The notes under the pieces: generated by a model | The model's input: only the letters and a program-made list of their open reading frames with translations | Told to the model about the DNA's origin: nothing | Database searches by the model: none | Made by a program: the position numbers and the translations under genes | Origin: Brachybacterium epidermidis | GTDB taxonomy: Bacteria; Actinomycetota; Actinomycetes; Actinomycetales; Dermabacteraceae | NCBI RefSeq assembly: GCF_015209585.1 | Contig: NZ_JADEYR010000001.1 | Span: 1-64,000 of the forward strand | Direction of reading: 5' to 3' | Length of the DNA: 64,000 nt | Shown here: piece by piece, positions 1 through 64,000 of the stretch | Layout: the number at the start of each line of letters is the position of its first letter | Numbering within the stretch: position 1 is the stretch's first letter

Positions 1-1
1 G

Positions 2-499
2 TCCAACGGCGGTCGACCCCCCCCCCCCCCTGCCCGCCGTGCCGTGGCGCGGCCCGACATCGACTCGCGCGACGGCCGCCCGGGCCTGACCGTGGTGTGC
101 GCCGCGCTGAACATCGCCACCGAGACCGTGCTGCGACCGGCCGTGCGCACCGTGGTGCTGGGAGGCGTGGCCGAGCCCTACTCCTTCGAGCTCATCGGCC
201 CCCTGGCCACCGCCACCATGCGGGACCTCTGGCTGGACACCATGTTCGTGGGCACCGTCGGCCTCGACGTCCACGCGGGCCTGACCTGCAACTCCGATGC
301 GGAAGCGGGGGTCACCCGGATCATGATCGGCCACTCCCGCCGCGTGGTGGGCCTGGCCACGGCCGAGAAGATCGGGCACCGTGCGCTCGCCGGCATCTGC
401 CCCGTCTCCGCACTCACCGACCTGGTGATCGCCGGGCCCGTCACCCCGGAGCTGCGCGAGCACCTCGAGGAGTCCTCAGTGCGCCTGCACGAGGTGTGA
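2..499 (+). CDS. DeoR-family transcriptional regulator, C-terminal part (5' truncated)
   Basis: The frame is open from the window edge, so this is the 3' end of a longer gene. The protein from residue ~30 on looks like the DeoRC effector domain (ISOCOT-like sugar-phosphate sensor) of DeoR/GlpR regulators: LTVVCAALNIATE, then VVLGG, a Gly-Pro pair, DTMFVGTVGLD, then a conserved Asp-Ala-Glu-Ala helix followed by ICPVSALTDLVI near the end. The N-terminal HTH lies outside the window. A run of 14 C at 17-30 falls where the conserved Asp-x-Gly-Thr-Thr motif would be expected, and the residues it encodes (prolines) do not fit the family. The reading frame upstream of the run is therefore unreliable. 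A downstream GTG at 44 would give 151 residues. The effector cannot be told. Confidence 0.7.
   Translation, partial: SNGGRPPPPPARRAVARPDIDSRDGRPGLTVVCAALNIATETVLRPAVRTVVLGGVAEPYSFELIGPLATATMRDLWLDTMFVGTVGLDVHAGLTCNSDAEAGVTRIMIGHSRRVVGLATAEKIGHRALAGICPVSALTDLVIAGPVTPELREHLEESSVRLHEV
17..30. repeat. 14-nt poly-C tract
   Basis: Fourteen consecutive C residues lie inside the DeoR-type coding frame. Such a tract could be a slippage-prone contingency site, but at a window edge in GC-rich DNA a sequencing or assembly artefact is at least as likely. Confidence 0.9.
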
Positions 500-589
500 A
501 CACGGCACCCGTGCCGAGCGCGACCCCGCTGTGAGGCACGCCTGACGCTCCCTACGGCACGCCTGCGCCTGCCTGTGGCGCGACCCCGG

Positions 590-595
590 TAGCGT
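590..595 (+). promoter_or_regulatory. -10 box TAGCGT of a leaderless promoter
   Basis: TAGCGT lies 8 nt before ATG 604 and no ribosome-binding site is present, so ATG 604 is preferred over the in-frame TTG at 595, which overlaps the box. Confidence 0.5.
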
Positions 596-603
596 TGCGG
601 GCT

Positions 604-3600
604 ATGTGGAGATTCCTGCGCGGGAAGAAGAGCCCCGACCCGTCGGCCCCGCCTGCCGACCGCCGCGACGACGCCCCGGCGGCGACCCGCGGCAGCACCC
701 GCGCCCCCTCCGCCACGGATGATGCCCACGGCGACGGCCCGTCCGTCCCGGCCGCCGGACCCCACAGCGCCGACGCCCCCGGCGGCGCCCGCCACGGTGC
801 ACACCTGGCCGAGCGGCGACGCGCCGGCGGTGAGCCCCCGCGCCACCCCGGGGTCGACGTCGTGGTCGAGCAGCGCCTGGGCGCGGCCGATGCCGGCACC
901 GCCCCCGAGCAGGAGGAGGACTCTCTTCCCCGGCTCCCGCGCGAGCACCGCCCCCTCAGCCGCGAGGACGTGGTGGCCGATGCCCTGGACCGCTGGCGCC
1001 AGCAGATCACCGGCGGTCAGACCGCGCCTTCGTTCCTCACCCAGATGCGCGCCGGCACCACCTTCCTGGACCTCACCCATTCCCACCCCTCGGGCCTTGC
1101 GCAGCTGCTGGCCGGGCGGGGCCCCACCCGGCTGTCCTCGCTGGTGCGGGAGGTGGGCGCGCTGGCAGATGCACGCGCCCATGCCCGCACCCTGCGGGAG
1201 ATCGCGGAGCGTCACGCCGAGGAGGTGGGCCTGACCACCTGCCACCTGGGCATCGGCGAGGCCACCTGGCACCCGGAGGACGGCTCCGAGCCCGTGCACG
1301 CACCGGTGCTGGTGCGGCCCATCACCCTGCGTCTGCGCGGCAACGCCCGCGAGGACGTCGACCTCGACCTCGACGCCACCGCAGATCTCAACCCGGTGCT
1401 GCTGCGCGCCCTGCGCGAGGCCGGCGTCGCGGTCGATGCCCGAGCTCTCCTGGCCACCACCGACAGCACCCACGGCTTCGACCCCAACCCGGTGCTGGAC
1501 GCCTTCCGCGCCCTCGGCCAGCCCCTGCCGGGCTTCCGCATCACCCACGCGCTGGTGGTCGGCAACATCATGGACGCCGCCGGTTCGGTGGGGGAGGACC
1601 TCGCCTCCGACCTGGGCGACTGGGCGAGCAGCCCCGTGGTGGCCGCACTCGCCGGCCACGGGCCCGCACGGGACGAGGTGCGGGCCGGAGTCCGGGAGCA
1701 GGAGGAGGGCCACCAGGACCAGGACGACACCCTTCGGCGGGACCCGGGCCGGGACGCTCCGGAGCAGGACGCCCCGGATCTGGACGTGCTGGTCCCGGAG
1801 GACGAGCTGGTCGCCGCCGTGGACCCGGACCACCGGGAGGCACTCGCCCACGTGCTGGCTGGCAAGCACCTGGCGATCGCGGCGCCCCCCGGCGCGGACA
1901 CCCTCGACCTGGTGGTGGACCTGGCCGAGGAGCTCAACGCCCGCGGCCGCAGCGTGCTGGTGGTCTCCCAGCGCCGCCGCAACCTCGCCCAGCTCACCGC
2001 CAGCGCCGAGCAGCGGGGCATCGACGAGCTGGTCTTCGACCTCTCCCCGGATCCGTCCCTGCAGCGCAACGCCTCCGCCTCCCTTCTGCGCAGCCTGCGG
2101 AGGGCAGGAACCTTCGGCCTGGGAGCCGAGGACTCCGCCGCCGAACCGGAGGAGCTCACCCGCACCCGCGAGATCCTCACCGGCCACGTCGAGGCCATGC
2201 ACCGGATCCAGCAGCCATGGGGTGCCTCCGCCCACGATGCGATCTCCGCGCTTGCGGCACTGACCCGCCAGCGGCCCGCGCCGCGCACCACCGTGCGGCT
2301 GCGCTCGGATGTGGCCGCCCAGATGATCGGCCAGGAGCGCGAGAGGTACGCCTCCGCCCTGCGCGAGGCGGCGACCGTGGGCGTGCTCAGCACCGGCCCG
2401 GAGACCACCGCCTGGTACGGGGCACCCATCAGCTCCGACACCCAGGCCGAGCGTGCCGCCGCCCTGGTCGACGAACTGCGGGAGGGCATGCTGCCCCAGC
2501 TGCACCGCGCCGCCACCGCCACCGGGGAGAGGATCGGACTGCGCCCCGTCGACTCCCTCGACGAGCTGCTGGGGCGCCTGTCGATGCTGGAGCGCGTGCG
2601 CGGCGTGCTCACGATCTTCCAGCCGGCCGTGTTCCGCGCCGAGCTCGCCGACCTGGTGGCCGCCACCGGAGACAAGACCTGGCGCGCCGAGAACGGCGTC
2701 ACCATGGGGTGGGGAGTGCGGCGCCGACTGCGCAAGGAGGGCGAGGCGCTGCAGCGCCCGGCCTCCCTCACCACGGACCTGCACCGCGACCTGATGGACG
2801 CGCGCCGGGTGCGCGACTCCTGGCGGCAGGTCGCCCAGGAGGACTCCGTCCTCCCCTCCGTCCCCGAGAACCTCGATCAGGTGCGCTCCACCGCGCAGCA
2901 CGCCCAGCGGATCCTCGATGAGCTCTCCGTGCTGCTGGACGGCACCGAGGCCGGTCACGCCCTGGCCCGCACCCCCTTCGAGCAGCTCCAGCAGCGCCTG
3001 GACGCCCTGGACCGCGACCGCGACGACCTGGAGACCCTGCCGCGCCGCACCGAGCTGCTGCGCCGCCTGGACTTCGACGGGCTCGGTGAGCTGGTGGAGG
3101 ACCTGCGCGCGCGCCGCGTACCGGCCGTCCACGTCACCAGCGAGCTGGACCTGGCGTGGTGGCGCAGTGTGCTGGAGTTCATCGCCGGCGCGGAGCCCAC
3201 CATCTCCCAGTACGACGGCACCTCCCTCTCCCAGGTCGCCGAGCGGTTCCGGCGCCTGGACGCCGAGCACCTGGCCGGCTCCTCCGCCCGCGTCCACGCC
3301 GCTGCCGACGAGGTGCGGGTGCGCACCATGAAGGCCTACCCCGACACCTCCCGGGCGGCGATCGCCGAGCTGGCCCGGGCCTCCACCGTCTCCATCCGGG
3401 ACCTCTCCGCGAAGTACGAGGACATCCTTTTCCGCTCGCGCCCCACCTGGCTGGCCTCGCCGTACCTGGTGCCCCAGGTGATCCCGCGCGGCCGTCACTT
3501 CGACGTGGTGATCGTGGCCGACGGCGGGCGGCTGCCCACCGCTGCGGCGCTGCCGTCGATCGTGCGAGCAGCCCAGACCGTGGTGGTCGGTGACCCGCTG

Positions 3601-5367
3601 GAGTACGGAGGGGACCAGCAGCCCAGCCTGCTGGACGACATGCTGCGGATCGCCACCCACGTGGAGCTGGGGCGGGACGACCGCCCCGCCGCCGAGGGGC
3701 TCCGCGCCTTCGCCCAGCGCCGCGCGCTGGTGCGCGAGGTGCAGGCCGTGCCCAGTCCGGTCGCCTCCGAACCGGACCGCCTGGTGCTGGTGGAGAACGG
3801 GCGCGGCCCGGTCACCGCCGGCATGGAGTACGTGGAGAGCACCGAGGGTGAGCTGCGCCGGGTCACCGACCTGGTGATCGAGCACGCCCGCAGCCGCCCG
3901 GAGCGGTCCCTCGCGGTGCTCACCTTCACCGAGGAGCATGCCCGGCGCCTGATGGAGCGGATCATGCAGACCGTCGCGGTGATCCCGGCACTGCGCGGCT
4001 TCTTCGACCCTGCGGCCAAGGAGTTCTTCACCGTGCTGCCGGCCGCCCACGCCTCGAGCATCGTGCGCGATGACGTGATCGTCTCGGTGGGCTTCGGCCG
4101 CACCCCGCACGGACGCCTGCTGCACCGCTTCGGCCCGCTGTCGGAGGCCGGGGGCCGCAAGGCCCTGGGCACCGTCATCACCCGAGCGCGGGGTCGCACC
4201 ACCGTGGTCTCCTCGATCGATGTGCAGGACCTGGACCCCGCGCGTCTGCGCTCCGACGGCGCCCGGGATCTGCGCGCCATGCTCTGGGTGCTGCGCGGCG
4301 GGGCCGACGTCGAGGTGGTGCCGCAGGTGGCGGCCCTGACCGGAAGCGATCAGGTGACCCCGGCGCAGCCCGCCCCCGCACCCACCCCCGACCCGACTCC
4401 CGTCTCCGGCCCCGCGGCCGAGCCGGCGCCGGAGGCCGCGCACAGCAGCCCCGCCGAGGCCGAGACGTCGATGCCCGCAGAGGCCCCTGATGGCGGCCGC
4501 GCCGAGGGGGCGGAGATGTCCGACGAGGACTTCGACGCCGCCCTCGAGGCCGCCCTGGCCCGCAAGTCCACCGGCGACACCGCAGCGAACGATGCCACCG
4601 CCGAGGATGAGTCGGGCCCCGGGGCGCAGGCGGCGGCAGTCGGCAGCTCGTCCGAGGCCGCGGCACACGCCGAGGCGGAGGGCACGGCGGAGCAGCCAGC
4701 AGACGACGCCGTACAGGAGCCCGTCGACAGCGCCGGGCAGGAGCCCGTCGACGGCCCCGCCGGGGAGCTGGAGACCGATGCCCTGGTGCGGGACCTCGCC
4801 GATCGCCTCTGGCGGCTGGGACTCGTGGTGGAGAGCGACTTCGGCTCCACCTCGGACCGCATCGAACTGGCCCTGGGCCACCCCGAGCTGCCCGGTCGCC
4901 TGCTGCTGGCCGTGGACACCGACGGCTCCCGCTACGTGGGCACCGCCAGTCAGCGCGAGCGCGACCGCCTGCGCGCCGAGCGACTGGAGGAGGCAGGCTG
5001 GGCCACCGAACGGGTGTGGTCCTGGGCGCTGTTCATCGACCCCGACGGGGAGGCCGAGCGGATCCGCCGCGCCGTGGAGCGGGCCCTGCGCCTGGTGCAG
5101 ACCGACGAGCAGGCCGATGCCCTCACCGGTGTGGGCACCGTGCGCCACCGCCTCCCGCGGCCGCAGATCCCCGCCGGGCACCCGCTCTCGTTCTACTCCA
5201 GTGAGGACTTCGACGCGGTGGTGGAGTACATCTGCTCCGACGGCCGTGCCCGCCTCGAGGAGCACCTGGCCACGGAGGTGCGCAGCTTCCTGGGCTTCGA
5301 GCAGCGCTCCGTGCTGCTGGACGTGTCCGTCTCCAGCGCGATCCGCCGCTATCAGGAGCGGCAATGA
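604..5367 (+). CDS. Large SF1 helicase-like protein with degenerate ATPase motifs and C-terminal endonuclease-like domain
   Basis: The 1587-residue protein aligns by motif order with DUF4011-type AAA/SF1 helicases. After a low-complexity N-terminus (1-~110) come an unassigned region and a Walker A position at ~427-434, here APPGADTL where the family has GPPGTGKS. A long helical insert follows. The Walker B position (~966-976) reads FDVVIVADGGR where FDxVIFDEASQ is expected. A recognisable motif VI region (FGPLSEAGGRKALGTVITRA, then VVSSI) lies near residue 1180. Residues ~1250-1385 are an Ala/Glu/Pro linker. The C-terminus (~1390-1490) resembles the restriction-endonuclease-like domain of this family (IELAL, LLLAVDTDG, RERDRLR, GWATERVWSW). 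The lost Walker lysine and acidic pair suggest no ATP hydrolysis. The next gene overlaps by ATGA. Confidence 0.75.
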   Translation: MWRFLRGKKSPDPSAPPADRRDDAPAATRGSTRAPSATDDAHGDGPSVPAAGPHSADAPGGARHGAHLAERRRAGGEPPRHPGVDVVVEQRLGAADAGTAPEQEEDSLPRLPREHRPLSREDVVADALDRWRQQITGGQTAPSFLTQMRAGTTFLDLTHSHPSGLAQLLAGRGPTRLSSLVREVGALADARAHARTLREIAERHAEEVGLTTCHLGIGEATWHPEDGSEPVHAPVLVRPITLRLRGNAREDVDLDLDATADLNPVLLRALREAGVAVDARALLATTDSTHGFDPNPVLDAFRALGQPLPGFRITHALVVGNIMDAAGSVGEDLASDLGDWASSPVVAALAGHGPARDEVRAGVREQEEGHQDQDDTLRRDPGRDAPEQDAPDLDVLVPEDELVAAVDPDHREALAHVLAGKHLAIAAPPGADTLDLVVDLAEELNARGRSVLVVSQRRRNLAQLTASAEQRGIDELVFDLSPDPSLQRNASASLLRSLRRAGTFGLGAEDSAAEPEELTRTREILTGHVEAMHRIQQPWGASAHDAISALAALTRQRPAPRTTVRLRSDVAAQMIGQERERYASALREAATVGVLSTGPETTAWYGAPISSDTQAERAAALVDELREGMLPQLHRAATATGERIGLRPVDSLDELLGRLSMLERVRGVLTIFQPAVFRAELADLVAATGDKTWRAENGVTMGWGVRRRLRKEGEALQRPASLTTDLHRDLMDARRVRDSWRQVAQEDSVLPSVPENLDQVRSTAQHAQRILDELSVLLDGTEAGHALARTPFEQLQQRLDALDRDRDDLETLPRRTELLRRLDFDGLGELVEDLRARRVPAVHVTSELDLAWWRSVLEFIAGAEPTISQYDGTSLSQVAERFRRLDAEHLAGSSARVHAAADEVRVRTMKAYPDTSRAAIAELARASTVSIRDLSAKYEDILFRSRPTWLASPYLVPQVIPRGRHFDVVIVADGGRLPTAAALPSIVRAAQTVVVGDPLEYGGDQQPSLLDDMLRIATHVELGRDDRPAAEGLRAFAQRRALVREVQAVPSPVASEPDRLVLVENGRGPVTAGMEYVESTEGELRRVTDLVIEHARSRPERSLAVLTFTEEHARRLMERIMQTVAVIPALRGFFDPAAKEFFTVLPAAHASSIVRDDVIVSVGFGRTPHGRLLHRFGPLSEAGGRKALGTVITRARGRTTVVSSIDVQDLDPARLRSDGARDLRAMLWVLRGGADVEVVPQVAALTGSDQVTPAQPAPAPTPDPTPVSGPAAEPAPEAAHSSPAEAETSMPAEAPDGGRAEGAEMSDEDFDAALEAALARKSTGDTAANDATAEDESGPGAQAAAVGSSSEAAAHAEAEGTAEQPADDAVQEPVDSAGQEPVDGPAGELETDALVRDLADRLWRLGLVVESDFGSTSDRIELALGHPELPGRLLLAVDTDGSRYVGTASQRERDRLRAERLEEAGWATERVWSWALFIDPDGEAERIRRAVERALRLVQTDEQADALTGVGTVRHRLPRPQIPAGHPLSFYSSEDFDAVVEYICSDGRARLEEHLATEVRSFLGFEQRSVLLDVSVSSAIRRYQERQ

Positions 5368-5654
5368 GCACCGAGCGCCCCGGGGGAGGGGAGCACCGGC
5401 CTCGGCGCGGGCCGGTGGTGATCTCCTCCCTCACCGGCAAGCCGATGGAGTGGGATCCCGATGCGGGCACGACGCGTGACCCGGGCGCATCGGCCGGCGC
5501 GGGTTCCCCGCGCGCCACCGGCAGCGCTTCGGGCCGGCGGCGCCCGATCCTCCCGGACCGTCTGGACGAGGACCAGCCGGAGCCGGGCGCCGATGAGTCC
5601 AACGACGCCCGCATCGCGGGTGATGTGCCTCCCCACTGGGGCCGCGGCCGCTGA
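5364..5654 (+). CDS. Small hydrophilic protein of unknown function
   Basis: This 96-residue protein is rich in Pro, Gly, Arg and Asp and has no membrane segment or signal peptide. Its ATG overlaps the stop codon of the helicase-like gene (ATGA), so translation is probably coupled. The N-terminal half has an ordered-looking stretch, VVISSLTGKPMEWDPDAG; the middle is low-complexity; the end is DDARIAGDVPPHWGRGR-like (reads NDARIAGDVPPHWGRGR). The coupling suggests a partner of the upstream protein. No family was recognised. Confidence 0.6.
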   Translation: MSTERPGGGEHRPRRGPVVISSLTGKPMEWDPDAGTTRDPGASAGAGSPRATGSASGRRRPILPDRLDEDQPEPGADESNDARIAGDVPPHWGRGR

Positions 5655-5673
5655 CCCCCGGCCCCCCGAGACG

Positions 5674-5679
5674 TACGCT
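5674..5679 (+). promoter_or_regulatory. -10 box TACGCT of a leaderless promoter
   Basis: TACGCT ends 6 nt before ATG 5686 and no Shine-Dalgarno sequence is present. This fixes the start of the DUF368 gene. Confidence 0.5.
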
Positions 5680-5685
5680 GGAGCG

Positions 5686-6681
5686 ATGACCGAGAGCGCG
5701 GCCACCACGACCACGACGTCCCCCTCCCCGCAGGAGACCGTCCGCGGGCCACGCCACCGCAACGTCCTCGGCAATGCCGCTCGCGGCGCGCTGATCGGCC
5801 TGGTGGAGACCATCCCCGGTGTCAGTGGGGGCACCGTAGCCCTGGTCACCGGGATCTACGACGAGCTGATCGATTCCGGCCACCACCTCACCTCCGCGGT
5901 GCGGCGCCTGGTCACCGGGCCTGACCGCCGCCAGGGTGTCCTCAACGAGCTCCGGGCGGTGCCCTGGGTGCTGGTGGTGCCGCTGATGATCGGCATGGCG
6001 CTGGCCGTGCTGCTGGTTGCCGGTCCCATGGCCCACCTGGTGGAGACCAGTCCCCAGCTGATGCGGGCCCTGTTCTTCGGCCTGGTGCTGGGCAGTGTGC
6101 TGGTGCCGATCAAGCTCTCCGGCGGCGCCTGGCGCGCGCCCGAGCTGGCACTGTTCGCCGCCGGTGCCCTCGGAGCGTTCGTGGCCACCTCCCTGCCCGG
6201 GGCGGCCCTCGAGCCGAGCCCGTGGGTGATCGCCCCTGCCGCCGCGATCGCCGTGTGTGCCCTGGTGCTGCCGGGCCTGTCCGGCTCGTTCATCCTGCTC
6301 ACCCTGGGTCTCTACCAGCCCACGCTGCGCGCGGTCGATGCGCTGGACATCGGCTACATCGCCTGGTTCGGGCTGTGGGCGCTGGTGGGCCTGGTGGTGA
6401 TCGTGCGGATCATGCGCGTGCTGCTGGTGCGGCACCACCGCGGCACCATGGTGGTGCTGGCCGGTCTGATGATCGGAGCCCTGCGCACCCTGTGGCCCTG
6501 GCAGGACGCCGGCGGAGGCCTGCTGGCACCGGAGGCGAACTGGCCGCTGCTGATCGCCACGGCGATCGGCGGAGTGGTCCTGGTGCAGCTGCTGGTGCTG
6601 ATCGAAGGGCGCACCATCGACCGCGATCGGGACACGGGCGGCGGTGGCGACCCCTCCGCGATCGCACCCGCTGGATCCTGA
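5686..6681 (+). CDS. popT: DUF368 family polyprenyl-phosphate (undecaprenyl phosphate) transporter
   Basis: The 331-residue polytopic membrane protein carries the DUF368 signature near its N-terminus (GALIGLVETIPGVSGGTVAL, residues ~34-53). A second, repeat-related half contains VLPGLSGSFILLTLGLY. About eight hydrophobic segments can be picked out. DUF368 proteins (PopT) have been shown to recycle undecaprenyl phosphate across the membrane for cell-wall synthesis; the assignment here rests on the family motif. The gene has its own leaderless-type promoter and stands between an unrelated small ORF and proC. Confidence 0.85.
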   Translation: MTESAATTTTTSPSPQETVRGPRHRNVLGNAARGALIGLVETIPGVSGGTVALVTGIYDELIDSGHHLTSAVRRLVTGPDRRQGVLNELRAVPWVLVVPLMIGMALAVLLVAGPMAHLVETSPQLMRALFFGLVLGSVLVPIKLSGGAWRAPELALFAAGALGAFVATSLPGAALEPSPWVIAPAAAIAVCALVLPGLSGSFILLTLGLYQPTLRAVDALDIGYIAWFGLWALVGLVVIVRIMRVLLVRHHRGTMVVLAGLMIGALRTLWPWQDAGGGLLAPEANWPLLIATAIGGVVLVQLLVLIEGRTIDRDRDTGGGGDPSAIAPAGS

Positions 6682-6743
6682 ACCCCTCCGCCGGCTCCGG
6701 TTCCTGGGGCTCCGTGCGCGGTGCTGCTCCCGAGACCGGCCAC

Positions 6744-6749
6744 TACCCT
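6744..6749 (+). promoter_or_regulatory. -10 box TACCCT of a leaderless promoter (proC)
   Basis: TACCCT lies 7 nt before ATG 6757 with no ribosome-binding site. It supports that start over an in-frame ATG at 6721. Confidence 0.5.
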
Positions 6750-6756
6750 GGGATCC

Positions 6757-7701
6757 ATGACGGACAGCACCACGCCCCGGACCACGGCCCACCCCGATGC
6801 AGCCACCGCCGATGCAGCAGCTGGGGACGCAGCAGCCCCGGTTGCGTCATCCCGTGCTGACGGTGCCGAATCCGAGGCCCCCGGTCACGACCTCGCGGAC
6901 CTCACCATCGTGGTGATCGGGGCGGGCAACATGGGCGGCCCCGTGGTGCAGGCGTTCCTCGCCTCCGGGGCCGATGCCGGCATGGTGCTGATCTCCAACT
7001 CCACCCCGGACAGCAGTGCCCGCGCCGCCCAGGAGCTCGGCGCGACCGCTGTCGAGGACCGCTCCTCCGCGCTGCGCGAGGCCGACGTGGTGGTCCTGGG
7101 CGTCAAGCCGTACCAGATCGTGGAGCTCACCTCGGAGATCGCCGAACTGATCCGCGAGGACGCCATCGTGATCTCCCTGGCCGCTGGGATCACCCTGCAG
7201 GCCATCGAGGACGTGCTGCCGGCGGGCCGCCCCGTCGTGCGGGCGATGCCCAACACCCCCATCTCGGTGGGGGAGGGTGCCGTTGGACTGATGCGCGGCA
7301 GCGCCGTCACCGAGTCGCAGCACGCGCTGGTGCGCGCCCTGTTCGCGCGGGCCGGGGTGGTCGAGGACATCACCGAGGAGCAGGTCCACGCCTTCATCGG
7401 CGCCGCGGGCTCGCTCTCGGCCTTCACCTTCTCCCTGATCGAGGCGATGACCGACGAGGCCGTGCGGCTGGGACTGAAGCGCGATCTGGCCGACCGCCTG
7501 GTGCAGCAGACCGTGCGCGGCGCCGCCACCATGCTGATGCGGACAGGTCAGCACCCCGCGGTCGCCAAGAACGGGGTGTCCAGCCCCGGGGGCACCACTG
7601 TCGAGGGCCTGGCGGTGATGGAGCGCCAGGGCGTGCGCCCCGGCATCGCCGCGGCCATGCAGGCCGCCGCCGAGCGCTCACGCGAGCTCACCGGGGAGTG
7701 A
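6757..7701 (+). CDS. proC: Pyrroline-5-carboxylate reductase
   Basis: ProC catalyses the last step of proline synthesis, NAD(P)H-dependent reduction of pyrroline-5-carboxylate. The 314-residue protein has a Rossmann motif (VVIGAGNMGGPV, residues ~49-60), the family pattern VRAMPNTPISVGEGA mid-protein, and the C-terminal helical region VSSPGGTTVEGLAVME that closes the active site. An Ala-rich extension of about 45 residues precedes the Rossmann fold; typical ProC is ~270 residues. The gene ends 3 bp before the convergent ktrA-like gene. Confidence 0.95.
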   Translation: MTDSTTPRTTAHPDAATADAAAGDAAAPVASSRADGAESEAPGHDLADLTIVVIGAGNMGGPVVQAFLASGADAGMVLISNSTPDSSARAAQELGATAVEDRSSALREADVVVLGVKPYQIVELTSEIAELIREDAIVISLAAGITLQAIEDVLPAGRPVVRAMPNTPISVGEGAVGLMRGSAVTESQHALVRALFARAGVVEDITEEQVHAFIGAAGSLSAFTFSLIEAMTDEAVRLGLKRDLADRLVQQTVRGAATMLMRTGQHPAVAKNGVSSPGGTTVEGLAVMERQGVRPGIAAAMQAAAERSRELTGE

Positions 7702-7704
7702 GGT

Positions 7705-8373
7705 TCACGGACGGGTGGAGAACCGCTCGATCAGGTCGGTGTGCCCCGAGACGATCAGCAGGTCGTGCTGGGTCACGATGGTCTCCGGCGTGGCGTAGGT
7801 GAAGTCCCGGCCCGGGGACTTCACACCCACCACGGTCACGCCGTAGGTGGCGCGGATGTCCGACTGCGCCAGCGTGTAGCCCTGGGTCTCACGCGGGGGC
7901 CGCATCTTCACGATCGCGAAGCCGTCGTCGAACTCGATGAAGTCCAGCAGACGGCCGTTGACCAGGTGGGCCACGCGACGGCCGGCGTCGGCCTCCGGGA
8001 ACACCACGTGATGGGCGCCGATCCGCTCCAGGATCTTGCCGTGCGAGGAGGAGATCGCCTTCGCCCAGATCACCGGCTTGCCCAGGTCCACCAGGTTCGC
8101 GGTGATCAGCACGCTGGCCTCCAGGGAGGTGCCCACGCCCACCACCGCCACGGAGAACTCCGCGGCACCGATCTGTGCCAGGGACTCCATCTGGGTGGCG
8201 TCGGCCTGCACCACGTGGGTGAGGCGGCCGGAGTACTCCTGCACCAGGTCGTCACGGGTGTCCACGGCGAGCACGTCGGTGCCCAGCTCCTCGAGCGTCA
8301 GGGCGATCGAGGCGCCGAACCGACCCAGGCCGATCACCAGCACTCCGCTGTCGTCGCGTTCTCTGCGAGGCAC
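7705..8373 (-). CDS. ktrA: Potassium channel regulatory subunit (KtrA/TrkA, RCK domain)
   Basis: The 222-residue cytosolic protein has one RCK_N domain (Rossmann VIGLGRFGASIA near the N-terminus, acidic end of strand 2 in AVDTR) and one RCK_C domain, the size of KtrA rather than the duplicated TrkA. It gates the ion-conducting subunit encoded just upstream (8428-9843) through nucleotide binding. The start is GTG 8373: an AAGGAGGA site ends 3 nt upstream, whereas the earlier ATG at 8397 has none. A TAGACT box at 8398-8403 could give this gene its own promoter with a short leader. The 54-bp gap to the channel gene still permits cotranscription. Confidence 0.9.
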   Translation of the reverse strand: MPRRERDDSGVLVIGLGRFGASIALTLEELGTDVLAVDTRDDLVQEYSGRLTHVVQADATQMESLAQIGAAEFSVAVVGVGTSLEASVLITANLVDLGKPVIWAKAISSSHGKILERIGAHHVVFPEADAGRRVAHLVNGRLLDFIEFDDGFAIVKMRPPRETQGYTLAQSDIRATYGVTVVGVKSPGRDFTYATPETIVTQHDLLIVSGHTDLIERFSTRP

Positions 8374-8427
8374 GTCTCCTCCTTCGTCGGCCGCCACAGT
8401 CTAGGTCCGTGCCGGACTCCTGCGTGA

Positions 8428-9843
8428 TCAGCCCACCACCGGGCGCTCGTGCGGCAGGCGCACCATCCGCGAGCGTTGCCGCAGTGCCAGCGCCGCCCCC
8501 AGGGTCATCGGGCCCAGGCGCCCCACGTACATGCACACGATGATCACGTACTTCGCCGGGCCGGACAGATCCGGGGTGATGCCGGTGCTCAGGCCCACGG
8601 TGCCGAAGGCGGAGAGCGCCTCGAACAGGGTCTGGTCCAGGGTGAAGGGGGTGATGCGCAGCAGCGCGAAGGTGGCCGCGAACACCACCGCTGCGCTCAT
8701 CACCAGCACGCCGATCGCCTGCCGGATCGTCTCCTGCGGGATGCGCCGGCCGAAGGCCTCCACATCGGGGTTGCCACGGATCTCCGCCCAGATCGACAGC
8801 ACCAGCAGCGCGAAGGTGGTCACCTTGATGCCGCCGCCGGTGGAGCCCGAACCGCCGCCGATGAACATCAGCAGGTCGATGAACAGGCGTGACTCACCGG
8901 TCATCTGGCCGATGTCCAGGGTGGCGAAGCCCCCGGAGCGCGGCATCACCGAGGCGAAGGCCGCCGCCAGCAGCTTGGTGCCCACCGAGTGTTCACCCAG
9001 GGTGGCCGGATGGGCCCACTCCATCAGCAGCAGCCCCAGCCAGCCGGCCCCCAGCAGGACCCCGGAGGTCGCGGGGGTGAGCTGGGAGGGCGGGGACCGG
9101 CGGGGGGGCGGGCGCCAGGCCCGGGCCACCGCCAGTATCACCGGGAAGCCCAGCGATCCCACCGCGACCGCGAGGCCCACCGGCACGGTGAAGAACGGAT
9201 CGGCCAGGTACTGCGCGGTGCCGGCCGCCTCGGGGACGAACCCCGCGTTGTTGAACGCGCTGATCGCGTAGAACAGCCCCAGGAACAGCGACTCGCCCAG
9301 GCCGTGCTCGGTGACGATCATGTACGGCGTCAGCGCCACGAAGGTGGCCGCCTCGAAGGCGGTCGAGGTGATCACGATGGTGCGCAGCACCCCGCCCACC
9401 TCGGCCAACTGCTCGGCGCGGGTCTCCCGCGCCGCGATCAGGCGCTGTGCGAGCCCCATCGACCGCAGCACCGACAGTCCCAGCAGGGAGGCCAGGGTGA
9501 GCACGCCCAGCCCGCCCACCTTCATCGCGATCATGATGACCACCAGCCCGAAGGTGGACCAGTGGGTACCGGTGTCCACGGTCACCAGGCCCGTCACGCA
9601 GATCGCGGAGACAGCGGTGAACAGGGCGTCCACGAAGGGGGTGCGCTGCCCGTCGGCCGCGGCGATCGGCAGTGACAGCAGCGCGGTGAACACGCCGATC
9701 ATGGCGGTGAACACGATCAGCAGCAGGCGCGCGGGGGAGGAGCGTCCCAGCTCCTCGAAGAACTCGCTGATCGCGCGCCGCCAGCGGGCATTGCGCGACA
9801 TGGGCGGCAGATGGCTCGGGGTGCCCGTCACGCGAACGGCCAT
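8428..9843 (-). CDS. ktrB: TrkH/KtrB-family potassium transport membrane subunit
   Basis: The 471-residue membrane protein has four pore-loop repeats, each with a selectivity-filter glycine: AICVTGLVTVDT, AFNNAGFV, GSGSTGGGIKVTTF and FGTVGLSTGIT. This is the TrkH/KtrB architecture for K+ uptake coupled to Na+ or H+. The ATG at 9843 is preceded by AGGAGG at a 4-5 nt spacing. The regulatory subunit follows on the same strand. The divergent acuC gene starts 98 bp away. Confidence 0.93.
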   Translation of the reverse strand: MAVRVTGTPSHLPPMSRNARWRRAISEFFEELGRSSPARLLLIVFTAMIGVFTALLSLPIAAADGQRTPFVDALFTAVSAICVTGLVTVDTGTHWSTFGLVVIMIAMKVGGLGVLTLASLLGLSVLRSMGLAQRLIAARETRAEQLAEVGGVLRTIVITSTAFEAATFVALTPYMIVTEHGLGESLFLGLFYAISAFNNAGFVPEAAGTAQYLADPFFTVPVGLAVAVGSLGFPVILAVARAWRPPPRRSPPSQLTPATSGVLLGAGWLGLLLMEWAHPATLGEHSVGTKLLAAAFASVMPRSGGFATLDIGQMTGESRLFIDLLMFIGGGSGSTGGGIKVTTFALLVLSIWAEIRGNPDVEAFGRRIPQETIRQAIGVLVMSAAVVFAATFALLRITPFTLDQTLFEALSAFGTVGLSTGITPDLSGPAKYVIIVCMYVGRLGPMTLGAALALRQRSRMVRLPHERPVVG

Positions 9844-9928
9844 GGCACCTCCTGCTGGTCTTCGGGGCCCGCGCAGCTGCGCGCCCTCGTCGCGGCGCAG
9901 TCTACGTCGGCATGCGGCCTGCGCTGGG

Positions 9929-9934
9929 TACGCT
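9929..9934 (+). promoter_or_regulatory. -10 box TACGCT of a leaderless promoter (acuC)
   Basis: TACGCT lies 7 nt before ATG 9942 and favours that codon over the in-frame ATG at 9912, which would sit upstream of the promoter. Confidence 0.5.
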
Positions 9935-9941
9935 TCGGGAC

Positions 9942-11186
9942 ATGCTGGCAGACGACGCGCCGCCCACCACCACTGCGGATTCCTGCGCGGTGGTGTGGGA
10001 CGAGGGGTTCTGCCGCTACGACTTCGGGCCCTACCACCCCATGTCCCCGGTGCGCCTGACCCTCACCCTCGACCTGGCGCGGGCGGCCGGACTGCTGGAT
10101 CGTCCCGGCGTCGAGGTGATCGAGGCGCCGGTGGCGAGCGAAGAGCAGCTGGCCACCGTGCACGAGCGCCCCTACATCGAAGCGGTGCGGCGCGCCTCCG
10201 CCCCGCTGCTGCTGGAGGCGCACGACGAGCTGATCGGCGTGGGTATCGGCGGGGACGACGTCCCTGCCTTCCCCGGCATGCACGAGGCCTCGGCCCAGAT
10301 CGTCGGCGGCTCGATCGCGGCGATCGACGCGATCCGCTCGGGCCGCGTCGCCCGCGCGGTCAACGTGGCCGGCGGCATGCACCATGCCCGTCCCGGCCGG
10401 GCCTCCGGGTTCTGCGTGTACAACGACGCGGCGATCGCCATCCGCCACGCCATCGACGAGGGCGAGCCGCGAGTGCTGTACGTCGACGTGGACGTCCACC
10501 ACGGCGACGGCGTGGAACGGGCCCTGTGGGACGAGCCCCGGGCCGTCACCGTCTCCATCCACGAGAGCGGGGAGCACCTGTTCCCCGGCACCGGCTTCGT
10601 GCAGGACACCGGCGGTGCGGGTGCGCTGGGCTCCGCGATCAACGTCCCTCTGCCGCCCCGCACCGATGCCGACGGCTGGGTGCGGGCGATCCGCGCCACG
10701 GTGCCCGCGCTGGCCCGAGCGATCCGCCCCACCCTGCTGGTCACCCAGCACGGAGCGGACACCCATCGGGTGGACCCCCTGGCCGACTTCACCGTCTCCC
10801 TGGAGGCGCAGCGCGCGGTGATGGTGCTGATGCGCGAGATCGCCGACGAGGTGTGCGAGGGCCGCTGGCTGGCCCTGGGCGGCGGCGGGTACGCGGTGGT
10901 GGACGTGGTGCCGCGCTCCTGGGCGCACCTGATCGCGGTGGCCACCGGTGACCCGGTGGACCCCGATCAACCCCTGCCGCAGGCCTACCTGAACGCGGAG
11001 GCCCGCGCGCGACTCGAGCACGGGCTCACCCCGGAGCCGGCGATCCGCACCTTCGGGGACGGCAGGCCGCTGGCCGTGCGCGACTGGGAATCCGGCTTCG
11101 ATCCGGAGGATCCTCTGGACCGAGCGGTCCAGGCCGCCCGCCGGGCCGCCTTCCCCGAATGGGGCCTGGACCCGTTCCACGACTGA
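9942..11186 (+). CDS. acuC: AcuC-like histone deacetylase family protein
   Basis: The 414-residue protein has the class I/II deacetylase fold signatures: GGMHHARPGRASGFCVYND with the catalytic His pair, YVDVDVHHGDG with metal-binding Asp and His, TQHGADTHRVDPL with the second metal Asp, and GGGGYAVVD. AcuC removes acetyl or acyl groups from lysines and is known to reactivate acetyl-CoA synthetase in Bacillus. No acs gene is present here, so the target is unknown. It is monocistronic, between divergent ktrB and the GTPase pair. Confidence 0.9.
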   Translation: MLADDAPPTTTADSCAVVWDEGFCRYDFGPYHPMSPVRLTLTLDLARAAGLLDRPGVEVIEAPVASEEQLATVHERPYIEAVRRASAPLLLEAHDELIGVGIGGDDVPAFPGMHEASAQIVGGSIAAIDAIRSGRVARAVNVAGGMHHARPGRASGFCVYNDAAIAIRHAIDEGEPRVLYVDVDVHHGDGVERALWDEPRAVTVSIHESGEHLFPGTGFVQDTGGAGALGSAINVPLPPRTDADGWVRAIRATVPALARAIRPTLLVTQHGADTHRVDPLADFTVSLEAQRAVMVLMREIADEVCEGRWLALGGGGYAVVDVVPRSWAHLIAVATGDPVDPDQPLPQAYLNAEARARLEHGLTPEPAIRTFGDGRPLAVRDWESGFDPEDPLDRAVQAARRAAFPEWGLDPFHD

Positions 11187-11286
11187 CGACCACGGCGGAT
11201 CGGTGCCCGGCCCTCGCCGAGCATCCGTCGCGGGAGGGACACCTGCCACAATGAGCCCGTCACATCACCGTCCCGACGGGGGAACC

Positions 11287-13134
11287 ATGAACGACCGGGG
11301 ATCCATCACCACGGAGCAGCCCACCGTGCTCGGCACCTTCGCCGAGGACCTGCGCTCCTTGGAGCTCCCGTTGCCCATCGAGGGAGCGGAGCAGGCCCGC
11401 CGGGAGGTCTCCGGGGCCCTGTCCCAGCTCGCCGACCACGTCGCTCCGCGCCTGGCCTCCCTGGACGCCCCGCTGCTGGTGGTGGTGGGCGGCTCCACCG
11501 GTGCCGGCAAGTCCACCCTCGTCAACGCCCTGGTGGGGCATCCGGTCAGCCGCACCGGCGCCATCCGCCCCACCACCCGGCGGCCCGTGCTGCTGCACCA
11601 TCCCGAGGACTCCGCCTGGTTCGCCGGCTCGCGGATCCTGCCGGGCCTGGCGCGGGTGCGCGGGGACGGCCAGCCCGTCGCAGCGCAGGAGGCCCTTCCC
11701 CCCGCCGGCGGTGATGCCGGGGCGGCCGGTGCCGGGGACGAGGCCGCCGCCACCAGCCTCGAGCTGCGCGCCGAGCCCTCCATCCCCCGGGGCCTTGCGA
11801 TCCTGGATGCCCCCGACATCGACTCCGTCTCCACCGGGAACCGGGAGCTGGCCCGCCAGCTGCTGCGCGCCGCCGACCTGTGGCTGTTCGTCACCACCGC
11901 CAACCGCTACGCGGACGCCGTGCCCTGGGAGGTGCTGCGCACCGCCGCCGAGCGGGACGTCACCGTCGCCGTGGTGATGAACCGCATTCCGGACAGGCCC
12001 GGCGTCGCCGAGGAGCTGGGCCCGGACCTGCGCGCCATGCTGGATCGCGAGGGCATCGAGGTGGCACGCCTGTTCCTGGTGGTCGAGAGCGAGGTCGACG
12101 AGCGCGGCATGCTGCCCGCTGCCGCCGTCGGCGAGCTCACCGGGCACCTGCGGGACCTCGCCGCCGATGCGGAGGGCCGCGGAGCGATCGCCCGCCGCAC
12201 CCTCGCCGGGGCCGTGGGCCGCCTGGCCGGCTCCGCCCGCGAGATCGCCGACCATGCCCGCATGCAGGAGTCCGAGCGGGACCGCCTGCACGCCGAGGTG
12301 GTGGCCGCCTTCGCCGATGCCCGCGACCGCATCGAGCAGTCCATCGGGGACGGCTCCCTGCTCCGAGGCGAGGTGCTGGCCCGCTGGCAGGACGTGGTGG
12401 GCACCGGCGAGTTCTTCCGCGGGGTGGAGAGCTTCGTGGGGCGCATGCGCGATCGCATCGGCGAGATGCTCAGCGGCCGCCCCGCCCCCTCGGTCGCCGC
12501 GGAGCAGGCCCTGGGCACGAGCCTCGTGCACGTGGTCATCGACGAGACCGCACGCGGTGCCGAGCGCGCCGAGCAGTCCTGGCGCAGCAGCCCCGCCGGG
12601 CGCTACCTCGCCGAGGGCCAGGACCTCTCCCGCATCCCCGACGGGTACGGGGAGGAGGTCGCCGCTGCCGTGCGCGCCTGGCAGGGCGACGTGCTGGAGC
12701 TGGTGCGCCAGGAAGGCGCGGACCGTCGCACCCAGGCCCGGCTGATGTCCCTCGGTGTCAACGTGGTCGGGGTGGCACTGATGATCGCCGTGTTCGCCTC
12801 CACCGCCTTCATCCCCACCGGCCTCGAGGTCGGCGTGGGGGCCGGCACCGCCGTGGTCGGCCAGAAGCTGCTGGAGACCCTCTTCGGCGACGAGGCCGTG
12901 CGCCGCATGGCGCGCATCGCCCGCGAACGCCTCACCACCCGCCTGGACTCCCTGGTCGCCGGGCGGTCCGCGCCCTTCGAGGACCGCCTGGCGGAGCTGA
13001 GCGGCATCGGCGGGGCCGAAGCGCTGGATGCCGATGCTGACGCCCTCGAGGCCCTGGCCGCCGAGATCCGCGAGGACCGCGGCGCACGCCCCGAGCAGGG
13101 CACGGCATCTGCAGACTGGGAGGGTCCCCGATGA
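11287..13134 (+). CDS. Dynamin-like GTPase, first of a tandem pair
   Basis: The 615-residue protein has a G domain with P-loop GSTGAGKST (residues ~69-77), switch region TTRRPVLL, an Asp-Ala-Pro-Asp G3 equivalent (LDAPDID, where GTPases have DxxG) and a VVMNRIPD G4-like motif. A long helical stalk follows, with hydrophobic segments at ~515-560. The layout matches bacterial dynamin-like proteins, often annotated as GTPase or ABC transporter in actinobacteria; Streptomyces DynA/DynB is the studied tandem pair, acting in septation. ATG 11287 was chosen for the GGGGGAA just upstream; ATG 11251 is the alternative. Its stop overlaps the next start (ATGA), which implies coupled synthesis of two partners. 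Confidence 0.8.
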   Translation: MNDRGSITTEQPTVLGTFAEDLRSLELPLPIEGAEQARREVSGALSQLADHVAPRLASLDAPLLVVVGGSTGAGKSTLVNALVGHPVSRTGAIRPTTRRPVLLHHPEDSAWFAGSRILPGLARVRGDGQPVAAQEALPPAGGDAGAAGAGDEAAATSLELRAEPSIPRGLAILDAPDIDSVSTGNRELARQLLRAADLWLFVTTANRYADAVPWEVLRTAAERDVTVAVVMNRIPDRPGVAEELGPDLRAMLDREGIEVARLFLVVESEVDERGMLPAAAVGELTGHLRDLAADAEGRGAIARRTLAGAVGRLAGSAREIADHARMQESERDRLHAEVVAAFADARDRIEQSIGDGSLLRGEVLARWQDVVGTGEFFRGVESFVGRMRDRIGEMLSGRPAPSVAAEQALGTSLVHVVIDETARGAERAEQSWRSSPAGRYLAEGQDLSRIPDGYGEEVAAAVRAWQGDVLELVRQEGADRRTQARLMSLGVNVVGVALMIAVFASTAFIPTGLEVGVGAGTAVVGQKLLETLFGDEAVRRMARIARERLTTRLDSLVAGRSAPFEDRLAELSGIGGAEALDADADALEALAAEIREDRGARPEQGTASADWEGPR

Positions 13135-14828
13135 GCCCCCGTCGACGACGCGGGGATCAGACCGTCCCTCTGGTGCAGCGCCTGGACGCCCTGGACCGCG
13201 CCGTCGAGGTGCTCGAGGACGTCGCCCCCACCGGGGAGGTCCAGGCCGCCCGCGAGATCATCGACCGCATCGACCGGCGCCGCGCACTCTCCGCCGAGCA
13301 CACCGTGATCGGCCTGTTCGGCGCCACCGGCTCCGGGAAGTCCTCCCTGGTCAACGCGCTGGTCGGAACCGAGGTGTCCAAGGCCGCGGTGCGCCGCCCC
13401 ACCACCTCCCGCCCGGTCGCCGCGGTGCTGGGCGAGGTGGGCTCGGACGAGCTGCTGGACTGGCTGGGCGTGCCGGACCGCCACCACCTCGACGGCAGCG
13501 GCACGGCCCTGGAGAAGGCCGGCCAGGAGCCCGCCCGCAAGCGACGGCTGCGGGCGGCCGATCCCGAGGTGCCGCCCGGCCTGGTGCTGCTGGACCTGCC
13601 GGACCTCGACTCCGTGCAGGTGGACAACCGCGCCGTCGCCGCACGCATGACCGGCCTGGTCGACGTGATCGTGTGGGTCACCGACCCTCAGAAGTACGCC
13701 GATGCGGTGCTGCACCGCGAGTTCGTCCAGCCCTTCGCGAGCCATGACGCCGTCACCGTGTTCGTGCTCAACCAGATCGACCGGGTGCGGCCCGGTGAGC
13801 GCGAGGCCGTGGTGGCTTCTCTGGAGGGCATCGCCCGGGCCGATGGCCTCACCTCCGCGCCCGTGCTCGCCGCCTCCGCCACCACCGGTGAGGGCCTGGA
13901 GGAGCTGCGCACCCACCTGCTGGACATCGCCCGCACCCGCGATGCAGCGGCCTCGCGGCAGCGCGCCGATGTCGCCTCCGCCGCCGAGCGTCTGCGCGAG
14001 GCCGCCGATCCCGCCGGCCTGCGCGAGCGCGTGGACGACGGCACCGTGGACACCCTGACGGAGGACCTGGCCGCCGCGGCGCGTGTGGAGCCGGTCGCCA
14101 AGGCCGTGGGCGCGTCCTACCGCTACCGCGCCTCCGGCCGCGTGGGATGGCCGCCGCTGCGCTGGCTGCGGCGCTTCCGCGCGGATCCGCTGCGGCGGTT
14201 GAACATCGGTCAGGAGCGCGACGAGGAGGGCCTGGAGCGCACCTCCCTGCCCGAGCCCGATGCCGGGACCCGCGCCCGCGCCTCCGGTGGGGTGCGCGCC
14301 TTCGCCGATGCCGCCTCCGAGGGCGGCACCGATCCGTGGCGATCGGCGGTGCGCCGTGCCGCCCGGTCCCACGAGGAGGCCCTGCCCGACGCTCTGGACC
14401 AGGCCGTCGCCGAGGCCGATCTGCGGGGCCGGGCCACGCCCTGGTGGTGGCCGGTGTTCGACGTGCTGCAGTGGCTGGCCCTGCTCACCTGGGTGGTGGG
14501 GCTGGGCTGGCTGGCCCTCAACGCCGCCCTGGTGTTCTTCGGGATCCCCCCGCTGCCGCTGCCGATGATCGAGGAGCTGTGGATCCCGATCCCGCTGCCC
14601 ACCGCCCTGATCGTGCTGGGCGTGGCCGCAGGCATCCTGCTGGGCATCACCGGGGCGGCGCTCGCGGCGATGACCGGCGCCTGGCACCGGCGGCGTGCCC
14701 GGCGGGTGCTGACCGTGCGGGTGCGCGACGTGGCCGATGACCTGGTGGTGGATCCGGTGCAGGAGCAGCTGGACCGTGCGGCCTCCGCTGCGAGCGATCT
14801 CGCACTGGCGGCCGGGGAGTCCCGCTGA
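13131..14828 (+). CDS. Dynamin-like GTPase with C-terminal transmembrane hairpin, second of a tandem pair
   Basis: The 565-residue protein has P-loop GATGSGKSS (~64-72), switch-type TTSRPVAAV, G3 equivalent LLDLPDLDSV, and a G4-like VLNQIDRV (N-Q-I-D where N/TKxD is usual). Two strong transmembrane helices lie at ~445-470 and ~485-515, separated by a Pro-rich loop and followed by a cationic cytosolic tail. It overlaps the upstream GTPase by 4 bp. A membrane-anchored partner plus a second GTPase is the DynA/DynB arrangement; a role in membrane remodelling at septa is inference. Confidence 0.8.
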   Translation: MSPRRRRGDQTVPLVQRLDALDRAVEVLEDVAPTGEVQAAREIIDRIDRRRALSAEHTVIGLFGATGSGKSSLVNALVGTEVSKAAVRRPTTSRPVAAVLGEVGSDELLDWLGVPDRHHLDGSGTALEKAGQEPARKRRLRAADPEVPPGLVLLDLPDLDSVQVDNRAVAARMTGLVDVIVWVTDPQKYADAVLHREFVQPFASHDAVTVFVLNQIDRVRPGEREAVVASLEGIARADGLTSAPVLAASATTGEGLEELRTHLLDIARTRDAAASRQRADVASAAERLREAADPAGLRERVDDGTVDTLTEDLAAAARVEPVAKAVGASYRYRASGRVGWPPLRWLRRFRADPLRRLNIGQERDEEGLERTSLPEPDAGTRARASGGVRAFADAASEGGTDPWRSAVRRAARSHEEALPDALDQAVAEADLRGRATPWWWPVFDVLQWLALLTWVVGLGWLALNAALVFFGIPPLPLPMIEELWIPIPLPTALIVLGVAAGILLGITGAALAAMTGAWHRRRARRVLTVRVRDVADDLVVDPVQEQLDRAASAASDLALAAGESR

Positions 14829-14836
14829 GTCGGGTG

Positions 14837-14842
14837 TAGAAT
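14837..14842 (+). promoter_or_regulatory. Candidate -10 box TAGAAT for the bS22 gene
   Basis: TAGAAT lies just past the GTPase stop codon and would give a leader of roughly 120 nt before ATG 14971. No good -35 was seen. Confidence 0.4.
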
Positions 14843-14970
14843 GATGCGTCGACCGTGGCGCTCCTCCGTGCCCTCGCCCGTGCAGCAGCGCTGAGGCGGG
14901 AGCGAGCGGGGCGCGCACTCCCGAACAGCTGGACCACCCGCAGGCTCATGCCTGCAGAACTGAGGCACCT

Positions 14971-15069
14971 ATGGGTTCTGTCATCAAGAAGCGCCGCAAG
15001 CGCATGGCCAAGAAGAAGCACCGCAAGCTGCTTCGCAAGACTCGTCACCAGCGCCGCAACAAGAAGTGA
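14971..15069 (+). CDS. Small ribosomal protein bS22 (AURKAIP1/COX24 domain)
   Basis: This 32-residue, extremely basic protein (MGSVIKKRRKRMAKKKHRK then LLRKTRHQRRNKK) matches the actinobacterial AURKAIP1/COX24-domain protein. It was identified as an extra small-subunit ribosomal protein, bS22, in mycobacterial ribosome structures and has a mitochondrial counterpart. It is short enough to be missed by gene callers. GAGG sits ~8 nt upstream of the ATG. A perfect 14-bp terminator hairpin begins 15 nt after the stop, giving a compact monocistronic unit. Confidence 0.9.
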   Translation: MGSVIKKRRKRMAKKKHRKLLRKTRHQRRNKK

Positions 15070-15084
15070 GCGCAGCGTGAGAAT

Positions 15085-15116
15085 CGCGGCCCCCGCCCAT
15101 CAGGGCGGGGGCCGCG
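15085..15116. terminator. Bidirectional GC-rich terminator hairpin
   Basis: A perfect 14-bp stem (15085-15098 with 15103-15116) closes a 4-nt ATCA loop. It lies between the convergent bS22 and thioredoxin-fold genes. There is no long T tract, as is usual in high-GC actinobacteria. Confidence 0.8.
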
Positions 15117-15153
15117 GTTCGTCCGGGGCCGGGGTGCTGGGGGCGCGGGCCGC

Positions 15154-15456
15154 TCAGCGGCGGCGCAGCAGGCGGCGCCACAGCGGCACCGCGAGCGCGG
15201 CCCGCAGCTGCTCGGCATCGACGCGGTAGCGGGAATGGACCTTCCCATCCACGATGATCACCGGGACGTCGTGGTCCCAGTCGCGTCGCAGGGTCTCGTC
15301 GGCGTCGATGTCCTGCACGTCCACGGTGGTACCGGCCCGGTCGGCCTCCGCCCTCACCACGGGCAGGGCCTCGTCGCACAGGTGACAGCCGGTGCGGGTG
15401 AGGTAGACGATCCTCGCGTCGGGATCGATGGGGGAGGGGATGCGGCGCTCGCTCAT
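15154..15456 (-). CDS. Glutaredoxin-like thioredoxin-fold protein (DUF836 type)
   Basis: The 100-residue protein has a CxxC active site (TGCHLC, Cys24 and Cys27) right after strand 1 (ARIVYLTRT) and a cis-Pro motif (DVPVIIVDG), the glutaredoxin/DUF836 fold. It probably acts as a small cytosolic thiol-disulfide reductase. The C-terminus is basic (LWRRLLRRR). No physical link to redox genes is seen apart from the ResA/CcdA operon 2 kb away. Confidence 0.8.
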   Translation of the reverse strand: MSERRIPSPIDPDARIVYLTRTGCHLCDEALPVVRAEADRAGTTVDVQDIDADETLRRDWDHDVPVIIVDGKVHSRYRVDAEQLRAALAVPLWRRLLRRR

Positions 15457-15475
15457 GGGGGAACCCTACCGACAG

Positions 15476-15515
15476 CACGACGGGCCGCTCGCCAGATGGC
15501 GTGCGGCCCGTCGTG
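15476..15515 (-). terminator. Terminator hairpin downstream of yceI
   Basis: A perfect 13-bp inverted repeat (15476-15488 with 15503-15515) encloses a smaller CGCC/GGCG hairpin, 74 nt past the yceI-like stop codon on the minus strand. It probably ends that transcript before the next minus-strand gene. Confidence 0.65.
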
Positions 15516-15588
15516 GGCTCACAGAGCCGGCCCCGGGGAAGGGAAGGGGGCCTTCGGTCTCAGCGGTGCTGGATCAGCCGATCGGCGA

Positions 15589-16128
15589 TCAGGCGGCGGT
15601 CGGCGCGGTGAACTCGGCCTCGATGGAGATGTGCACGTCGTCGGAGACCAGCACGCCACCGGTCTCGAGGGCGGCGTTCCAGGTCAGGCCGAACTCCTTG
15701 CGGGAGATCGTGGTCTCGCCGGTGAAGCCGGCGCGGTACACGCCGAAGGGATCGGTGGCAGCGCCCTCGTAGGCGAAGTCCAGGACCACCGGGCGGGTGG
15801 TGTCGCGGATCGTGAGCTCGCCGTGCAGCTCGTCGCCCTCGACCTTGGTGGACACGAAGGTGATCTCCGGGAAGGTCTCGGCGTCGAAGAAGTCACCGCT
15901 GCGCAGGTGGTTGTCGCGGTCCTCGTTGCCGGTACCGATCGAGGCGGTCTTCATCACGGCCTTGAAGCTGACATCCTGTCCCTCACCGACGGTCAGGGTG
16001 CCCTCGACGTCGGCGAACTGGCCACGGGCCTTGGAGATGCCGGCGTGACGCACGGTGAAGCTCGCGGAGGTGTGGGCGGGGTCCAGGGTCCAGACGCCGG
16101 GGGTGAGGCCATCGAACTGCTCGGTCAT
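15589..16128 (-). CDS. YceI-family lipocalin-like protein
   Basis: The 179-residue protein starts with the typical YceI pattern (GVWTLDPAHTSASFTVRHAG), followed by beta-strand repeats with TVGEG, HLRSGDFFDAETFPEITFVS and a C-terminal EFGLTWNAALETGG. YceI folds as a beta-barrel that binds isoprenoid or amphiphilic ligands. No signal peptide is present, so it should be cytosolic. ATG 16128 follows AAGGAG at ~8 nt. It is divergent from a MarR-family regulator, the likely controller. Confidence 0.9.
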   Translation of the reverse strand: MTEQFDGLTPGVWTLDPAHTSASFTVRHAGISKARGQFADVEGTLTVGEGQDVSFKAVMKTASIGTGNEDRDNHLRSGDFFDAETFPEITFVSTKVEGDELHGELTIRDTTRPVVLDFAYEGAATDPFGVYRAGFTGETTISRKEFGLTWNAALETGGVLVSDDVHISIEAEFTAPTAA

Positions 16129-16180
16129 GAGGTGTCTCCTTCGTAGACGGGGAACGCCCCGGGGTGGGGCACCCACACAT

Positions 16181-16201
16181 GCTTGAAAGCTAAACTATAC
16201 T
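16181..16201. promoter_or_regulatory. Operator/promoter region between yceI and marR
   Basis: The 119-bp divergent intergenic region holds a palindrome GCTTGAAAGC (16181-16190) next to AT-rich TAAACTATACT. TATACT (16196-16201) is a plus-strand -10 candidate and TATAGT the minus-strand one. Palindromes of this kind overlapping a promoter are typical MarR targets; binding is inferred. Confidence 0.45.
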
Positions 16202-16247
16202 GCGAGGGCAGTGCAAGGGCACCTCCCGATCGAACCAGGAGAACGTG

Positions 16248-16790
16248 ATGCAGTCCATATCCGATGACGACCGGCGCTCCGCGGACGCCTCCACCCCCGA
16301 GGGCCTGTGGCTCAGTCACGCGGAGCAGGGGGCGTGGCGCCGCTTCCTGTACGCCACCACCCTTCTCAACGAGCGCCTGTCGATGGCACTGGAGTCCGCA
16401 CCGGAGATCGACCTGACCCTGGGGGAGTACGAGATCCTGGTGCGGCTGTCCGAGGCCGAGGCCGGCTTCATCCGCATGTCCGACCTCGCCGACCAGGTGG
16501 TCCACTCCCGCTCGCGCCTGACCCACACCATCACCCGCATGGAGAAGCGCGGGCTGGTGGAGCGGGTGCGCTGCTCGGCCGACGGCCGCGGCCGCCAGGC
16601 CCGCCTGACCGAGCAGGGCACAGACCTGCTGCGCCAGGCGGCACCCCTGCACGTGCGGTCCGTGCGCGAGCTGCTGCTGGACATCGTGGGCCACGAGGAC
16701 TTCCTGGAGCTGGGCCGGATCATGGGACGCACCCTGCCGGAGGGCGCTCCGGTGGAGCTGCCGCGTCCGTCCGCTCACATGCAGGCGTGA
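16248..16790 (+). CDS. MarR-family transcriptional regulator
   Basis: The 180-residue protein has a winged-helix core: helix pair IRMSDLADQVVHSRSRLTHT, recognition region ITRMEKRGLVERV, and wing DGRGRQARLTEQG. MarR proteins are dimeric repressors released by small ligands. AGGAGA lies 6 nt before ATG 16248; the GTG at 16245 is too close to it. The divergent yceI-like gene and the shared operator region suggest it controls that gene and itself. Confidence 0.9.
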   Translation: MQSISDDDRRSADASTPEGLWLSHAEQGAWRRFLYATTLLNERLSMALESAPEIDLTLGEYEILVRLSEAEAGFIRMSDLADQVVHSRSRLTHTITRMEKRGLVERVRCSADGRGRQARLTEQGTDLLRQAAPLHVRSVRELLLDIVGHEDFLELGRIMGRTLPEGAPVELPRPSAHMQA

Positions 16791-16856
16791 CCCCGCCTGA
16801 TTCGAAGCTTGGGTTGGTACCGTGAGCCCGCTCAGCCTCGGGAGGAATGCGCACCC

Positions 16857-17510
16857 ATGACCACCACCGTCGTCCACCTCGTCCGCCACGGCGAGGTGAA
16901 CAACCCCGACCGGATCCTGTACGGCCGCATGCCCGGCTACCGGCTCTCCGATCGCGGGGCGCAGATGGCTCTGCGCGTGGCCGATCACCTCGCCGGGGAG
17001 GACATCGCCCTGGTGCGCTCCTCCCCGCTGCTGCGCGCCCAGCAGACCGCCGCCCCCATCGCGGCCGCGCATCAGCTGCCGGTCACCACCGATCAGCGGC
17101 TGATCGAGTCCGGCAACCGCTTCGAGGGCCAGCGCATGGGCCACGGCGATGCGAAGCTGAGCGATCCGCGCAACTGGCGCTGGTTCGTCAACCCTCTGCG
17201 CCCCTCCTGGGGCGAGCCCTATCGCGAGCAGGTGGCCCGCGTGCTGGCGGCCATGCACCAGGCCCGCGCCGAGGCCGAGGAACTCGGCGGGGACGCCGTG
17301 CTGGTCCTGCACCAGCTGCCTATCTGGCTGGTGCGGCGCAGCGCCGAGGGCAAGCCCCTGCCGCACGACCCGCGGCGCCGGCAGTGCTCGCTGTGCTCTG
17401 TCACCAGCTTCCGCTTCGCCGGCCCCCACCTGGCGGGTGTGGACTACGCCGAGCCCGCCGCGGACCTGGTGGCCGGCGCCGTGGACGCCACCGGGGGCAA
17501 GCTCACATGA
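16857..17510 (+). CDS. Histidine phosphatase family protein (phosphoglycerate-mutase-like)
   Basis: The 217-residue protein has the RHG signature (HLVRHGEVNNPDRILYG), a second catalytic Arg/Glu region (VRSSPLLRAQQTA) and a late His in VLHQLPIW, where HG is more usual. The substrate is unknown. It heads the cytochrome c maturation operon: its TGA overlaps the ATG of the ResA-like lipoprotein. This order is common in actinobacteria, but no mechanistic link is established. GGAGGA lies 10 nt before the ATG. Confidence 0.85.
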   Translation: MTTTVVHLVRHGEVNNPDRILYGRMPGYRLSDRGAQMALRVADHLAGEDIALVRSSPLLRAQQTAAPIAAAHQLPVTTDQRLIESGNRFEGQRMGHGDAKLSDPRNWRWFVNPLRPSWGEPYREQVARVLAAMHQARAEAEELGGDAVLVLHQLPIWLVRRSAEGKPLPHDPRRRQCSLCSVTSFRFAGPHLAGVDYAEPAADLVAGAVDATGGKLT

Positions 17511-18082
17511 CCCTGCGACGACGCTCCGTGCTCGCCGGTCTCGGCCTGCTCCCCGCGGGAGCGCTGCTGGCCGCCTGCGGCACTGACACCTCCGACCGCT
17601 ACGACACCGGCTACGTGGGCGGCGACGGCGTGACCACCGAGATCCCGCCCGAGTCCCGCGAGGAGCCGCTGGAGTTCGCCGGCGCCACCTACGAGGGTGA
17701 GGAGTTCGCCGCAGCCGACCGGCGCGGCGAGGTGCTGGTGGTCAACGTCTGGTACGCCGCCTGCCCGCCGTGCCGCAAGGAAGCGCCGGACCTGCAGGCC
17801 GTCAGCGAGGAGTACGCCCCCGAGGGCGTCTCCTTCGTCGGGGTCAACGTGCGTGATGCCGCCGGCCCCGCCCGGGCCTTCGAGCAGACCTACGGCATCA
17901 CCTACCCCTCCCTGCCGGACACCGACGCGCAGATCATGTACGCGCTGCGGGGGCAGGTGGCCCCCAACGCCGTCCCCTCCACCCTGGTGCTGGACCGCGA
18001 GGGCCGCGTGGCCGCCCGCATCTCCGGCGCGGCCGACCCCTCCGTGCTGCGCGCCATGCTCGACCGGGTCCTGGCCGAATGA
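17507..18082 (+). CDS. ResA/TlpA-like thiol-disulfide oxidoreductase lipoprotein
   Basis: The 191-residue protein begins with a lipoprotein signal whose lipobox LLAAC places the acylated cysteine at residue 24; the preceding RRRSVL also resembles a Tat motif. The thioredoxin fold carries CPPC (Cys86/Cys89) in VWYAACPPCRKEAP and a cis-Pro in NAVPSTLVLD. ResA keeps apocytochrome c cysteines reduced outside the membrane for heme attachment, with electrons from CcdA, encoded next and overlapping by ATGA. Confidence 0.9.
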   Translation: MTLRRRSVLAGLGLLPAGALLAACGTDTSDRYDTGYVGGDGVTTEIPPESREEPLEFAGATYEGEEFAAADRRGEVLVVNVWYAACPPCRKEAPDLQAVSEEYAPEGVSFVGVNVRDAAGPARAFEQTYGITYPSLPDTDAQIMYALRGQVAPNAVPSTLVLDREGRVAARISGAADPSVLRAMLDRVLAE

Positions 18083-18909
18083 TCGTCGCCGAGATCGGGG
18101 AGGCCTTCCAGGCCACCGCGCTGTCCGGATCACTGCTGCTGGCCATCGCGGTGGCCGCCGCCGCAGGCGTCGTCGCCTTCCTGTCCCCGTGCGTGCTGCC
18201 CGTGGTGCCCGGGTACCTGGGGTACGTCTCGGGCCTGGCCGGGCAGGGCGCGACAGCGGCCGCCGGTCGGGCAGGCACCGGGGGTGGCCGGGCGCAGAAG
18301 CGCCCCGCCGCGCCCTCCCGTGGGCGCATGGTCGCCGGCAGCGCCCTGTTCGTGGCCGGGTTCACCGTGGTGTTCATGCTGCTGGGCGGCTTCGCCGGTG
18401 CCGTCGGGTACCTCCTGCAGGAGCACGCCGTGTGGATCAACCGGGTCGCCGGCGTGGTGGTGATCCTCATGGGCCTGGTGTTCATGGGCGTGTTCCCCCA
18501 GCTCAGCGGAACCACAAGGGCCTCCGGGAAGAAGCCCGACGCCGGCCTGCTGGGCGCCCCGCTGCTGGGTGTGATCTTCGGGCTGAGCTGGACCCCGTGC
18601 ATCGGCCCCACCTACGCCGCCATCATCGCCCTGTCCCTGGACGGCACCGCTGGCGACGGGGCGGCCGTGCGCGGCGGCATCCTCGCCCTGGCCTACTCCC
18701 TGGGCCTGGGGCTGCCTTTCGTGCTGTTCGCCCTGCTGTTCGAGAGGGCGCTGGGCCTGAGCCGCGCCCTCAGTCGCCACCGCCGCACCATCGGACTGCT
18801 CTCCGGGGCCCTGCTGGTGGCCATCGGCGTGCTGCTGCTGACAGGGCAGTGGGCGGCCTGGATGGACCAGCTGCAGGGCATGATCGCGACCTTCGAGCCG
18901 GTGGTGTGA
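18079..18909 (+). CDS. ccdA: Cytochrome c biogenesis protein CcdA
   Basis: This 276-residue membrane protein of the DsbD/CcdA family has two redox cysteines in equivalent positions of its inverted repeats (FLSPCVLPVVPGY in TM1 and LSWTPCIGPTYA in TM4). It carries reducing equivalents from cytosolic thioredoxin to extracytoplasmic ResA. About six hydrophobic segments are visible, with a basic Ala/Arg loop between TM1 and TM2. It overlaps its neighbours on both sides (ATGA in front; ATG inside TGATG behind). Confidence 0.93.
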   Translation: MIVAEIGEAFQATALSGSLLLAIAVAAAAGVVAFLSPCVLPVVPGYLGYVSGLAGQGATAAAGRAGTGGGRAQKRPAAPSRGRMVAGSALFVAGFTVVFMLLGGFAGAVGYLLQEHAVWINRVAGVVVILMGLVFMGVFPQLSGTTRASGKKPDAGLLGAPLLGVIFGLSWTPCIGPTYAAIIALSLDGTAGDGAAVRGGILALAYSLGLGLPFVLFALLFERALGLSRALSRHRRTIGLLSGALLVAIGVLLLTGQWAAWMDQLQGMIATFEPVV

Positions 18910-20561
18910 TGAGCTCATCCCGACCCTCCCGTGCCTCGCGACGCCCCCGCCCGGCCGCTCCCGCGCTGGGCCTGCGCGGCACCCTGCTGTTCCTGTGGCG
19001 CCAGCTCACCAGCATGCAGACCGCCCTGATCCTGCTGATGCTGCTGGCGATCGCGGCGATCCCCGGCTCCCTGTACCCCCAGCGCAACGTCAACCCCGGC
19101 CTGACCGACCAGTACCTGCAGGAGAACGGCCGCTGGGGGGAGATCCTCGACTCGCTCGGCTTCTTCGAGGTGTTCTCCTCGCCGTGGTTCTCCGCGATCT
19201 ACCTGCTGCTGTTCATCTCCCTGATCGGCTGCATCGTTCCGCGCGTGGGGGTGCACCTGAAGCAGCTGCGCTCCACGCCCCCGCGCACCCCCGCCAAGCT
19301 CACCCGCTTCACCGGGTACACCCGGCAGGAGCTCCCCGGTGCGGACGCCGACGCGCTGCTCGACCGCGCCCACGCCGCCCTGCGCCGCTCGCGGTACCGC
19401 ACCGAGCGCCTGCAGGAGCGGGCCTCGCGCTCGATCACCGCGGAGCGCGGCCTGCTGCGCGAGAGCGGCAACCTGCTGTTCCACATCGCCCTGGTGGGGG
19501 TGCTGGTGTGCGTGGCGGCCGGTCATCTCACCGGCTACCGCGGTCAGATCACGGTGGTGGAGGGATCCGGCTTCTCCAACTCCCTGACCCAGTACGACTC
19601 CTTCGAGCCCGGTGCCTGGTTCGACACCTCCGAGCTGCCCGAGTTCCGCTTCACCCTGGAGCAGTTCCGCGCCGCGTACGACGAGGAGCCCACCTCGCCC
19701 AACGTGGGGCAGCCCCTCTCCTTCGAGGCCGACGTGCAGGTGACCACTGCGGGCCAGGAGCCCTTCGCGCAGACCCTCGAGGTCAACAAGCCGCTGCACG
19801 TGCCGGGCGCCTCGATGTACCTGCTGGGCAACGGCTACGCCCCCGAGGTCACCCTGCGGGACCCGGAGGGCACCGTGGTGGCCGAGGGACCGGTGATCAC
19901 CGTGCCCACGGGGGACACCGGCTACACCTCCCAGCTGGTGATCAAGGCCCCGGACGCCCGCCCCGAGCAGACCGCCGTGGTGGGCTACTTCCTGCCCTCC
20001 GGCGTGATCGACGAGCAGGGCCCCCACTCGGTGTTCCCCGATCTGTGGAATCCGATGCTGGTGGTCTCCGTGCACCACGGCGACCTGGGGCTGGACGAGG
20101 GCGTTCCCCGCAACGTGTACGAGGTGGACGTCTCCCAGCTGGAGCAGCTGACCGGCCAGGACGGCAGCCCCGTGCTGATCAGCCTGGAGCCCGGCCAGCA
20201 GATCGACCTGCCCGATGGCTCCAGCCTCTCCTTCGACGGGGTGCGCCGCTACGCCGCGTTCGACGTGGCGCACAACCCCTTCGAGCCGTGGCTGCTGGGC
20301 TTCGCGCTGGCCTCGGTGGCCGGTCTGATCCTCTCGCTGTTCGTGCCGCGCCGCCGCATGTGGGTGCGCGTGACCGAGGCCGACGGCGCCGCGGTGCTGG
20401 AGGTGGCGGGCCTGGCCCGCAGCCAGGATCCCGCCCTCGCCGACGACGTCGCCTCCCTGGCCCAGCGGCTATCCTCGTCGATTGACCACCACGACGGGCC
20501 CGAGGGCCCGCAGCCTGCGCAGTCCAGCACCGCCCCGACCACCGGAGGACGACCCTCGTGA
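18909..20561 (+). CDS. resB: Cytochrome c biogenesis protein ResB (Ccs1)
   Basis: The 550-residue ResB family protein has N-terminal membrane helices (TALILLMLLAIAAIPGSLYP; FSAIYLLLFISLIGCIVPR), a third helix near residue 200, a large extracytoplasmic domain (~215-450) and a final helix before a short cytosolic tail. With CcsB it forms the System II heme delivery and ligation complex. The Pro-Gln-Arg-Asn-Val motif after TM1 is typical. The start ATG overlaps the ccdA stop by one base. Confidence 0.93.
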   Translation: MSSSRPSRASRRPRPAAPALGLRGTLLFLWRQLTSMQTALILLMLLAIAAIPGSLYPQRNVNPGLTDQYLQENGRWGEILDSLGFFEVFSSPWFSAIYLLLFISLIGCIVPRVGVHLKQLRSTPPRTPAKLTRFTGYTRQELPGADADALLDRAHAALRRSRYRTERLQERASRSITAERGLLRESGNLLFHIALVGVLVCVAAGHLTGYRGQITVVEGSGFSNSLTQYDSFEPGAWFDTSELPEFRFTLEQFRAAYDEEPTSPNVGQPLSFEADVQVTTAGQEPFAQTLEVNKPLHVPGASMYLLGNGYAPEVTLRDPEGTVVAEGPVITVPTGDTGYTSQLVIKAPDARPEQTAVVGYFLPSGVIDEQGPHSVFPDLWNPMLVVSVHHGDLGLDEGVPRNVYEVDVSQLEQLTGQDGSPVLISLEPGQQIDLPDGSSLSFDGVRRYAAFDVAHNPFEPWLLGFALASVAGLILSLFVPRRRMWVRVTEADGAAVLEVAGLARSQDPALADDVASLAQRLSSSIDHHDGPEGPQPAQSSTAPTTGGRPS

Positions 20562-21670
20562 TCGACCAGCAGCTCGCCGAGTTCTCCAGCCTCCTGATCG
20601 TGATCACGATCGTCCTGTACGTGCTCGCACTGATCGGCTTCACCGCCGACCTGGCCGGCACCACCGCACGGCGCAGCGACGCGCGCCTGGCCGCCCGTGA
20701 GGCGAAGGAGGCCCGCGAGCCCGTCGGCGTCGCAGCGAGCGGCGCCACCGACTCCGCCTCCGTCGATACGACGGGTGCGCACACCGGCGTCGGGGGGACC
20801 GACGCGCCCGTGGCCGGATCCGGCGGGCAGGATCCTGCCGCGGATCTCGGCGCAGCGGGCGGGGTGCCCGCCCAGGGAATGTCGGCCCAGCGCTTCGCCT
20901 TCCTGATCGCCGGTGCCGGCACCGCCCTGCACCTGGGAGGCGTGATCCTGCGGGCCCTGGCCACCCAGAGGGTGCCGTGGACCAACATGTACGAGTTCGC
21001 CATCACCAGCGCGGCCCTGGTGATGGCCGCGTTCCTGGTGTTCTCCATCAAGCGCCACGACCTGCGCGCCCTGGGCACCTTTGTGGTGGGCCCGATCCTG
21101 CTGCTGCTGTTCATCGCGCAGCGCTTCTGGATCGTGCCGGCCGCAGAGCTCACCCCCAGCCTGCAGAACTCCCACTGGCTCGTCATCCACATCGGCGTGG
21201 CGATCCTGGCCACCGCCCTGTCGATCCTCGGCGCCGTGGTGGCGGTGATGCAGCTGCTGCAGGCCCGCCACGAGAGGGCCCTGGTGGAGAAGGTCGCCGC
21301 AGGGGAGGAGCGCCCCGAGCACTGGGGGCGCTTCGGGCACGTACTGGACCGCCTGCCCTCCTCGAGCGTCCTGGAGGGGCTGAGCTTCCGCATCCACTCC
21401 GTGGGCTTCGTGTGCTGGACCTTCACCCTGATCTTCGGCGCGATCTGGGCGCGCGACGCCTGGGGCCGCTACTGGAACTGGGATCCCAAGGAGGTGTGGA
21501 CCTTCGTGATCTGGGTGATCTACGCGGCCTACCTCCACGCCCGTGCCACCGGCGGCTTCCGCGGCAGCCGTGCGGCCTGGCTAGCCCTGGCAGGGTTCGT
21601 CGCCGTTGTGTTCAACTACACGATCGTCAACACCGTCATCAACGGGCTCCACTCCTATTCGGGGCTGTGA
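20558..21670 (+). CDS. ccsB: Cytochrome c biogenesis protein CcsB (CcsA/ResC)
   Basis: The 370-residue heme-handling membrane protein contains the tryptophan-rich WWD-type motif WGRYWNWDPKEVWTFVIW, about eight hydrophobic helices and conserved histidines (including HSVGF before the WWD region). A Ser/Gly/Ala-rich cytosolic insert occupies ~40-110. The GTG start overlaps the resB stop (GTGA). It completes the System II operon; a functional c-type cytochrome chain (bcc-aa3 type) is implied but lies outside the window. Confidence 0.93.
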   Translation: MIDQQLAEFSSLLIVITIVLYVLALIGFTADLAGTTARRSDARLAAREAKEAREPVGVAASGATDSASVDTTGAHTGVGGTDAPVAGSGGQDPAADLGAAGGVPAQGMSAQRFAFLIAGAGTALHLGGVILRALATQRVPWTNMYEFAITSAALVMAAFLVFSIKRHDLRALGTFVVGPILLLLFIAQRFWIVPAAELTPSLQNSHWLVIHIGVAILATALSILGAVVAVMQLLQARHERALVEKVAAGEERPEHWGRFGHVLDRLPSSSVLEGLSFRIHSVGFVCWTFTLIFGAIWARDAWGRYWNWDPKEVWTFVIWVIYAAYLHARATGGFRGSRAAWLALAGFVAVVFNYTIVNTVINGLHSYSGL

Positions 21671-21742
21671 GCAGGGAGAACCCCCCTCGCAGCGCTCCGG
21701 CGCAGGTCTGGCCCGCGGCACGGACGTGCAGGTCGTGGCGGT

Positions 21743-22123
21743 TCAGGCCGAGGGCGGGTCCTCGGGACCCTCGCTGCGCTGCTGATCCTCACGGGCCTCC
21801 CGCTCCTTCCGCAGGCGCTCCTTCTCGCGGCGCTCGCGACGGATGTCCTCATCGAGCTTGCGCAGGAAGTCCGGGTCCTCGTCCGGCGCGATCGGTCCGC
21901 TGCGCCGCGGCCCGCCCCGCCCGGGCCCGCGGCCGGTGCCGTCGGTGCGGTCCTTGCCGACCAGCAGCCACGTGATCGGCCCCACCCAGGGGATCAGCAC
22001 GATCAGCACGATCCACGCCCACTTCGGCAGCCCGCGCACCTCGTCGTCCTGGGTCTGGACGCAGTCCGCGAGCGCGAAGATCGCAAGGGCGATGGAGAGG
22101 ATGGCCGGGATCGCGCGAAGCAT
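21743..22123 (-). CDS. Small membrane protein with PLDc_N domain
   Basis: The 126-residue protein has two membrane helices in the PLDc_N (phospholipase D-nuclease N-terminal) arrangement: an N-terminal helix ending in ALADCVQT, then LPKWAWIVLIVLIPWVGPIT and WLLVGKDR. A charged Arg/Glu-rich cytosolic tail follows, probably a coiled coil (~85-115). This domain is common as a stand-alone protein in actinobacteria, with no known catalytic role. The start is leaderless type: TAGACT lies 6 nt before the ATG. Confidence 0.8.
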   Translation of the reverse strand: MLRAIPAILSIALAIFALADCVQTQDDEVRGLPKWAWIVLIVLIPWVGPITWLLVGKDRTDGTGRGPGRGGPRRSGPIAPDEDPDFLRKLDEDIRRERREKERLRKEREAREDQQRSEGPEDPPSA

Positions 22124-22129
22124 GGATCC

Positions 22130-22135
22130 AGTCTA
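22130..22135 (-). promoter_or_regulatory. -10 box TAGACT of a leaderless promoter
   Basis: On the minus strand TAGACT is followed by 6 nt and then ATG 22123 of the PLDc_N protein. Confidence 0.5.
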
Positions 22136-22187
22136 GGCAGGGTCCCTGGTCGGCGGCTCGGAGCAGGAAGCACCCACCAGGGGGACC

Positions 22188-22193
22188 TACCCT
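22188..22193 (+). promoter_or_regulatory. -10 box TACCCT of a leaderless promoter
   Basis: TACCCT is followed by 7 nt and ATG 22201 of the DUF4229 protein; no Shine-Dalgarno sequence is present. Confidence 0.5.
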
Positions 22194-22200
22194 GGTGGGT

Positions 22201-22521
22201 ATGCGAGAGATGGTCGTCTATGCCGTGCTGCGGCTCGCCCTGTTCGGTGCGGTCTGGTGGCTGCTCACCCTGCTGGACATCGGGGTGATGCTGGCGGGCG
22301 TGCTGGCGGCGCTGCTCTCGATGCTGGTGTCGATCCTGGTCCTGGACAAGGTGCGTGACCGCGCCGCGATGCGGTGGAAGGATGCCGATGATCGTCGTCG
22401 CGCCAAGCGCGGGCCCATGGTCGACGAGGACGCCGAGCACGAGGACGCCCTGCTGGACAGCGCGGAGAGCTCCGGTCGTGAGGAGCCCTCAGATCACCAG
22501 GCCGGCCAGCAGCAGCACTGA
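22201..22521 (+). CDS. DUF4229-type small membrane protein
   Basis: The 106-residue protein has two adjacent hydrophobic helices (VLRLALFGAVWWLLTLL and VMLAGVLAALLSMLVSILVL), then a charged tail beginning DKVRDRAA. This pattern and its position beside menA fit DUF4229 proteins of actinobacteria, whose function is unknown. Its 3' end overlaps the convergent menA end by 33 bp. Confidence 0.7.
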   Translation: MREMVVYAVLRLALFGAVWWLLTLLDIGVMLAGVLAALLSMLVSILVLDKVRDRAAMRWKDADDRRRAKRGPMVDEDAEHEDALLDSAESSGREEPSDHQAGQQQH

Positions 22522-23394
22522 GAACACCAGCTCGAGCTTCCCGGTGGCGCCCAGCACCGGGATCAGGTCACGGCCCATCGCCCCTCCCAGCACCGTGCGC
22601 GCCGGCATGATCGCCAGCGGCAGGGCCAGCAGCACCAGCAGCACTGGCCACTGCGCCACCATCACCGGCACCATCAGCACGAACGGCACCAGCATGGTCG
22701 CGGTGAACAGCCATCGGGTGCCCCGATCGCCCAGGCGCGCCGCGAGGGTGCGCTTGCCTGCGATCGTGTCGGTGGGGATGTCCCGCAGGTTGTTGGTGAG
22801 CATGATCGCCACTGCCAGCAGGCCGATCGCGATCGAGGCCAGCAGCGCCACCCACCCGAACCGCAGCGTGATCGCGTAGGCGGTGCCATTGACCGCCACC
22901 AGCCCGAAGAACACGAACACGAACAGCTCGCCCAGGCCCAGGTACCCGTAGGGCTTCTTGCCGCCGGTGTAGAACCAGGCGGCCGCGACGGCGGCGGACC
23001 CCACCACCAGGGCCCACCAGATCCCGGCCACCGCGATCAGCGCCACCCCGAACAGGGCGCCTGCGGCCAGGGAGCCGATGGCGGCACGCTTGACGGTGGC
23101 CGGTGCGGCAGCTCGGGAACTGGTGAGGCGGAAGGGCCCCACGCGCTCGTCGTCGGTGCCGCGGATGCCGTCGGAGTAGTCGTTGGCGTAGTTCACGCCG
23201 ATCTGCAGGCTGAGCGCCACGGCGAGCGCCAGCAGGGCGCGGGGCAGCACCACGCCGAGCAGGGTGCCGGCGTCGAGGGAGTCGAGGCCGCGCAGCTGCC
23301 ATATCGCCGCGCCGGTGCCCGCCGCCACCGGGGCCACGGCCGCCGGCCAGGTGCGGGGGCGTGCCCCTTCGATCCACTGGGAGACGGTGGCCAC
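22489..23394 (-). CDS. menA: 1,4-dihydroxy-2-naphthoate polyprenyltransferase
   Basis: MenA attaches the polyprenyl chain to DHNA in the membrane, giving demethylmenaquinone. The UbiA-family signature is clear: NYANDYSDGIRGTDDERVGP (Asp-rich prenyl-diphosphate site) and a second Asp motif in NNLRDIPTDTIAGKRTLA, with about eight helices. GTG 23394 was chosen because AAGGA lies ~5 nt upstream and the conserved start (WIEGARPRTW) follows soon after. An upstream ATG at 23460 would add 22 residues and leave 13 bp to menE. It is the last gene of a menB–menE–menA minus-strand run. Confidence 0.93.
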   Translation of the reverse strand: MATVSQWIEGARPRTWPAAVAPVAAGTGAAIWQLRGLDSLDAGTLLGVVLPRALLALAVALSLQIGVNYANDYSDGIRGTDDERVGPFRLTSSRAAAPATVKRAAIGSLAAGALFGVALIAVAGIWWALVVGSAAVAAAWFYTGGKKPYGYLGLGELFVFVFFGLVAVNGTAYAITLRFGWVALLASIAIGLLAVAIMLTNNLRDIPTDTIAGKRTLAARLGDRGTRWLFTATMLVPFVLMVPVMVAQWPVLLVLLALPLAIMPARTVLGGAMGRDLIPVLGATGKLELVFSVLLLAGLVI

Positions 23395-23473
23395 GGCGGT
23401 CCTTCCGGGAGTGCTCAGGCGAACGGTCGACGTCGGAGCGCGTCGAGCGGGGGAGGGCATCCGGGCCGGGCGG

Positions 23474-24709
23474 TCAGCCGCCTGCCGGATCGGTGAGATC
23501 GGTGGCGACCCGCCGGGCGGCGGACCGATCGATCTTACCGATCCCCAGCAGCGGCAGCTCCTGGACCACGTGCACCCGCTTGGGGATCATGAAGGAGGGC
23601 ACCTCGGTGGTGCGCAGCGCCGAGCGCACCAGGGACGCCGCCTCGGCCGGCTCCACGCCCGCCTCGAGGGTCACCAGGGCCTCCACCCGCTGGCCCCACT
23701 CCGCATCCGGCACGCCCACGACGACGGCCGAGCGCACCAGCCCGCGCAGCATCAGGGAGCGGTCGATGGCCCGCTCCACGTCCTGCGGGAGCACTTTGCG
23801 GCCACCGGTGATGATCACGTCGTCGGCGCGACCCAGCACGCTCAGGGCGCCCTCGGCATCGAGCGAGGTCAGGTCCGAGGTGGCCAGCTCCGTGCCGATC
23901 GCTTCGCTGCTGCCGTCCGCGAACAGGTACCCCAGGGCGAGTGTCGGGGAGGAGACGAGCAGGCGGCCGGCGCCCTCGGCGTCGGCCCCGTCGATCCGCA
24001 GGCGCACCCCGGGCAGGGCGGTGCCGTCGTACACGCAGCCACCGGCGGTCTCGGAGGAGCCGTAGGTGGTGCGCACCGCGATCCGCTGGCCACGGGCCCG
24101 CGCCAGCACCTCCTGCGGGGTCGCGGCCCCGCCCACCAGCACCGCGGTGAAGCGGCGCAGCACGGCCCTGGCCCGGGCATCGGCGCCGGTGGCCCCGGTG
24201 ACGACGCGGGTCAGCTGGGTGGGCACCAGGGAGGTCAGCGCCGGCAGTCCCGCCTCCTGCGCCTGCGCCAGCGCCGGCTCGGCCAGGGCCACGAAGGCGG
24301 TGGAGTCGAAGTGGCCGCGCAGGTCCGGCAGCGGCCGGGGGAGGGCCGGGCCGTCCAGCCCCAGCACCTGCGCGGTGCGGTGGGCGCGGGCGATCACCTG
24401 CACCCCGGCGATGTGCGTGGGCGGCAGCAGGGGCAGCCAGTAGCCGTGGCCGATCAGGGAGGCGGTGGCGTCCTGCGAGGCCAGCAGCGCCTGCCGGGAC
24501 AGCGCCACCGCCTTGGCCGCGCCGGTGGAGCCGGAGGTGGGCACCACCAGCGCCGCATCCTCGAACCCGGCGGGCAGCTGCGCGGGAGGATCGAAGGGGC
24601 CCAGCCACAGCCTGCCGTGCCCGGCCATCACCTCACCGATCGCGTGTGCGTGCTCGGTGAGGGAGGCGGCGGAGGCGTCGTACGGGGCCGGCCGGATCCA
24701 CGACGTCAC
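23474..24709 (-). CDS. menE: o-Succinylbenzoate–CoA ligase
   Basis: This 411-residue AMP-forming acyl-CoA ligase has the P-loop VVPTSGSTGAAKAVALS, core TTYGSSETAGGCVYDG, hinge RADDVIITGGRKVLPQDVE and C-terminal catalytic lysine region LPLLGIGKIDRSAA. It activates o-succinylbenzoate made by MenC and hands it to MenB. The GTG start lies 7 bp after the menB stop. At ~410 residues it is the short form common in actinobacteria. Confidence 0.93.
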   Translation of the reverse strand: MTSWIRPAPYDASAASLTEHAHAIGEVMAGHGRLWLGPFDPPAQLPAGFEDAALVVPTSGSTGAAKAVALSRQALLASQDATASLIGHGYWLPLLPPTHIAGVQVIARAHRTAQVLGLDGPALPRPLPDLRGHFDSTAFVALAEPALAQAQEAGLPALTSLVPTQLTRVVTGATGADARARAVLRRFTAVLVGGAATPQEVLARARGQRIAVRTTYGSSETAGGCVYDGTALPGVRLRIDGADAEGAGRLLVSSPTLALGYLFADGSSEAIGTELATSDLTSLDAEGALSVLGRADDVIITGGRKVLPQDVERAIDRSLMLRGLVRSAVVVGVPDAEWGQRVEALVTLEAGVEPAEAASLVRSALRTTEVPSFMIPKRVHVVQELPLLGIGKIDRSAARRVATDLTDPAGG

Positions 24710-24716
24710 GGCGATC

Positions 24717-25700
24717 TCAGCCCTGCGGGTGGGGGAACCGGGTCCAGTCGGGGTCGCGCTTGTGCAGGAAGGCGTCGCGGCCCTCGACGGCCTCGTCGGT
24801 CATGTAGGCAAGGCGCGTGGCCTCCCCGGCGAACACCTGCTGGCCCATCAGACCGTCGTCAGCCAGGTTGAAGGCGAACTTGAGCATCCGGATCGCCTGC
24901 GGGGACTTGGTGGCGATGGTCGCGGCCATCGCGAGGGCCTCGTCCTCGAGATCGGCGTGGTCCACCACCCGGTTGACCGCGCCCCAGTCGTAGGCGTCCT
25001 GCGCCGAGTACTCCTCGGCCAGGAAGAAGATCTCCCGGGCCCGCTTCTGCCCCACCTGCTTGGCCAGGTACGCCGAGCCGTAGCCGCCGTCGAAGGAGCC
25101 CACGTTCGCATCGGTCTGCTTGAAGCGGGCGTGCTGGCGGGAGGCGATGGTGAGATCCGCGACCACGTGCAGGGAGTGGCCACCGCCGGCGGCCCAGCCG
25201 TTGACCACCGCGATCACCACCTTGCCCATGGTGCGGATGAGGCGCTGCACCTCCAGGATGTGCAGGCGGCCCGAGGAGCCGGTGCGCGCCTGGTCGGTCT
25301 CCGCGAGCTCCTCGGCCTCGGCGTACTCGTAGCCGGCGCGGCCGCGGATGCGCTGGTCGCCGCCGGAGCAGAAGGAGCGCCCGCCGTCCTTGGGGGAGGG
25401 GCCGTTCCCGGTCAGCAGCACCACGCCCACGCCGGTGTCCAGGCGGGCATGGTCGATAGCCCGGTACAGCTCATCCACCGTGTGCGGGCGGAAGGCGTTG
25501 CGCACCTCGGGACGATCGAAGGCGATGCGCACCACCGGCAGGTCGTGGCCGGTGGAGTCCTCGCTGCGCTGCACCCCGCGGTGGTAGGTGATGTCGGTGA
25601 AGGCAGAGCCGCCGTGCTCGGCGGCCGTCACCTCCCGCCAGCGCGAGGGATCGAAGGTCTCGGAGACCTGCCGGGGCTCAGGAGCGGGGGTGGTCGTCAT
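24717..25700 (-). CDS. menB: 1,4-dihydroxy-2-naphthoyl-CoA synthase
   Basis: The 327-residue crotonase-fold enzyme closes the second naphthoquinone ring. Oxyanion-hole motifs FCSGGDQRIRG and GWAAGGGHSLHVVADLTIAS, and the active-site region NVGSFDGGYGSAYLAKQVGQ, are diagnostic for MenB. A TACCCT box 7 nt upstream of ATG 25700 lies inside the 3' end of the GNAT gene, which overlaps by 23 bp, so menB probably has its own leaderless promoter. Confidence 0.96.
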   Translation of the reverse strand: MTTTPAPEPRQVSETFDPSRWREVTAAEHGGSAFTDITYHRGVQRSEDSTGHDLPVVRIAFDRPEVRNAFRPHTVDELYRAIDHARLDTGVGVVLLTGNGPSPKDGGRSFCSGGDQRIRGRAGYEYAEAEELAETDQARTGSSGRLHILEVQRLIRTMGKVVIAVVNGWAAGGGHSLHVVADLTIASRQHARFKQTDANVGSFDGGYGSAYLAKQVGQKRAREIFFLAEEYSAQDAYDWGAVNRVVDHADLEDEALAMAATIATKSPQAIRMLKFAFNLADDGLMGQQVFAGEATRLAYMTDEAVEGRDAFLHKRDPDWTRFPHPQG

Positions 25701-26295
25701 GCCCCCCAGGGTAGTGGGAAGGCGCCATCTCCTGGCCCTGCGGCGCCCAGGGCAGGCGCGGTGTGGACGGTGCCCGATCGGTGCGCAGGCGCCCGTAGGC
25801 GAGCACGTCGTGCCGCTCCCCGTCGATCAGGAACTTCTGTCGCTCCACGCCCTCCTGCACGAAGCCCGCTGCACGCGCGATCGCTCCGGAGGCTGGATTG
25901 TTGGCACGATGTCCCAGCTCGAGGCGGTCCAGCCCCCACCCGCCCTGCTCGAGCGGGGCCAGGGCCCGATCCGCCACGGTGGCCGCCGCTCGGCCGATGA
26001 GCCCACGGCCCCGGGGCTGCGCGGGCATCCAGTAGAAGAACCATCCCGCCCGGTTGTCCTGGTCGATGCTCAGGGCCACCAGGCCGATCATGCTCCCCGA
26101 GGAATCGGTGACAGCGACCGCCCGGCGCTGCTCGCCCCGCAGCCAGTCCACGTAGGTGCGGGCCTGCTCGATGGTCTCCACCTCACCCTGACGGGCCATG
26201 TCGGGGTGGGAGGTGAAGGCGGCGAGCACCGCGTCGGCGTCCGCAGCGCCCACGGGACGCAGGGAGTACGGGCCGGATGGCTGAGGGGACGTCAT
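25678..26295 (-). CDS. GNAT-family N-acetyltransferase (RimJ/RimL-like)
   Basis: The 205-residue protein shows the GNAT order: YSLRPVGAADADAVLAAF at the start, LVALSIDQDNRAGWFFYWM strand, acetyl-CoA loop QPRGRGLIGRA, and LELGHRANNPASGAIARAAG near the end. It resembles enzymes acetylating protein N-termini or small amines; the substrate is unknown. Its end overlaps the menB start. A CAGGAT box 6 nt before the ATG may be its promoter. Confidence 0.8.
   Translation of the reverse strand: MTSPQPSGPYSLRPVGAADADAVLAAFTSHPDMARQGEVETIEQARTYVDWLRGEQRRAVAVTDSSGSMIGLVALSIDQDNRAGWFFYWMPAQPRGRGLIGRAAATVADRALAPLEQGGWGLDRLELGHRANNPASGAIARAAGFVQEGVERQKFLIDGERHDVLAYGRLRTDRAPSTPRLPWAPQGQEMAPSHYPGGHDDHPRS
25708..25713 (-). 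promoter_or_regulatory. -10 box TACCCT of a leaderless promoter (menB)
   Basis: On the minus strand TACCCT is followed by 7 nt and ATG 25700. It lies inside the upstream GNAT coding region. Confidence 0.5.
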
Positions 26296-26333
26296 GACCC
26301 CATCCTGCCCTGCTGGGGCGGTGACCCGGCCGA

Positions 26334-26339
26334 TACCCT
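26334..26339 (+). promoter_or_regulatory. -10 box TACCCT of a leaderless promoter (menC)
   Basis: TACCCT is followed by 6 nt and ATG 26346; no ribosome-binding site is present. Confidence 0.5.
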
Positions 26340-26345
26340 CGAGAG

Positions 26346-27323
26346 ATGCACATCCCCTCTGCTCTGCGCGAGCTCGGCATCGATCGGGCGGTGGCCTGGT
26401 CGATCCCCATGACCATGCGGTTCCGCGGCCTCACCGAACGCGACGGCGTGCTTCTGCACGGCCCCCGGGGCTGGTCGGAGTTCTCACCCTTCTGGGACTA
26501 CGACGTGGAGGAGTCCGCCTCCTGGCTGCGGGCAGCGCTCGCCGATGCCACAGCCGAGCGGCCTGCCCCGCAGCGCCGCGAGATCCCCGTGAACGTCACC
26601 GTGCCCGTGGTGCCCCCGGCCCTCGCCGCCCGCATCGCCCGGGTGGGCGGCGCGCGCACCGCGAAGGTCAAGGTCGCCGACCCCGGCTGCGATCTCTCCC
26701 AGGACGCCGACCGGCTCGCCGCCGTGCGTGAGGCCATGGGACCCGAGGCCCGCATCCGCATCGACGCCAATGCCGCCTGGACCCTCGAGGAGGCCCTGGC
26801 GGCACTGCCGGTGCTGGACAGGGCCGCCGGGGGGCTCGAGTACGCCGAGCAGCCCTGCGCGAGCATCGAGGACCTCGCCTCCCTGCGCCGGGCCCTGGAC
26901 GTGCCGATCGCAGCCGACGAGTCGGTGCGCCGCGCCGAGGACCCTCTGCGGGTGGCCCGCGCCGAGGCTGCTGATGTGCTGGTGATGAAGGTCCAGCCCC
27001 TGGGCGGGGTGCGGCGCTGCCTCCAGCTCGCCGAGCAGGCCGGCCTGCCGGTGGTGGTCTCCTCCGCGCTGGAGACGGGGGTGGGTCTGAGCGCGGGGCT
27101 GGCCCTGGCCGCCGCGCTGCCCGAGCTGCCCCACGCCTGCGGCCTCGCCACGGCGGCGCTGCTCACCGGCGATGTGACGGCTGAGCCCCTGCACGCCACC
27201 GGCGGCACCATCGCCGCCGTGCGCCCGGAGCCGACCGAGGAGCAGCTGGTGCGGCACGCGGCCGGGCCGGAGCTCACCGCGAGGTGGCAGGCGCGCCTGG
27301 CCGAGTGCTCTGCGCAGCTGTGA
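26346..27323 (+). CDS. menC: o-Succinylbenzoate synthase
   Basis: This 325-residue enolase-superfamily enzyme dehydrates SHCHC to o-succinylbenzoate. Catalytic motifs are in order: TAKVKVAD (KxK acid/base), RIDANAAW (metal Asp), EYAEQPC (metal Glu), AADESVR (metal Asp) and VLVMKVQPLGG (second catalytic Lys). It is divergent from the menB group and 18 bp upstream of menD. Confidence 0.95.
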   Translation: MHIPSALRELGIDRAVAWSIPMTMRFRGLTERDGVLLHGPRGWSEFSPFWDYDVEESASWLRAALADATAERPAPQRREIPVNVTVPVVPPALAARIARVGGARTAKVKVADPGCDLSQDADRLAAVREAMGPEARIRIDANAAWTLEEALAALPVLDRAAGGLEYAEQPCASIEDLASLRRALDVPIAADESVRRAEDPLRVARAEAADVLVMKVQPLGGVRRCLQLAEQAGLPVVVSSALETGVGLSAGLALAAALPELPHACGLATAALLTGDVTAEPLHATGGTIAAVRPEPTEEQLVRHAAGPELTARWQARLAECSAQL

Positions 27324-27329
27324 GGGTTC

Positions 27330-27335
27330 TACGCT
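27330..27335 (+). promoter_or_regulatory. -10 box TACGCT of a leaderless promoter (menD)
   Basis: TACGCT is followed by 6 nt and ATG 27342. Confidence 0.5.
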
Positions 27336-27341
27336 GTCACC

Positions 27342-29104
27342 ATGCCTGATGCCGAGCAGCGCCCCGAGGTCGCCCCACTGACCGCGCCGGCCCCCACCGG
27401 GTCCGGGGCGGTCGACGAGGCGGTCGTGCTGTGGCGCGCCCTGGGCCTGCTCGGCGTGCGCGAGACCGTCCTCGCCCCGGGATCCCGCTCCGCCCCCCTG
27501 GTGTACGCCCTCGCGGATGGGCAGGTGGCCGACATGCTCCGGCCCCACGGGCGGCCCGACGAGCGCGCGGCCGGCTCCGCCGCCCTGGGCACCTCGCGCC
27601 ACGACCCCGCCCCCCCCGCCGCGGTGGCCACCACCTCGGGCACCGCGACCGCCCACCTGCTGGCCGCGGTGATGGAGGCGCACCACTCCCGGGTGCCCCT
27701 GATCGTGCTCACCGCCGACCGCCCGGTCGAGCTGCGGGGCACCGGGGCGAACCAGACCACTTCTCAGGTGGGCCTGTACCGCGACTTCGTGCGCTTCGAG
27801 GCGGATCTGCCCGCGCCCACCGCCACCGGGGCGACCCCCGTCGAACTGCGCACCATCGCCATGACCGCCGCCCGCGCCATGGCCGCGGCCACTGGCACCC
27901 ATCCCGGACCGGTGCACCTGAACCTCGGGTTCCGAGACCCCTGGTGCCCACGACGCCCGGCCCCGGAGCTGCTGCCGGTCCCGACGACGACACGGATCCC
28001 GGCGCCACCGGTGCGGCCGACGATGCGGACTCGCCCGCACGACCGATCGTGCTCACCCGCAGGCCACGCCCCGGCGCCCCGCCGCCGCACCCCGTGGCGG
28101 TCTCCTCCCGCACGGTGGTGGTCGCCGGTGACGGCGCCGGACCCGATGCCCGCGCCTTCGCCGAGCGCCATCGGCTGCCGCTGCTGGCGGAGCCCAGTTC
28201 CGGTGCCCGCGGCGGCGACATGCTGGTGCCGGGGTATCCGGCGCTGCTGAGCGAGATCATGGCGGATCCTTCGCACGACCTGCGGCCCGAGCGGGCCGTG
28301 GTCTTCGGGCACCCCACCCTCTCACGACCCGTGCTGGGGGCCCTGTTGGGCGCCGAGGACGTCGAGGTGATCGTCGTGGATTCCACCTCGAGCTGGCCCG
28401 ACGCGGCAGGCCGCGCCGCTCTCACGGTGCCCGCGGCCACCGGTGATGATCGCGCGGACAGCGAGGAGCTCGCCGCCCGCCGCACCCGCGTCCAGGCCTG
28501 GCGCGGCGCGGCCGCATCCGCCGCCCGCCCCCTGGGCTGGCAGGTGGGGGCGGCGCTGGCCGTGTGGAACGCGAGCGAGGAGCACGACGTGCTGGTGCTG
28601 GGCTCCTCCAGCCTGGTCCGGGACCTCGAGCAGCACGCCGGGAGCACGGACGCCCGGGTGATCGCCAACAGGGGACTGGCCGGCATCGACGGCACCACCG
28701 CCATGGCCACCGGCCTGGCCCTGGCCCACCGGGACCACCCCGGGCGGGTGCGGCTGCTGGTGGGTGACCTCACGGCGCTGCACGACCTCACGGGCCTGAT
28801 CATCGGCCCGGAGGAGCAGCGCCCGGATCTCGACGTGGTGGTGGTCGACGACGACGGCGGTCGCATCTTCGGGGGGCTCGAGCACGCCGCCGCCCCGCCC
28901 GCGCTGCTGCGGCGCTTCTTCACCACCCCGCACGGCGTGGACATCGCCGGTGCCGCCGCCTCCCTCGGTGCCCGCACCGAGTCCGTGTGCACCGATGAGC
29001 TGGCCGGCGCGCTTGCGGCCCCCAGCCGGGGGATCCGGGTCATCGTGGTCCAGGAGTTCTCCCGTCGGCGGTCATCGATCTCGAGAGACGGGATGGTCGA
29101 ATGA
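27342..29104 (+). pseudogene. menD: SEPHCHC synthase (MenD) gene with a -1 frameshift
   Basis: MenD is the ThDP enzyme joining isochorismate and 2-oxoglutarate. The N-terminal half is in one frame (LAPGSRSAPLVYAL; DERAAGSAALG; TTSGTATAHLLAAVMEAHHS; TADRPVELRGTGANQTT; GPVHLNLGFRDP). The C-terminal half, from about 27941, is in another: LVLGSSSLVRDLE, IANRGLAGIDGTTAMATGLA and the ThDP-binding DVVVVDDDGGRIFGGLE. Both halves are complete. The frames join if one C is added to the CCCC at 27938-27941, restoring 587 residues, a normal MenD length. Either a recent mutation or a sequencing error fits. Every other men gene except menF is intact, so error is likely. The 3' end overlaps htrA (ATGA). Confidence 0.85.
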
Positions 29105-30429
29105 GCCCCGCGCAGGATGATCCCGGGCAGTCCCCGAACCCCTGGGATCCCTTCGCCTCCCGGACCGGGGAGGACGCTCAGGGGCCATCCGCGCTCCGAC
29201 CGCCGCAGCCGGAACCGACGCCGCCTGCCGGGCCGAGCGGCACCGCGGTCGAGGCATCGCGGGTCAGCCGGGAGGCCGCCCCGCACGCCCACCCGCACAC
29301 CCCGCGGCGCGGCCCCGGTTGGGGAGGGGTGAGCGCCCTGGTCCTGGCCGGGATGCTCCTGTCCAGCGGTGCCACCCTGGGCGGAGTGGTGGCCTACGAC
29401 CGGATCATCGCGCCGCTCACCTCGGCACAGGCACCGAGCGAGCCAGCCTCCCCCTCGCCCACCGGCCCGGACGTGGAGCCCGTCTCGACCGGTGGGGCGA
29501 CGGTGGCGGACTGGAGCGAGGTGGCCGAGCAGGTGGCCCCGAGCACGGTCGCCATCCAGGTGCGCACCGCTACCGGCACCAGCCAGGGCACCGGCGTGGT
29601 GCTCTCCGAGGACGGCTCCGTTCTCACCAACGATCACGTGGTGGCCGGAGGGGACCAGGTGCAGGTCACCCTGGCCGACGGCCTCACGTACACCGCGGCA
29701 GTGGTGGGCGCTGATCCCAGCACGGACCTGGCCGTGATCCGCCTGGACGCACCGCCCCCGGACCTCCAGCCCGCCACCTTCGGCGACTCCGAGCTGGTCG
29801 AGGTGGGGGATCCGGTGATGGCCGTCGGCACACCGCTGGGGCTGGAGAACACCGTCACCACGGGCATCGTCTCGGCAGTGGACAGGCCCGTGACCACCGA
29901 GGGAGAGGAGGAGGACGGCTCCGACGCCGCCTTCACCTCCGCCATCCAGACCGATGCCGCCATCAACCCCGGCAACTCCGGGGGGCCGCTGGTCGACGCC
30001 CGCGGTCACGTGGTGGGCGTCAACACGGCCATCGCCGCCATCCCCGGCACGGATCGTGCCGTGGGGAGCATCGGACTGGGCTTCGCGATCCCCTCGAACA
30101 CCGCGCGGCTGATCGCGGATCAGCTGGGGGAGGGCGGCACGGTGCGGCACGCCTACGTGGGCGTCACCACCCAGGACGGCACCCGCAGCGTGGGCGACGT
30201 GACCCACCGCGGTGCCGAGGTGGTCGGCGTGGAGCCGGACAGCCCGGCGGTGGAGGCCGGCATACAGGAGGGGGACCTGATCACGGCGTTCGACGACGTC
30301 AGCATCGGCGGGGCTGCGGCGCTGACGGCCGTGGTGCGCGGCCAGGAGGTGGGATCCGAGCACACGCTCACCGTGGTCAGGGGCGAGAAGGAGCGGGCGA
30401 TCCGGATCACCCTGGGGGAGAGGCCCTAG
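29101..30429 (+). CDS. HtrA/DegP-type serine protease with PDZ domain
   Basis: The 442-residue protein has a cytosolic Pro-rich N-terminus (~1-75), one membrane anchor (GGVSALVLAGMLLSSGATLG), a trypsin-like domain with triad His179 (TNDHVV), Asp209 (STDLAV) and Ser293 (NPGNSGGPL), and a C-terminal PDZ domain (~345-435, AEVVGVEPDSPAVEAGIQEG). It is a membrane-tethered extracytoplasmic quality-control protease. It overlaps menD by 4 bp and is convergent with menF, whose stop overlaps its own by 4 bp. Its place in the menaquinone cluster has no evident mechanistic reason. Confidence 0.93.
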   Translation: MSPAQDDPGQSPNPWDPFASRTGEDAQGPSALRPPQPEPTPPAGPSGTAVEASRVSREAAPHAHPHTPRRGPGWGGVSALVLAGMLLSSGATLGGVVAYDRIIAPLTSAQAPSEPASPSPTGPDVEPVSTGGATVADWSEVAEQVAPSTVAIQVRTATGTSQGTGVVLSEDGSVLTNDHVVAGGDQVQVTLADGLTYTAAVVGADPSTDLAVIRLDAPPPDLQPATFGDSELVEVGDPVMAVGTPLGLENTVTTGIVSAVDRPVTTEGEEEDGSDAAFTSAIQTDAAINPGNSGGPLVDARGHVVGVNTAIAAIPGTDRAVGSIGLGFAIPSNTARLIADQLGEGGTVRHAYVGVTTQDGTRSVGDVTHRGAEVVGVEPDSPAVEAGIQEGDLITAFDDVSIGGAAALTAVVRGQEVGSEHTLTVVRGEKERAIRITLGERP

Positions 30430-31738
30430 CGCTTGACGGGGCCGTTCCCCGTCCCGGCCGTCCCGCCGCGCAGTGCCCGCAGCATGGGCCGGTTCTTCGC
30501 GAGCACCTCGGCGTGCTCGGAGACCGGATCGGAGGCCGCCACCAGGCCGCCCCCGGCCTGCAGGGCGACGGTGCGGTCGTCCACCAGGTGCGCCATCCGC
30601 AGCGCGATCGCCCACTGCCCGTCGCCCCGGGCGTTCATCCAGCCCACGGGGGAGGCGTAGCCGCCGCGGTCGCGCGGCTCCAGGCGGGCGATGATCTCGT
30701 CGGCCGCCTCCCGCGGGGTCCCCGAGACCGCGGCCGAGGGATGCAGCCGTGCGGCCACGTCCAGGCTGGTCACCCCACGTAGCAGGCTCGCCGAGACATC
30801 CGAGGCCAGGTGCTCCAGCCCCGGCAGCCGCAGCACGAACGGCTCCGGGGACACCGTGACGTCGAGGGCCACGTCCACCAGGCGATCCACCACCGAGTCC
30901 ACCGCGAAGGCGTGCTCGGAGCGCTCCTTGGCGTCCCCGCGGAAGGTGCGGCGGTCCTGTTCGGACAGCTCTGCGCCCTCGGCCACCGGACGGGTGCCTG
31001 CCAGCACCCGGGAGAACACACGGCCGTCCTCGGTCTGGGCGAGCATCTCGGGGCTTGCCCCCACCACGTCCTCGAGGTGGTACACCCAGGTGCTCGGGTA
31101 CTCGCGAGCCAGGCGCGCCACCAGCGCGGCCCGACTGACGGGCGCGCCGGAGCGCACCGTGGTCAGCTCGGAGAGCACCACCTTCTGCGCCTCGCCGTCC
31201 GTGATCGCACCGACCGCGTCCCGCACCAGGGCCTGGTACTGCTCTGGGGTGTGCGAGGGTCGATGTCCAGCTCGCCGGGGTCGGGTGTGCGCGGGTGGGG
31301 GAACAGGTCGCGCCAGGAGGCGGGCACCTCGGGCTCGACACCCGTCCCCACCACGGTGAGGAAGGCCTCGCCCTCCTCCACCCCCAGCGCCGCCTGCGGA
31401 ACCATCAGCGTGGAGGGCCGTGCGGAGCCGTCGGCGTAGGAGAAGCTGCCCAGGGCGATCAGGCCGCTGGCCCGGGTGCGCACCTCGTCGTCGATGCGGC
31501 AGCGCTGGGCCAGGTGCTGGAAGGCAGCGCTGGCGGCGGCGAAGCGGTGCGGCCCGGCCGTCTGCACCGACCAGGCCGTCCCCACGGCGACCAGGCCCTG
31601 GCCGTGACGCAGCCAGGCGGCGCTGAGGTGCTCGGGCACATGCCCCAGCAGGTCGACCGGTTCATCGATCCGCAGGGTGCGCACCACCAGCTCCGACGTG
31701 TCGTCGGCGAGGGCGGGGGACGTGGGGAGGGAAGGCAT
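30426..31738 (-). pseudogene. menF: Isochorismate synthase (MenF) gene with a frameshift
   Basis: MenF converts chorismate to isochorismate, the first menaquinone step. The N-terminal part (31738 to ~31255) carries the substrate-domain start and ends in RDLFPHPRTPDPGELDIDPR. The C-terminal part (~31254-30426), in a different frame, begins HTPEQYQALVRDAVGAITDG and holds the chorismate-binding core: KVVLSE, LAGTRPV, LHPSAAVSGTPREAADEII, ASPVGWMNARG and ALQAGGGLVAASDPVSEHAE. One base is missing near 31251-31255 (plus strand GTGCG). Adding it restores 437 residues. CATAAT 8 nt upstream of the ATG is a leaderless -10. As with menD, mutation and sequencing error cannot be told apart here. Confidence 0.85.
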
Positions 31739-31746
31739 CGGGACTC

Positions 31747-31752
31747 ATTATG
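31747..31752 (-). promoter_or_regulatory. -10 box CATAAT of a leaderless promoter (menF)
   Basis: On the minus strand CATAAT is followed by 8 nt and ATG 31738. Confidence 0.45.
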
Positions 31753-31881
31753 CGACAGGTCCTCCGCGTGCGGATGGTCACCGGCGGCACCCCGATGCCG
31801 CCTGCGCCGGTGAGGGGGTCTCAGGTGCGACGATGGTGCGGGCGCCCCCCGCGGTGCCCGTCGGCCCTCCCGGGCCGCCCG

Positions 31882-33333
31882 ATGGACGGATGGACGGAGC
31901 AGTGCGTGAGAAGCAGCGGCGAGAGCATCGCGAGCCCCCTGGTGCGGGGAGTGCTCGCGGCCGTCGTGTCCCTGGGCACCGCGATCGCGGTGACCGTGAT
32001 CCCCGCGCTCGCCGCCCAGGTGGCAGGCACCCGCTCAGCCGCCACCGCCCTGGACGCCATCATCATCGGCCTCAACGTGCTGGTGCTCGGGCACGGCGGC
32101 GGCATCACCCTGTCCACCGGGGTGATCGACGGCACCGTCACGCTCACCCCCCTCGGGCTGATGGCGCTGTTCGTTCTGGTGTCCGCTCTGGGCATGCGCC
32201 GCGTGGGCTATGTGCTGGGGCTGGTCGAGCACGATGCAGGGCTGCGGCCGCGCGCGCTGGGGGACGCCGGCGCGGCACTGGGCGCCTACACCGTCGTCTA
32301 CGCGATCGGGGTGGCGGCGCTGGCCGCCCTGGGGCGCAGCGTCGATGCGGCCCCCATGATTGTCCCGGCGTTCCTCTCCGGCGCGCTGGTGGCAGTGGTG
32401 GGAGGCCTGCTCGGCGTGCTCCGGTCCCTGTCACGGCGCCCCACGGACAGCTCCCCGGGAGTGCGGGTGCTGGGTCTGCTGCCCGCCCCCTTCGACGCTG
32501 TTGCCCGCGCGGTGCTGCTGGCCCTGGCCGGCCTGGTCGCGGTGGGGGCCCTTGCCGTCACCGGCCAGCTGCTGTGGGGCATCAAGGGCGCCGCTGCCCT
32601 GTTCGAACAGCTGGGCCCCGGGATCGTGGGCGGGATCGTGCTGACCCTGCTGCAGCTGGCCCTGCTTCCCCTGCTGATGGTGTGGGCACTGGTGATCCTG
32701 CTGGGCGGCACCGTGACCATGGGCACCGGCACCGCCTTTTCCCTGCAGGGGGTGGAGACCGGGCTGATGCCGGCCCTGCCGATCCTGGCGGCCCTGCCGG
32801 AACCGGGCCCCGCACCCGAATGGGCGATCGCGTTGATGCTGGTGCCCCTGGCCCCCGTCGTGCTGGGCGCGGTGCGCCTGGTGCGGGACGTCGAGCACCT
32901 GGACCTCCGGGACCGGGTGACCGCGTGGGTGGCCTACCCGCTGGTGCTGATGGTGGTGATCCTGCTGCTGGCCGGGCTGTCCACCGGTGGCATCGGCGAC
33001 GGACGCCTGGCGCACCTGGGCCCGCAGATGGGCACCCTGCTGATGCCGCTGCTGCTGCTGACGGTGGGCGGCACGGGCGCGGTGCTGGCGTTCATGGCCA
33101 CCGCATTGATCCCCTGGACGCAGAAAGCGGTGACATCGCTGCGCAGCCGCGTGGAGTCCGCCGAGGAGAAGGAGCGTGCCGAGCGCACCGGGGCAGGTGA
33201 TCCCGCACCCGCGCAGGAGGACGGGGAGGTCCACGAGGACGCCCCGGACCCTGTGGAGCGTGAGGAGCCTGCGCAGGCTCAGGACCCCGTGGAGGTGCCT
33301 GCGGAGGAGCTCAACCCCCCAGCAGACCGGTGA
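31882..33333 (+). CDS. DUF6350 polytopic membrane protein (PerM-like)
   Basis: The 483-residue protein has about ten hydrophobic helices and an acidic Glu/Pro-rich cytosolic tail (~425-483). The start is uncertain: ATG 31882 and GTG 31906 precede the conserved first helix (SPLVRGVLAAVVSLGTAIAV), and the frame is open back to 31750. DUF6350 proteins include mycobacterial PerM (Rv0955), which lies directly beside purN and purH, the same neighbourhood as here; PerM is linked to cell division and persistence. Function in this organism is inferred from synteny. The 3' end overlaps the convergent small membrane protein gene by 23 bp. Confidence 0.7.
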   Translation: MDGWTEQCVRSSGESIASPLVRGVLAAVVSLGTAIAVTVIPALAAQVAGTRSAATALDAIIIGLNVLVLGHGGGITLSTGVIDGTVTLTPLGLMALFVLVSALGMRRVGYVLGLVEHDAGLRPRALGDAGAALGAYTVVYAIGVAALAALGRSVDAAPMIVPAFLSGALVAVVGGLLGVLRSLSRRPTDSSPGVRVLGLLPAPFDAVARAVLLALAGLVAVGALAVTGQLLWGIKGAAALFEQLGPGIVGGIVLTLLQLALLPLLMVWALVILLGGTVTMGTGTAFSLQGVETGLMPALPILAALPEPGPAPEWAIALMLVPLAPVVLGAVRLVRDVEHLDLRDRVTAWVAYPLVLMVVILLLAGLSTGGIGDGRLAHLGPQMGTLLMPLLLLTVGGTGAVLAFMATALIPWTQKAVTSLRSRVESAEEKERAERTGAGDPAPAQEDGEVHEDAPDPVEREEPAQAQDPVEVPAEELNPPADR

Positions 33334-33739
33334 TCCAGTCCGTCATCGACTCCTGCGCCTCCTGGGCGCACTGCGACTTCGCACGCTCGGTGATCGCCGT
33401 GCGCACGCACTCCTCGCGCTGCACCGTAGGGCCGTAGAACACCAGGGAGGTCACGGTGCCCAGCACGATCAGCAGTGTGGCGGGAACGCCCACCACGGCG
33501 GAGAAGATCGCCATCCCCCGGCGCCCCTCCCGGAAGGCGGTCACGATCAGGGGGATCAGCAGCACCAGCGCGATGAGGCCTGCCAGCCCGCTCAGCAGCG
33601 AGTAGGGCAGCGGAGCCAGCATCAGCAGCCACGCGGCCAGCAGGGCGAAGCTGAGCGCCCCGAGCAGCCGACGCTGCCTGGTGCCGGTGGTGGACTCGTC
33701 CCGTGCGCCGCCCTGCGGTTTCTTCTCATCGCTGCTCAT
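33311..33739 (-). CDS. Small membrane protein of unknown function
   Basis: The 142-residue protein has a charged N-terminus (~1-24), three hydrophobic helices (~26-44, 46-68, 76-100) and a C-terminal extracytoplasmic-looking stretch with two Cys (REECVRTA and KSQCAQEA), possibly a disulfide. No family was recognised. A CACAAT box 8 nt before the ATG suggests a leaderless transcript. It is divergent from purN. Confidence 0.65.
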   Translation of the reverse strand: MSSDEKKPQGGARDESTTGTRQRRLLGALSFALLAAWLLMLAPLPYSLLSGLAGLIALVLLIPLIVTAFREGRRGMAIFSAVVGVPATLLIVLGTVTSLVFYGPTVQREECVRTAITERAKSQCAQEAQESMTDWITGLLGG

Positions 33740-33747
33740 CGTGGACC

Positions 33748-33753
33748 ATTGTG
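33748..33753 (-). promoter_or_regulatory. -10 box CACAAT of a leaderless promoter
   Basis: On the minus strand CACAAT is followed by 8 nt and ATG 33739. Confidence 0.4.
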
Positions 33754-33822
33754 CCCCGTCCGCCTGGACCCCGTGTCACCGCGTGCAGGCCGCTCGCAGA
33801 TGGGGGCGGGCTCGCCCCGCGG

Positions 33823-33876
33823 TCGGCGCTGACCCCCGGACCGACGCCGACCCTCGGGCCGGCGCCGACCCTCGGA
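33823..33876. repeat. Three 18-bp tandem repeats upstream of purN
   Basis: Three consecutive 18-bp units (33823-33840, 33841-33858, 33859-33876) share the core GCGCCGACCCTCGG. Units two and three match at 16 of 18 positions, units one and three at 15. They fill the intergenic DNA just before the purN promoter. Confidence 0.7.
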
Positions 33877-33905
33877 CCGACGACGGCGCGCACACGCCCC
33901 TGCAC

Positions 33906-33911
33906 TACCCT
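33906..33911 (+). promoter_or_regulatory. -10 box TACCCT of a leaderless promoter (purN)
   Basis: TACCCT is followed by 6 nt and GTG 33918. Confidence 0.5.
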
Positions 33912-33917
33912 GGCACC

Positions 33918-34514
33918 GTGTCCCGCACCCCCGTCGTCGTCCTCATCTCCGGCACCGGATCCACTCTCGCCGCCCTGCTGGAGGCCGGTGCGCACCCGGA
34001 CTGCCCCTACGAGATCGTCGGTGTGATCGCCGACAAGGAGGCCGCGGGCCTCGCCCACGCGCGCGCTGCGGGCGTGCCCACCGCCGTGGTGCGCCTGGCC
34101 GACCACGCCGACCGCGCCGCGTGGGATCGCGCGCTCGCTGAGGCCGTCGCCGGCTTCTCCCCGCGCCTGGTGGTGCTGGCCGGGTTCATGAAGCTGCTGG
34201 GAGCACCGCTGCTGGAGGCCCATCCCGGGCGCATCATCAACACCCACCCCGCCCTGCTTCCCTCCTTCCCCGGCGCCCACGGCGTGCGCGACGCCCTCGC
34301 GCACGGGGTGAAGGTCACCGGCGCCACCGTGATCGAGGTCGATGCCGGTGTGGACACCGGCCGCATCCTCGCCCAGGTCGCCGTCGAGGTGCACGAGGAC
34401 GACACCGAGGCCACCCTCCACGAGCGCATCAAGCAGGCCGAGCAGCCGCTGCTGGTGGACGTGGTGCGCCGACTGACCGCTGCGAACCGAACCGAACAGG
34501 AGCCCATCGCGTGA
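33918..34514 (+). CDS. purN: Phosphoribosylglycinamide formyltransferase
   Basis: The 198-residue enzyme transfers a formyl group from 10-formyl-THF to GAR in purine synthesis. It shows [13 protein letters not shown] (phosphate loop), LAGFMKLLG, the catalytic N-x-H...D set in [22 protein letters not shown], and [22 protein letters not shown] 33918 is fixed by the -10 box and family length. The stop overlaps the purH GTG start (GTGA). Confidence 0.96.
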
Positions 34515-36175
34515 CCACTTCCGACCGCCGCCCCTTCCGCCGCGCCCTGCTGTCCGTCTACGACAAGAGCGGCATCGTCGAGCTGGCCCGAGCGCTCGCC
34601 GACGCCGGCTGCGAGATCGTCTCCACCGGCTCCACCGCGGCGACCGTCCGCCAGGCCGGGATCGAGGTCACCGACGTCGAGCAGATCACCGGTTTCCCCG
34701 AGATGCTCGATGGCCGTGTCAAGACCCTCCACCCCCGCATCCACGGCGGGATCCTCGCCGACCAGCGCCTGGAGGACCACGTCTCCCAGCTGGCCGACCA
34801 CGACATCGCCCCCTTCGACCTCGTGGTGGTGAACCTCTACCCCTTCGCGGAGACGGTCGCGGCCGGCGGCAGCTTCCAGGAGATCATCGAGAAGATCGAC
34901 GTGGGCGGCCCCACCATGGTGCGCGGCGCCGCCAAGAACTTCGCCTCGGTGGCCGTCGTGGTCGAGCCCGAGGACTACGCCGAGGCCGCCCGTGCAGCGG
35001 GGGCCGGTGGCTTCACTCTGGGGGAGCGGCAGGAGCTGGCCGCGGCTGCTTTCCAGGTCACTGCCGGGTACGACGAGGCGATCGCCGCCTGGATGATGGG
35101 CGCCCTGGACGGGGACGACGCCCAGGACGCCGACGGCGCCGAGCAGGACGAGGCGGAGGAGGTCAGCGACACCTACCTGCTGGACATGAGCGACGAGGAC
35201 GCTGCCACCATGGGCTTCGCCGCCACCCTGCGGTACGGCGAGAACCCCCACCAGCGCGCCCGCCTCGCCGTGGTCGACGAGGAGGATCCCGGTCTCGCCG
35301 GCGCCGAGCAGCTCGGCGGCAAGGCCATGAGCTACAACAACTACGTCGACGCCGACGCCGCCCTGCGTGCTGCCTACGACCACGACCAGCCCTGCGTGGT
35401 GGTGATGAAGCACAACAACCCCTGCGGCATCGCCGTCGCGCGCGAGGGCGAGGACATCGCCGCCGCCCACGCCCGCGCTCATGGCACCGACCCGGTCTCC
35501 GCCTACGGCGGGGTGATCGCCGCCAACCGCACGGTCACCCTGGCGATGGCTCAGCAGGTCAAGCCGGTGTTCACCGAGGTGATCCTGGCGCCCGGCTACG
35601 AGGTCGAGGCCCTCGAGCTGCTGCACAGCAAGAAGAACCTGCGGATCCTGCAGGTCGCCGACCGGCCCCGCGGCGGGGTGGAGATCCGCACCATCTGGGG
35701 CGGCACCCTGGTGCAGGACGTCGATGCCCTCACGGCCGGCGGGGACGACCCTGCCACCTGGACCCTGGCCGCCGGGGAGGCCGCCGACCAGGACACCCTC
35801 GCCGACCTCGCCTTCGCCTGGCGGGCCGTGCGGGCGCCCAAGTCCAACGCGATCCTGCTGGCCAAGGACGGTGCAGCCGTCGGCATCGGCATGGGCCAGG
35901 TCAACCGCCTGGACTCCTGCCGGCTGGCCGTGGCCCGCGCCAACACCCTCGGCGAGCATGCCGAGGGCGAGCAGGCACCGGAGCGGGCACGCGGAGCCGT
36001 CGCCGCCTCGGACGCCTTCTTCCCCTTCGCCGACGGTGCCCAGATCCTCATCGACGCGGGCGTGACCGCGATCGTCCAGCCCGGCGGCTCCATCCGCGAC
36101 GACGAGGTGATCGCGGCCTGCCGCGAGGCAGGGGTGACCCTCTACCTCACCGGCACCCGCCACTTCGCCCACTGA
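34511..36175 (+). CDS. purH: Bifunctional AICAR transformylase / IMP cyclohydrolase
   Basis: The 554-residue enzyme performs the last two steps of IMP synthesis. The N-terminal MGS-like cyclohydrolase domain is seen in [27 protein letters not shown], and [15 protein letters not shown]; the C-terminal AICAR transformylase domain in [36 protein letters not shown], and [12 protein letters not shown] short acidic insert (~200-215) lies between the domains. It is coupled to purN by a 4-bp overlap. Confidence 0.97.
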
Positions 36176-36292
36176 GCCCGACGGCACTCGGCTCGCGGCT
36201 CGCGCTTCGCGGACGCAGGGGTCACGGAAAGCTGTCGGACCGGGGCAATAGAGTGAGCGGTAACCCAGGCGAGTGATCGAAGGAGAGCAACG

Positions 36293-37198
36293 GTGAAGAT
36301 CCCCGACAACCAGAGTCTGCGCGAGTACATCGAGCACCTGCGGGACGAGGGCTACTCCGTCACCGACGGCCACACCCCGGACCCGGACCTGATCGACCCG
36401 CAGGGCAACCCGGTGTACACCTGGCAGGAGGGGTACCCGTACGAGACCCGCATGGACCGCGACGAGTACGAGCTGGAGAAGTACCGCCTGCAGGTGGAGC
36501 TGCTGAAGTACCAGTACTGGCTCGAGGACAACGACCAGAAGTCGATCATCATCTTCGAGGGGCGCGATGCGGCCGGCAAGGGCGGCACCATCAAGCGCTT
36601 CACCGAACACCTGAACCCCCGCACCGCGCGCGTGGTCGCGCTGAACAAGCCCAGCGACCGCGAGCGCGGCCAGTGGTACTTCCAGCGCTACATCCAGCAC
36701 CTGCCCACCTCCGGGGAGATGGTGCTGTTCGACCGCTCCTGGTACAACCGCGCCGGGGTGGAGCGGGTGATGGGCTTCGCCTCCCCGGAGCAGTACGAGA
36801 CCTTCATGAACCAGGTCCCGCACTTCGAGCGGATGCTGGTGGATTCCGGCATCCACGTCACCAAGTTCTGGTTCTCCGTGTCCCAGAAGGAGCAGCGCAC
36901 CCGCTTCGCGATCCGCCAGCTGGACCCGGTGCGCCGCTGGAAGCTCTCCCCGATGGACCTGGAGTCCCTGGACCGCTGGGACGCGTACACCGAGGCCAAG
37001 CTGGAGATGTTCCGCCGCACGGACAAGAAGTACGCGCCCTGGACCATCATCCGCTCCAACGACAAGAAGCGCGCACGGCTCAATGCGATGCGCTACTTCC
37101 TGTCCCAGTTCGAGTACGAGGGCAAGGACCACGACGTGGTCGGTGAGCCCGATCCGAAGCTCGTGATGCGCGGCAAGCAGGAGGAGGCCGACGAGTAG
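36293..37198 (+). CDS. ppk2: Polyphosphate kinase 2
   Basis: The 301-residue single-domain PPK2 has Walker A FEGRDAAGKGGTIKRFTEHL (~83-102), Walker B-type LFDRSWYNRAGVE and a lid region. The family transfers phosphate between polyphosphate and nucleotides. The subclass cannot be fixed by eye. The GTG start has AAGGAG at ~7 nt. It ends 4 bp before the convergent aspA stop. Confidence 0.93.
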   Translation: MKIPDNQSLREYIEHLRDEGYSVTDGHTPDPDLIDPQGNPVYTWQEGYPYETRMDRDEYELEKYRLQVELLKYQYWLEDNDQKSIIIFEGRDAAGKGGTIKRFTEHLNPRTARVVALNKPSDRERGQWYFQRYIQHLPTSGEMVLFDRSWYNRAGVERVMGFASPEQYETFMNQVPHFERMLVDSGIHVTKFWFSVSQKEQRTRFAIRQLDPVRRWKLSPMDLESLDRWDAYTEAKLEMFRRTDKKYAPWTIIRSNDKKRARLNAMRYFLSQFEYEGKDHDVVGEPDPKLVMRGKQEEADE

Positions 37199-37202
37199 CC
37201 AG

Positions 37203-38705
<1,503 letters not shown>

Positions 38706-38856
38706 CGGGAGTCCTCCGGGGATGGATGCGTGTGGCCGCGTCGACGGGGCCGGCGGGGGGCCGCCGGGGCGTGCCGACGGTCCGGGGCCGACGGCTCTGA
38801 CGGCCCCGCTCAGCGTATCCCGCGCCGGGGCCTCCCGAGCCGGATCGGCGGCACCG

Positions 38857-38862
38857 TACGAT
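38857..38862 (+). promoter_or_regulatory. -10 box TACGAT of a leaderless promoter
   Basis: TACGAT is followed by 6 nt and GTG 38869 of the DUF3017-like protein. Confidence 0.45.
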
Positions 38863-38868
38863 GGGCCG

Positions 38869-39159
38869 GTGATCTCCGACCCCTCACCGTTCACGGTGCG
38901 CGCGGCGCTCCGACGCCAGGCCGTGCTCACCGTGGCACTGCTCGCGCTGGCGGTGATCCTGGTGGTCGGTGCGCTGGGTGCGGTGCCGCTGGCCGGCATG
39001 CTGCTCGCGGCACTGATGGCCGTGCTGGCAGTGATGCGACTGGTGCTGCCCACCGCCGCCGTCGGGGCGCTCGCCGTGCGCTCACGCGCCGTGGACGCCG
39101 CAGTGATGCTGGTCATCGCGGCGGGGCTCGCCGTACTCTCGACCTCACCGAACCTCTGA
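38869..39159 (+). CDS. DUF3017-like small membrane protein
   Basis: The 96-residue protein has three hydrophobic helices (~14-33, 35-56, 68-88) with short loops and an Arg-rich start, the form of DUF3017 proteins in actinobacteria, which are of unknown function. The GTG start is supported only by the leaderless -10 box. It is divergent from aspA and convergent with the carbonic anhydrase gene. Confidence 0.65.
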   Translation: MISDPSPFTVRAALRRQAVLTVALLALAVILVVGALGAVPLAGMLLAALMAVLAVMRLVLPTAAVGALAVRSRAVDAAVMLVIAAGLAVLSTSPNL

Positions 39160-39198
39160 TCCACGGGAGCGCCTCAGCCCCAGGGGACCTGAGAGCCG

Positions 39199-39807
39199 TC
39201 AGTCCTGGACCAGGACCATGCGTCCGTCACCCAGGCCGTACACCCCGCCCACCACGGACAGCAGTCCGGAGCGCTGGGCCTCGCGCACCAGGGCGGAGCC
39301 GGCCGTCAGATCGGTGATCGTGCCGCGCACGTGCCGGGCCACCGCGTCATGGGAGGGATCCTCGGGATCGAGGTGGTCGCGCACGCCCTCCACCAGTGCG
39401 GGCATGGAACCGGGCAGGTCGTGCCCGTCAACCAGGTAGCGCTGGGCCGCGGCCACGGCGCCGCAGGACTCGTGCCCCAGCACCAGGGCCACGGAGACCC
39501 CCAGCTGCGCCACCGCGAACTCCACCGATGCCACCACCGAGCGGTCCAGCACGTGTCCCGCCGTCCGCACCACGAACAGGTCGCCGAACCCCTGGTCCAG
39601 CAGGATCTCCACGCTCACCCGCGAGTCCGAGCAGGCCAGCACCACGGCGTGCGGGTGCTGACCGTCGGTCAGGGCCCGACGATGCGCATCGTCCTGGTGG
39701 GGGCGGCGCGGGCGGCCCTCGGCGAAGCGGAGGTTGCCGTCGATCAGGGCCTGCAGCGCCTGTGACGGAGTCGGTCGGGAGCGGGGGTCCGGTGCGTTGG
39801 AGAACAC
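39199..39807 (-). CDS. Beta-class carbonic anhydrase
   Basis: The 202-residue enzyme hydrates CO2. Zinc ligands and the Asp/Arg dyad are visible: ACSDSRV (Cys, Asp, Arg) and LGHESCGAV (His, Cys), with LFVVRTAGH between them. GTG 39807 was chosen because the upstream divergent gene starts 27 bp away and CACACT lies 7 nt before the GTG. The long open frame extending towards 40779 is an antisense shadow of thrE. Confidence 0.92.
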   Translation of the reverse strand: MFSNAPDPRSRPTPSQALQALIDGNLRFAEGRPRRPHQDDAHRRALTDGQHPHAVVLACSDSRVSVEILLDQGFGDLFVVRTAGHVLDRSVVASVEFAVAQLGVSVALVLGHESCGAVAAAQRYLVDGHDLPGSMPALVEGVRDHLDPEDPSHDAVARHVRGTITDLTAGSALVREAQRSGLLSVVGGVYGLGDGRMVLVQD

Positions 39808-39834
39808 GCGAGACAGTGTGACACGATCAGGATC

Positions 39835-41292
39835 GTGCCCACCGATACCGCGCGCCTGCACGCCGTGTTCGACCTCGCGATGAGGATCGGTGAGGGCCTG
39901 CTCTCCAACGGTGCTGCCGCCTCCGAGGTCACCGCGACCGTCCTGCGGGTCACCAGCTCCTCGGGCCTGCGCAACGTCTCGGTCCAGGTCACCTTCGACG
40001 AGGTGACCATCTCCTATCTTCCCGATCAGCTCTCCGCGCCCTTCACCCGGGTGCGCTCGGCGAGCGCGAGAGTGCAGGACTTCTCGCGCCTGGCCGCCTT
40101 CGAGGACATCACCCACCGCTACATCGCCGGTGACCTCGACCTGGACGAGGCTCGGCGCCTGGCCGAGGAGATCCCGCGCCAGAAGGCCGCCTACCACCTG
40201 GGACTGGTCACCGCCGGCTTCGCGATGATGGGCGGTGCCGCTGCCCTGAGCCTGGGTGCCAAGCCCCTGGTCGCCACCGCCGCGACCCTCGCGGCCGGGA
40301 TCCTGATCCTGGCCGGGGAGTACCTGACCCGGTGGCGCATCCCGCAGTTCTACTCCCAGGCCCTGGGGGGACTGGTCGGTGTGCTCACCGCGGTGGTGGT
40401 GGACATGATCGACCCCACCGTGAACTCCTCGATCGTGGTGGTGGCCTGCATCATCGTGCAGCTGGCGGGACTGACCTCCTTCGGCGCGATGCAGGATGCT
40501 GTCACGGGCTGGTACATCACCGCCTCCGGGCGGATCCTGGAGACCCTCATGCTCACCGTCGGCGTGGTGGCAGGGGTCCGCGGGGGACTGCTGCTGGCCG
40601 ATCGCCTGGGGGCCGACATCTCCGTGAGCGCCTCCATGCCGGTCTCGCTGATCTCCGTGCTGGTGCTGGTGGTCTCCGGTGCCGGGATGGGCCTGGGCTA
40701 CGGAGTGGGCACCCAGGTGCCCGCCCGCATCCTCGCCTGGACGGCCGTGGTGGCCGTCGGCTCGGCGGTCACCTCCCACGTGCTGTCGGTGCTGGTGCTG
40801 GACCGGGTGTACGCCGTGGCCATCACCGCGTTCCTGGTGGGCGCGGTCTCCGTGGTGATCGGCGACCGGCTGCGGGCCCCCGCTCTGGCCATCGTGATGG
40901 CAGGTGTGATCCCCCTGGTTCCCGGCAGCCGCATCTTCCGGGGCCTGCTGGGGCTGGGCAGCGACGTCGCCGAGGGCGCGGTGGAGCTGTTCGGCGCCGC
41001 CGAGGTGGCGGTGGCCATCGCCGCCGGCGCGATCCTGGGCCAGCTGGCGCTCGCCCGGCTGATCGCACGACTGCCGCGCGGCCGCATCTCCTACACCCCG
41101 GTCATCTCCTCCCCGTTCACCACGCTGCGCAGGCGACGTATGTCACTGGGTCTGCGGCGATCGAGACGAAAGGGCCGGACGGCGCATCTCGAGCCGTCTA
41201 CGATGACCGGTGAGATGACAGCGCTGTCGCCCAGCCTCCTCGAGGAACTCGAGAGCTCCCCGGTGCGGCGCTCCGAGCACAAGGAGAACTGA
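39835..41292 (+). CDS. ThrE-family threonine/serine exporter
   Basis: The 485-residue protein has the two-part ThrE layout: an N-terminal cytosolic/amphipathic domain (FDLAMRIGEGLLSNGAAASEV; ~1-125) followed by about ten membrane helices, with PLVPGSRIFRGLLGL late in the chain as in the ThrE_2 half. Corynebacterium ThrE exports threonine and serine; substrate here is inferred. GTG 39835 lies 7 nt after CACGAT. Its stop overlaps the next start by one base. Confidence 0.88.
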   Translation: MPTDTARLHAVFDLAMRIGEGLLSNGAAASEVTATVLRVTSSSGLRNVSVQVTFDEVTISYLPDQLSAPFTRVRSASARVQDFSRLAAFEDITHRYIAGDLDLDEARRLAEEIPRQKAAYHLGLVTAGFAMMGGAAALSLGAKPLVATAATLAAGILILAGEYLTRWRIPQFYSQALGGLVGVLTAVVVDMIDPTVNSSIVVVACIIVQLAGLTSFGAMQDAVTGWYITASGRILETLMLTVGVVAGVRGGLLLADRLGADISVSASMPVSLISVLVLVVSGAGMGLGYGVGTQVPARILAWTAVVAVGSAVTSHVLSVLVLDRVYAVAITAFLVGAVSVVIGDRLRAPALAIVMAGVIPLVPGSRIFRGLLGLGSDVAEGAVELFGAAEVAVAIAAGAILGQLALARLIARLPRGRISYTPVISSPFTTLRRRRMSLGLRRSRRKGRTAHLEPSTMTGEMTALSPSLLEELESSPVRRSEHKEN

Positions 41293-42359
41293 TGAGCAGC
41301 CCCGCGATCGTCGCCACCGGCGCGTACTCCCGCAGCGGCACCGGCCGCGGCACCGGAATAGAGCTGATGCGGCTGACACCGGGGCAGGGACAGGCCGCTT
41401 GCGGCGTCGAGCGCCTGGCCTCCGTCGAGCTCGAGAATCCCACCTTCCTGCTGTGGAGTCGTGACGGCACCCTGCTGTACGCCGTGCTGGAGACCTCGCC
41501 CAGCCGCCTGGTGGCGCTGCGCGTGAGCGAGGACGGCACCACCGCCGAGCTGGTCGCCGACCTCCCCCTGCAGGGGGAGGGGGCGTGCCACCTGGCCTAC
41601 GGCCACCGCGCCCGCACCCTGGTGATCGCCGACTACGGCTCCGGCTCGGTCGAGACGGTCACCCTCGACGAGCAGGGCGTACCCGTGGAGCTAGTCGACT
41701 TCGACAGCCACCGCCACCACGCCGACGGCCTGGACCCGCACCCCCACCAAGTGGTCCAGATGCCCGGCACCGAGCTGCTGGCCGTCCCGGACCTGGGGCT
41801 GGACCGCGTGTTCCTCTACGCGCAGGACACCACCGGCCAGATCGACCTGGCCGGCGAGATCCCCCTGCGCCGGGGCAGCGGGCCGCGCCACCTGGTGGCC
41901 GACCACGAGTCCGAGCTGCTGCACATCTCCTGCGAGCTCAACGGAACGGTCGCCACCGCCGTGAGGCAGGAGGGCGAGAGCGACCCGAACCTGCCGCGCC
42001 CGGTGCGCGGTGCCCAGTACCGCTGGGCGGTGCGCACCACGGTGCAGGCCAGCGGGCATGAGGGCACCAATGCGCCGTCCCACCTCGAGCTCACCGCCGA
42101 TGAGGGGCACCTGCTGGTCGCCAACCGCGGCCCGGACACGATCTCCCTGCTGTCCCTGGTGGCGATGCGCCCCCGGCTGGTCGCCGAGATCGAGGTGGGG
42201 GCCCACCCCCGCCACTTCACGCAGCTGGGCGACCTGGTGCTGGTAGCGGCGCAGGAGGCCGACCGCATCGACGTGCTGCGCGTGGAGGGCGAGCGCCTGA
42301 GCACGGTGGGGGAGCCGATCGAGTCCCCCTCGGTGGCATGCCTCGCCGTTCGTCCCTGA
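41292..42359 (+). CDS. Lactonase-family beta-propeller protein (6-phosphogluconolactonase type)
   Basis: The 355-residue protein resembles the seven-bladed YbhE/Pgl-type lactonase fold: FLLWSRDGTLLYAVLE, ACHLAYGHRARTLVIADYGSGSV, HPHQVVQMPGTELLAVPDLGLDRVFLY, GSGPRHLV, and PSHLELTADEGHLLVANRGPDTI. It may hydrolyse 6-phosphogluconolactone; this family also has members of unknown substrate. AAGGAG lies 5 nt before the ATG inside the end of thrE, implying coupling. Confidence 0.85.
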   Translation: MSSPAIVATGAYSRSGTGRGTGIELMRLTPGQGQAACGVERLASVELENPTFLLWSRDGTLLYAVLETSPSRLVALRVSEDGTTAELVADLPLQGEGACHLAYGHRARTLVIADYGSGSVETVTLDEQGVPVELVDFDSHRHHADGLDPHPHQVVQMPGTELLAVPDLGLDRVFLYAQDTTGQIDLAGEIPLRRGSGPRHLVADHESELLHISCELNGTVATAVRQEGESDPNLPRPVRGAQYRWAVRTTVQASGHEGTNAPSHLELTADEGHLLVANRGPDTISLLSLVAMRPRLVAEIEVGAHPRHFTQLGDLVLVAAQEADRIDVLRVEGERLSTVGEPIESPSVACLAVRP

Positions 42360-42388
42360 CGTGCGTCCCTGATCATGGGCCCGGTGCC

Positions 42389-42395
42389 TTATAGA
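42389..42395 (+). promoter_or_regulatory. Candidate -10 (TTATAGA) upstream of galK
   Basis: TTATAGA stands out in otherwise GC-rich DNA, 75 nt before ATG 42471. A leader and a GGAAGGA ribosome-binding site follow, so this gene is not leaderless. Confidence 0.4.
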
Positions 42396-42470
42396 CTCTC
42401 CAACCGCTGAAGAGAACATCCCGGGGACCTCGGATCCGACCGGGACGGCGTCCGTCACGGAAGGATTCTG

Positions 42471-43745
42471 ATGACCACACCTGCCGGCCACGAGAGCACG
42501 ACCGCCCCGGGTTCGGCACCCGGACCGGACGCGGATGCGCAGCCCCAGGGGCTGCTGTCGACGGCACCGGACCGCGCCCGGGCCGCACAGCGAGTGGAGG
42601 AGGCGTTCGCGCAGTCCTTCGGGTACAGCCCCGACGGCGTGTGGTCCGCCCCTGGCCGTGTCAACATCATCGGCGAGCACGTGGACTACCAGGACGGCCT
42701 GTGCCTGCCTATGGCCATCTCCCACCGGTGTTTCGCAGCGGCCGCACGCACCCCCACCGACCGCGTGCGCCTGCGGTCCCTCCAGAGCGACGTGGAACTC
42801 GACATCGACGCGGGGGAGCTCGCCCCCGGTGCGGTCGAGGGATGGCCCGCCTACGTGGCGGGAGTCCTGTGGGCGCTGCGCTCGTTCATCTCCGGCTCCG
42901 CCACGCAGGGCATGGACGTGCTGATCGACGGCCACGTCCCGCTGGGCTCGGGGCTGTCCAGCTCCGCGGCACTGGAGTGCGCCACCGCCGAGGCCATCGA
43001 GTCCCTGCTGAGCCTGGGAACCACGCCCCTCGAGCGGGTCAAGGCCGCGATCACTGCGGAGACCGAGTTCGCCGGTGCCTCCACGGGAGGCCTGGACCAG
43101 TCCGCCTCGGTGCTCTCCCGCGCCGGGCACGCCCTGTTCCTGGACTGCCGCGCCTTCTCCACCCGCCCCGTGCCGTGGGACCTGGGCTCCCAGGGCCTGG
43201 CGCTGCTGATCACCGACACCCGCGCCGAGCACTCGCACGTCGACGGCGAGTACGTGGCCCGGCGCGCCGACAGCGAGCGCGCCGCCGAGCTGATCGGTGT
43301 GCCCACCCTGCGCGAGGTCCCCTTCGAGCAGCTCGAGGAGGCACTGGGCCGCATCGAGGACGACACGGTGCGCCGTCGCGCCCGGCACGTGATCACCGAG
43401 ATCCGGCGCGTCAAGGAGTTCGACGGGCTGCTGTCCTCCGGCAGCGTGCGGGACCACCTGGCGGAGCTCGGCGACCTGCTGAACGCCTCCCATGACTCCC
43501 TGCGCGATGACTACGAGGTCACCGTGCCGGCGCTCGACGTCGCCGTGGACGCGGCCCGCGCCGCGGGGGCCCACGGTGCCCGCATGACCGGGGGCGGCTT
43601 CGGCGGCTCGACGATCGCGCTGGTGGAGGCGGAGCAGGCCGAGGCCGTGGCCGGTGCCATCGCCCACGCCTTCCGCCAGCAGTCGCTGGGTGAGCCGGTG
43701 TTCTTCCTGGCCCTGCCCAGTGAGGGCGCCGGTCAGGACCGCTGA
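42471..43745 (+). CDS. galK: Galactokinase
   Basis: This 424-residue GHMP kinase phosphorylates galactose at C1. It shows the galactokinase signature GRVNIIGEHVDYQDGLCLPMAI, the phosphate loop PLGSGLSSSAALE, the catalytic Asp region GGLDQSAS, and GARMTGGGFGGSTIAL. The N-terminal ~35 residues are a low-complexity extension. No other gal genes are near. Confidence 0.96.
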   Translation: MTTPAGHESTTAPGSAPGPDADAQPQGLLSTAPDRARAAQRVEEAFAQSFGYSPDGVWSAPGRVNIIGEHVDYQDGLCLPMAISHRCFAAAARTPTDRVRLRSLQSDVELDIDAGELAPGAVEGWPAYVAGVLWALRSFISGSATQGMDVLIDGHVPLGSGLSSSAALECATAEAIESLLSLGTTPLERVKAAITAETEFAGASTGGLDQSASVLSRAGHALFLDCRAFSTRPVPWDLGSQGLALLITDTRAEHSHVDGEYVARRADSERAAELIGVPTLREVPFEQLEEALGRIEDDTVRRRARHVITEIRRVKEFDGLLSSGSVRDHLAELGDLLNASHDSLRDDYEVTVPALDVAVDAARAAGAHGARMTGGGFGGSTIALVEAEQAEAVAGAIAHAFRQQSLGEPVFFLALPSEGAGQDR

Positions 43746-43762
43746 TACGCGGGCGCGCGCCC

Positions 43763-44827
43763 TCAGTCCGCCGGCGGGGCGGGGGTGCGCAGCCACTCCT
43801 CGACCCCGCCCAGCAGGCGGGCGCGCACCTGCTCGGGTGCGCTGGACAGCCGGATCGAGGACGCGGCCAGGTGGGCCAGCTCCCCGTCATCCATGCCGAT
43901 GGCCCGGGCGGTCTCGTACTGGTCCAGCAGACGCGAGTTGAACAGCAGCGGGTCGTCCGCGCTCAGAGCGATCAGGGCGCCCGCATCGACCAGGGTGCGC
44001 AGCGGCACGTCTGTGGCCTCCCGGAACACCCCCAGGGAGGCGTTCGAGGCCGGGCACACCTCCAGCCCGATGCCGCGCTCCACGATCTGCTCCAGCAGGC
44101 GGGGATCCTGGGCCGCCCGCACGCCGTGGCCCAGACGGTCGGGCGCCAGGCTGTCCACCACCTCGCGCACGTGGTCCGGGCCCAGCAGCTCACCGCCGTG
44201 CGGGACCGACAGCAGGCCCGCCTCCCTCGCGATCCGGAAGGCGGGGGCGAAGTCACGGGTGTCCCCGCGGCGCTCGTCGTTGGAGAGCCCGAAGCCGACC
44301 ACCCGGCCCGGCTCCCGCTCGGCGTGGCGGACAGCCAGCCGAGCCAGGGTGCGGGCATCCAGCGGGTGACGGGTGCGGGAGGCGGCGATGATGATGCCGA
44401 TGCTCACGCCCGTGGCGTCCTCGGTGAGGCGGGCCTCGTCCAGCACGATCTCGATGGCCGGGGTCAGCCCGCCCACGTGCGGCGCGTAGCTGGTGGGATC
44501 CACCTGCAGCTCGAGCCGCCCGGAGCCCTCGGCGGCGTCGTCCTCGGCGGCCTCCCGGATCAGGCGCCGCATCGCCCCCTCGGAGTCCACCACCGCGCGC
44601 GCCGCGTCGTACTGCCGCTGGAAGCGGAACCAGCCGCGATGCGTGGGCTCCACCTGCAGGGCCGTGTCATCGGTCAGGGAGCGCGGCAGGCGGATCCGCC
44701 GCTCCGCCGCCAGGTCCCACAGGGTCTGCGGGCGCATCGAGCCGGTGAAGTGCAGGTGCAGGTGGGCCTTGGGGAGCGCCGCGAGGTCCCGGCCTGTCCC
44801 GGTGCTCACTGCGGAGCCGGTGCTCAC
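43763..44827 (-). CDS. add: Adenosine deaminase
   Basis: The 354-residue metal-dependent deaminase (amidohydrolase superfamily) has [19 protein letters not shown] (two metal His), [16 protein letters not shown] (metal His with catalytic Glu), [17 protein letters not shown] (His), and LSADDPLLF (metal Asp). The usual ELHVHLDG has become AHLHLHFTG, with Phe-Thr for Leu-Asp. GTG 44827 overlaps the aminotransferase stop (GTGA); GTG 44809 is an alternative. Confidence 0.9.
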
Positions 44828-46068
44828 GATCCGAGCAGGGCGATCACCCGGTCGATGCCCTCGGCCAGGTCCTCGTCGCTGAGGGCGTAGGAGAACCGCA
44901 GGTGGCCGGGCGCGCCGAAGGCCTCTCCCGGCACCGCGGCCACCTCCGCCTCCTGCAGGATGACCGCGGCCAGCTCGGTCGAGGTCTCCACGTGCGTGCC
45001 GCGGATCTCCTTCCCCAGGGCGCCGTGCACGTCCGGGAAGGCGTAGAACGCCCCGGTGGGGGTGGGGACCGTGAAGCCGGGCACCTGGGAGAGCTTCTGG
45101 ACCATGAGCCGGCGCCGACGGTCGAAGGCCTCGCGCATCTGGTCGATGGGCTCCATCGGGCCATTCAGAGCGGCGATCGCGGCGCGCTGGGCGATGTTGT
45201 TGACGTTGGAGGTGAGGTGGGACTGCAGGTTGCTGGCCGCCGCGATCACGTCCTCGGGGCCGATCATCCATCCCACCCGCCAGCCGGTCATCGCGTAGGT
45301 CTTGGCGACCCCGCCCAGCACGAGCGTGGAGTCGACCAGCTCGGGGACGACGGACAGCACCGAGGTGAAGGGGGTGTCGTCGTAGGTGAGGTGCTGGTAG
45401 ATCTCGTCGCTGATCACCCACAGCCCGTGCTCGAGCGCCCACTGCCCGATCTCCCGCAGCTGATCTGCGCTCATCACCGCGCCGGTGGGGTTCGAGGGGG
45501 AGCACAGCAGGATGGCCCGGGTGGCGTCGGTGCGGGAGGCCTCCAGCTGGGCGAGGCTGGGCAGGTACCCCTGGTCGGCGCCCGCGAGCACCGTGACCTC
45601 GCGGCCCCCGGCCAGGCGGATCGCCTCGGGGTAGGTGGTCCAGTAGGGGGCCGGCAGCAGCACTTCGTCGCCCGGATCCAGCAGGGTCGCGAAGGCCTGG
45701 TACACGGCCTGCTTGCCGCCGTTGGTGATCAGCACCTGGCCCGGCTCCACGGTGAGGCCGCCCATCCGGGTGGCGCTGTCCGCCACGGCCTGGCGCAGGG
45801 CGGGCAGGCCGGCGGTGGGGGAGTAGCGGTGGTTGGCGGGGTCGCCCACCGCATCCCGTGCCGCGTCCACGATGTGCGCGGGTGTGGGGAAGTCCGGCTC
45901 ACCGGCGCCGAAGCCGATCACGGGACGACCGGCGGCCTTGAGGGCCTTCGCGGTGGCGTCCACGGCGAGGGTGGCGGACGGGGCGATGGAGCTGATGCGC
46001 CGTGAGATGCGGGCGCGGTCGGCTGCAGGGAAGGAGGCTGCGGGGCTGCGATCGTCGGCGGTGGTCAC
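44824..46068 (-). CDS. PLP-dependent aminotransferase (aspartate aminotransferase, class I)
   Basis: The 414-residue fold-type I aminotransferase has [45 protein letters not shown], and PLP-lysine region [17 protein letters not shown], with [11 protein letters not shown] at the end. It matches the aspartate/prephenate aminotransferase subfamily; the exact substrate is not decided by motifs. It precedes add on the minus strand and is divergent from tRNA-Trp. Confidence 0.92.
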
Positions 46069-46137
46069 GCCCCCATCGTGGCAGAGGCGGGCCGGGTTCG
46101 TCAGGAAGTCCGGCCCATGTGATCTGCCCCGGGTCGA

Positions 46138-46167
46138 TTCGCACCGGGTCCGTGAGGCTTGTATGCT
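46138..46167 (+). promoter_or_regulatory. Candidate promoter of tRNA-Trp/secE
   Basis: TTCGCA (46138-46143) and TATGCT (46162-46167) are 18 nt apart, 92 nt before the tRNA. Confidence 0.4.
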
Positions 46168-46258
46168 GATCGCTGGCCCGAACCGCTACGGCGCGTCACA
46201 GCACCCCACCGTGCTGCCGCGGCGTGCCCCCGGGCCGCGCGGGGATCCTTCCCCGCGA

Positions 46259-46331
46259 AGGGTAGTGGCGCAATTGGTAGCGCAGCGGTCTCCAAAACCG
46301 CAGGTTGCAGGTTCGAGCCCTGTCTACCCTG
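46259..46331 (+). tRNA. tRNA-Trp (CCA)
   Basis: The 73-nt sequence folds as a cloverleaf: acceptor AGGGTAG/CTACCCT, D-arm with AATTGGTAG, anticodon stem GCGGT/ACCGC around loop CTCCAAA with anticodon CCA at 46292-46294, and T-loop GTTCGAGCC. The 3' CCA is not encoded. Position directly before secE is the usual actinobacterial arrangement. Confidence 0.97.
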
Positions 46332-46358
46332 CCCGTCCGTCCGGGCCTGCCCGGCCGG

Positions 46359-46667
46359 ATGCGGATGACCTCGACGAGATCGGACAGTCCACACGTGAAC
46401 TCCAGCCAGCACGCACCGTCGGCGCCCGCGCGCGGCGACGGTCGGGGAAACGGGTCCAGCAACCCGTTCCTGGCCATCGGTCTGTTCATCCGCCAGGTCA
46501 TCGCTGAGCTCAAGAAGGTCGTCGTCCCGACCCGCAAGGAGCTGATCGTCTACGCGATCACGGTCCTCGCGTTCGTCATCGCGATGATCCTGTACATCTT
46601 CGGTCTCGACTTCGTCTCCAGCTGGCTGTCCCGGATCGCGTTCGTGGTCCCGGACCAAGGGCTCTGA
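46359..46667 (+). CDS. secE: Protein translocase subunit SecE
   Basis: This 102-residue (from ATG 46359) single-pass subunit stabilises SecY in the translocon. The amphipathic helix [20 protein letters not shown] precedes the transmembrane helix [19 protein letters not shown]. The polar N-terminal ~35 residues are poorly conserved and the start is uncertain: ATG 46359, ATG 46365 and GTG 46395 are all in frame without a clear ribosome-binding site. It lies between tRNA-Trp and nusG. Confidence 0.92.
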
Positions 46668-46741
46668 GCTCGCGTCGAGACCCAGCCGGGTCCGCGACCA
46701 GGCCCGATCCGATCCACAGCCGCCAGGAAGGCAGGTTCACG

Positions 46742-47689
46742 ATGGTGAGCGACCCGAACGCATCCCGTGAGGACTCCTACGACGACGTCGACGACACCCT
46801 GTCGTTCTCCTCGTCCCCCGAGACGCAGAACGCCTCTGCCGGCGAGCAGGTCGATTCTGCCGTGCAGACCGAGGCTGCCGATGACGCCCTGGGCACCTTC
46901 GACTCCGTGGACCCCGACGGCGAGGGCCTCGGGGTGAGCGCCGACGCCGAGGACGCGCTGGATGCCACGGATGCGGGCGATGCCGAGGCCGAGGCGGATG
47001 CCGTCGCCGATGCGGGCGAGGAGATCACCGAGCAGGCCGATGATGCGGCCACCGCGGAGGAGCCCGCCGCCGAGGAGCCCGAGGAGGAGGACCCGCTGGT
47101 CGCCCTCAAGCGCCAGCTGCGCTCCGCCCTGGGCGAGTGGTACGTGATCCACTCCTACTCCGGTCACGAGAACCGGGTGAAGACCCAGCTCACCACCCGT
47201 ATCGAGACCCAGGACATGGAGGAGTACATCTTCCAGGTCGAGGTCCCGATGGAGGACGCCACCGAGGTCAAGGGCGGCCAGAAGAAGGTCGTGCGACGCG
47301 TGCGCGTGCCCGGCTACGTATTGGTGCGCATGGAGCTGACCGACGAGTCGTGGCGAGTGGTGCGCGACACCCCCGGCGTCACCGGTTTCGTGGGCAACGC
47401 GACCGATCCCACGCCGCTGACCTTCGACGAGATCTACTCGCTGCTGGCACCGTCCGTGGGCCTGCCCGAGAAGAAGCGCAGCGGCTCGGCCACCAAGGCC
47501 GCCGCCGCACAGAAGATGCCGGCCTTCGAGGTGGGCGAGTCGGTCACCGTGATGGACGGCCCCTTCGAGACCATGCCCGCCACCATCTCCGAGATCCACA
47601 CCGAGGCGCAGAAGCTGCAGGTCCTGGTGTCGATCTTCGGTCGCGAAACCCCGGTCGAGCTGGGCTTCGACCAGGTCGCGAAGATCTGA
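46742..47689 (+). CDS. nusG: Transcription termination/antitermination factor NusG
   Basis: The 315-residue protein has a long acidic N-terminal extension (~1-125, Glu/Asp/Ala-rich) typical of actinobacteria, the NGN domain ([36 protein letters not shown]) that contacts RNA polymerase, and the KOW domain ([32 protein letters not shown]) that binds Rho or S10. GAAGGCAGG upstream is a reasonable ribosome-binding site. Confidence 0.97.
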
Positions 47690-47770
47690 GACTCGGTCGT
47701 CGACGAAGATCACTCCCGATCCCCCTCGACGTCCGCGCGGCGCTCCCGTAGCGTCGCACCCGGCCCTCGC

Positions 47771-47797
47771 CGCGCCGGAACCCCGGTTCCCGGCGCG
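47771..47797 (+). other. Hairpin in the nusG–rplK gap
   Basis: CGCGCCGGAA (47771-47780) pairs with TTCCCGGCGCG (47787-47797) with one bulged base. There is no T tract. It may be part of the rplK leader, with a TAGCGT -10 candidate at 47749-47754 upstream, or a weak terminator after nusG. Confidence 0.5.
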
Positions 47798-47816
47798 ATG
47801 GCCCAGGGCCAATTGT

Positions 47817-47843
47817 GGGAGGAGCGCCTGATGAGCTCCGCCC
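47817..47843 (+). promoter_or_regulatory. Candidate L1-binding autoregulatory hairpin in the rplK leader
   Basis: A 9-bp stem GGGAGGAGC/GCTCCGCCC with one A·G mismatch closes a 9-nt loop containing TGATGA, 26 nt before ATG 47870. L1 is known to repress rplKA by binding a leader structure mimicking its 23S site. The assignment here is by position and loop sequence only. Confidence 0.35.
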
Positions 47844-47869
47844 GGACCACGACACAGTAAGGAAGAGCA

Positions 47870-48301
47870 ATGGCTCCCAAGAAGAAGATCGCGAGCGTCA
47901 TCAAGCTCCAGATCCAGGCCGGCCAGGCCACCCCTGCGCCGCCCGTGGGTCCCGCGCTCGGCGCTGCCGGCGTGAACATGATGGAGTTCGTCAAGGCCTA
48001 CAACGATCGCACCGCCGACATGCGCGGCAACATCGTGCCGGTCGAGATCACGGTGTACGAGGACCGCTCGTTCACCTTCATCACCAAGACCCCTCCGGCC
48101 GCCGAGCTGATCAAGAAGGCAGCGGGCCTGCAGAAGGGCTCCGCGACGCCGCACACCGACAAGGTCGGCAAGATCACCCAGGCTCAGGTCCGCGAGATCG
48201 CGGAGACCAAGATGCCTGATCTGAACGCGAACGACATCGAGGCCGCGGCGAAGATCGTCGCCGGCACCGCTCGTTCCATGGGCATCACGGTGGAGGACTG
48301 A
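47870..48301 (+). CDS. rplK: 50S ribosomal protein L11
   Basis: The 143-residue L11 of the GTPase-associated centre shows [20 protein letters not shown] at the N-terminus, [21 protein letters not shown] and the C-terminal RNA-binding domain with [20 protein letters not shown] lies 7 nt before the ATG. It is cotranscribed with rplA 4 bp downstream. Confidence 0.98.
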
Positions 48302-48305
48302 CGAC

Positions 48306-49025
48306 ATGGCATTCCGCAGCAAGGCTTACAAGGACGGCGCCGCTAAGATCGAGGACGGCCGCCTCTACTCGCCGCTGGACGCCGTGCGTCTGGCCCAGAA
48401 GACCAGCCCGTCGAAGTTCGACGCCTCGGTCGAGGTCGCGATGCGCCTGGGCGTGGACCCGCGCAAGGCGGACCAGATGGTGCGCGGCACCGTCAACCTG
48501 CCCAACGGCACCGGCAAGACGGCCCGCGTGATCGTGTTCGCCACCGGCCCCCAGGCCGACGCCGCCCGTGAGGCCGGCGCCGACGAGGTGGGCGACGACG
48601 AGCTGATCGAGAAGGTCGCCGGCGGCTGGACCGACTTCGACGCGGCCGTGGCCACTCCGAACCTGATGGGCAAGGTCGGCCGTCTGGGCCGCGTGCTGGG
48701 CCCCCGTGGCCTGATGCCGAACCCCAAGACCGGCACCGTCACCATGGACACCGCCAAGGCCGTGTCCGACATCAAGGGCGGCAAGATCGAGTTCCGCACC
48801 GACCGCGCGGCGAACCTGCACTACATCATCGGCAAGGTCTCCTTCACTGATGAGCAGCTGGTGCAGAACTACGTCGCGGCGCTCGAGGAGATCCTGCGTC
48901 TGAAGCCGGCCTCCTCCAAGGGCCGCTACATCACCAAGATCACCGTGTCCACCACCATGGGCCCGGGCATCCCGGTCGACGTGAACCGCACCCGCAACCT
49001 CCTGGAGGACACCGACGAGTCCTGA
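48306..49025 (+). CDS. rplA: 50S ribosomal protein L1
   Basis: The 239-residue L1 of the ribosomal L1 stalk contains [36 protein letters not shown] (signature) and [21 protein letters not shown]1 also represses its own operon in studied bacteria. The normal downstream neighbour rplJ lies 12.9 kb further on, beyond the accessory insertion. Confidence 0.98.
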
Positions 49026-49045
49026 GACTCCTCGGTTCCTCTCAC

Positions 49046-49082
49046 GGCGCCCCGTCCACCCCAGCGGTGGGCGGGGCGCCGT
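49046..49082 (+). terminator. Strong terminator after rplA
   Basis: A 16-bp stem (49046-49061 with 49067-49082, one G·U pair) closes a 5-nt loop, 20 nt after the rplA stop, and is followed by TCGTCG. Confidence 0.8.
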
Positions 49083-49190
49083 CGTCGATAACGGGGCCGC
49101 CGTGCGCCGGTCTGTAGTGCCCACCGCGAAGCACCCACCGCACAGTTCCCAGCGCACTGCGCGGCCCGCCGTCGGCGCGAGCAACGCTGC

Positions 49191-49200
49191 TAATACGATG
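49191..49200 (+). promoter_or_regulatory. Candidate -10 (TAATACGATG) upstream of the POT gene
   Basis: TAATAC/TACGAT is the most AT-rich patch in the 282-bp gap between the rplA terminator and the POT start. No convincing -35 was seen. Nothing else in this gap looks like a gene. Confidence 0.35.
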
Positions 49201-49364
49201 AGTCCGGGATGCGAGACACCATGGTGATTTCGGGACCTTCGAGGTGAGCGTCGCCGATGAGAACCGGGACCCTGTATGCGCCGGAGCAGAGCAGCTCCGC
49301 ACGCCTCCCGCGGATGCACTGGGACCGCCGGAGGCCCCTATGTGTCTGGAAGGATCCTCTCCCC

Positions 49365-50773
49365 ATGACTGAGTCCCGACCTCCACGCAACACCGAGCCG
49401 CCTTCTCGCCAGGGTCCGGGCGGCACCGGAGCCACCGCCCTTGGGCCCGATGGCACCACGGCACCGCGCATGCGCTTCGCCCCCGACACCCTGCGCCACG
49501 GCCCCTCGGCCGAGGACCGCTCCTTCATCGGCCACCCCGGCGGTCTGCCGTGGATGCTGCAGGTGGAGATGTGGGAGCGCTTCAGCTGGTTCGGCATGCG
49601 CGCGATCCTGCTGTACTTCCTCGTGGACACCGTCGCCAACGGCGGCCTGGGGCTCTCCACCACCGCCGGACAGGCGGTCGTCTCCGCCTACGGCGCGGCC
49701 GTGCTGCTCATGACCATCCCTGGCGGCATTTTCGCCGACCGCATCCTGGGCCCGTGGATGTCCACCCTGGTCGGCGGCTCCATCACATCGGCTTCATCGC
49801 CGCCGCGATCGGCATGGCGCTGGCCCTCATCTCCTTCTGGTACGGCCGCAAGAAGCTCTCCACCTTCGCGTACACCGTCCCGAACCCGCTCAAGCCAGGG
49901 GAGGGGAAGAAGCTGCTGGGCCTCGCGGTGGTCATCGCCGTGGTCGCCACGGTGCTGGTGGTCCTGTTCCAGCTGCTGCTGGGGGAGCTCACCAGCGCGA
50001 TCGCCTGGGCGCTGTTCCTGTTCGCCCTCGGCACCGCCGGCGTCTACTTCGTGACCATGGTGAAGAGTCCCAAGGTCACGCCCGAGGAGCGGGTGCACCT
50101 GGGCGCCTTCGCCCCGCTGTGGGTGGGCAACGTCCTGTTCGTGCTGATCTTCGAGCAGGCCGCCGGAAAGATGGCCACCGTCGCGCTGGAGCACACGGAC
50201 CGTTCGGTGCTGGGCCTGTTCGAGCTCACCCCCGAGACGTACCAGTCCTTCAACCCCACCTTCGTGCTGATCCTCGCCCCGATCCTGGGCTGGCTGTTCC
50301 TGAAGCGGCAGGGGCGCTTCCCCTCCACGGCGCAGAAGTTCGCGATCTCGCTGGTGATCATCGGTATCTCGGCGCTCATGATGGGCTACGGGTTCAGCGC
50401 CTTCCCGGGCGGTGCGGCGCTGGCCCCGTTCTGGTTCCTCATCGCCGTGTTCGTCGTGCAGACCGTCGCGGAGCTGCTTATGAACCCGGTGGGCCTGTCG
50501 GTTACCACCAAGCTCGCTCCGCGCCACTTCGCCTCCCAGACGATGACGCTGTGGTACCTCGCCCCGGCCGTCGGCATGGGGCTCACCTCCGTGGTCATCC
50601 AGCTCATGTCCGGTTTCTCCGACGGCGTGTACTACGCGGTCCTCGGTGGCGTGACGCTGCTCGTCTCCCTGGGCATGTTCGCGATCGCCCCCTGGGTGCA
50701 GTCCAAGATGGACGACGTGGAGACTCGGCACGATGAGACGGCCGATGAGGAGGCCGTGTCGGCCGAGGGCTGA
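49365..50773 (+). pseudogene. POT/PTR-family peptide transporter with internal deletion and frameshift
   Basis: The N-terminal part (49365 to ~49786, ~140 residues) carries helices 1-3 of a proton-coupled oligopeptide transporter: MLQVEMWERFSWFGMRAIL (the ExxER-type motif) and IPGGIFADRILGPWMSTLVGG. The sequence then jumps, in another frame from 49784, to HIGFIAAAIGMALALISFW, which belongs to helix 6, and continues normally to 50773 (~329 residues, with KMATVALEHT, NPTFVLILAPILGWLF and AELLMNPVGLSVTTKLAP). Compared with family members, roughly 80-100 residues (helices 3-5) are missing at the join, too many for a point error. The gene should be non-functional. Confidence 0.8.
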
Positions 50774-50809
50774 TTCCCCAGGGTCCTGAGCCCTCAACGC
50801 TCGTCAGGT

Positions 50810-50837
50810 GTCCCGTCCACCCCGCGGTGTGCGGGAC
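50810..50837 (+). terminator. Terminator-like hairpin after the POT pseudogene
   Basis: GTCCCGTCCACC pairs with GGTGTGCGGGAC (one wobble, one mismatch) around a 4-nt loop. The core CCCGTCCACCCC and GCGGTG are shared with the rplA terminator. Confidence 0.65.
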
Positions 50838-50882
50838 GCTGCAGAGTCGCCCCGTTCTTCCGCTGTGCGGCATGATCAGGTC

Positions 50883-51353
50883 ATGACGTTCATCGGAACG
50901 CTCGAGCTTCCCGGCGAGTTGGAGGACTCCCGGGCGATGCGCTGGCGACGCCGTGTGTTCGGGCCACGTCTGATCGACGGCCCTGTGCGTGGCATCGCGC
51001 TGTTCCTCATGGTGCTAAGCCTGTTGCCCACAAACTTCAATCAGCCCGGCCCGCTGTACGCGGCGACGGTGGTTGCCAGCGCGGTACTCACTCTGCTCGG
51101 GGCATGGTTCCCTGGCGCAGTTGCGCTGGCCTCCACGGTGGGATTCCTGGGAGAGATCCTTCTGTTCCCGGCATCACTGGGAAACTTCTTCCTGCCGCTG
51201 ATCGTTTCAGGGGCGGTAGCGATGGTGCATCAGCGGTGGAGCGTCCTGACCGGTGCTACAGCAGGGCTTGGCCTCGCCACGATGATCCAGACCTTCTCGT
51301 GGCCGGACCCCACCACGGATCCGCCCGTCTTGGTTGACCTCGAGTTTTCATAG
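50883..51353 (+). pseudogene. Sensor histidine kinase, 5' fragment (interrupted by IS)
   Basis: The N-terminal part of a NarL-type sensor kinase: a cytosolic start, then four or five hydrophobic helices (GIALFLMVLSLLPTNF; YAATVVASAVLTLLGAWF; TVGFLGEILLF; LPLIVSGAVAMV; GATAGLGLATMIQTF). At 51338 the frame enters the IS1380-family element and stops 16 nt later at a TAG in the IS end. Removing the IS and one copy of TTGA joins this to the fragment starting at 53048 in frame (VLVD|WAIWLF), giving a 405-residue kinase. Confidence 0.85.
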
Positions 51354-51384
51354 CGGTGTGGTCTCGATGGGTGGGAGGCATAGA

Positions 51385-51456
51385 GAAAGGTGCTCCTGGC
51401 CTGGGATGATACGGGGTGTTGAAGCTCGTAGCCATCCGCCGGAAGGAGCACCTTTC
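51385..51456 (+). promoter_or_regulatory. Inverted repeat sequestering the transposase ribosome-binding site
   Basis: GAAAGGTGCTCC (51385-51396) is perfectly complementary to GGAGCACCTTTC (51445-51456), 48 nt apart. The right arm overlaps the GGAAGGAG ribosome-binding site of tnp. Transcripts entering from outside would fold and hide the site; transcripts starting inside the loop would not. Confidence 0.6.
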
Positions 51457-51458
51457 AG

Positions 51459-52871
51459 GTGTCCCACCCTACCTTGTTCTTCTACCCCCGTCCGCGCGTG
51501 GACATCGCTGAGGTCCCGGCCCTCTCGCATGCTGGTGCGGTGCTGCTGACCGACACGATCCACGCCACCGGCCTCGCCTCTTCGCTGCGGGAAGCACTGG
51601 CTCCGTGGACGAAGCCGCTGGCCGAGCACCACGCGGCGAAGGTCCTGCTGGACCTCGCACTCACTCTCGCAATCGGCGGGGAGCATGCTTCGGATACTGA
51701 TCTGCTGCGTTGCGAGCCGGGCCTGTTCGGTGATGTCGCCTCGGCCCCGACGATCTCCCGCACGCTCACCACCCTCGCCCAGGACGCGCCCACCGTGATC
51801 GAGGCGATCTCGAAAGCCCGCCGGGCCGCGCGTGAACAGGCCTGGGCCCTGGCCGGAGACCATTCCCCGACTGTGGGGGCGAGCGTGAAGAGCCCGCTGG
51901 TCATCGACCTCGACGCCACCCTGATCACCGCCCACAGTGAGAAGGAGCAGGCCGCACCGACGTTCAAACGCGGCTTCGGATACCACCCGTTGTGTGCGTT
52001 CCTTGACCACGGCAGCGACGGGACCGGGGAACCACTGGCGATCCAGCTGCGCCCCGGCAACGCCGGCTCCAACACCGCCGCTGATCACATCACCGTCACC
52101 CGTGACGCTCTGGCCCAGCTGCCTGCGGGCCTGCTGGCCCGGGGCGGGCGGGGGTCGAAGAAGATCCTGATCCGCACCGACGGGGCCGGCGGCCCCAAAG
52201 ACTTCCTGGCCTGGCTCCAGCGGCAGCGTCCGGCCTACTCCGTCGGGTTCACCCCCCCTGCGAACACGCCTGACCTACTGGAACGTATCGACGAGGCAAA
52301 GGCGTGGACCCCCGCCTACGACAGCGAGGACGAGGGGATCCGCGAGGGGACATGGGTGGCGGAGCTGACCGGGCTCCTTGACTTAGCCGCGTGGCCTGCC
52401 GGGATGCGGGTGATCGTGCGGAAGGAACGTCCTCATCCTGGGGCGCAGCTGCGGATCACCGATCACGAGGGGATGCGCATCACCGCGTTCGCCACCAACT
52501 CCCCGCGCGGCCAGCTTGCCGTCCTGGAACTGCGGCACCGTCGCCGTGCACGCTGCGAAGACCGGATCCGTAACGCCAAGGACATGGGCCTTGAGAAGTT
52601 CCCGCTGCAGTCCTTCGCGCAGAACCAGATCTGGTGCCAGATCATCCAACTCGCCTCCGAGCTCGTCGCCTGGATGCAAACCATCGCCTTCAGCAGGCAC
52701 GACGCGAGGAAATGGGAACCCAAACGGCTCCGCGCGCGGTTGTTCGAGATCCCCGCGACCCTCGTGCGCCGCGCCCGGCACAAGGTCCTCCACCTCGCCG
52801 AACATGCACCCGAAGCCGTGAGGGTCCTGACCGGCGTCAACCGGCTCCGCACCACCGTCGCACAGACCTAA
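51459..52871 (+). CDS. IS1380-family transposase
   Basis: The 470-residue DDE transposase has first Asp in SPLVIDLDATLI, second in KILIRTDGAGG and the Glu region RRRARCEDRIRNAKDMGL, followed by IWCQIIQLASELVAWMQTIA, the family order. GTG 51459 has GGAAGGAG 10 nt upstream. No frameshift or stop interrupts it. Confidence 0.95.
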   Translation: MSHPTLFFYPRPRVDIAEVPALSHAGAVLLTDTIHATGLASSLREALAPWTKPLAEHHAAKVLLDLALTLAIGGEHASDTDLLRCEPGLFGDVASAPTISRTLTTLAQDAPTVIEAISKARRAAREQAWALAGDHSPTVGASVKSPLVIDLDATLITAHSEKEQAAPTFKRGFGYHPLCAFLDHGSDGTGEPLAIQLRPGNAGSNTAADHITVTRDALAQLPAGLLARGGRGSKKILIRTDGAGGPKDFLAWLQRQRPAYSVGFTPPANTPDLLERIDEAKAWTPAYDSEDEGIREGTWVAELTGLLDLAAWPAGMRVIVRKERPHPGAQLRITDHEGMRITAFATNSPRGQLAVLELRHRRRARCEDRIRNAKDMGLEKFPLQSFAQNQIWCQIIQLASELVAWMQTIAFSRHDARKWEPKRLRARLFEIPATLVRRARHKVLHLAEHAPEAVRVLTGVNRLRTTVAQT

Positions 52872-53043
52872 CCCGGCGAGACCACCCGCCCCTACGACCA
52901 GCAGCTCCTCTTCTCGGGAGTGGAACCCGACCGCCCGCAACGGACACTGCGACGATCTGTCATACCCGAATGCCAGAATCAGCAGCTCAACACCGGCAAC
53001 GACGCCGACCCACCCCGCTCACCAGCCCCATGAAACATCGAGG

Positions 53044-53074
53044 TTGACTGGGCAATCTGGCTATTCGCTATAGC
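53044..53074 (+). promoter_or_regulatory. Possible promoter at the right IS junction
   Basis: TTGACT (53044-53049, formed by the target duplication and kinase DNA) and TATAGC (53069-53074) are separated by 19 nt, longer than optimal. It could keep the downstream regulator expressed. The same bases exist in the uninterrupted kinase gene, so it is not created by the IS. Confidence 0.25.
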
Positions 53075-53810
53075 CCTCGCGGGAGGAGCTTTGCTTCTCC
53101 AGACCCATCTCAATCGCGCTGTCGCCCACGCAACAGACTCTGCCGTCGAGGCAGAGCGTCAGCTGGAGCGGATTCGGCTCCAACACGCTGCTGACACGCA
53201 CGACACCGTCTCAAACGCCCTGATGACCCAGAAGGCGATCATCACCGTTCTTGCCGGCTCCCCTCAGTCCACCGTGGATCGCCAGATCCTGGGTGAGCTG
53301 GCTCTGGTGAACTCGCGGGCGCAACTGGGTCTCCGGCAGCTCCTTGCGCGGATCCACGGCGCCCGGTCGTCAGCGAGCCCTGTCGATCTGCTGCGGGAGA
53401 TCGAGCGCACGGTGCTCACGATCCGCTCCAGCACGGAGGCTGCTGGGTACACCATCCACAGTACCGTGAGCATCGCAGACATGCCTGTATCGGCCAGCTT
53501 CGCCGAGGAGGTTCAGCTGATCCTCTTCGAGCTGATGACGAACATTCTCAAACACTCCGGGTCGCCCGATCGGGCCACCCTGGAAGTCTCGACCACGTCC
53601 GGGGCACATGGCCGGGAGCTGATCCTCGCCACCTCGAATCCAGCATCGCCCCGCGACGATCTTCCTGCGGCACCGTGGTCGATCGAGCATCGCGCACGAC
53701 GTCTCGATGGCGCCTGCACCATGGCTCAGCGGGGTCATTGGGTCCACGTGCGCGTCACGCTCCCCCTCAAGTGCCAGCCCGATCATCCTGAAGCTCATCC
53801 GTGCAGATGA
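53048..53810 (+). pseudogene. Sensor histidine kinase, 3' fragment (interrupted by IS)
   Basis: The remainder of the kinase: last membrane helix (WAIWLFAIALAGGALLLQ), a coiled linker, a HisKA_3-type phosphoacceptor motif (RIRLQHAADTHDTVSNAL; His codon at 53199-53201) and a HATPase_c domain with N-box ELMTNILKHSG. The G-box region is weakly conserved. A TTG at 53091 with GGAGGAG only 2 nt upstream could in principle restart translation of a soluble 239-residue kinase core. The response regulator follows after one small gene. Confidence 0.85.
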
Positions 53811-53844
53811 TGCGCTCCGACTACGTAACCGATCCAATGCTTCT

Positions 53845-54039
53845 ATGGGAAGGACGCTGCTCATCATTCTATGCTCCGTGCTCATCATGTTCGGGGTGCC
53901 CTCTGGTCGTACCGAGGTTCCCTCCCGCGGACCAGATATCAATTCCGAGGCCATCGCTCAGCATCCCGATGGGCACGAGATTCGGTGTCAGTTCTGGCGC
54001 TTGTTCGACCCCGCGCGGTACGCCAAGGAGTGCCTATGA
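53845..54039 (+). CDS. Possible 64-residue secreted or membrane peptide between kinase and regulator
   Basis: ATG 53845 opens a 64-residue frame with an N-terminal hydrophobic segment (TLLIILCSVLIMFGV, ~4-18), a polar middle and two late cysteines (Cys48, Cys63; FWRLFDPARYAKECL at the end). The stop overlaps the regulator start (ATGA), suggesting coupling. There is no clear ribosome-binding site, so it may be a real sensor-associated peptide or chance. No family was recognised. Confidence 0.45.
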   Translation: MGRTLLIILCSVLIMFGVPSGRTEVPSRGPDINSEAIAQHPDGHEIRCQFWRLFDPARYAKECL

Positions 54040-54716
54040 CGGCGAATCCGCGCCCGGGAGAGAAGGACGTCGTGCGGGTCCTGATCGTGGACGACGACAC
54101 ATGGACCGCACGCGCACTGGCCCAGACCATCACGGCCTCCGGTCAGATCGAGGTCGTCGCGCATGCGCACGAAGGGTCTGCTGCGGTGGAGCTGTTCCGG
54201 GCCCATCGGCCTGACGTCGTCCTCATGGATGTCTCCATGCCTCGCGGCATGAACGGCATCGATGCCACCGAGCGCATAATGCGCAACGATGCCGAGGCCA
54301 AGATCATCCTCATCACGACCTCATGCCCGAGCCTGGCGCTGCGCCGTGCCCTGGCCTCTGGAGCACTCGGAGCTGTGGCCAAGGACGCCCCCGCTGATGT
54401 GCTCGTCGACGTCGTGCTCTCCGTCATGGCAGGACCGTCGTCTGCAACGCTGCGAGAGCAGACGGCCGAGCTCCTGCACGCGGTCGATGCCTCCACTGGT
54501 ACAGATCACCCGGTGCCGCGCCTCACCGCCGCGGAATTACAGACCCTGCAGCTGCTGGCCCGCGGCTGGAACTACGAGGAGATCGCCGCCCACCTCGTCA
54601 TCAGCGTCAACACCGTGAAAACGCACACCAGCCATCTCCGCCAGAAGCTCGACGCACGCAACCTTCAACAGCTGCTTGTCACGGCTCGTGCGTACCGATT
54701 CATCGACCCGCCCTGA
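54036..54716 (+). CDS. NarL/LuxR-family response regulator
   Basis: The 226-residue protein has a receiver domain (acidic pocket LIVDDD; phosphoacceptor Asp65 in VVLMDVSMP; Thr in ILITTS; Lys in AVAKDAP) and a C-terminal LuxR-type HTH (LTAAELQTLQLLARGWNYEE and ISVNTVKTHTSHLRQKL). It pairs with the IS-disrupted kinase upstream and probably controls the secreted protein and ABC genes downstream. With the kinase cut, the regulator may be orphaned. Confidence 0.93.
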   Translation: MTANPRPGEKDVVRVLIVDDDTWTARALAQTITASGQIEVVAHAHEGSAAVELFRAHRPDVVLMDVSMPRGMNGIDATERIMRNDAEAKIILITTSCPSLALRRALASGALGAVAKDAPADVLVDVVLSVMAGPSSATLREQTAELLHAVDASTGTDHPVPRLTAAELQTLQLLARGWNYEEIAAHLVISVNTVKTHTSHLRQKLDARNLQQLLVTARAYRFIDPP

Positions 54717-54780
54717 CCCCGCCTGGCGGTAGTTCATTCGCCCAGATGATGCCGCGGCTCTGAGCCTCAGTGACGATGTG

Positions 54781-54806
54781 GATGCGAGCCGACGATGGCT
54801 CGCATC
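54781..54806 (+). promoter_or_regulatory. Inverted repeat before the secreted-protein gene
   Basis: GATGCGAGCC (54781-54790) and GGCTCGCATC (54797-54806) form a perfect 10-bp inverted repeat, 5 nt before the GAAGGAGA ribosome-binding site. It could be a regulator binding site, a leader hairpin or a terminator for the regulator transcript. Confidence 0.5.
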
Positions 54807-54826
54807 ATCACCGAAGGAGATCCTCG

Positions 54827-55177
54827 ATGAAGAACCTCACGACCAAGGCAATCCTTACTGCGACCGGAGCTCTCATCGTGCTGGGCGGAGGGCTCAGCTC
54901 CGCGAGTGCTTACACGTCCTACCTTGCTGATAGTGCGGGCCGAGCCGATGTAACCAGCACGCGCACGTCCTACTCCGTGAAGGACACCAAGGGAGATGGA
55001 TATCGGGTCTACGGCGACTTCTGGCTCAATACTGGCGCCAAGCGCCAGCTGGTGACGAAGGCGTACAACCAGACCGTCTCCCAAAAGCTCTCTGGTTCGG
55101 AGAAGGTAGCGTCCTTCCGGGCGTGCCTGGATCGTCCCGTCGAGCTTGATACTTGCGCCAAGCGACAGTACATCTGA
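54827..55177 (+). CDS. Secreted 116-residue protein with two cysteines, unknown function
   Basis: A classical signal peptide (KNLTTK, then ILTATGALIVLGGGL, cleavage after ASA at ~28) precedes an ~88-residue mature domain. The mature part has VKDTKGDGYRVYGDFWLN and two late cysteines (Cys100, Cys110) likely to form a disulfide. The pattern recalls small secreted actinobacterial proteins of unknown role. GAAGGAGA lies 6-7 nt before ATG 54827. It sits between a two-component system and an ABC transporter, with hairpins on both sides, the arrangement of exported peptides with dedicated pumps. Bacteriocin, signal or decoy roles are guesses. Confidence 0.75.
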   Translation: MKNLTTKAILTATGALIVLGGGLSSASAYTSYLADSAGRADVTSTRTSYSVKDTKGDGYRVYGDFWLNTGAKRQLVTKAYNQTVSQKLSGSEKVASFRACLDRPVELDTCAKRQYI

Positions 55178-55192
55178 TCCCCACTCTCGCCA

Positions 55193-55229
55193 CGCCCGCC
55201 TCGGCAGCGCCACATGGCCGAGGCGGGCG
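55193..55229 (+). terminator. Hairpin between secreted protein and ABC transporter genes
   Basis: CGCCCGCCTCGGC (55193-55205) and GCCGAGGCGGGCG (55217-55229) form a perfect 13-bp stem with an 11-nt loop, 15 nt after the stop codon. It could act as a partial terminator giving more peptide than pump transcript. Confidence 0.7.
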
Positions 55230-55270
55230 CTTCCCCACTACGTACTTCCTTCACGAAAGTCTCTTCGCCC

Positions 55271-55942
55271 ATGCTCGAGGTTCATCAGCTCGTCATCGCC
55301 TACGGCCGACGCACAGTCCTCTCCGGTGTTGATTTCACGCTTCCAGCAGGTGCGTCGGCAGCCGTGCAGGGCCGTTCTGGAAGCGGAAAATCCTCTCTGC
55401 TCGCTGCGATCCTCGGCATGGTGACACCGTCCTCGGGGGACATTACTGTCAACGGCGAGTCGGTGATCAGAATGCGCTCGGCGGCGCGGCGAGATTTTCT
55501 CCGGCACACCGTGTCCATGGTCTTCCAGCACGGTGAGCTCATCGATGAGCTCGAGCCGTCGGAGAACGTCGAGGTTGCGGCGCTGCTCGCGGGGCAGAGC
55601 CGCCACGATGCCCGTCAAAGTGCAGCGCAGCTCCTGAGTGATCTCGACGTGCAGGCCACCGGGATCCTCACACGAGATCTTTCCGGTGGTGAGCGGCAGC
55701 GCGTCGCCGTGGCCAGGGCACTCATCACGAAGCCTCAGCTCGTCCTCGCCGATGAGCCGACCGGTTCTCTCGATGCCGAGTTCCGGGACATGGTCGGTGA
55801 CCTCGTGCTGTCGATACCCGAGCGGTGGGGCAGCTCTGTTCTCATGGTGACGCACGATCCGGACCTCGCGGCTCGTGCCGATTCCTCGTATCGCGTTGTG
55901 GCGGTTCCAGGAGAGTCCTCGCGGTGGGAGGCGGTTGCATGA
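55271..55942 (+). CDS. ABC transporter ATP-binding protein (MacB/LolD type)
   Basis: The 223-residue ATPase has Walker A GRSGSGKS (34-41), Q-loop VFQHGELIDEL, signature LSGGERQRVAVARAL, Walker B LVLADEPTGSLD and switch His in MVTHDPDLA. The DEPTGSLD form and size match MacB/LolD ATPases that drive FtsX-type permeases. ATG 55271 has only a weak ribosome-binding site. Its stop overlaps the permease start (ATGA). Confidence 0.93.
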   Translation: MLEVHQLVIAYGRRTVLSGVDFTLPAGASAAVQGRSGSGKSSLLAAILGMVTPSSGDITVNGESVIRMRSAARRDFLRHTVSMVFQHGELIDELEPSENVEVAALLAGQSRHDARQSAAQLLSDLDVQATGILTRDLSGGERQRVAVARALITKPQLVLADEPTGSLDAEFRDMVGDLVLSIPERWGSSVLMVTHDPDLAARADSSYRVVAVPGESSRWEAVA

Positions 55943-58179
55943 GCATCGGCCGAAGCACCCCTCAGGCGGCCACGATGTTTCGCCTTGGGTGGCGGGGGGA
56001 CGCCACACACTTCGAGCGGCGTATCGCCTCGGCGATGATCGCGCTGGCCACGGCTGCGATGGTGCTGTCCACAGGGTTCCTCGGGATCATCTGCGCGACG
56101 TTTCAGGAGCGGCTCGAGACCGACCACAGCCGTATCGCAGATGGCTGGTTCTCCGGTGAGGACGCCACGGCAGAGGGAGCACGGTGGCGCATCGTCGCTG
56201 ACGCGGTCGAGGACCGATGGGTCGACGTCATCATCGTCGTCCCCGAGGAATCCACTCCCCTCCCTCCCGGGCTGGAGGCCTGGCCGGAGCCCGGGACCGT
56301 CGTGCTGTCACCAGCACTTGCCGCTCATCCTGATGGTGCAATCATCGCCGAGCGCTATGGAGTCTTGTCCCAGCAGCAGGTACAGGGAGACGGTCTCGTC
56401 TCACCCCAAGAGCGCATCGCATATGTCCGACCCAGCGCTGCAACCGAGCAGCAGACCTTCGGTTACTCCGTTTCATCGTTCGGAATGCCTTCCCCCGTTG
56501 AGCTGACCAGCGAAGGGCTGACCGGCGGCCCCGCGCGCCAACGGGGCATCTGGAACATCACCATCGGTTTTACGCTCGGCGTCATCGCCCCCGCCCTGTT
56601 GTTCATGGCCATCGCATCACGCACCGCATCCGCGCGACGCGACCAGCGGCGGCAGATGCTGCACATCCTCGGCGCGGGGCGCAGGGAGGATCTCGCCTTC
56701 CTCCTCGGTGTCTTCGCGGTTCCCTTCACGGCAGGCATCACGAGCGCGGGGGCAGTCATCACTGCTCTGATGGTCTTTGATCTCTACATCCCGATCGGCC
56801 GCTACACGATCCAATCGGCGGATCTGCGGGCCCATCTGCTGTGGGTGATCGGCGCTGTCCTCCTCGGCGCGAGCATTGCCGCTGCAATGCTGCTCGGGCT
56901 GAACCAGCTCCGACGGCACCGTGGCACCCGCCCTCGGTCCTCCCAGCGTCCGGACAAGCTCAGGCAGATGCTTCCGCTTCCGCTTGCTGCCGTGGCGATG
57001 ATCATCGCGTGGCTGAACACTGGTCGATGGGAGCTCAGCGCCCTGCGGCTGTTCGTCACCTACGGCGGCATAGCAGCGGTTGCCATCTGCCTTCCCGGGT
57101 TCATCGGCATCATCACCTCGCTCGCAGCACGTGCCCTCGCCGCGTGGGGACAGCGATACGGCAGCGTGAGCGCCCTGGTCGCAGGACGCCTCATGATGGC
57201 CGATCCGGGAGCGGTGCGACGCCTCAGTGCCGGCATGGCCCTGGTCATCATCCTCGTGGCCCACCTCATGACGCTCGGCACCATGACCACCTCGGCATTC
57301 AGGGAGGCCGCCGCCCTGCGAGACCGCTTCGGGGACTCCCTGCTGGTACTGGACACCTCCCGCAGCGGTGATGAGGCGCCGCAGCTCGTGGATGATGCGC
57401 TCTCGGGCAACGGTGATGTCATCGCCGTGATGACCCAATACGGGAACTCCCCGAGCGACCCGGTCCGCGCAACGGTCACCGGATCCTGCGATGCGCTGAG
57501 AGCGCTCGGCCTGCCGTGCACCGATGGTCCGCTGGAGACGTCGGATCGGGTGGATGACGACAGAGGACGCTGGATGCTCGGTGGCATCGACGAGGTGCAG
57601 ATCGCTGTGGGCAGCGCCTGGGATATCTCCCCCGATGGGGAAGCGCCCGCAATCTATGCCGTCTCACTGGACGGCGAGGATCTTCCCCGCGAGGAGATCG
57701 CGATTGAACTGTCCCAGCAGGTGCTGCCCCGCCCCGAGCTGTCGAACATCGGCGAAGAGTGGCTGCTGGGCTACTGGACCGGCTACGACAGCTTCTACCG
57801 CTGGCACCCGTTGATCGCAGTAGTGGCAACAGTGCTACTGGCGCTGGCGATCTCCGGCGTCGTGCTCGGGGACTCCGATGGAGCATCGGATCGGCTCGGG
57901 GTGCTGAGCATGTGGGCACCCGGGCCGGGGCTCTCCCTCGGGGTCGCAGTCGGTCGAGTCCTGATCCCGTTGCTGGCCGCCATCGTCACCGGCGGTGTCA
58001 CCGCCTTCGCCACGACGTTCCCCTACACACTTCCACCGTTCAACGGATTCCTCCCGCCGGGATACTTCCTGGCCACCTCGGTGCTGCCGGTGCTGGCGGC
58101 ACTGGTCATGGCCGCAATCGCGGCCCTCGCGCAGCACCGAGCCCTGCGTCGATGGCGGCCCGGTGCGTCGTCTGCGTGA
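55939..58179 (+). CDS. FtsX-like ABC transporter permease with ten membrane helices
   Basis: The 746-residue protein has TM1 (~30-53), a first extracytoplasmic domain (~54-200), TM2-7 (~205-460), a second extracytoplasmic domain (~465-640) and TM8-10 (~650-740). This is two FtsX-like units (one helix, external domain, three helices) with extra helices between them. Such permeases use mechanotransmission and handle peptides, lipoproteins or antibiotics rather than classic import substrates. With the preceding ATPase it would export or remove the neighbouring secreted protein, or protect against a related toxic peptide; both are inference. Confidence 0.85.
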   Translation: MSIGRSTPQAATMFRLGWRGDATHFERRIASAMIALATAAMVLSTGFLGIICATFQERLETDHSRIADGWFSGEDATAEGARWRIVADAVEDRWVDVIIVVPEESTPLPPGLEAWPEPGTVVLSPALAAHPDGAIIAERYGVLSQQQVQGDGLVSPQERIAYVRPSAATEQQTFGYSVSSFGMPSPVELTSEGLTGGPARQRGIWNITIGFTLGVIAPALLFMAIASRTASARRDQRRQMLHILGAGRREDLAFLLGVFAVPFTAGITSAGAVITALMVFDLYIPIGRYTIQSADLRAHLLWVIGAVLLGASIAAAMLLGLNQLRRHRGTRPRSSQRPDKLRQMLPLPLAAVAMIIAWLNTGRWELSALRLFVTYGGIAAVAICLPGFIGIITSLAARALAAWGQRYGSVSALVAGRLMMADPGAVRRLSAGMALVIILVAHLMTLGTMTTSAFREAAALRDRFGDSLLVLDTSRSGDEAPQLVDDALSGNGDVIAVMTQYGNSPSDPVRATVTGSCDALRALGLPCTDGPLETSDRVDDDRGRWMLGGIDEVQIAVGSAWDISPDGEAPAIYAVSLDGEDLPREEIAIELSQQVLPRPELSNIGEEWLLGYWTGYDSFYRWHPLIAVVATVLLALAISGVVLGDSDGASDRLGVLSMWAPGPGLSLGVAVGRVLIPLLAAIVTGGVTAFATTFPYTLPPFNGFLPPGYFLATSVLPVLAALVMAAIAALAQHRALRRWRPGASSA

Positions 58180-58286
58180 GCCATCCCGGTGGCACTCCGC
58201 CCAGGAGACGGCAATGTCCCGACCCGCATCATCTAGATCATGGACGAGAGGTCAAGCCGCTGTGCGCGGCTGACCGCACTCAGCGA

Positions 58287-58319
58287 AGGGCCCCGCACCG
58301 ATCACCGGTGCAGGGCCCT
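58287..58319. terminator. Bidirectional terminator between the permease and adhE
   Basis: AGGGCCCCGCACCG (58287-58300) pairs with CGGTGCAGGGCCCT (58306-58319) with one mismatch and a 5-nt loop, between two convergent genes. Confidence 0.75.
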
Positions 58320-58347
58320 CCTCTCAGCTGCTCAGCCGCTCAGCGAC

Positions 58348-61125
58348 TCACGCCTTGCCCTGCTCGCGCTCGCGCTCGGGATCCACGGAGTCGACGAACT
58401 CCGCGGTGTCGTCCGCGTCGTTGTCGGTCGCATCGGCCGCCGGGGCCTTCTCGCCGATCGCCACGGCCGAGGCGGTGGTGGAGGGCTCCTTCACCTCGCC
58501 GCCGGTGCGCTTGGTGTACCCGACCTCGCCCTCGAAGGCGTCCTGGATCAGCTCCTTGAGCTCGATCACCAGGGGCTCCTTGGGGTTGGCCGGGGTGCAC
58601 TGGTCCTCGAAGGCCCGGTAGGCGAGCTCGTCGATCACCCGGTCCAGGTGCTCCTGGGTGGCGCCGTTGGCCTTGAGGCTCAGCTCGACGCCGAGATCCT
58701 CGGCCAGGCGGGTCACCTCGTCGATCAGCGACTGCACGCCCTCCTCCGTGGTGGCGGCCGGGAAGCCCATGAAGCGTGCGAAGTCCGCGAGGTCCTTGTC
58801 GGCCCGGTAGTTCTCGTACTTCGGGAAGATCGCGTGCTTGAACGGCTTGGTGGCGTTGTACCGGATCACGTGAGGCAGGAAGATCGCGTTGGTGCGGCCG
58901 TGGGCGATCTCGAACTCCGCCCCGCACTTGTGCGACAGGGAGTGCACGATGCCCAGGAACGCGTTGGCGAAGGCCATGCCGGCCATCGCCGAGGCGTTGT
59001 GCATCTTCTCCTTGGCCTCCATGTCGTTCTCCAGCACGGCGGCCCGCATGTTCTCGAAGATGAGCTGTGCCGCCCGGATCGAGAGGCCGCGAGTGTAGTC
59101 GCTGGCCATGGTCGACACGTACGACTCGATCGCGTGGGTGAGCGCGTCCAGGCCGGAGTCGGCTGCGGTGCGCCTCGGCACGGTGTCCACGAACTGGGCG
59201 TCCACGATCGCCACGGTCGGAGTGAGCGCGTAGTCCGCCAGCGGGTACTTCACGTGCGTCTCCGCATCGGTGATCACCGCGAACGGGGTGCACTCCGAGC
59301 CGGTGCCGGAGGTGGTGGGGATGGCCACGAACTCCGCCTTCTGGCCCAGCTTCGGGAAGCGGTAGGTGCGCTTGCGGATGTCCATGAACTTCTGCTTCAT
59401 GCCGAAGTAGCTGGCCTCGGGGTGCTCGTAGAACAGCCACATGCCCTTGGCCGCGTCCATCGCGGGGCCCCCGCCGAGGGCGATGATGCAGTCCGGCTCG
59501 AAGTCCCGCATCCACTGGGCGCCCTTGAACACGGTGGTGGAGGTGGGGTTGGGCTCCACGTCCGAGAAGATCGTCCAGGCGACCTCCTCGCGGCGCTGCT
59601 TGAGGTGGTCGATCAGCACGTCCACATAGCCGAACTGGACCATGCCCGGGTCGGTGACGATGAAGACCCGCTTGATCTCCGGCATTTTCTGGAGGTACTG
59701 CACGGAGTACCGCTCGAAGTAGGTCTTCGGGGGCACCTTGAACCACTGCATGTTGTTCCGCCGTTCCGCGATCCGCTTGACGTTGATGAGGTCCACCGCG
59801 CTGACATTGCGGGAGACAGAGTTGTGGCCGTAGGAGCCGCAGCCCAAGGTCAGCGAGGGCAGCAGACCGTTGTAGACGTCCCCGATGCCGCCCAGGGCAC
59901 TGGGGGCGTTGACGATGATGCGGCAGGCCTTCATCCGCAGTCCGTACTCGCGCTCGATGGCGGCGTCGGAGGTGTGGATGACCGCGGTGTGCCCCAGCCC
60001 ACCGAACTCCAGCATCTGCTGGGCCAGGTCGAAGCCCTCCTTCTTGCCGGGCACCGTGAGCATGGCCAGCACCGGGCAGAGCTTCTCGCGGGAGAGGGGG
60101 TGCTCCTCGCCGACGCCCTCGATGGGCGCGATCAGCAGCTTGGTGCCGGCGGGCACCTCGATGCCCGCGCCTCGGGCGATGTCCTCGGCGCTCTGACCGA
60201 CCACGGAGGCGGCGATCCCGCCCTTCTCGGTCACCATGAAGTCCTCGAGCTTGGCGCGCTCGGCCTCGGTGACCACGTGGGCGCCGAAGGCCTGGAACTC
60301 CTCCAGCACCTGCTCCGCGATCTCCTCGTCGACGATGATGGCCTGCTCGGAGGCGCAGATCATGCCGTTGTCGAAGGTCTTGGAGATCAGCAGGTCGTTG
60401 ACGGCGCGGGACACCTTCGCGGTCCGCTCGATGTACACCGGGACGTTGCCCGGGCCCACGCCGAGCGCCGGCTTACCGGTGGAGTAGGCGGCCTTGACCA
60501 TGCCGGAACCGCCGGTGGCCAGGGTGAGTGCCACCGTCGGGTGGTTCAGCAGGGCATCGGTGGCCTCCAGCGAGGGCTGCTCGATCCACTGGATGCAGTG
60601 GGCGGGTGCGCCGGCCTCGACGGCCGCGTCCAGCATCACCTGGGCGGCTGCGGCCGAGCACTTCTGCGCGCTGGGGTGGAAGGCGAACACGATCGGGTTC
60701 CGGGTCATGATCGAGATCAGGCACTTGAACATGACGGTGGAGGTGGGGTTGGTGACGGGAGTGACGCCCGCGACCACGCCGACCGGCTCGGCGATCTCGA
60801 TGATCCCCTTCTGCTTGTCCTCGGCGATGATCCCCACCGTGCGGTCGTACTTGATCGAGTTCCAGATGTACTCGGTGGCGAAGATGTTCTTGACGCACTT
60901 GTCCTCGAAGAGGCCGCGGCCGGTCTCCTCGACGGCCAGCTTGGCCAGCGGCATGTGCTGATCCACGCCCGCCAGGGCCATCGCATGGACGATCGCGGTG
61001 ATCTCCTTCTGCTTGAAGGAGTCGAAGGCGGCCAGGGCCTCGGAGGCGCGCTCGGCGAGGGTGTCGATGGCGGCCGCGGTGGAGCTGCGGGTAGAGGTGG
61101 TCGCGCTGTCGGCTTTGCCGGTCAT
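58348..61125 (-). CDS. adhE: Bifunctional acetaldehyde-CoA/alcohol dehydrogenase
   Basis: The 925-residue AdhE converts acetyl-CoA to ethanol with NADH. The N-terminal aldehyde dehydrogenase half has GVTPVTNPTSTVMFK, FAFHPSAQKCSAAAAQV and FDNGMICASEQAIIVDEE with the catalytic Cys. The C-terminal iron-dependent ADH half has CIIALGGGPAMDAAKGMW, GTGSECTPFAVITD, LDALTHAIESYVS, and HSLSHKCGAEF and HGRTNAIFLPHV with metal His residues. An acidic tail of ~45 residues extends past the usual end. ATG 61125 begins a typical AdhE N-terminus; the frame is open to 61206. It is the only minus-strand gene within the ribosomal-protein block. Confidence 0.95.
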   Translation of the reverse strand: MTGKADSATTSTRSSTAAAIDTLAERASEALAAFDSFKQKEITAIVHAMALAGVDQHMPLAKLAVEETGRGLFEDKCVKNIFATEYIWNSIKYDRTVGIIAEDKQKGIIEIAEPVGVVAGVTPVTNPTSTVMFKCLISIMTRNPIVFAFHPSAQKCSAAAAQVMLDAAVEAGAPAHCIQWIEQPSLEATDALLNHPTVALTLATGGSGMVKAAYSTGKPALGVGPGNVPVYIERTAKVSRAVNDLLISKTFDNGMICASEQAIIVDEEIAEQVLEEFQAFGAHVVTEAERAKLEDFMVTEKGGIAASVVGQSAEDIARGAGIEVPAGTKLLIAPIEGVGEEHPLSREKLCPVLAMLTVPGKKEGFDLAQQMLEFGGLGHTAVIHTSDAAIEREYGLRMKACRIIVNAPSALGGIGDVYNGLLPSLTLGCGSYGHNSVSRNVSAVDLINVKRIAERRNNMQWFKVPPKTYFERYSVQYLQKMPEIKRVFIVTDPGMVQFGYVDVLIDHLKQRREEVAWTIFSDVEPNPTSTTVFKGAQWMRDFEPDCIIALGGGPAMDAAKGMWLFYEHPEASYFGMKQKFMDIRKRTYRFPKLGQKAEFVAIPTTSGTGSECTPFAVITDAETHVKYPLADYALTPTVAIVDAQFVDTVPRRTAADSGLDALTHAIESYVSTMASDYTRGLSIRAAQLIFENMRAAVLENDMEAKEKMHNASAMAGMAFANAFLGIVHSLSHKCGAEFEIAHGRTNAIFLPHVIRYNATKPFKHAIFPKYENYRADKDLADFARFMGFPAATTEEGVQSLIDEVTRLAEDLGVELSLKANGATQEHLDRVIDELAYRAFEDQCTPANPKEPLVIELKELIQDAFEGEVGYTKRTGGEVKEPSTTASAVAIGEKAPAADATDNDADDTAEFVDSVDPEREREQGKA

Positions 61126-61206
61126 GATCTCGGTTCTGTCCTTGCCTCTGGTCTCGGCTGCTCGGCCCCGCGAGCGGGGGAGCCGACGGCCCGTGTGGTC
61201 CGTCAC

Positions 61207-61561
61207 CGATCACGCTAGAGGGATGCCCGGTCGATTGCCACCCTCACTTCGTCAACAGCGCCACACTGGGTGAAAGCGCAGGTCAGAATGCTTTTTGAAG
61301 GGGCGCGGGGAGCTCCTGCTGCCGTGGGGCCGTGGCGGGGAAGGGGGCGCCCGGCTCGTCGTGGCGGAAGGGTGCGCTGAGGCGAGCAGAGTCCTTGGTC
61401 CCGCCCTCGCCTGCAGGTTCGATGGTCTGATGAATGCTGGCGGAAGAACGACCAGATGAGGTGGGCGAGGTCCCGGGGCGAGGATGCCCCCGACACTCGC
61501 CCCTCCGGCAATGCCCACCGGGACGTGGGTCCCTTAGCGTCGAACTGACAACATCGGGTGT
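61207..61561. other. Non-coding gap between adhE and the rplJ leader
   Basis: No credible gene is seen. The adhE promoter must lie here; a minus-strand TTGACG occurs at 61252-61257 but lacks a good -10 at 17 nt. No clear Rex-type palindrome was found. The stretch is GC-rich and of low coding character. Confidence 0.5.
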
Positions 61562-61597
61562 GGGTCAGATCACCGGCTTCAGCCGGTCGTGTGACCC
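61562..61597 (+). other. Two-tier hairpin upstream of rplJ
   Basis: GGGTCA (61562-61567) pairs with TGACCC (61592-61597), and inside it ACCGGC/GCCGGT with a TTCA loop (61572-61587). There is no T tract. It may be an operator or an RNA structure upstream of the rplJ promoter. Confidence 0.45.
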
Positions 61598-61639
61598 ACT
61601 CCGCCCGTCGCCCCGTGGCGGGACAGCCTCGGGAGCGGG

Positions 61640-61645
61640 TACAGT
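61640..61645 (+). promoter_or_regulatory. Candidate -10 (TACAGT) of the rplJL operon
   Basis: TACAGT followed by TACCGGTACC is the best -10 upstream of the structured leader; no convincing -35 was seen. Confidence 0.35.
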
Positions 61646-61733
61646 TACCGGTACCGAAGACCGCCGGTCGTCGCCCTCACCTGAGGGGGACCGAAGAAAT
61701 CCCGCACGGGATGGCCTGCGCAGGTGAATCAGG

Positions 61734-61777
61734 ACGACCGTCGCTCGGTCGTGCCCGGTGCTCCCATGGGGGCACCG
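61734..61777 (+). promoter_or_regulatory. Structured rplJ leader, two hairpins (L10-leader region)
   Basis: ACGACCG/CGGTCGT (61734-61752) and CGGTGC/GCACCG extended by TCC/GGG-type pairs (61756-61777) precede the attenuator hairpin. L10-(L12)4 is known to bind the rplJ leader and regulate the operon; this region is where that site would be. Confidence 0.45.
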
Positions 61778-61798
61778 AGCACGTGCTGTGCGGCCCGG

Positions 61799-61827
61799 GG
61801 CCTCGACACCTGCGTGTCGAGGCCTTT
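61799..61827 (+). terminator. Attenuator-like terminator in the rplJ leader
   Basis: A perfect 11-bp stem GGCCTCGACAC/GTGTCGAGGCC with a 4-nt CTGC loop is followed by TTT, 53 nt before ATG 61880. A rho-independent terminator in the leader fits transcription attenuation of rplJL. Confidence 0.7.
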
Positions 61828-61879
61828 CTCGTGCGCGGAGACCTTCACCCGGCGGCGCGAGACCTCTGGAAGGAGGGCC

Positions 61880-62395
61880 ATGGCGAACCCCGAGAAGGTC
61901 GACGCCGTCGCGGAGATCACGGAGCTGTTCCGCAGCTCCGACGCCGCCGTCGTCACCGAGTACCGCGGGCTCAGCGTGGACCAGCTCAAGCAGCTGCGTC
62001 GTGCTCTGGGCTCCGAGACGACGTACGCCGTGGTGAAGAACACGCTGACCGAGATCGCCGCCCGCGAGGCCGGCATCGACGTCTTCGAGGGTCAGCTCAG
62101 CGGCCCCACCGCCATCGCCTTCATCAAGGGTGAGCCGGTGGAGCCCGCCAAGGCTCTGCGTGACTTCGCCAAGGAGCACGAACAGCTCGTCATCAAGTCC
62201 GGCTACTTCGAGGGCAACCTGCTCTCGGTGGCCGATGTGCAGCAGCTCGCGGACCTCGAGTCCCGCGAGGTCCTGCTGGCCAAGGCCGCCGGTGCCATGA
62301 AGGCGTCGATGTCCAAGGCCGCCGCCGTGTTCAATGCGCCGCTGTCCAAGGCAGTGCGCACCGTGGACGCGCTGCGGGTCAAGCAGGAGGCCTGA
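61880..62395 (+). CDS. rplJ: 50S ribosomal protein L10
   Basis: The 171-residue L10 anchors the L7/L12 stalk: VAEITELFRSSDAAVVTEYRGLSVDQL and LKQLRRALGSETTYAVVKNTL at the N-terminus, and a C-terminal helix for L12 dimers. GAAGGAGG lies 5 nt before ATG 61880. It is the first gene after the accessory insertion. Confidence 0.98.
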   Translation: MANPEKVDAVAEITELFRSSDAAVVTEYRGLSVDQLKQLRRALGSETTYAVVKNTLTEIAAREAGIDVFEGQLSGPTAIAFIKGEPVEPAKALRDFAKEHEQLVIKSGYFEGNLLSVADVQQLADLESREVLLAKAAGAMKASMSKAAAVFNAPLSKAVRTVDALRVKQEA

Positions 62396-62420
62396 GCCCA
62401 GGCTCAGCTCCCGCACCCGC

Positions 62421-62438
62421 CCAGCGCGATCGCGCTGG
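62421..62438 (+). other. Perfect 18-bp palindrome in the rplJ–rplL gap
   Basis: CCAGCGCGATCGCGCTGG is a perfect palindrome, 26 nt after the rplJ stop. As RNA it is a 7-bp stem with a GATC loop, and may be a processing or attenuation site that sets L12 excess over L10. Confidence 0.6.
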
Positions 62439-62572
62439 ACCGTCGGCCGCCCGATGGGGCGAACCGGCCGCATGACCTGGCGCACCAGCGCCGCTGAAGT
62501 ACCACGCACCCGCCCCACGCGGATGCACCGGAACCCAGGGACCAGGTCCCACCGACAGGAAGGAACGCCATC

Positions 62573-62962
62573 ATGGCGAAGCTCAGCACCGACGAGCTCA
62601 TCGAAGCTTTCAAGGAGATGTCCCTCATCGAGCTCTCTGAGTTCGTGAAGCAGTTCGAGGAGGTCTTCGACGTCACCGCCGCCGCCCCCGTGGCCGTCGC
62701 CGCCGCTGGTGGCGCCGCCGCCGGTGGCGAGGCCGCCGCCGAGGAGGAGAAGGACGAGTTCGACGTCATTCTCGAGTCCGCCGGCTCGGCCAAGATCGCC
62801 GTCATCAAGGAGGTGCGCGCCCTGACCTCCCTCGGCCTGAAGGAGGCCAAGGACCTCGTCGACGGTGCCCCCAAGCCCGTCCTCGAGGGCGTCAAGAAGG
62901 AGGACGCCGAGGCCGCCAAGGAGAAGCTCGAGGGCGCCGGCGCCACCATCACCCTCAAGTGA
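62573..62962 (+). CDS. rplL: 50S ribosomal protein L7/L12
   Basis: The 129-residue stalk protein has an N-terminal dimerisation domain ([20 protein letters not shown]), an Ala/Gly hinge (~40-58) and a C-terminal factor-binding domain ([39 protein letters not shown]). AGGAAGGA precedes the ATG. Confidence 0.98.
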
Positions 62963-62966
62963 TCCG

Positions 62967-62986
62967 GTGCTCGCCCCGGCGAGCAC
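62967..62986 (+). terminator. First hairpin after rplL
   Basis: GTGCTCGC/GCGAGCAC with a CCCG loop begins 5 nt after the rplL stop. Confidence 0.55.
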
Positions 62987-63001
62987 GCGCATCACAGACG
63001 C

Positions 63002-63033
63002 AAGGGCCGTCCCGCAGCTGCGGGGCGGCCCTT
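63002..63033 (+). terminator. Main terminator after rplL
   Basis: A 14-bp stem (63002-63015 with 63020-63033, one G·U pair) closes an AGCT loop, separating rplJL from rpoB. Confidence 0.75.
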
Positions 63034-63072
63034 CCGCCGTTCCCGCCCAGTGGTAGCGTCCGTGATCGTTTC

Positions 63073-63186
63073 GTGACGCAGAGAAATGCGAAGAACGCCT
63101 CCGGAGTCGAGGCCTGGGGCATGGCCGCTGCCGCGCTGACCCTGCTGGGCGGCGGTGCCCTGATGGTGGGGCTGCGCAGGCGCTGA
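63073..63186 (+). CDS. Possible 37-residue membrane peptide or remnant of a sortase-anchored protein tail
   Basis: From GTG 63073 the frame encodes a short polar start, a hydrophobic helix (GMAAAALTLLGGGALMVGL) and a C-terminal RRR. This is exactly the shape of an LPXTG cell-wall anchor tail, but the motif position reads NASG, not LPxTG. No body of an anchored protein is present upstream. It may be a decayed fragment, a free membrane peptide or chance. Confidence 0.35.
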   Translation: MTQRNAKNASGVEAWGMAAAALTLLGGGALMVGLRRR

Positions 63187-63484
63187 TCCGCACAGCACGG
63201 GGCGATGCCGAGGGCTCCTCTGGATCCGTCCGGAGGGGCCCTCGGTGCGGGTCGGGCGCGGGGGTTGGCCGCCATGTGCTCTGGCCTTCACCACCGACAC
63301 GCGGCCCGCTGCTTGACTCGCGGGCGAATAGTCAGCATCCTGTGTGACGTACGAAGCTGTTCCTGCCGCCCACGGCACCGGAGCCCCTCCCGTCACCGCA
63401 CGGGAACGCGTGCGCACCGGCAGCCACGTCGAGAAAGACGGGCAGGAGGCCTCGCCTTTCCGCGCCAGGCATATGGCGGCCGAC
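63187..63484. other. Non-coding DNA upstream of rpoB
   Basis: No credible gene is seen. A TTGACT (63313-63318) with CATCCT 17 nt later (63336-63341) is a second, weaker promoter candidate for rpoB. Confidence 0.4.
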
Positions 63485-63525
63485 GCGGATGGACCCGTCG
63501 CGAAGCGACCCTTGTGTCCATCCGC
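63485..63525. promoter_or_regulatory. Nested inverted repeat over the rpoB promoter
   Basis: GCGGATGGAC (63485-63494) and GTCCATCCGC (63516-63525) are a perfect 10-bp inverted repeat. Inside lies GTCGC/GCGAC with a GAA loop (63497-63509). The right arm overlaps the -35 (63512-63517) of the candidate rpoB promoter, the right place for an operator. Confidence 0.6.
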
Positions 63526-63540
63526 GACTCTGTGTATGCT
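63512..63540 (+). promoter_or_regulatory. Candidate rpoB promoter
   Basis: TTGTGT (63512-63517) and TATGCT (63535-63540) are separated by exactly 17 nt, the best sigma-70-like promoter in the window, ~140 nt before the rpoB start. Confidence 0.6.
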
Positions 63541-63680
63541 CGGATTTTGCGCTGTGCCTCGCCCCGTTCTGTCATCACGGCTCTGTCATCTCGGCATCAC
63601 GCCGGCCATCGGCAAGTCTCTTCACCTCACGGGGTGTTCGCCGCGCCTGGGATTCCGTCATCGGCCTGGAAGGACCCCCC

Positions 63681-64000
63681 TTGGCTGCCTCGAGCACCGA
63701 TATCACCACCGACATCTCCCGTCGCACCGCCTCGCCGCGCGTCACCTTCGCCAAGCTCGGCGATCCGATCGACGTTCCGGATCTCCTGAGCCTGCAGACC
63801 ACGTCCTTCGACTGGCTGCTGGGCAATGAGCGCTGGCAGGAGCGTGCCGCTGAGGCCGCCGCCGCTGGGCGCGAGGACGTCCCGCAGACCTCCGGTCTGG
63901 CCGACATCCTCGAGGAGATCTCCCCGATCGAGGACTTCGCCGGCAACATGTCGCTGTCCTTCCGGGACCACACCTTCGACGACCCGAAGTACAGCGTCGA
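63681..64000 (+). CDS. rpoB: DNA-directed RNA polymerase subunit beta (5' part, runs off the window)
   Basis: The first 106 codons are present. VTFAKLGDPIDVPDLLSLQT then TSFDWLLGNERWQE, LADILEEISPIEDFAGNMSL and SFRDHTFDDPKYSV are the N-terminal beta1/protrusion sequence of actinobacterial RpoB. The start is TTG 63681 (L/MAASSTDITTD): GGAAGGA lies 6 nt upstream and no ATG or GTG in frame suits. The rifampicin-binding region is outside the window. It has its own promoter after the rplL terminator. Confidence 0.95.
   Translation, partial: MAASSTDITTDISRRTASPRVTFAKLGDPIDVPDLLSLQTTSFDWLLGNERWQERAAEAAAAGREDVPQTSGLADILEEISPIEDFAGNMSLSFRDHTFDDPKYSV

Follow-up and report, generated by a model that had tools for sequence, protein, structure and literature searches.

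What does a bacterium keep when it keeps a long helicase–nuclease whose motor residues are gone? This question is raised by a gene near the start of the window, the whole stretch of 64,000 nucleotides of Brachybacterium epidermidis DNA analysed here, which begins at a contig end of a 3.07-Mb genome. A preliminary description of the DNA had taken the gene product for a DUF4011-type SF1 protein without either Walker motif, from a family often linked to defence, and had proposed a structural, sensing or nuclease role for it.

A full-length gene without motor motifs

The open reading frame is a real gene (Table 1), and its start is backed by an N-terminus, MW.(F/L)LRGKK, that is conserved in relatives. 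The 1,587-residue product scored 60 bits against Pfam MTES_1575 (gathering cut-off 38.2). Its motif order is that of a DUF4011-type SF1 protein, as had been described, with a DUF4011 profile match that is itself marginal (21.2 bits for the protein against a cut-off of 22.2, and 25.2 bits in a genome search). Pfam gave no match to DUF3320, HEPN or transglutaminase domains in this protein, and a search of solved structures with its sequence returned no match.

Structure models were consistent with the domain assignment, short of proving it. AlphaFold, run with 23 sequences, yielded a weak model of residues 104–1240 (mean pLDDT 63, pTM 0.47), for which the best Foldseek matches were a RecBCD chain, IGHMBP2, Upf1 and Dna2, with a probability of about 1 for the latter three and TM-scores below 0.2. 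This model is too weak for locating residues in three dimensions. The C-terminal 208 residues were modelled better (pLDDT 72), as a nuclease fold followed by a three-helix domain, and the nuclease fold was closest to homing endonuclease I-Bth0305I (TM 0.72 by target length, E 0.04).

Table 1 Features of the pseudo-helicase gene and its overlapping neighbour in the window
Feature	Position	Strand	Basis or remarks
Pseudo-helicase gene	604..5367	+	1587 aa; PADLOC PDC-S37-like; conserved start codon, full-length orthologues
N-terminal region, variable, low-complexity (residues 1-104)	604..915	+	Zero invariant columns; dN/dS 0.2-0.7
DUF4011-like N-terminal domain (about residues 118-360)	955..1683	+	W222, N263 and H161 near-invariant
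Degenerate Walker A / P-loop APPGADTL (residues 427-434)	1882..1905	+	Alignment with relatives
Degenerate motif II ADGG (residues 972-975); DEAS in intact relatives	3517..3528	+	Alignment
RecA-2A motif V/VI region, DD.IVS.GFGRTPHG ... VITRAR, still recognisable	4066..4191	+	Alignment
Acidic/Ala-rich linker, fast-evolving (residues 1241-1385)	4324..4758	+	dN/dS 0.57-1.3
MTES_1575 Vsr/PD-(D/E)xK-type nuclease domain	4759..5103	+	Three acidic positions: E1421, D1438, D1440
C-terminal helical winged-helix-like domain (DUF3320-like position)	5131..5364	+	Three helices in model; MTES_1575 layout (PMC3710099)
Overlapping small gene, 96 aa, C-terminus ...NDARIAGDVPPHWGRGR	5364..5654	+	Start lies in the ATGA that includes the pseudo-helicase stop

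Both Walker motifs depart from those of an active SF1 motor. The P-loop has neither the lysine nor the serine or threonine of GK[S/T], and motif II, in the context FDVVIVADGG, has alanine and aspartate at the canonical D and E positions of Walker B (DE..). The TRAR of motif VI is retained at residues 1193–1196, and no other P-loop was found in the 1,587-residue protein. We retrieved 27 Dermabacteraceae loci, 25 of which held orthologues long enough for alignment; motif II reads AD.. in all 25, and motif VI persists as TRAR or near variants. A basal member of the family (G561, L200) also lacks both motifs, and orthologues with an intact GKS/T and DEAS occur only in other families of the order. 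The motif loss is not chance, since the Walker lysine is missing in 25/25 Dermabacteraceae orthologues and in every row of the lost clade that holds the window protein (58/58), and is present at the same column in 23/23 intact relatives. The earlier observation is confirmed, and the losses noted in the single sequence are fixed throughout the Dermabacteraceae alignment.

The extent of the loss had been understated, as relaxation reaches beyond the Walker motifs to motifs Ia, III and IV and, in part, to motif VI. When columns of the 58-row lost clade were compared with those of the 23 intact rows, the K433 column carried 0.64 bit of information in the former and 6.40 in the latter, and the same relaxation was seen at K457 (motif Ia), Q1000 (motif III), N1038/Y1026 (motif IV) and N1189 (motif VI). 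Residues that stayed invariant or near-invariant in the lost clade include N263 and W222 in the DUF4011 part, W604, R706 and W740 in the middle helical part, and D967, G1184, D1440 and W1466. Judged from these columns, the motor chemistry is released and the scaffold is not, because catalytic columns have relaxed while scaffold residues stay near-invariant. Among the closest well-aligned Brachybacterium pairs, dN/dS was 0.04–0.10 in the DUF4011 part, about 0.02–0.12 in the nuclease domain and 0.57–1.3 in the linker; pair values for locus L010 past the helicase part were disregarded, being distorted by a frame break in that locus. Helicase and nuclease parts occupy separate ORFs in L010 (Brachybacterium sp. 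Z12) and in G002 (L036), through either a frame break or an assembly error.

Distribution, locus and repeated loss

A homologue was present in 59 of 59 genomes from 35 genera of the order in a first survey and in 295 of 297 genomes, representing 93/93 genera, in a larger one; the two genomes without it are draft assemblies of 170 and 580 contigs. The gene is retained down to genomes of 0.8–0.9 Mb and in all 30 genera of family f16. Class-wide, 51 of 198 genomes matched, mainly from this order and one further family (f34), and in the order of G102 a close homologue occurred in only 2 of 79 genomes, intact in both. The family searches of 150–200 genomes used a 1,090-residue core as the query.

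Most families of the order carry the gene at one shared locus beside mscL. Intact members (G016, G027 and G058) and lost members lie at this same conserved locus, convergent with mscL, among neighbours whose names were read from sequence rather than by profile search: a CpaB-like SAF protein, fmdB, 5-FCL, penicillin acylase, galU and moeA (neighbourhood genes were called with a codon-bias gene picker). This conserved placement and presence in 295/297 genomes differ from the patchy, defence-island distribution expected of an accessory defence gene. Near-universal and not sporadic in the order, and held at a conserved housekeeping locus, the pseudo-helicase is a retained core component of the order rather than a decaying or accessory defence gene, with a role that is probably non-enzymatic. 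The earlier suggestion of a gene kept at full length, probably for a structural role, is upheld.

In family f34, which lies outside the order, arginine uniformly replaces the Walker lysine and the DE of motif II is mostly ED; two of the four neighbourhoods examined there are mscL-linked with the same flanking genes. In Dermabacteraceae the gene has moved from the mscL locus and is flanked, within positions 1–12,000 of the window, by a DeoR-like regulator fragment on one side and by DUF368, proC, trkA and trkH on the other (names again taken from sequence). The search for a conserved upstream partner yielded only an FHA-domain gene in family f4 (L120 6242–7432; L133 11337–12428), which immediately precedes the pseudo-helicase in the same orientation and is present also in a 0.8-Mb genome; otherwise the upstream genes differ. 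No active helicase or nuclease partner was found in an operon with the gene in the neighbourhoods examined, unlike recBCD/addAB.

Intact orthologues in families f5 and f16 carry GPPGTGKSQT, DEASQ and an intact-looking nuclease, and f16 also holds many graded decays (GASQ/EEAS, GATQ/ESAG, GRTQ/EDAG and others). In a FastTree tree of 107 rows, built with motif columns excluded, a single loss spans 58 rows (16 families), and further losses fall in f16, f34 and f24. Counting losses only, from an intact root whose placement on two sporadic intact homologues is an assumption, the lysine requires 9 losses, or 8, 8 and 6 with branches below 90, 95 and 99 support dissolved; the same scheme gave 8 losses of motif II, and 7, 7 and 5 at those support levels. 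Unrooted change counts on this tree were 7 for the lysine and 5 for motif II, and an IQ-TREE tree of 63 rows again placed lost members inside intact clades, with 8 and 7 changes. Since two families keep GPPGTGKSQT/DEASQ at the same locus and the tree needs about 6–9 losses, the ancestral enzyme was probably intact, and the Walker lysine has probably been lost independently about 6–9 times. That this mosaic arose by lateral spread of intact copies is not supported, since the locus is common to intact and lost members and the sequences group mostly according to family.

A small overlapping gene ending in PPHW

The preliminary description had missed a small, unannotated ORF that overlaps the helicase stop by 4 nucleotides (Table 1) and encodes a protein ending in PPHW. 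The overlapping start recurs in nearly all Dermabacteraceae loci. Among aligned loci, the PPHW tail lay next to the helicase in 70, was joined to its C-terminus by in-frame fusion in 14 and was not found in 15, of which 11 belong to f34, where the tail lies farther off; 11 more loci had too little flank to score. In nearly every family of the order for which enough flank was available, the ORF adjoins the helicase gene or is fused to it; the fusions, in f10, f17, f12, f6 and f16, involve both lost and intact helicases. The tail motif reads (LP..)..(D/E)D.D.GWGE...D.RL...(R/V/K)PPHW. PPHW itself is invariant in 23 aligned tails, which had been picked for PPHW, and the C-terminal 26 codons of the gene have a median dN/dS of 0.29 in Dermabacteraceae.

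The PPHW protein family had no match in Pfam, NCBIfam or PHROG, and a literature search on PPHW found no relevant paper. A profile search recovered the protein in 157 of 198 genomes of the class at E values up to 0.1, a permissive threshold at which the weakest matches are unsure; the window's genome had one match. Strong matches come also from families that lack the helicase, and there the protein ends in PPHH or PPHW and its gene often adjoins mscL. We therefore rejected the idea that the PPHW gene is a dedicated partner of the pseudo-helicase; it is probably an older small gene, present across the class, with which the helicase became linked. In Dermabacteraceae the two genes stayed together though the locus left mscL, which argues for a shared function of their products. 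The coupling could instead be positional, the PPHW gene having its own function, since it is present class-wide without the helicase. Further along the same strand, a DUF368-like membrane protein ORF (5461–6681, +) has a listed start that falls within the PPHW gene; the true one probably lies downstream, at about 5680.

A retained scaffold and its alternatives

To our knowledge, only a handful of inactive SF1 helicase scaffolds have been described (RecC and AddB). We tentatively propose, with confidence a little short of even, that the pseudo-helicase is a DUF4011/SF1 helicase–nuclease kept as a RecC/AddB-like scaffold that works with the PPHW protein. An ATP-hydrolysing ancestor would have become a pseudo-helicase kept for what its RecA-like, DUF4011, nuclease-fold and winged-helix domains offer as scaffold and binding surfaces. 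Within a complex with other proteins, the inactive motor fold would hold or recognise nucleic acid but not translocate; the PPHW protein would be its most likely physical partner, and the short conserved C-terminal motif of that protein may dock the complex on another component. Computation establishes the loss of motifs, how deep and how repeated it is, purifying selection, presence in nearly the whole order, the genetic coupling and the fusions, whereas the lack of ATP hydrolysis, the binding of nucleic acid, the contact between the two proteins and the cellular process that is served are our inference; the scaffold reading rests on sequence because the structure model of the main part is weak.

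AddB and RecC are described as SF1 folds without motor motifs that were co-opted as single-stranded DNA scanners within a complex (PMC4824097). The proposed likeness is that of an inactive SF1 fold kept as a nucleic-acid-recognising scaffold (PMC4824097), and no kinship is claimed; the window protein appears to be a Upf1-like SF1 protein with DUF4011, and no active partner gene lies next door. MTES_1575, from which the nuclease family takes its name, comprises an SF1 helicase, a Vsr nuclease and two winged helices overlapping DUF3320, together with HEPN and transglutaminase domains (2013 survey, PMC3710099). Proteins of this type share the helicase–nuclease–wHTH order of the window protein, whose nuclease passes the Pfam cut-off, but the window protein is about 500 residues shorter and has lost the motor motifs.

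A role in defence, as an ATP-independent sensor or effector against phages, appears unlikely. The best match in the PADLOC library was PDC-S37, a profile for a candidate single-gene defence family (5.7e-94, 314 bits over five stretches; a curated cut-off is not given) on which we found no relevant paper, and partial matches to the NCBIfam anti-phage proteins ProA (NF058533) and Hhe (NF042953) point to distant homology across the helicase part; the two close homologues in another order are, moreover, sporadic and intact. However, the NCBIfam scores are a small fraction of the equivalog cut-offs (287 bits against 1500 for ProA, 141 against 2000 for Hhe), and the gene differs from an accessory system, and from PDC-S37 as a candidate defence family, in being an order-wide core gene with lost motifs, mostly with one such homologue per genome, in a conserved housekeeping neighbourhood and down to genomes of 0.8–0.9 Mb. 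It is this distribution that disfavours defence, and here the preliminary description was less right.

We consider it quite unlikely that the protein is a nuclease-only effector, in which a dead helicase serves as platform, the Vsr-like domain still cuts and the winged helix guides it. The acidic triad of intact relatives (D..E.D) corresponds to E1421, D1438 and D1440 in the window protein, which are conservative swaps, and because all three positions are still acidic this protein may possess nuclease activity; the MTES_1575 score and the strong constraint on the domain in well-aligned pairs also favour cutting. Yet all three positions are acidic in just 14 of 58 lost-clade rows and 0 of 15 f34 rows, and Dermabacter has alanine at the second, so cutting cannot be a function common to all pseudo-helicases. 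The complete D/E/D is found in 19/23 intact rows, 6/58 lost rows and 0/15 from f34. The nuclease-like C-terminus that had been said to persist does so as a fold, with catalytic positions changed here (E/D/D for D/E/D), eroded in many lost-clade rows and lost outright in many families.

That the motor still binds nucleotide, or makes use of it, by way of non-canonical residues, perhaps as a nucleotide-gated switch, is very unlikely. The PPG turn and the motif V/VI positions D1156 and R1196 remain common in the lost clade, and the arginine of f34 is uniform, but the lysine and serine or threonine of motif I, the D and E of motif II, the glutamine of motif III and motif IV are all relaxed. These relaxed positions also differ between families, which does not fit a conserved alternative nucleotide site. 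Decay, with the gene kept by chance or tolerated as a pseudogene, is extremely improbable and was rejected on distribution and dN/dS: many lineages show erosion of nuclease residues and of helicase motifs, Walker and others, the linker is almost free to change and the nuclease part is a separate ORF in two genomes, but the ORF is full length in almost every genome, some residues are near-invariant order-wide, dN/dS is low where the protein is folded and reduced genomes retain the gene.

The scaffold reading extends to a broader proposal, for and against which we see the case as evenly balanced: an order-wide two-part system in which a pseudo-helicase/pseudo-nuclease scaffold that has lost its catalytic sites independently about 6–9 times, together with a class-wide, unnamed PPH[W/H] micro-protein family repeatedly fused to it, would serve an actinobacterial core process. 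What appears to be new is that an inactive helicase scaffold, itself of a kind already known, is coupled with a micro-protein family not described before; a conserved micro-protein without family assignment is thereby brought to light beside mscL across the class. A candidate-defence profile such as PDC-S37 can pick up a core gene that nearly a whole order carries, and counts of defence genes in such genomes would be inflated as a result. One enzyme family has apparently lost its activity several times over at a single locus, yet the gene remained near-universal, and its intact, half-lost and lost orthologues form a natural series for asking what the protein does without its motor.
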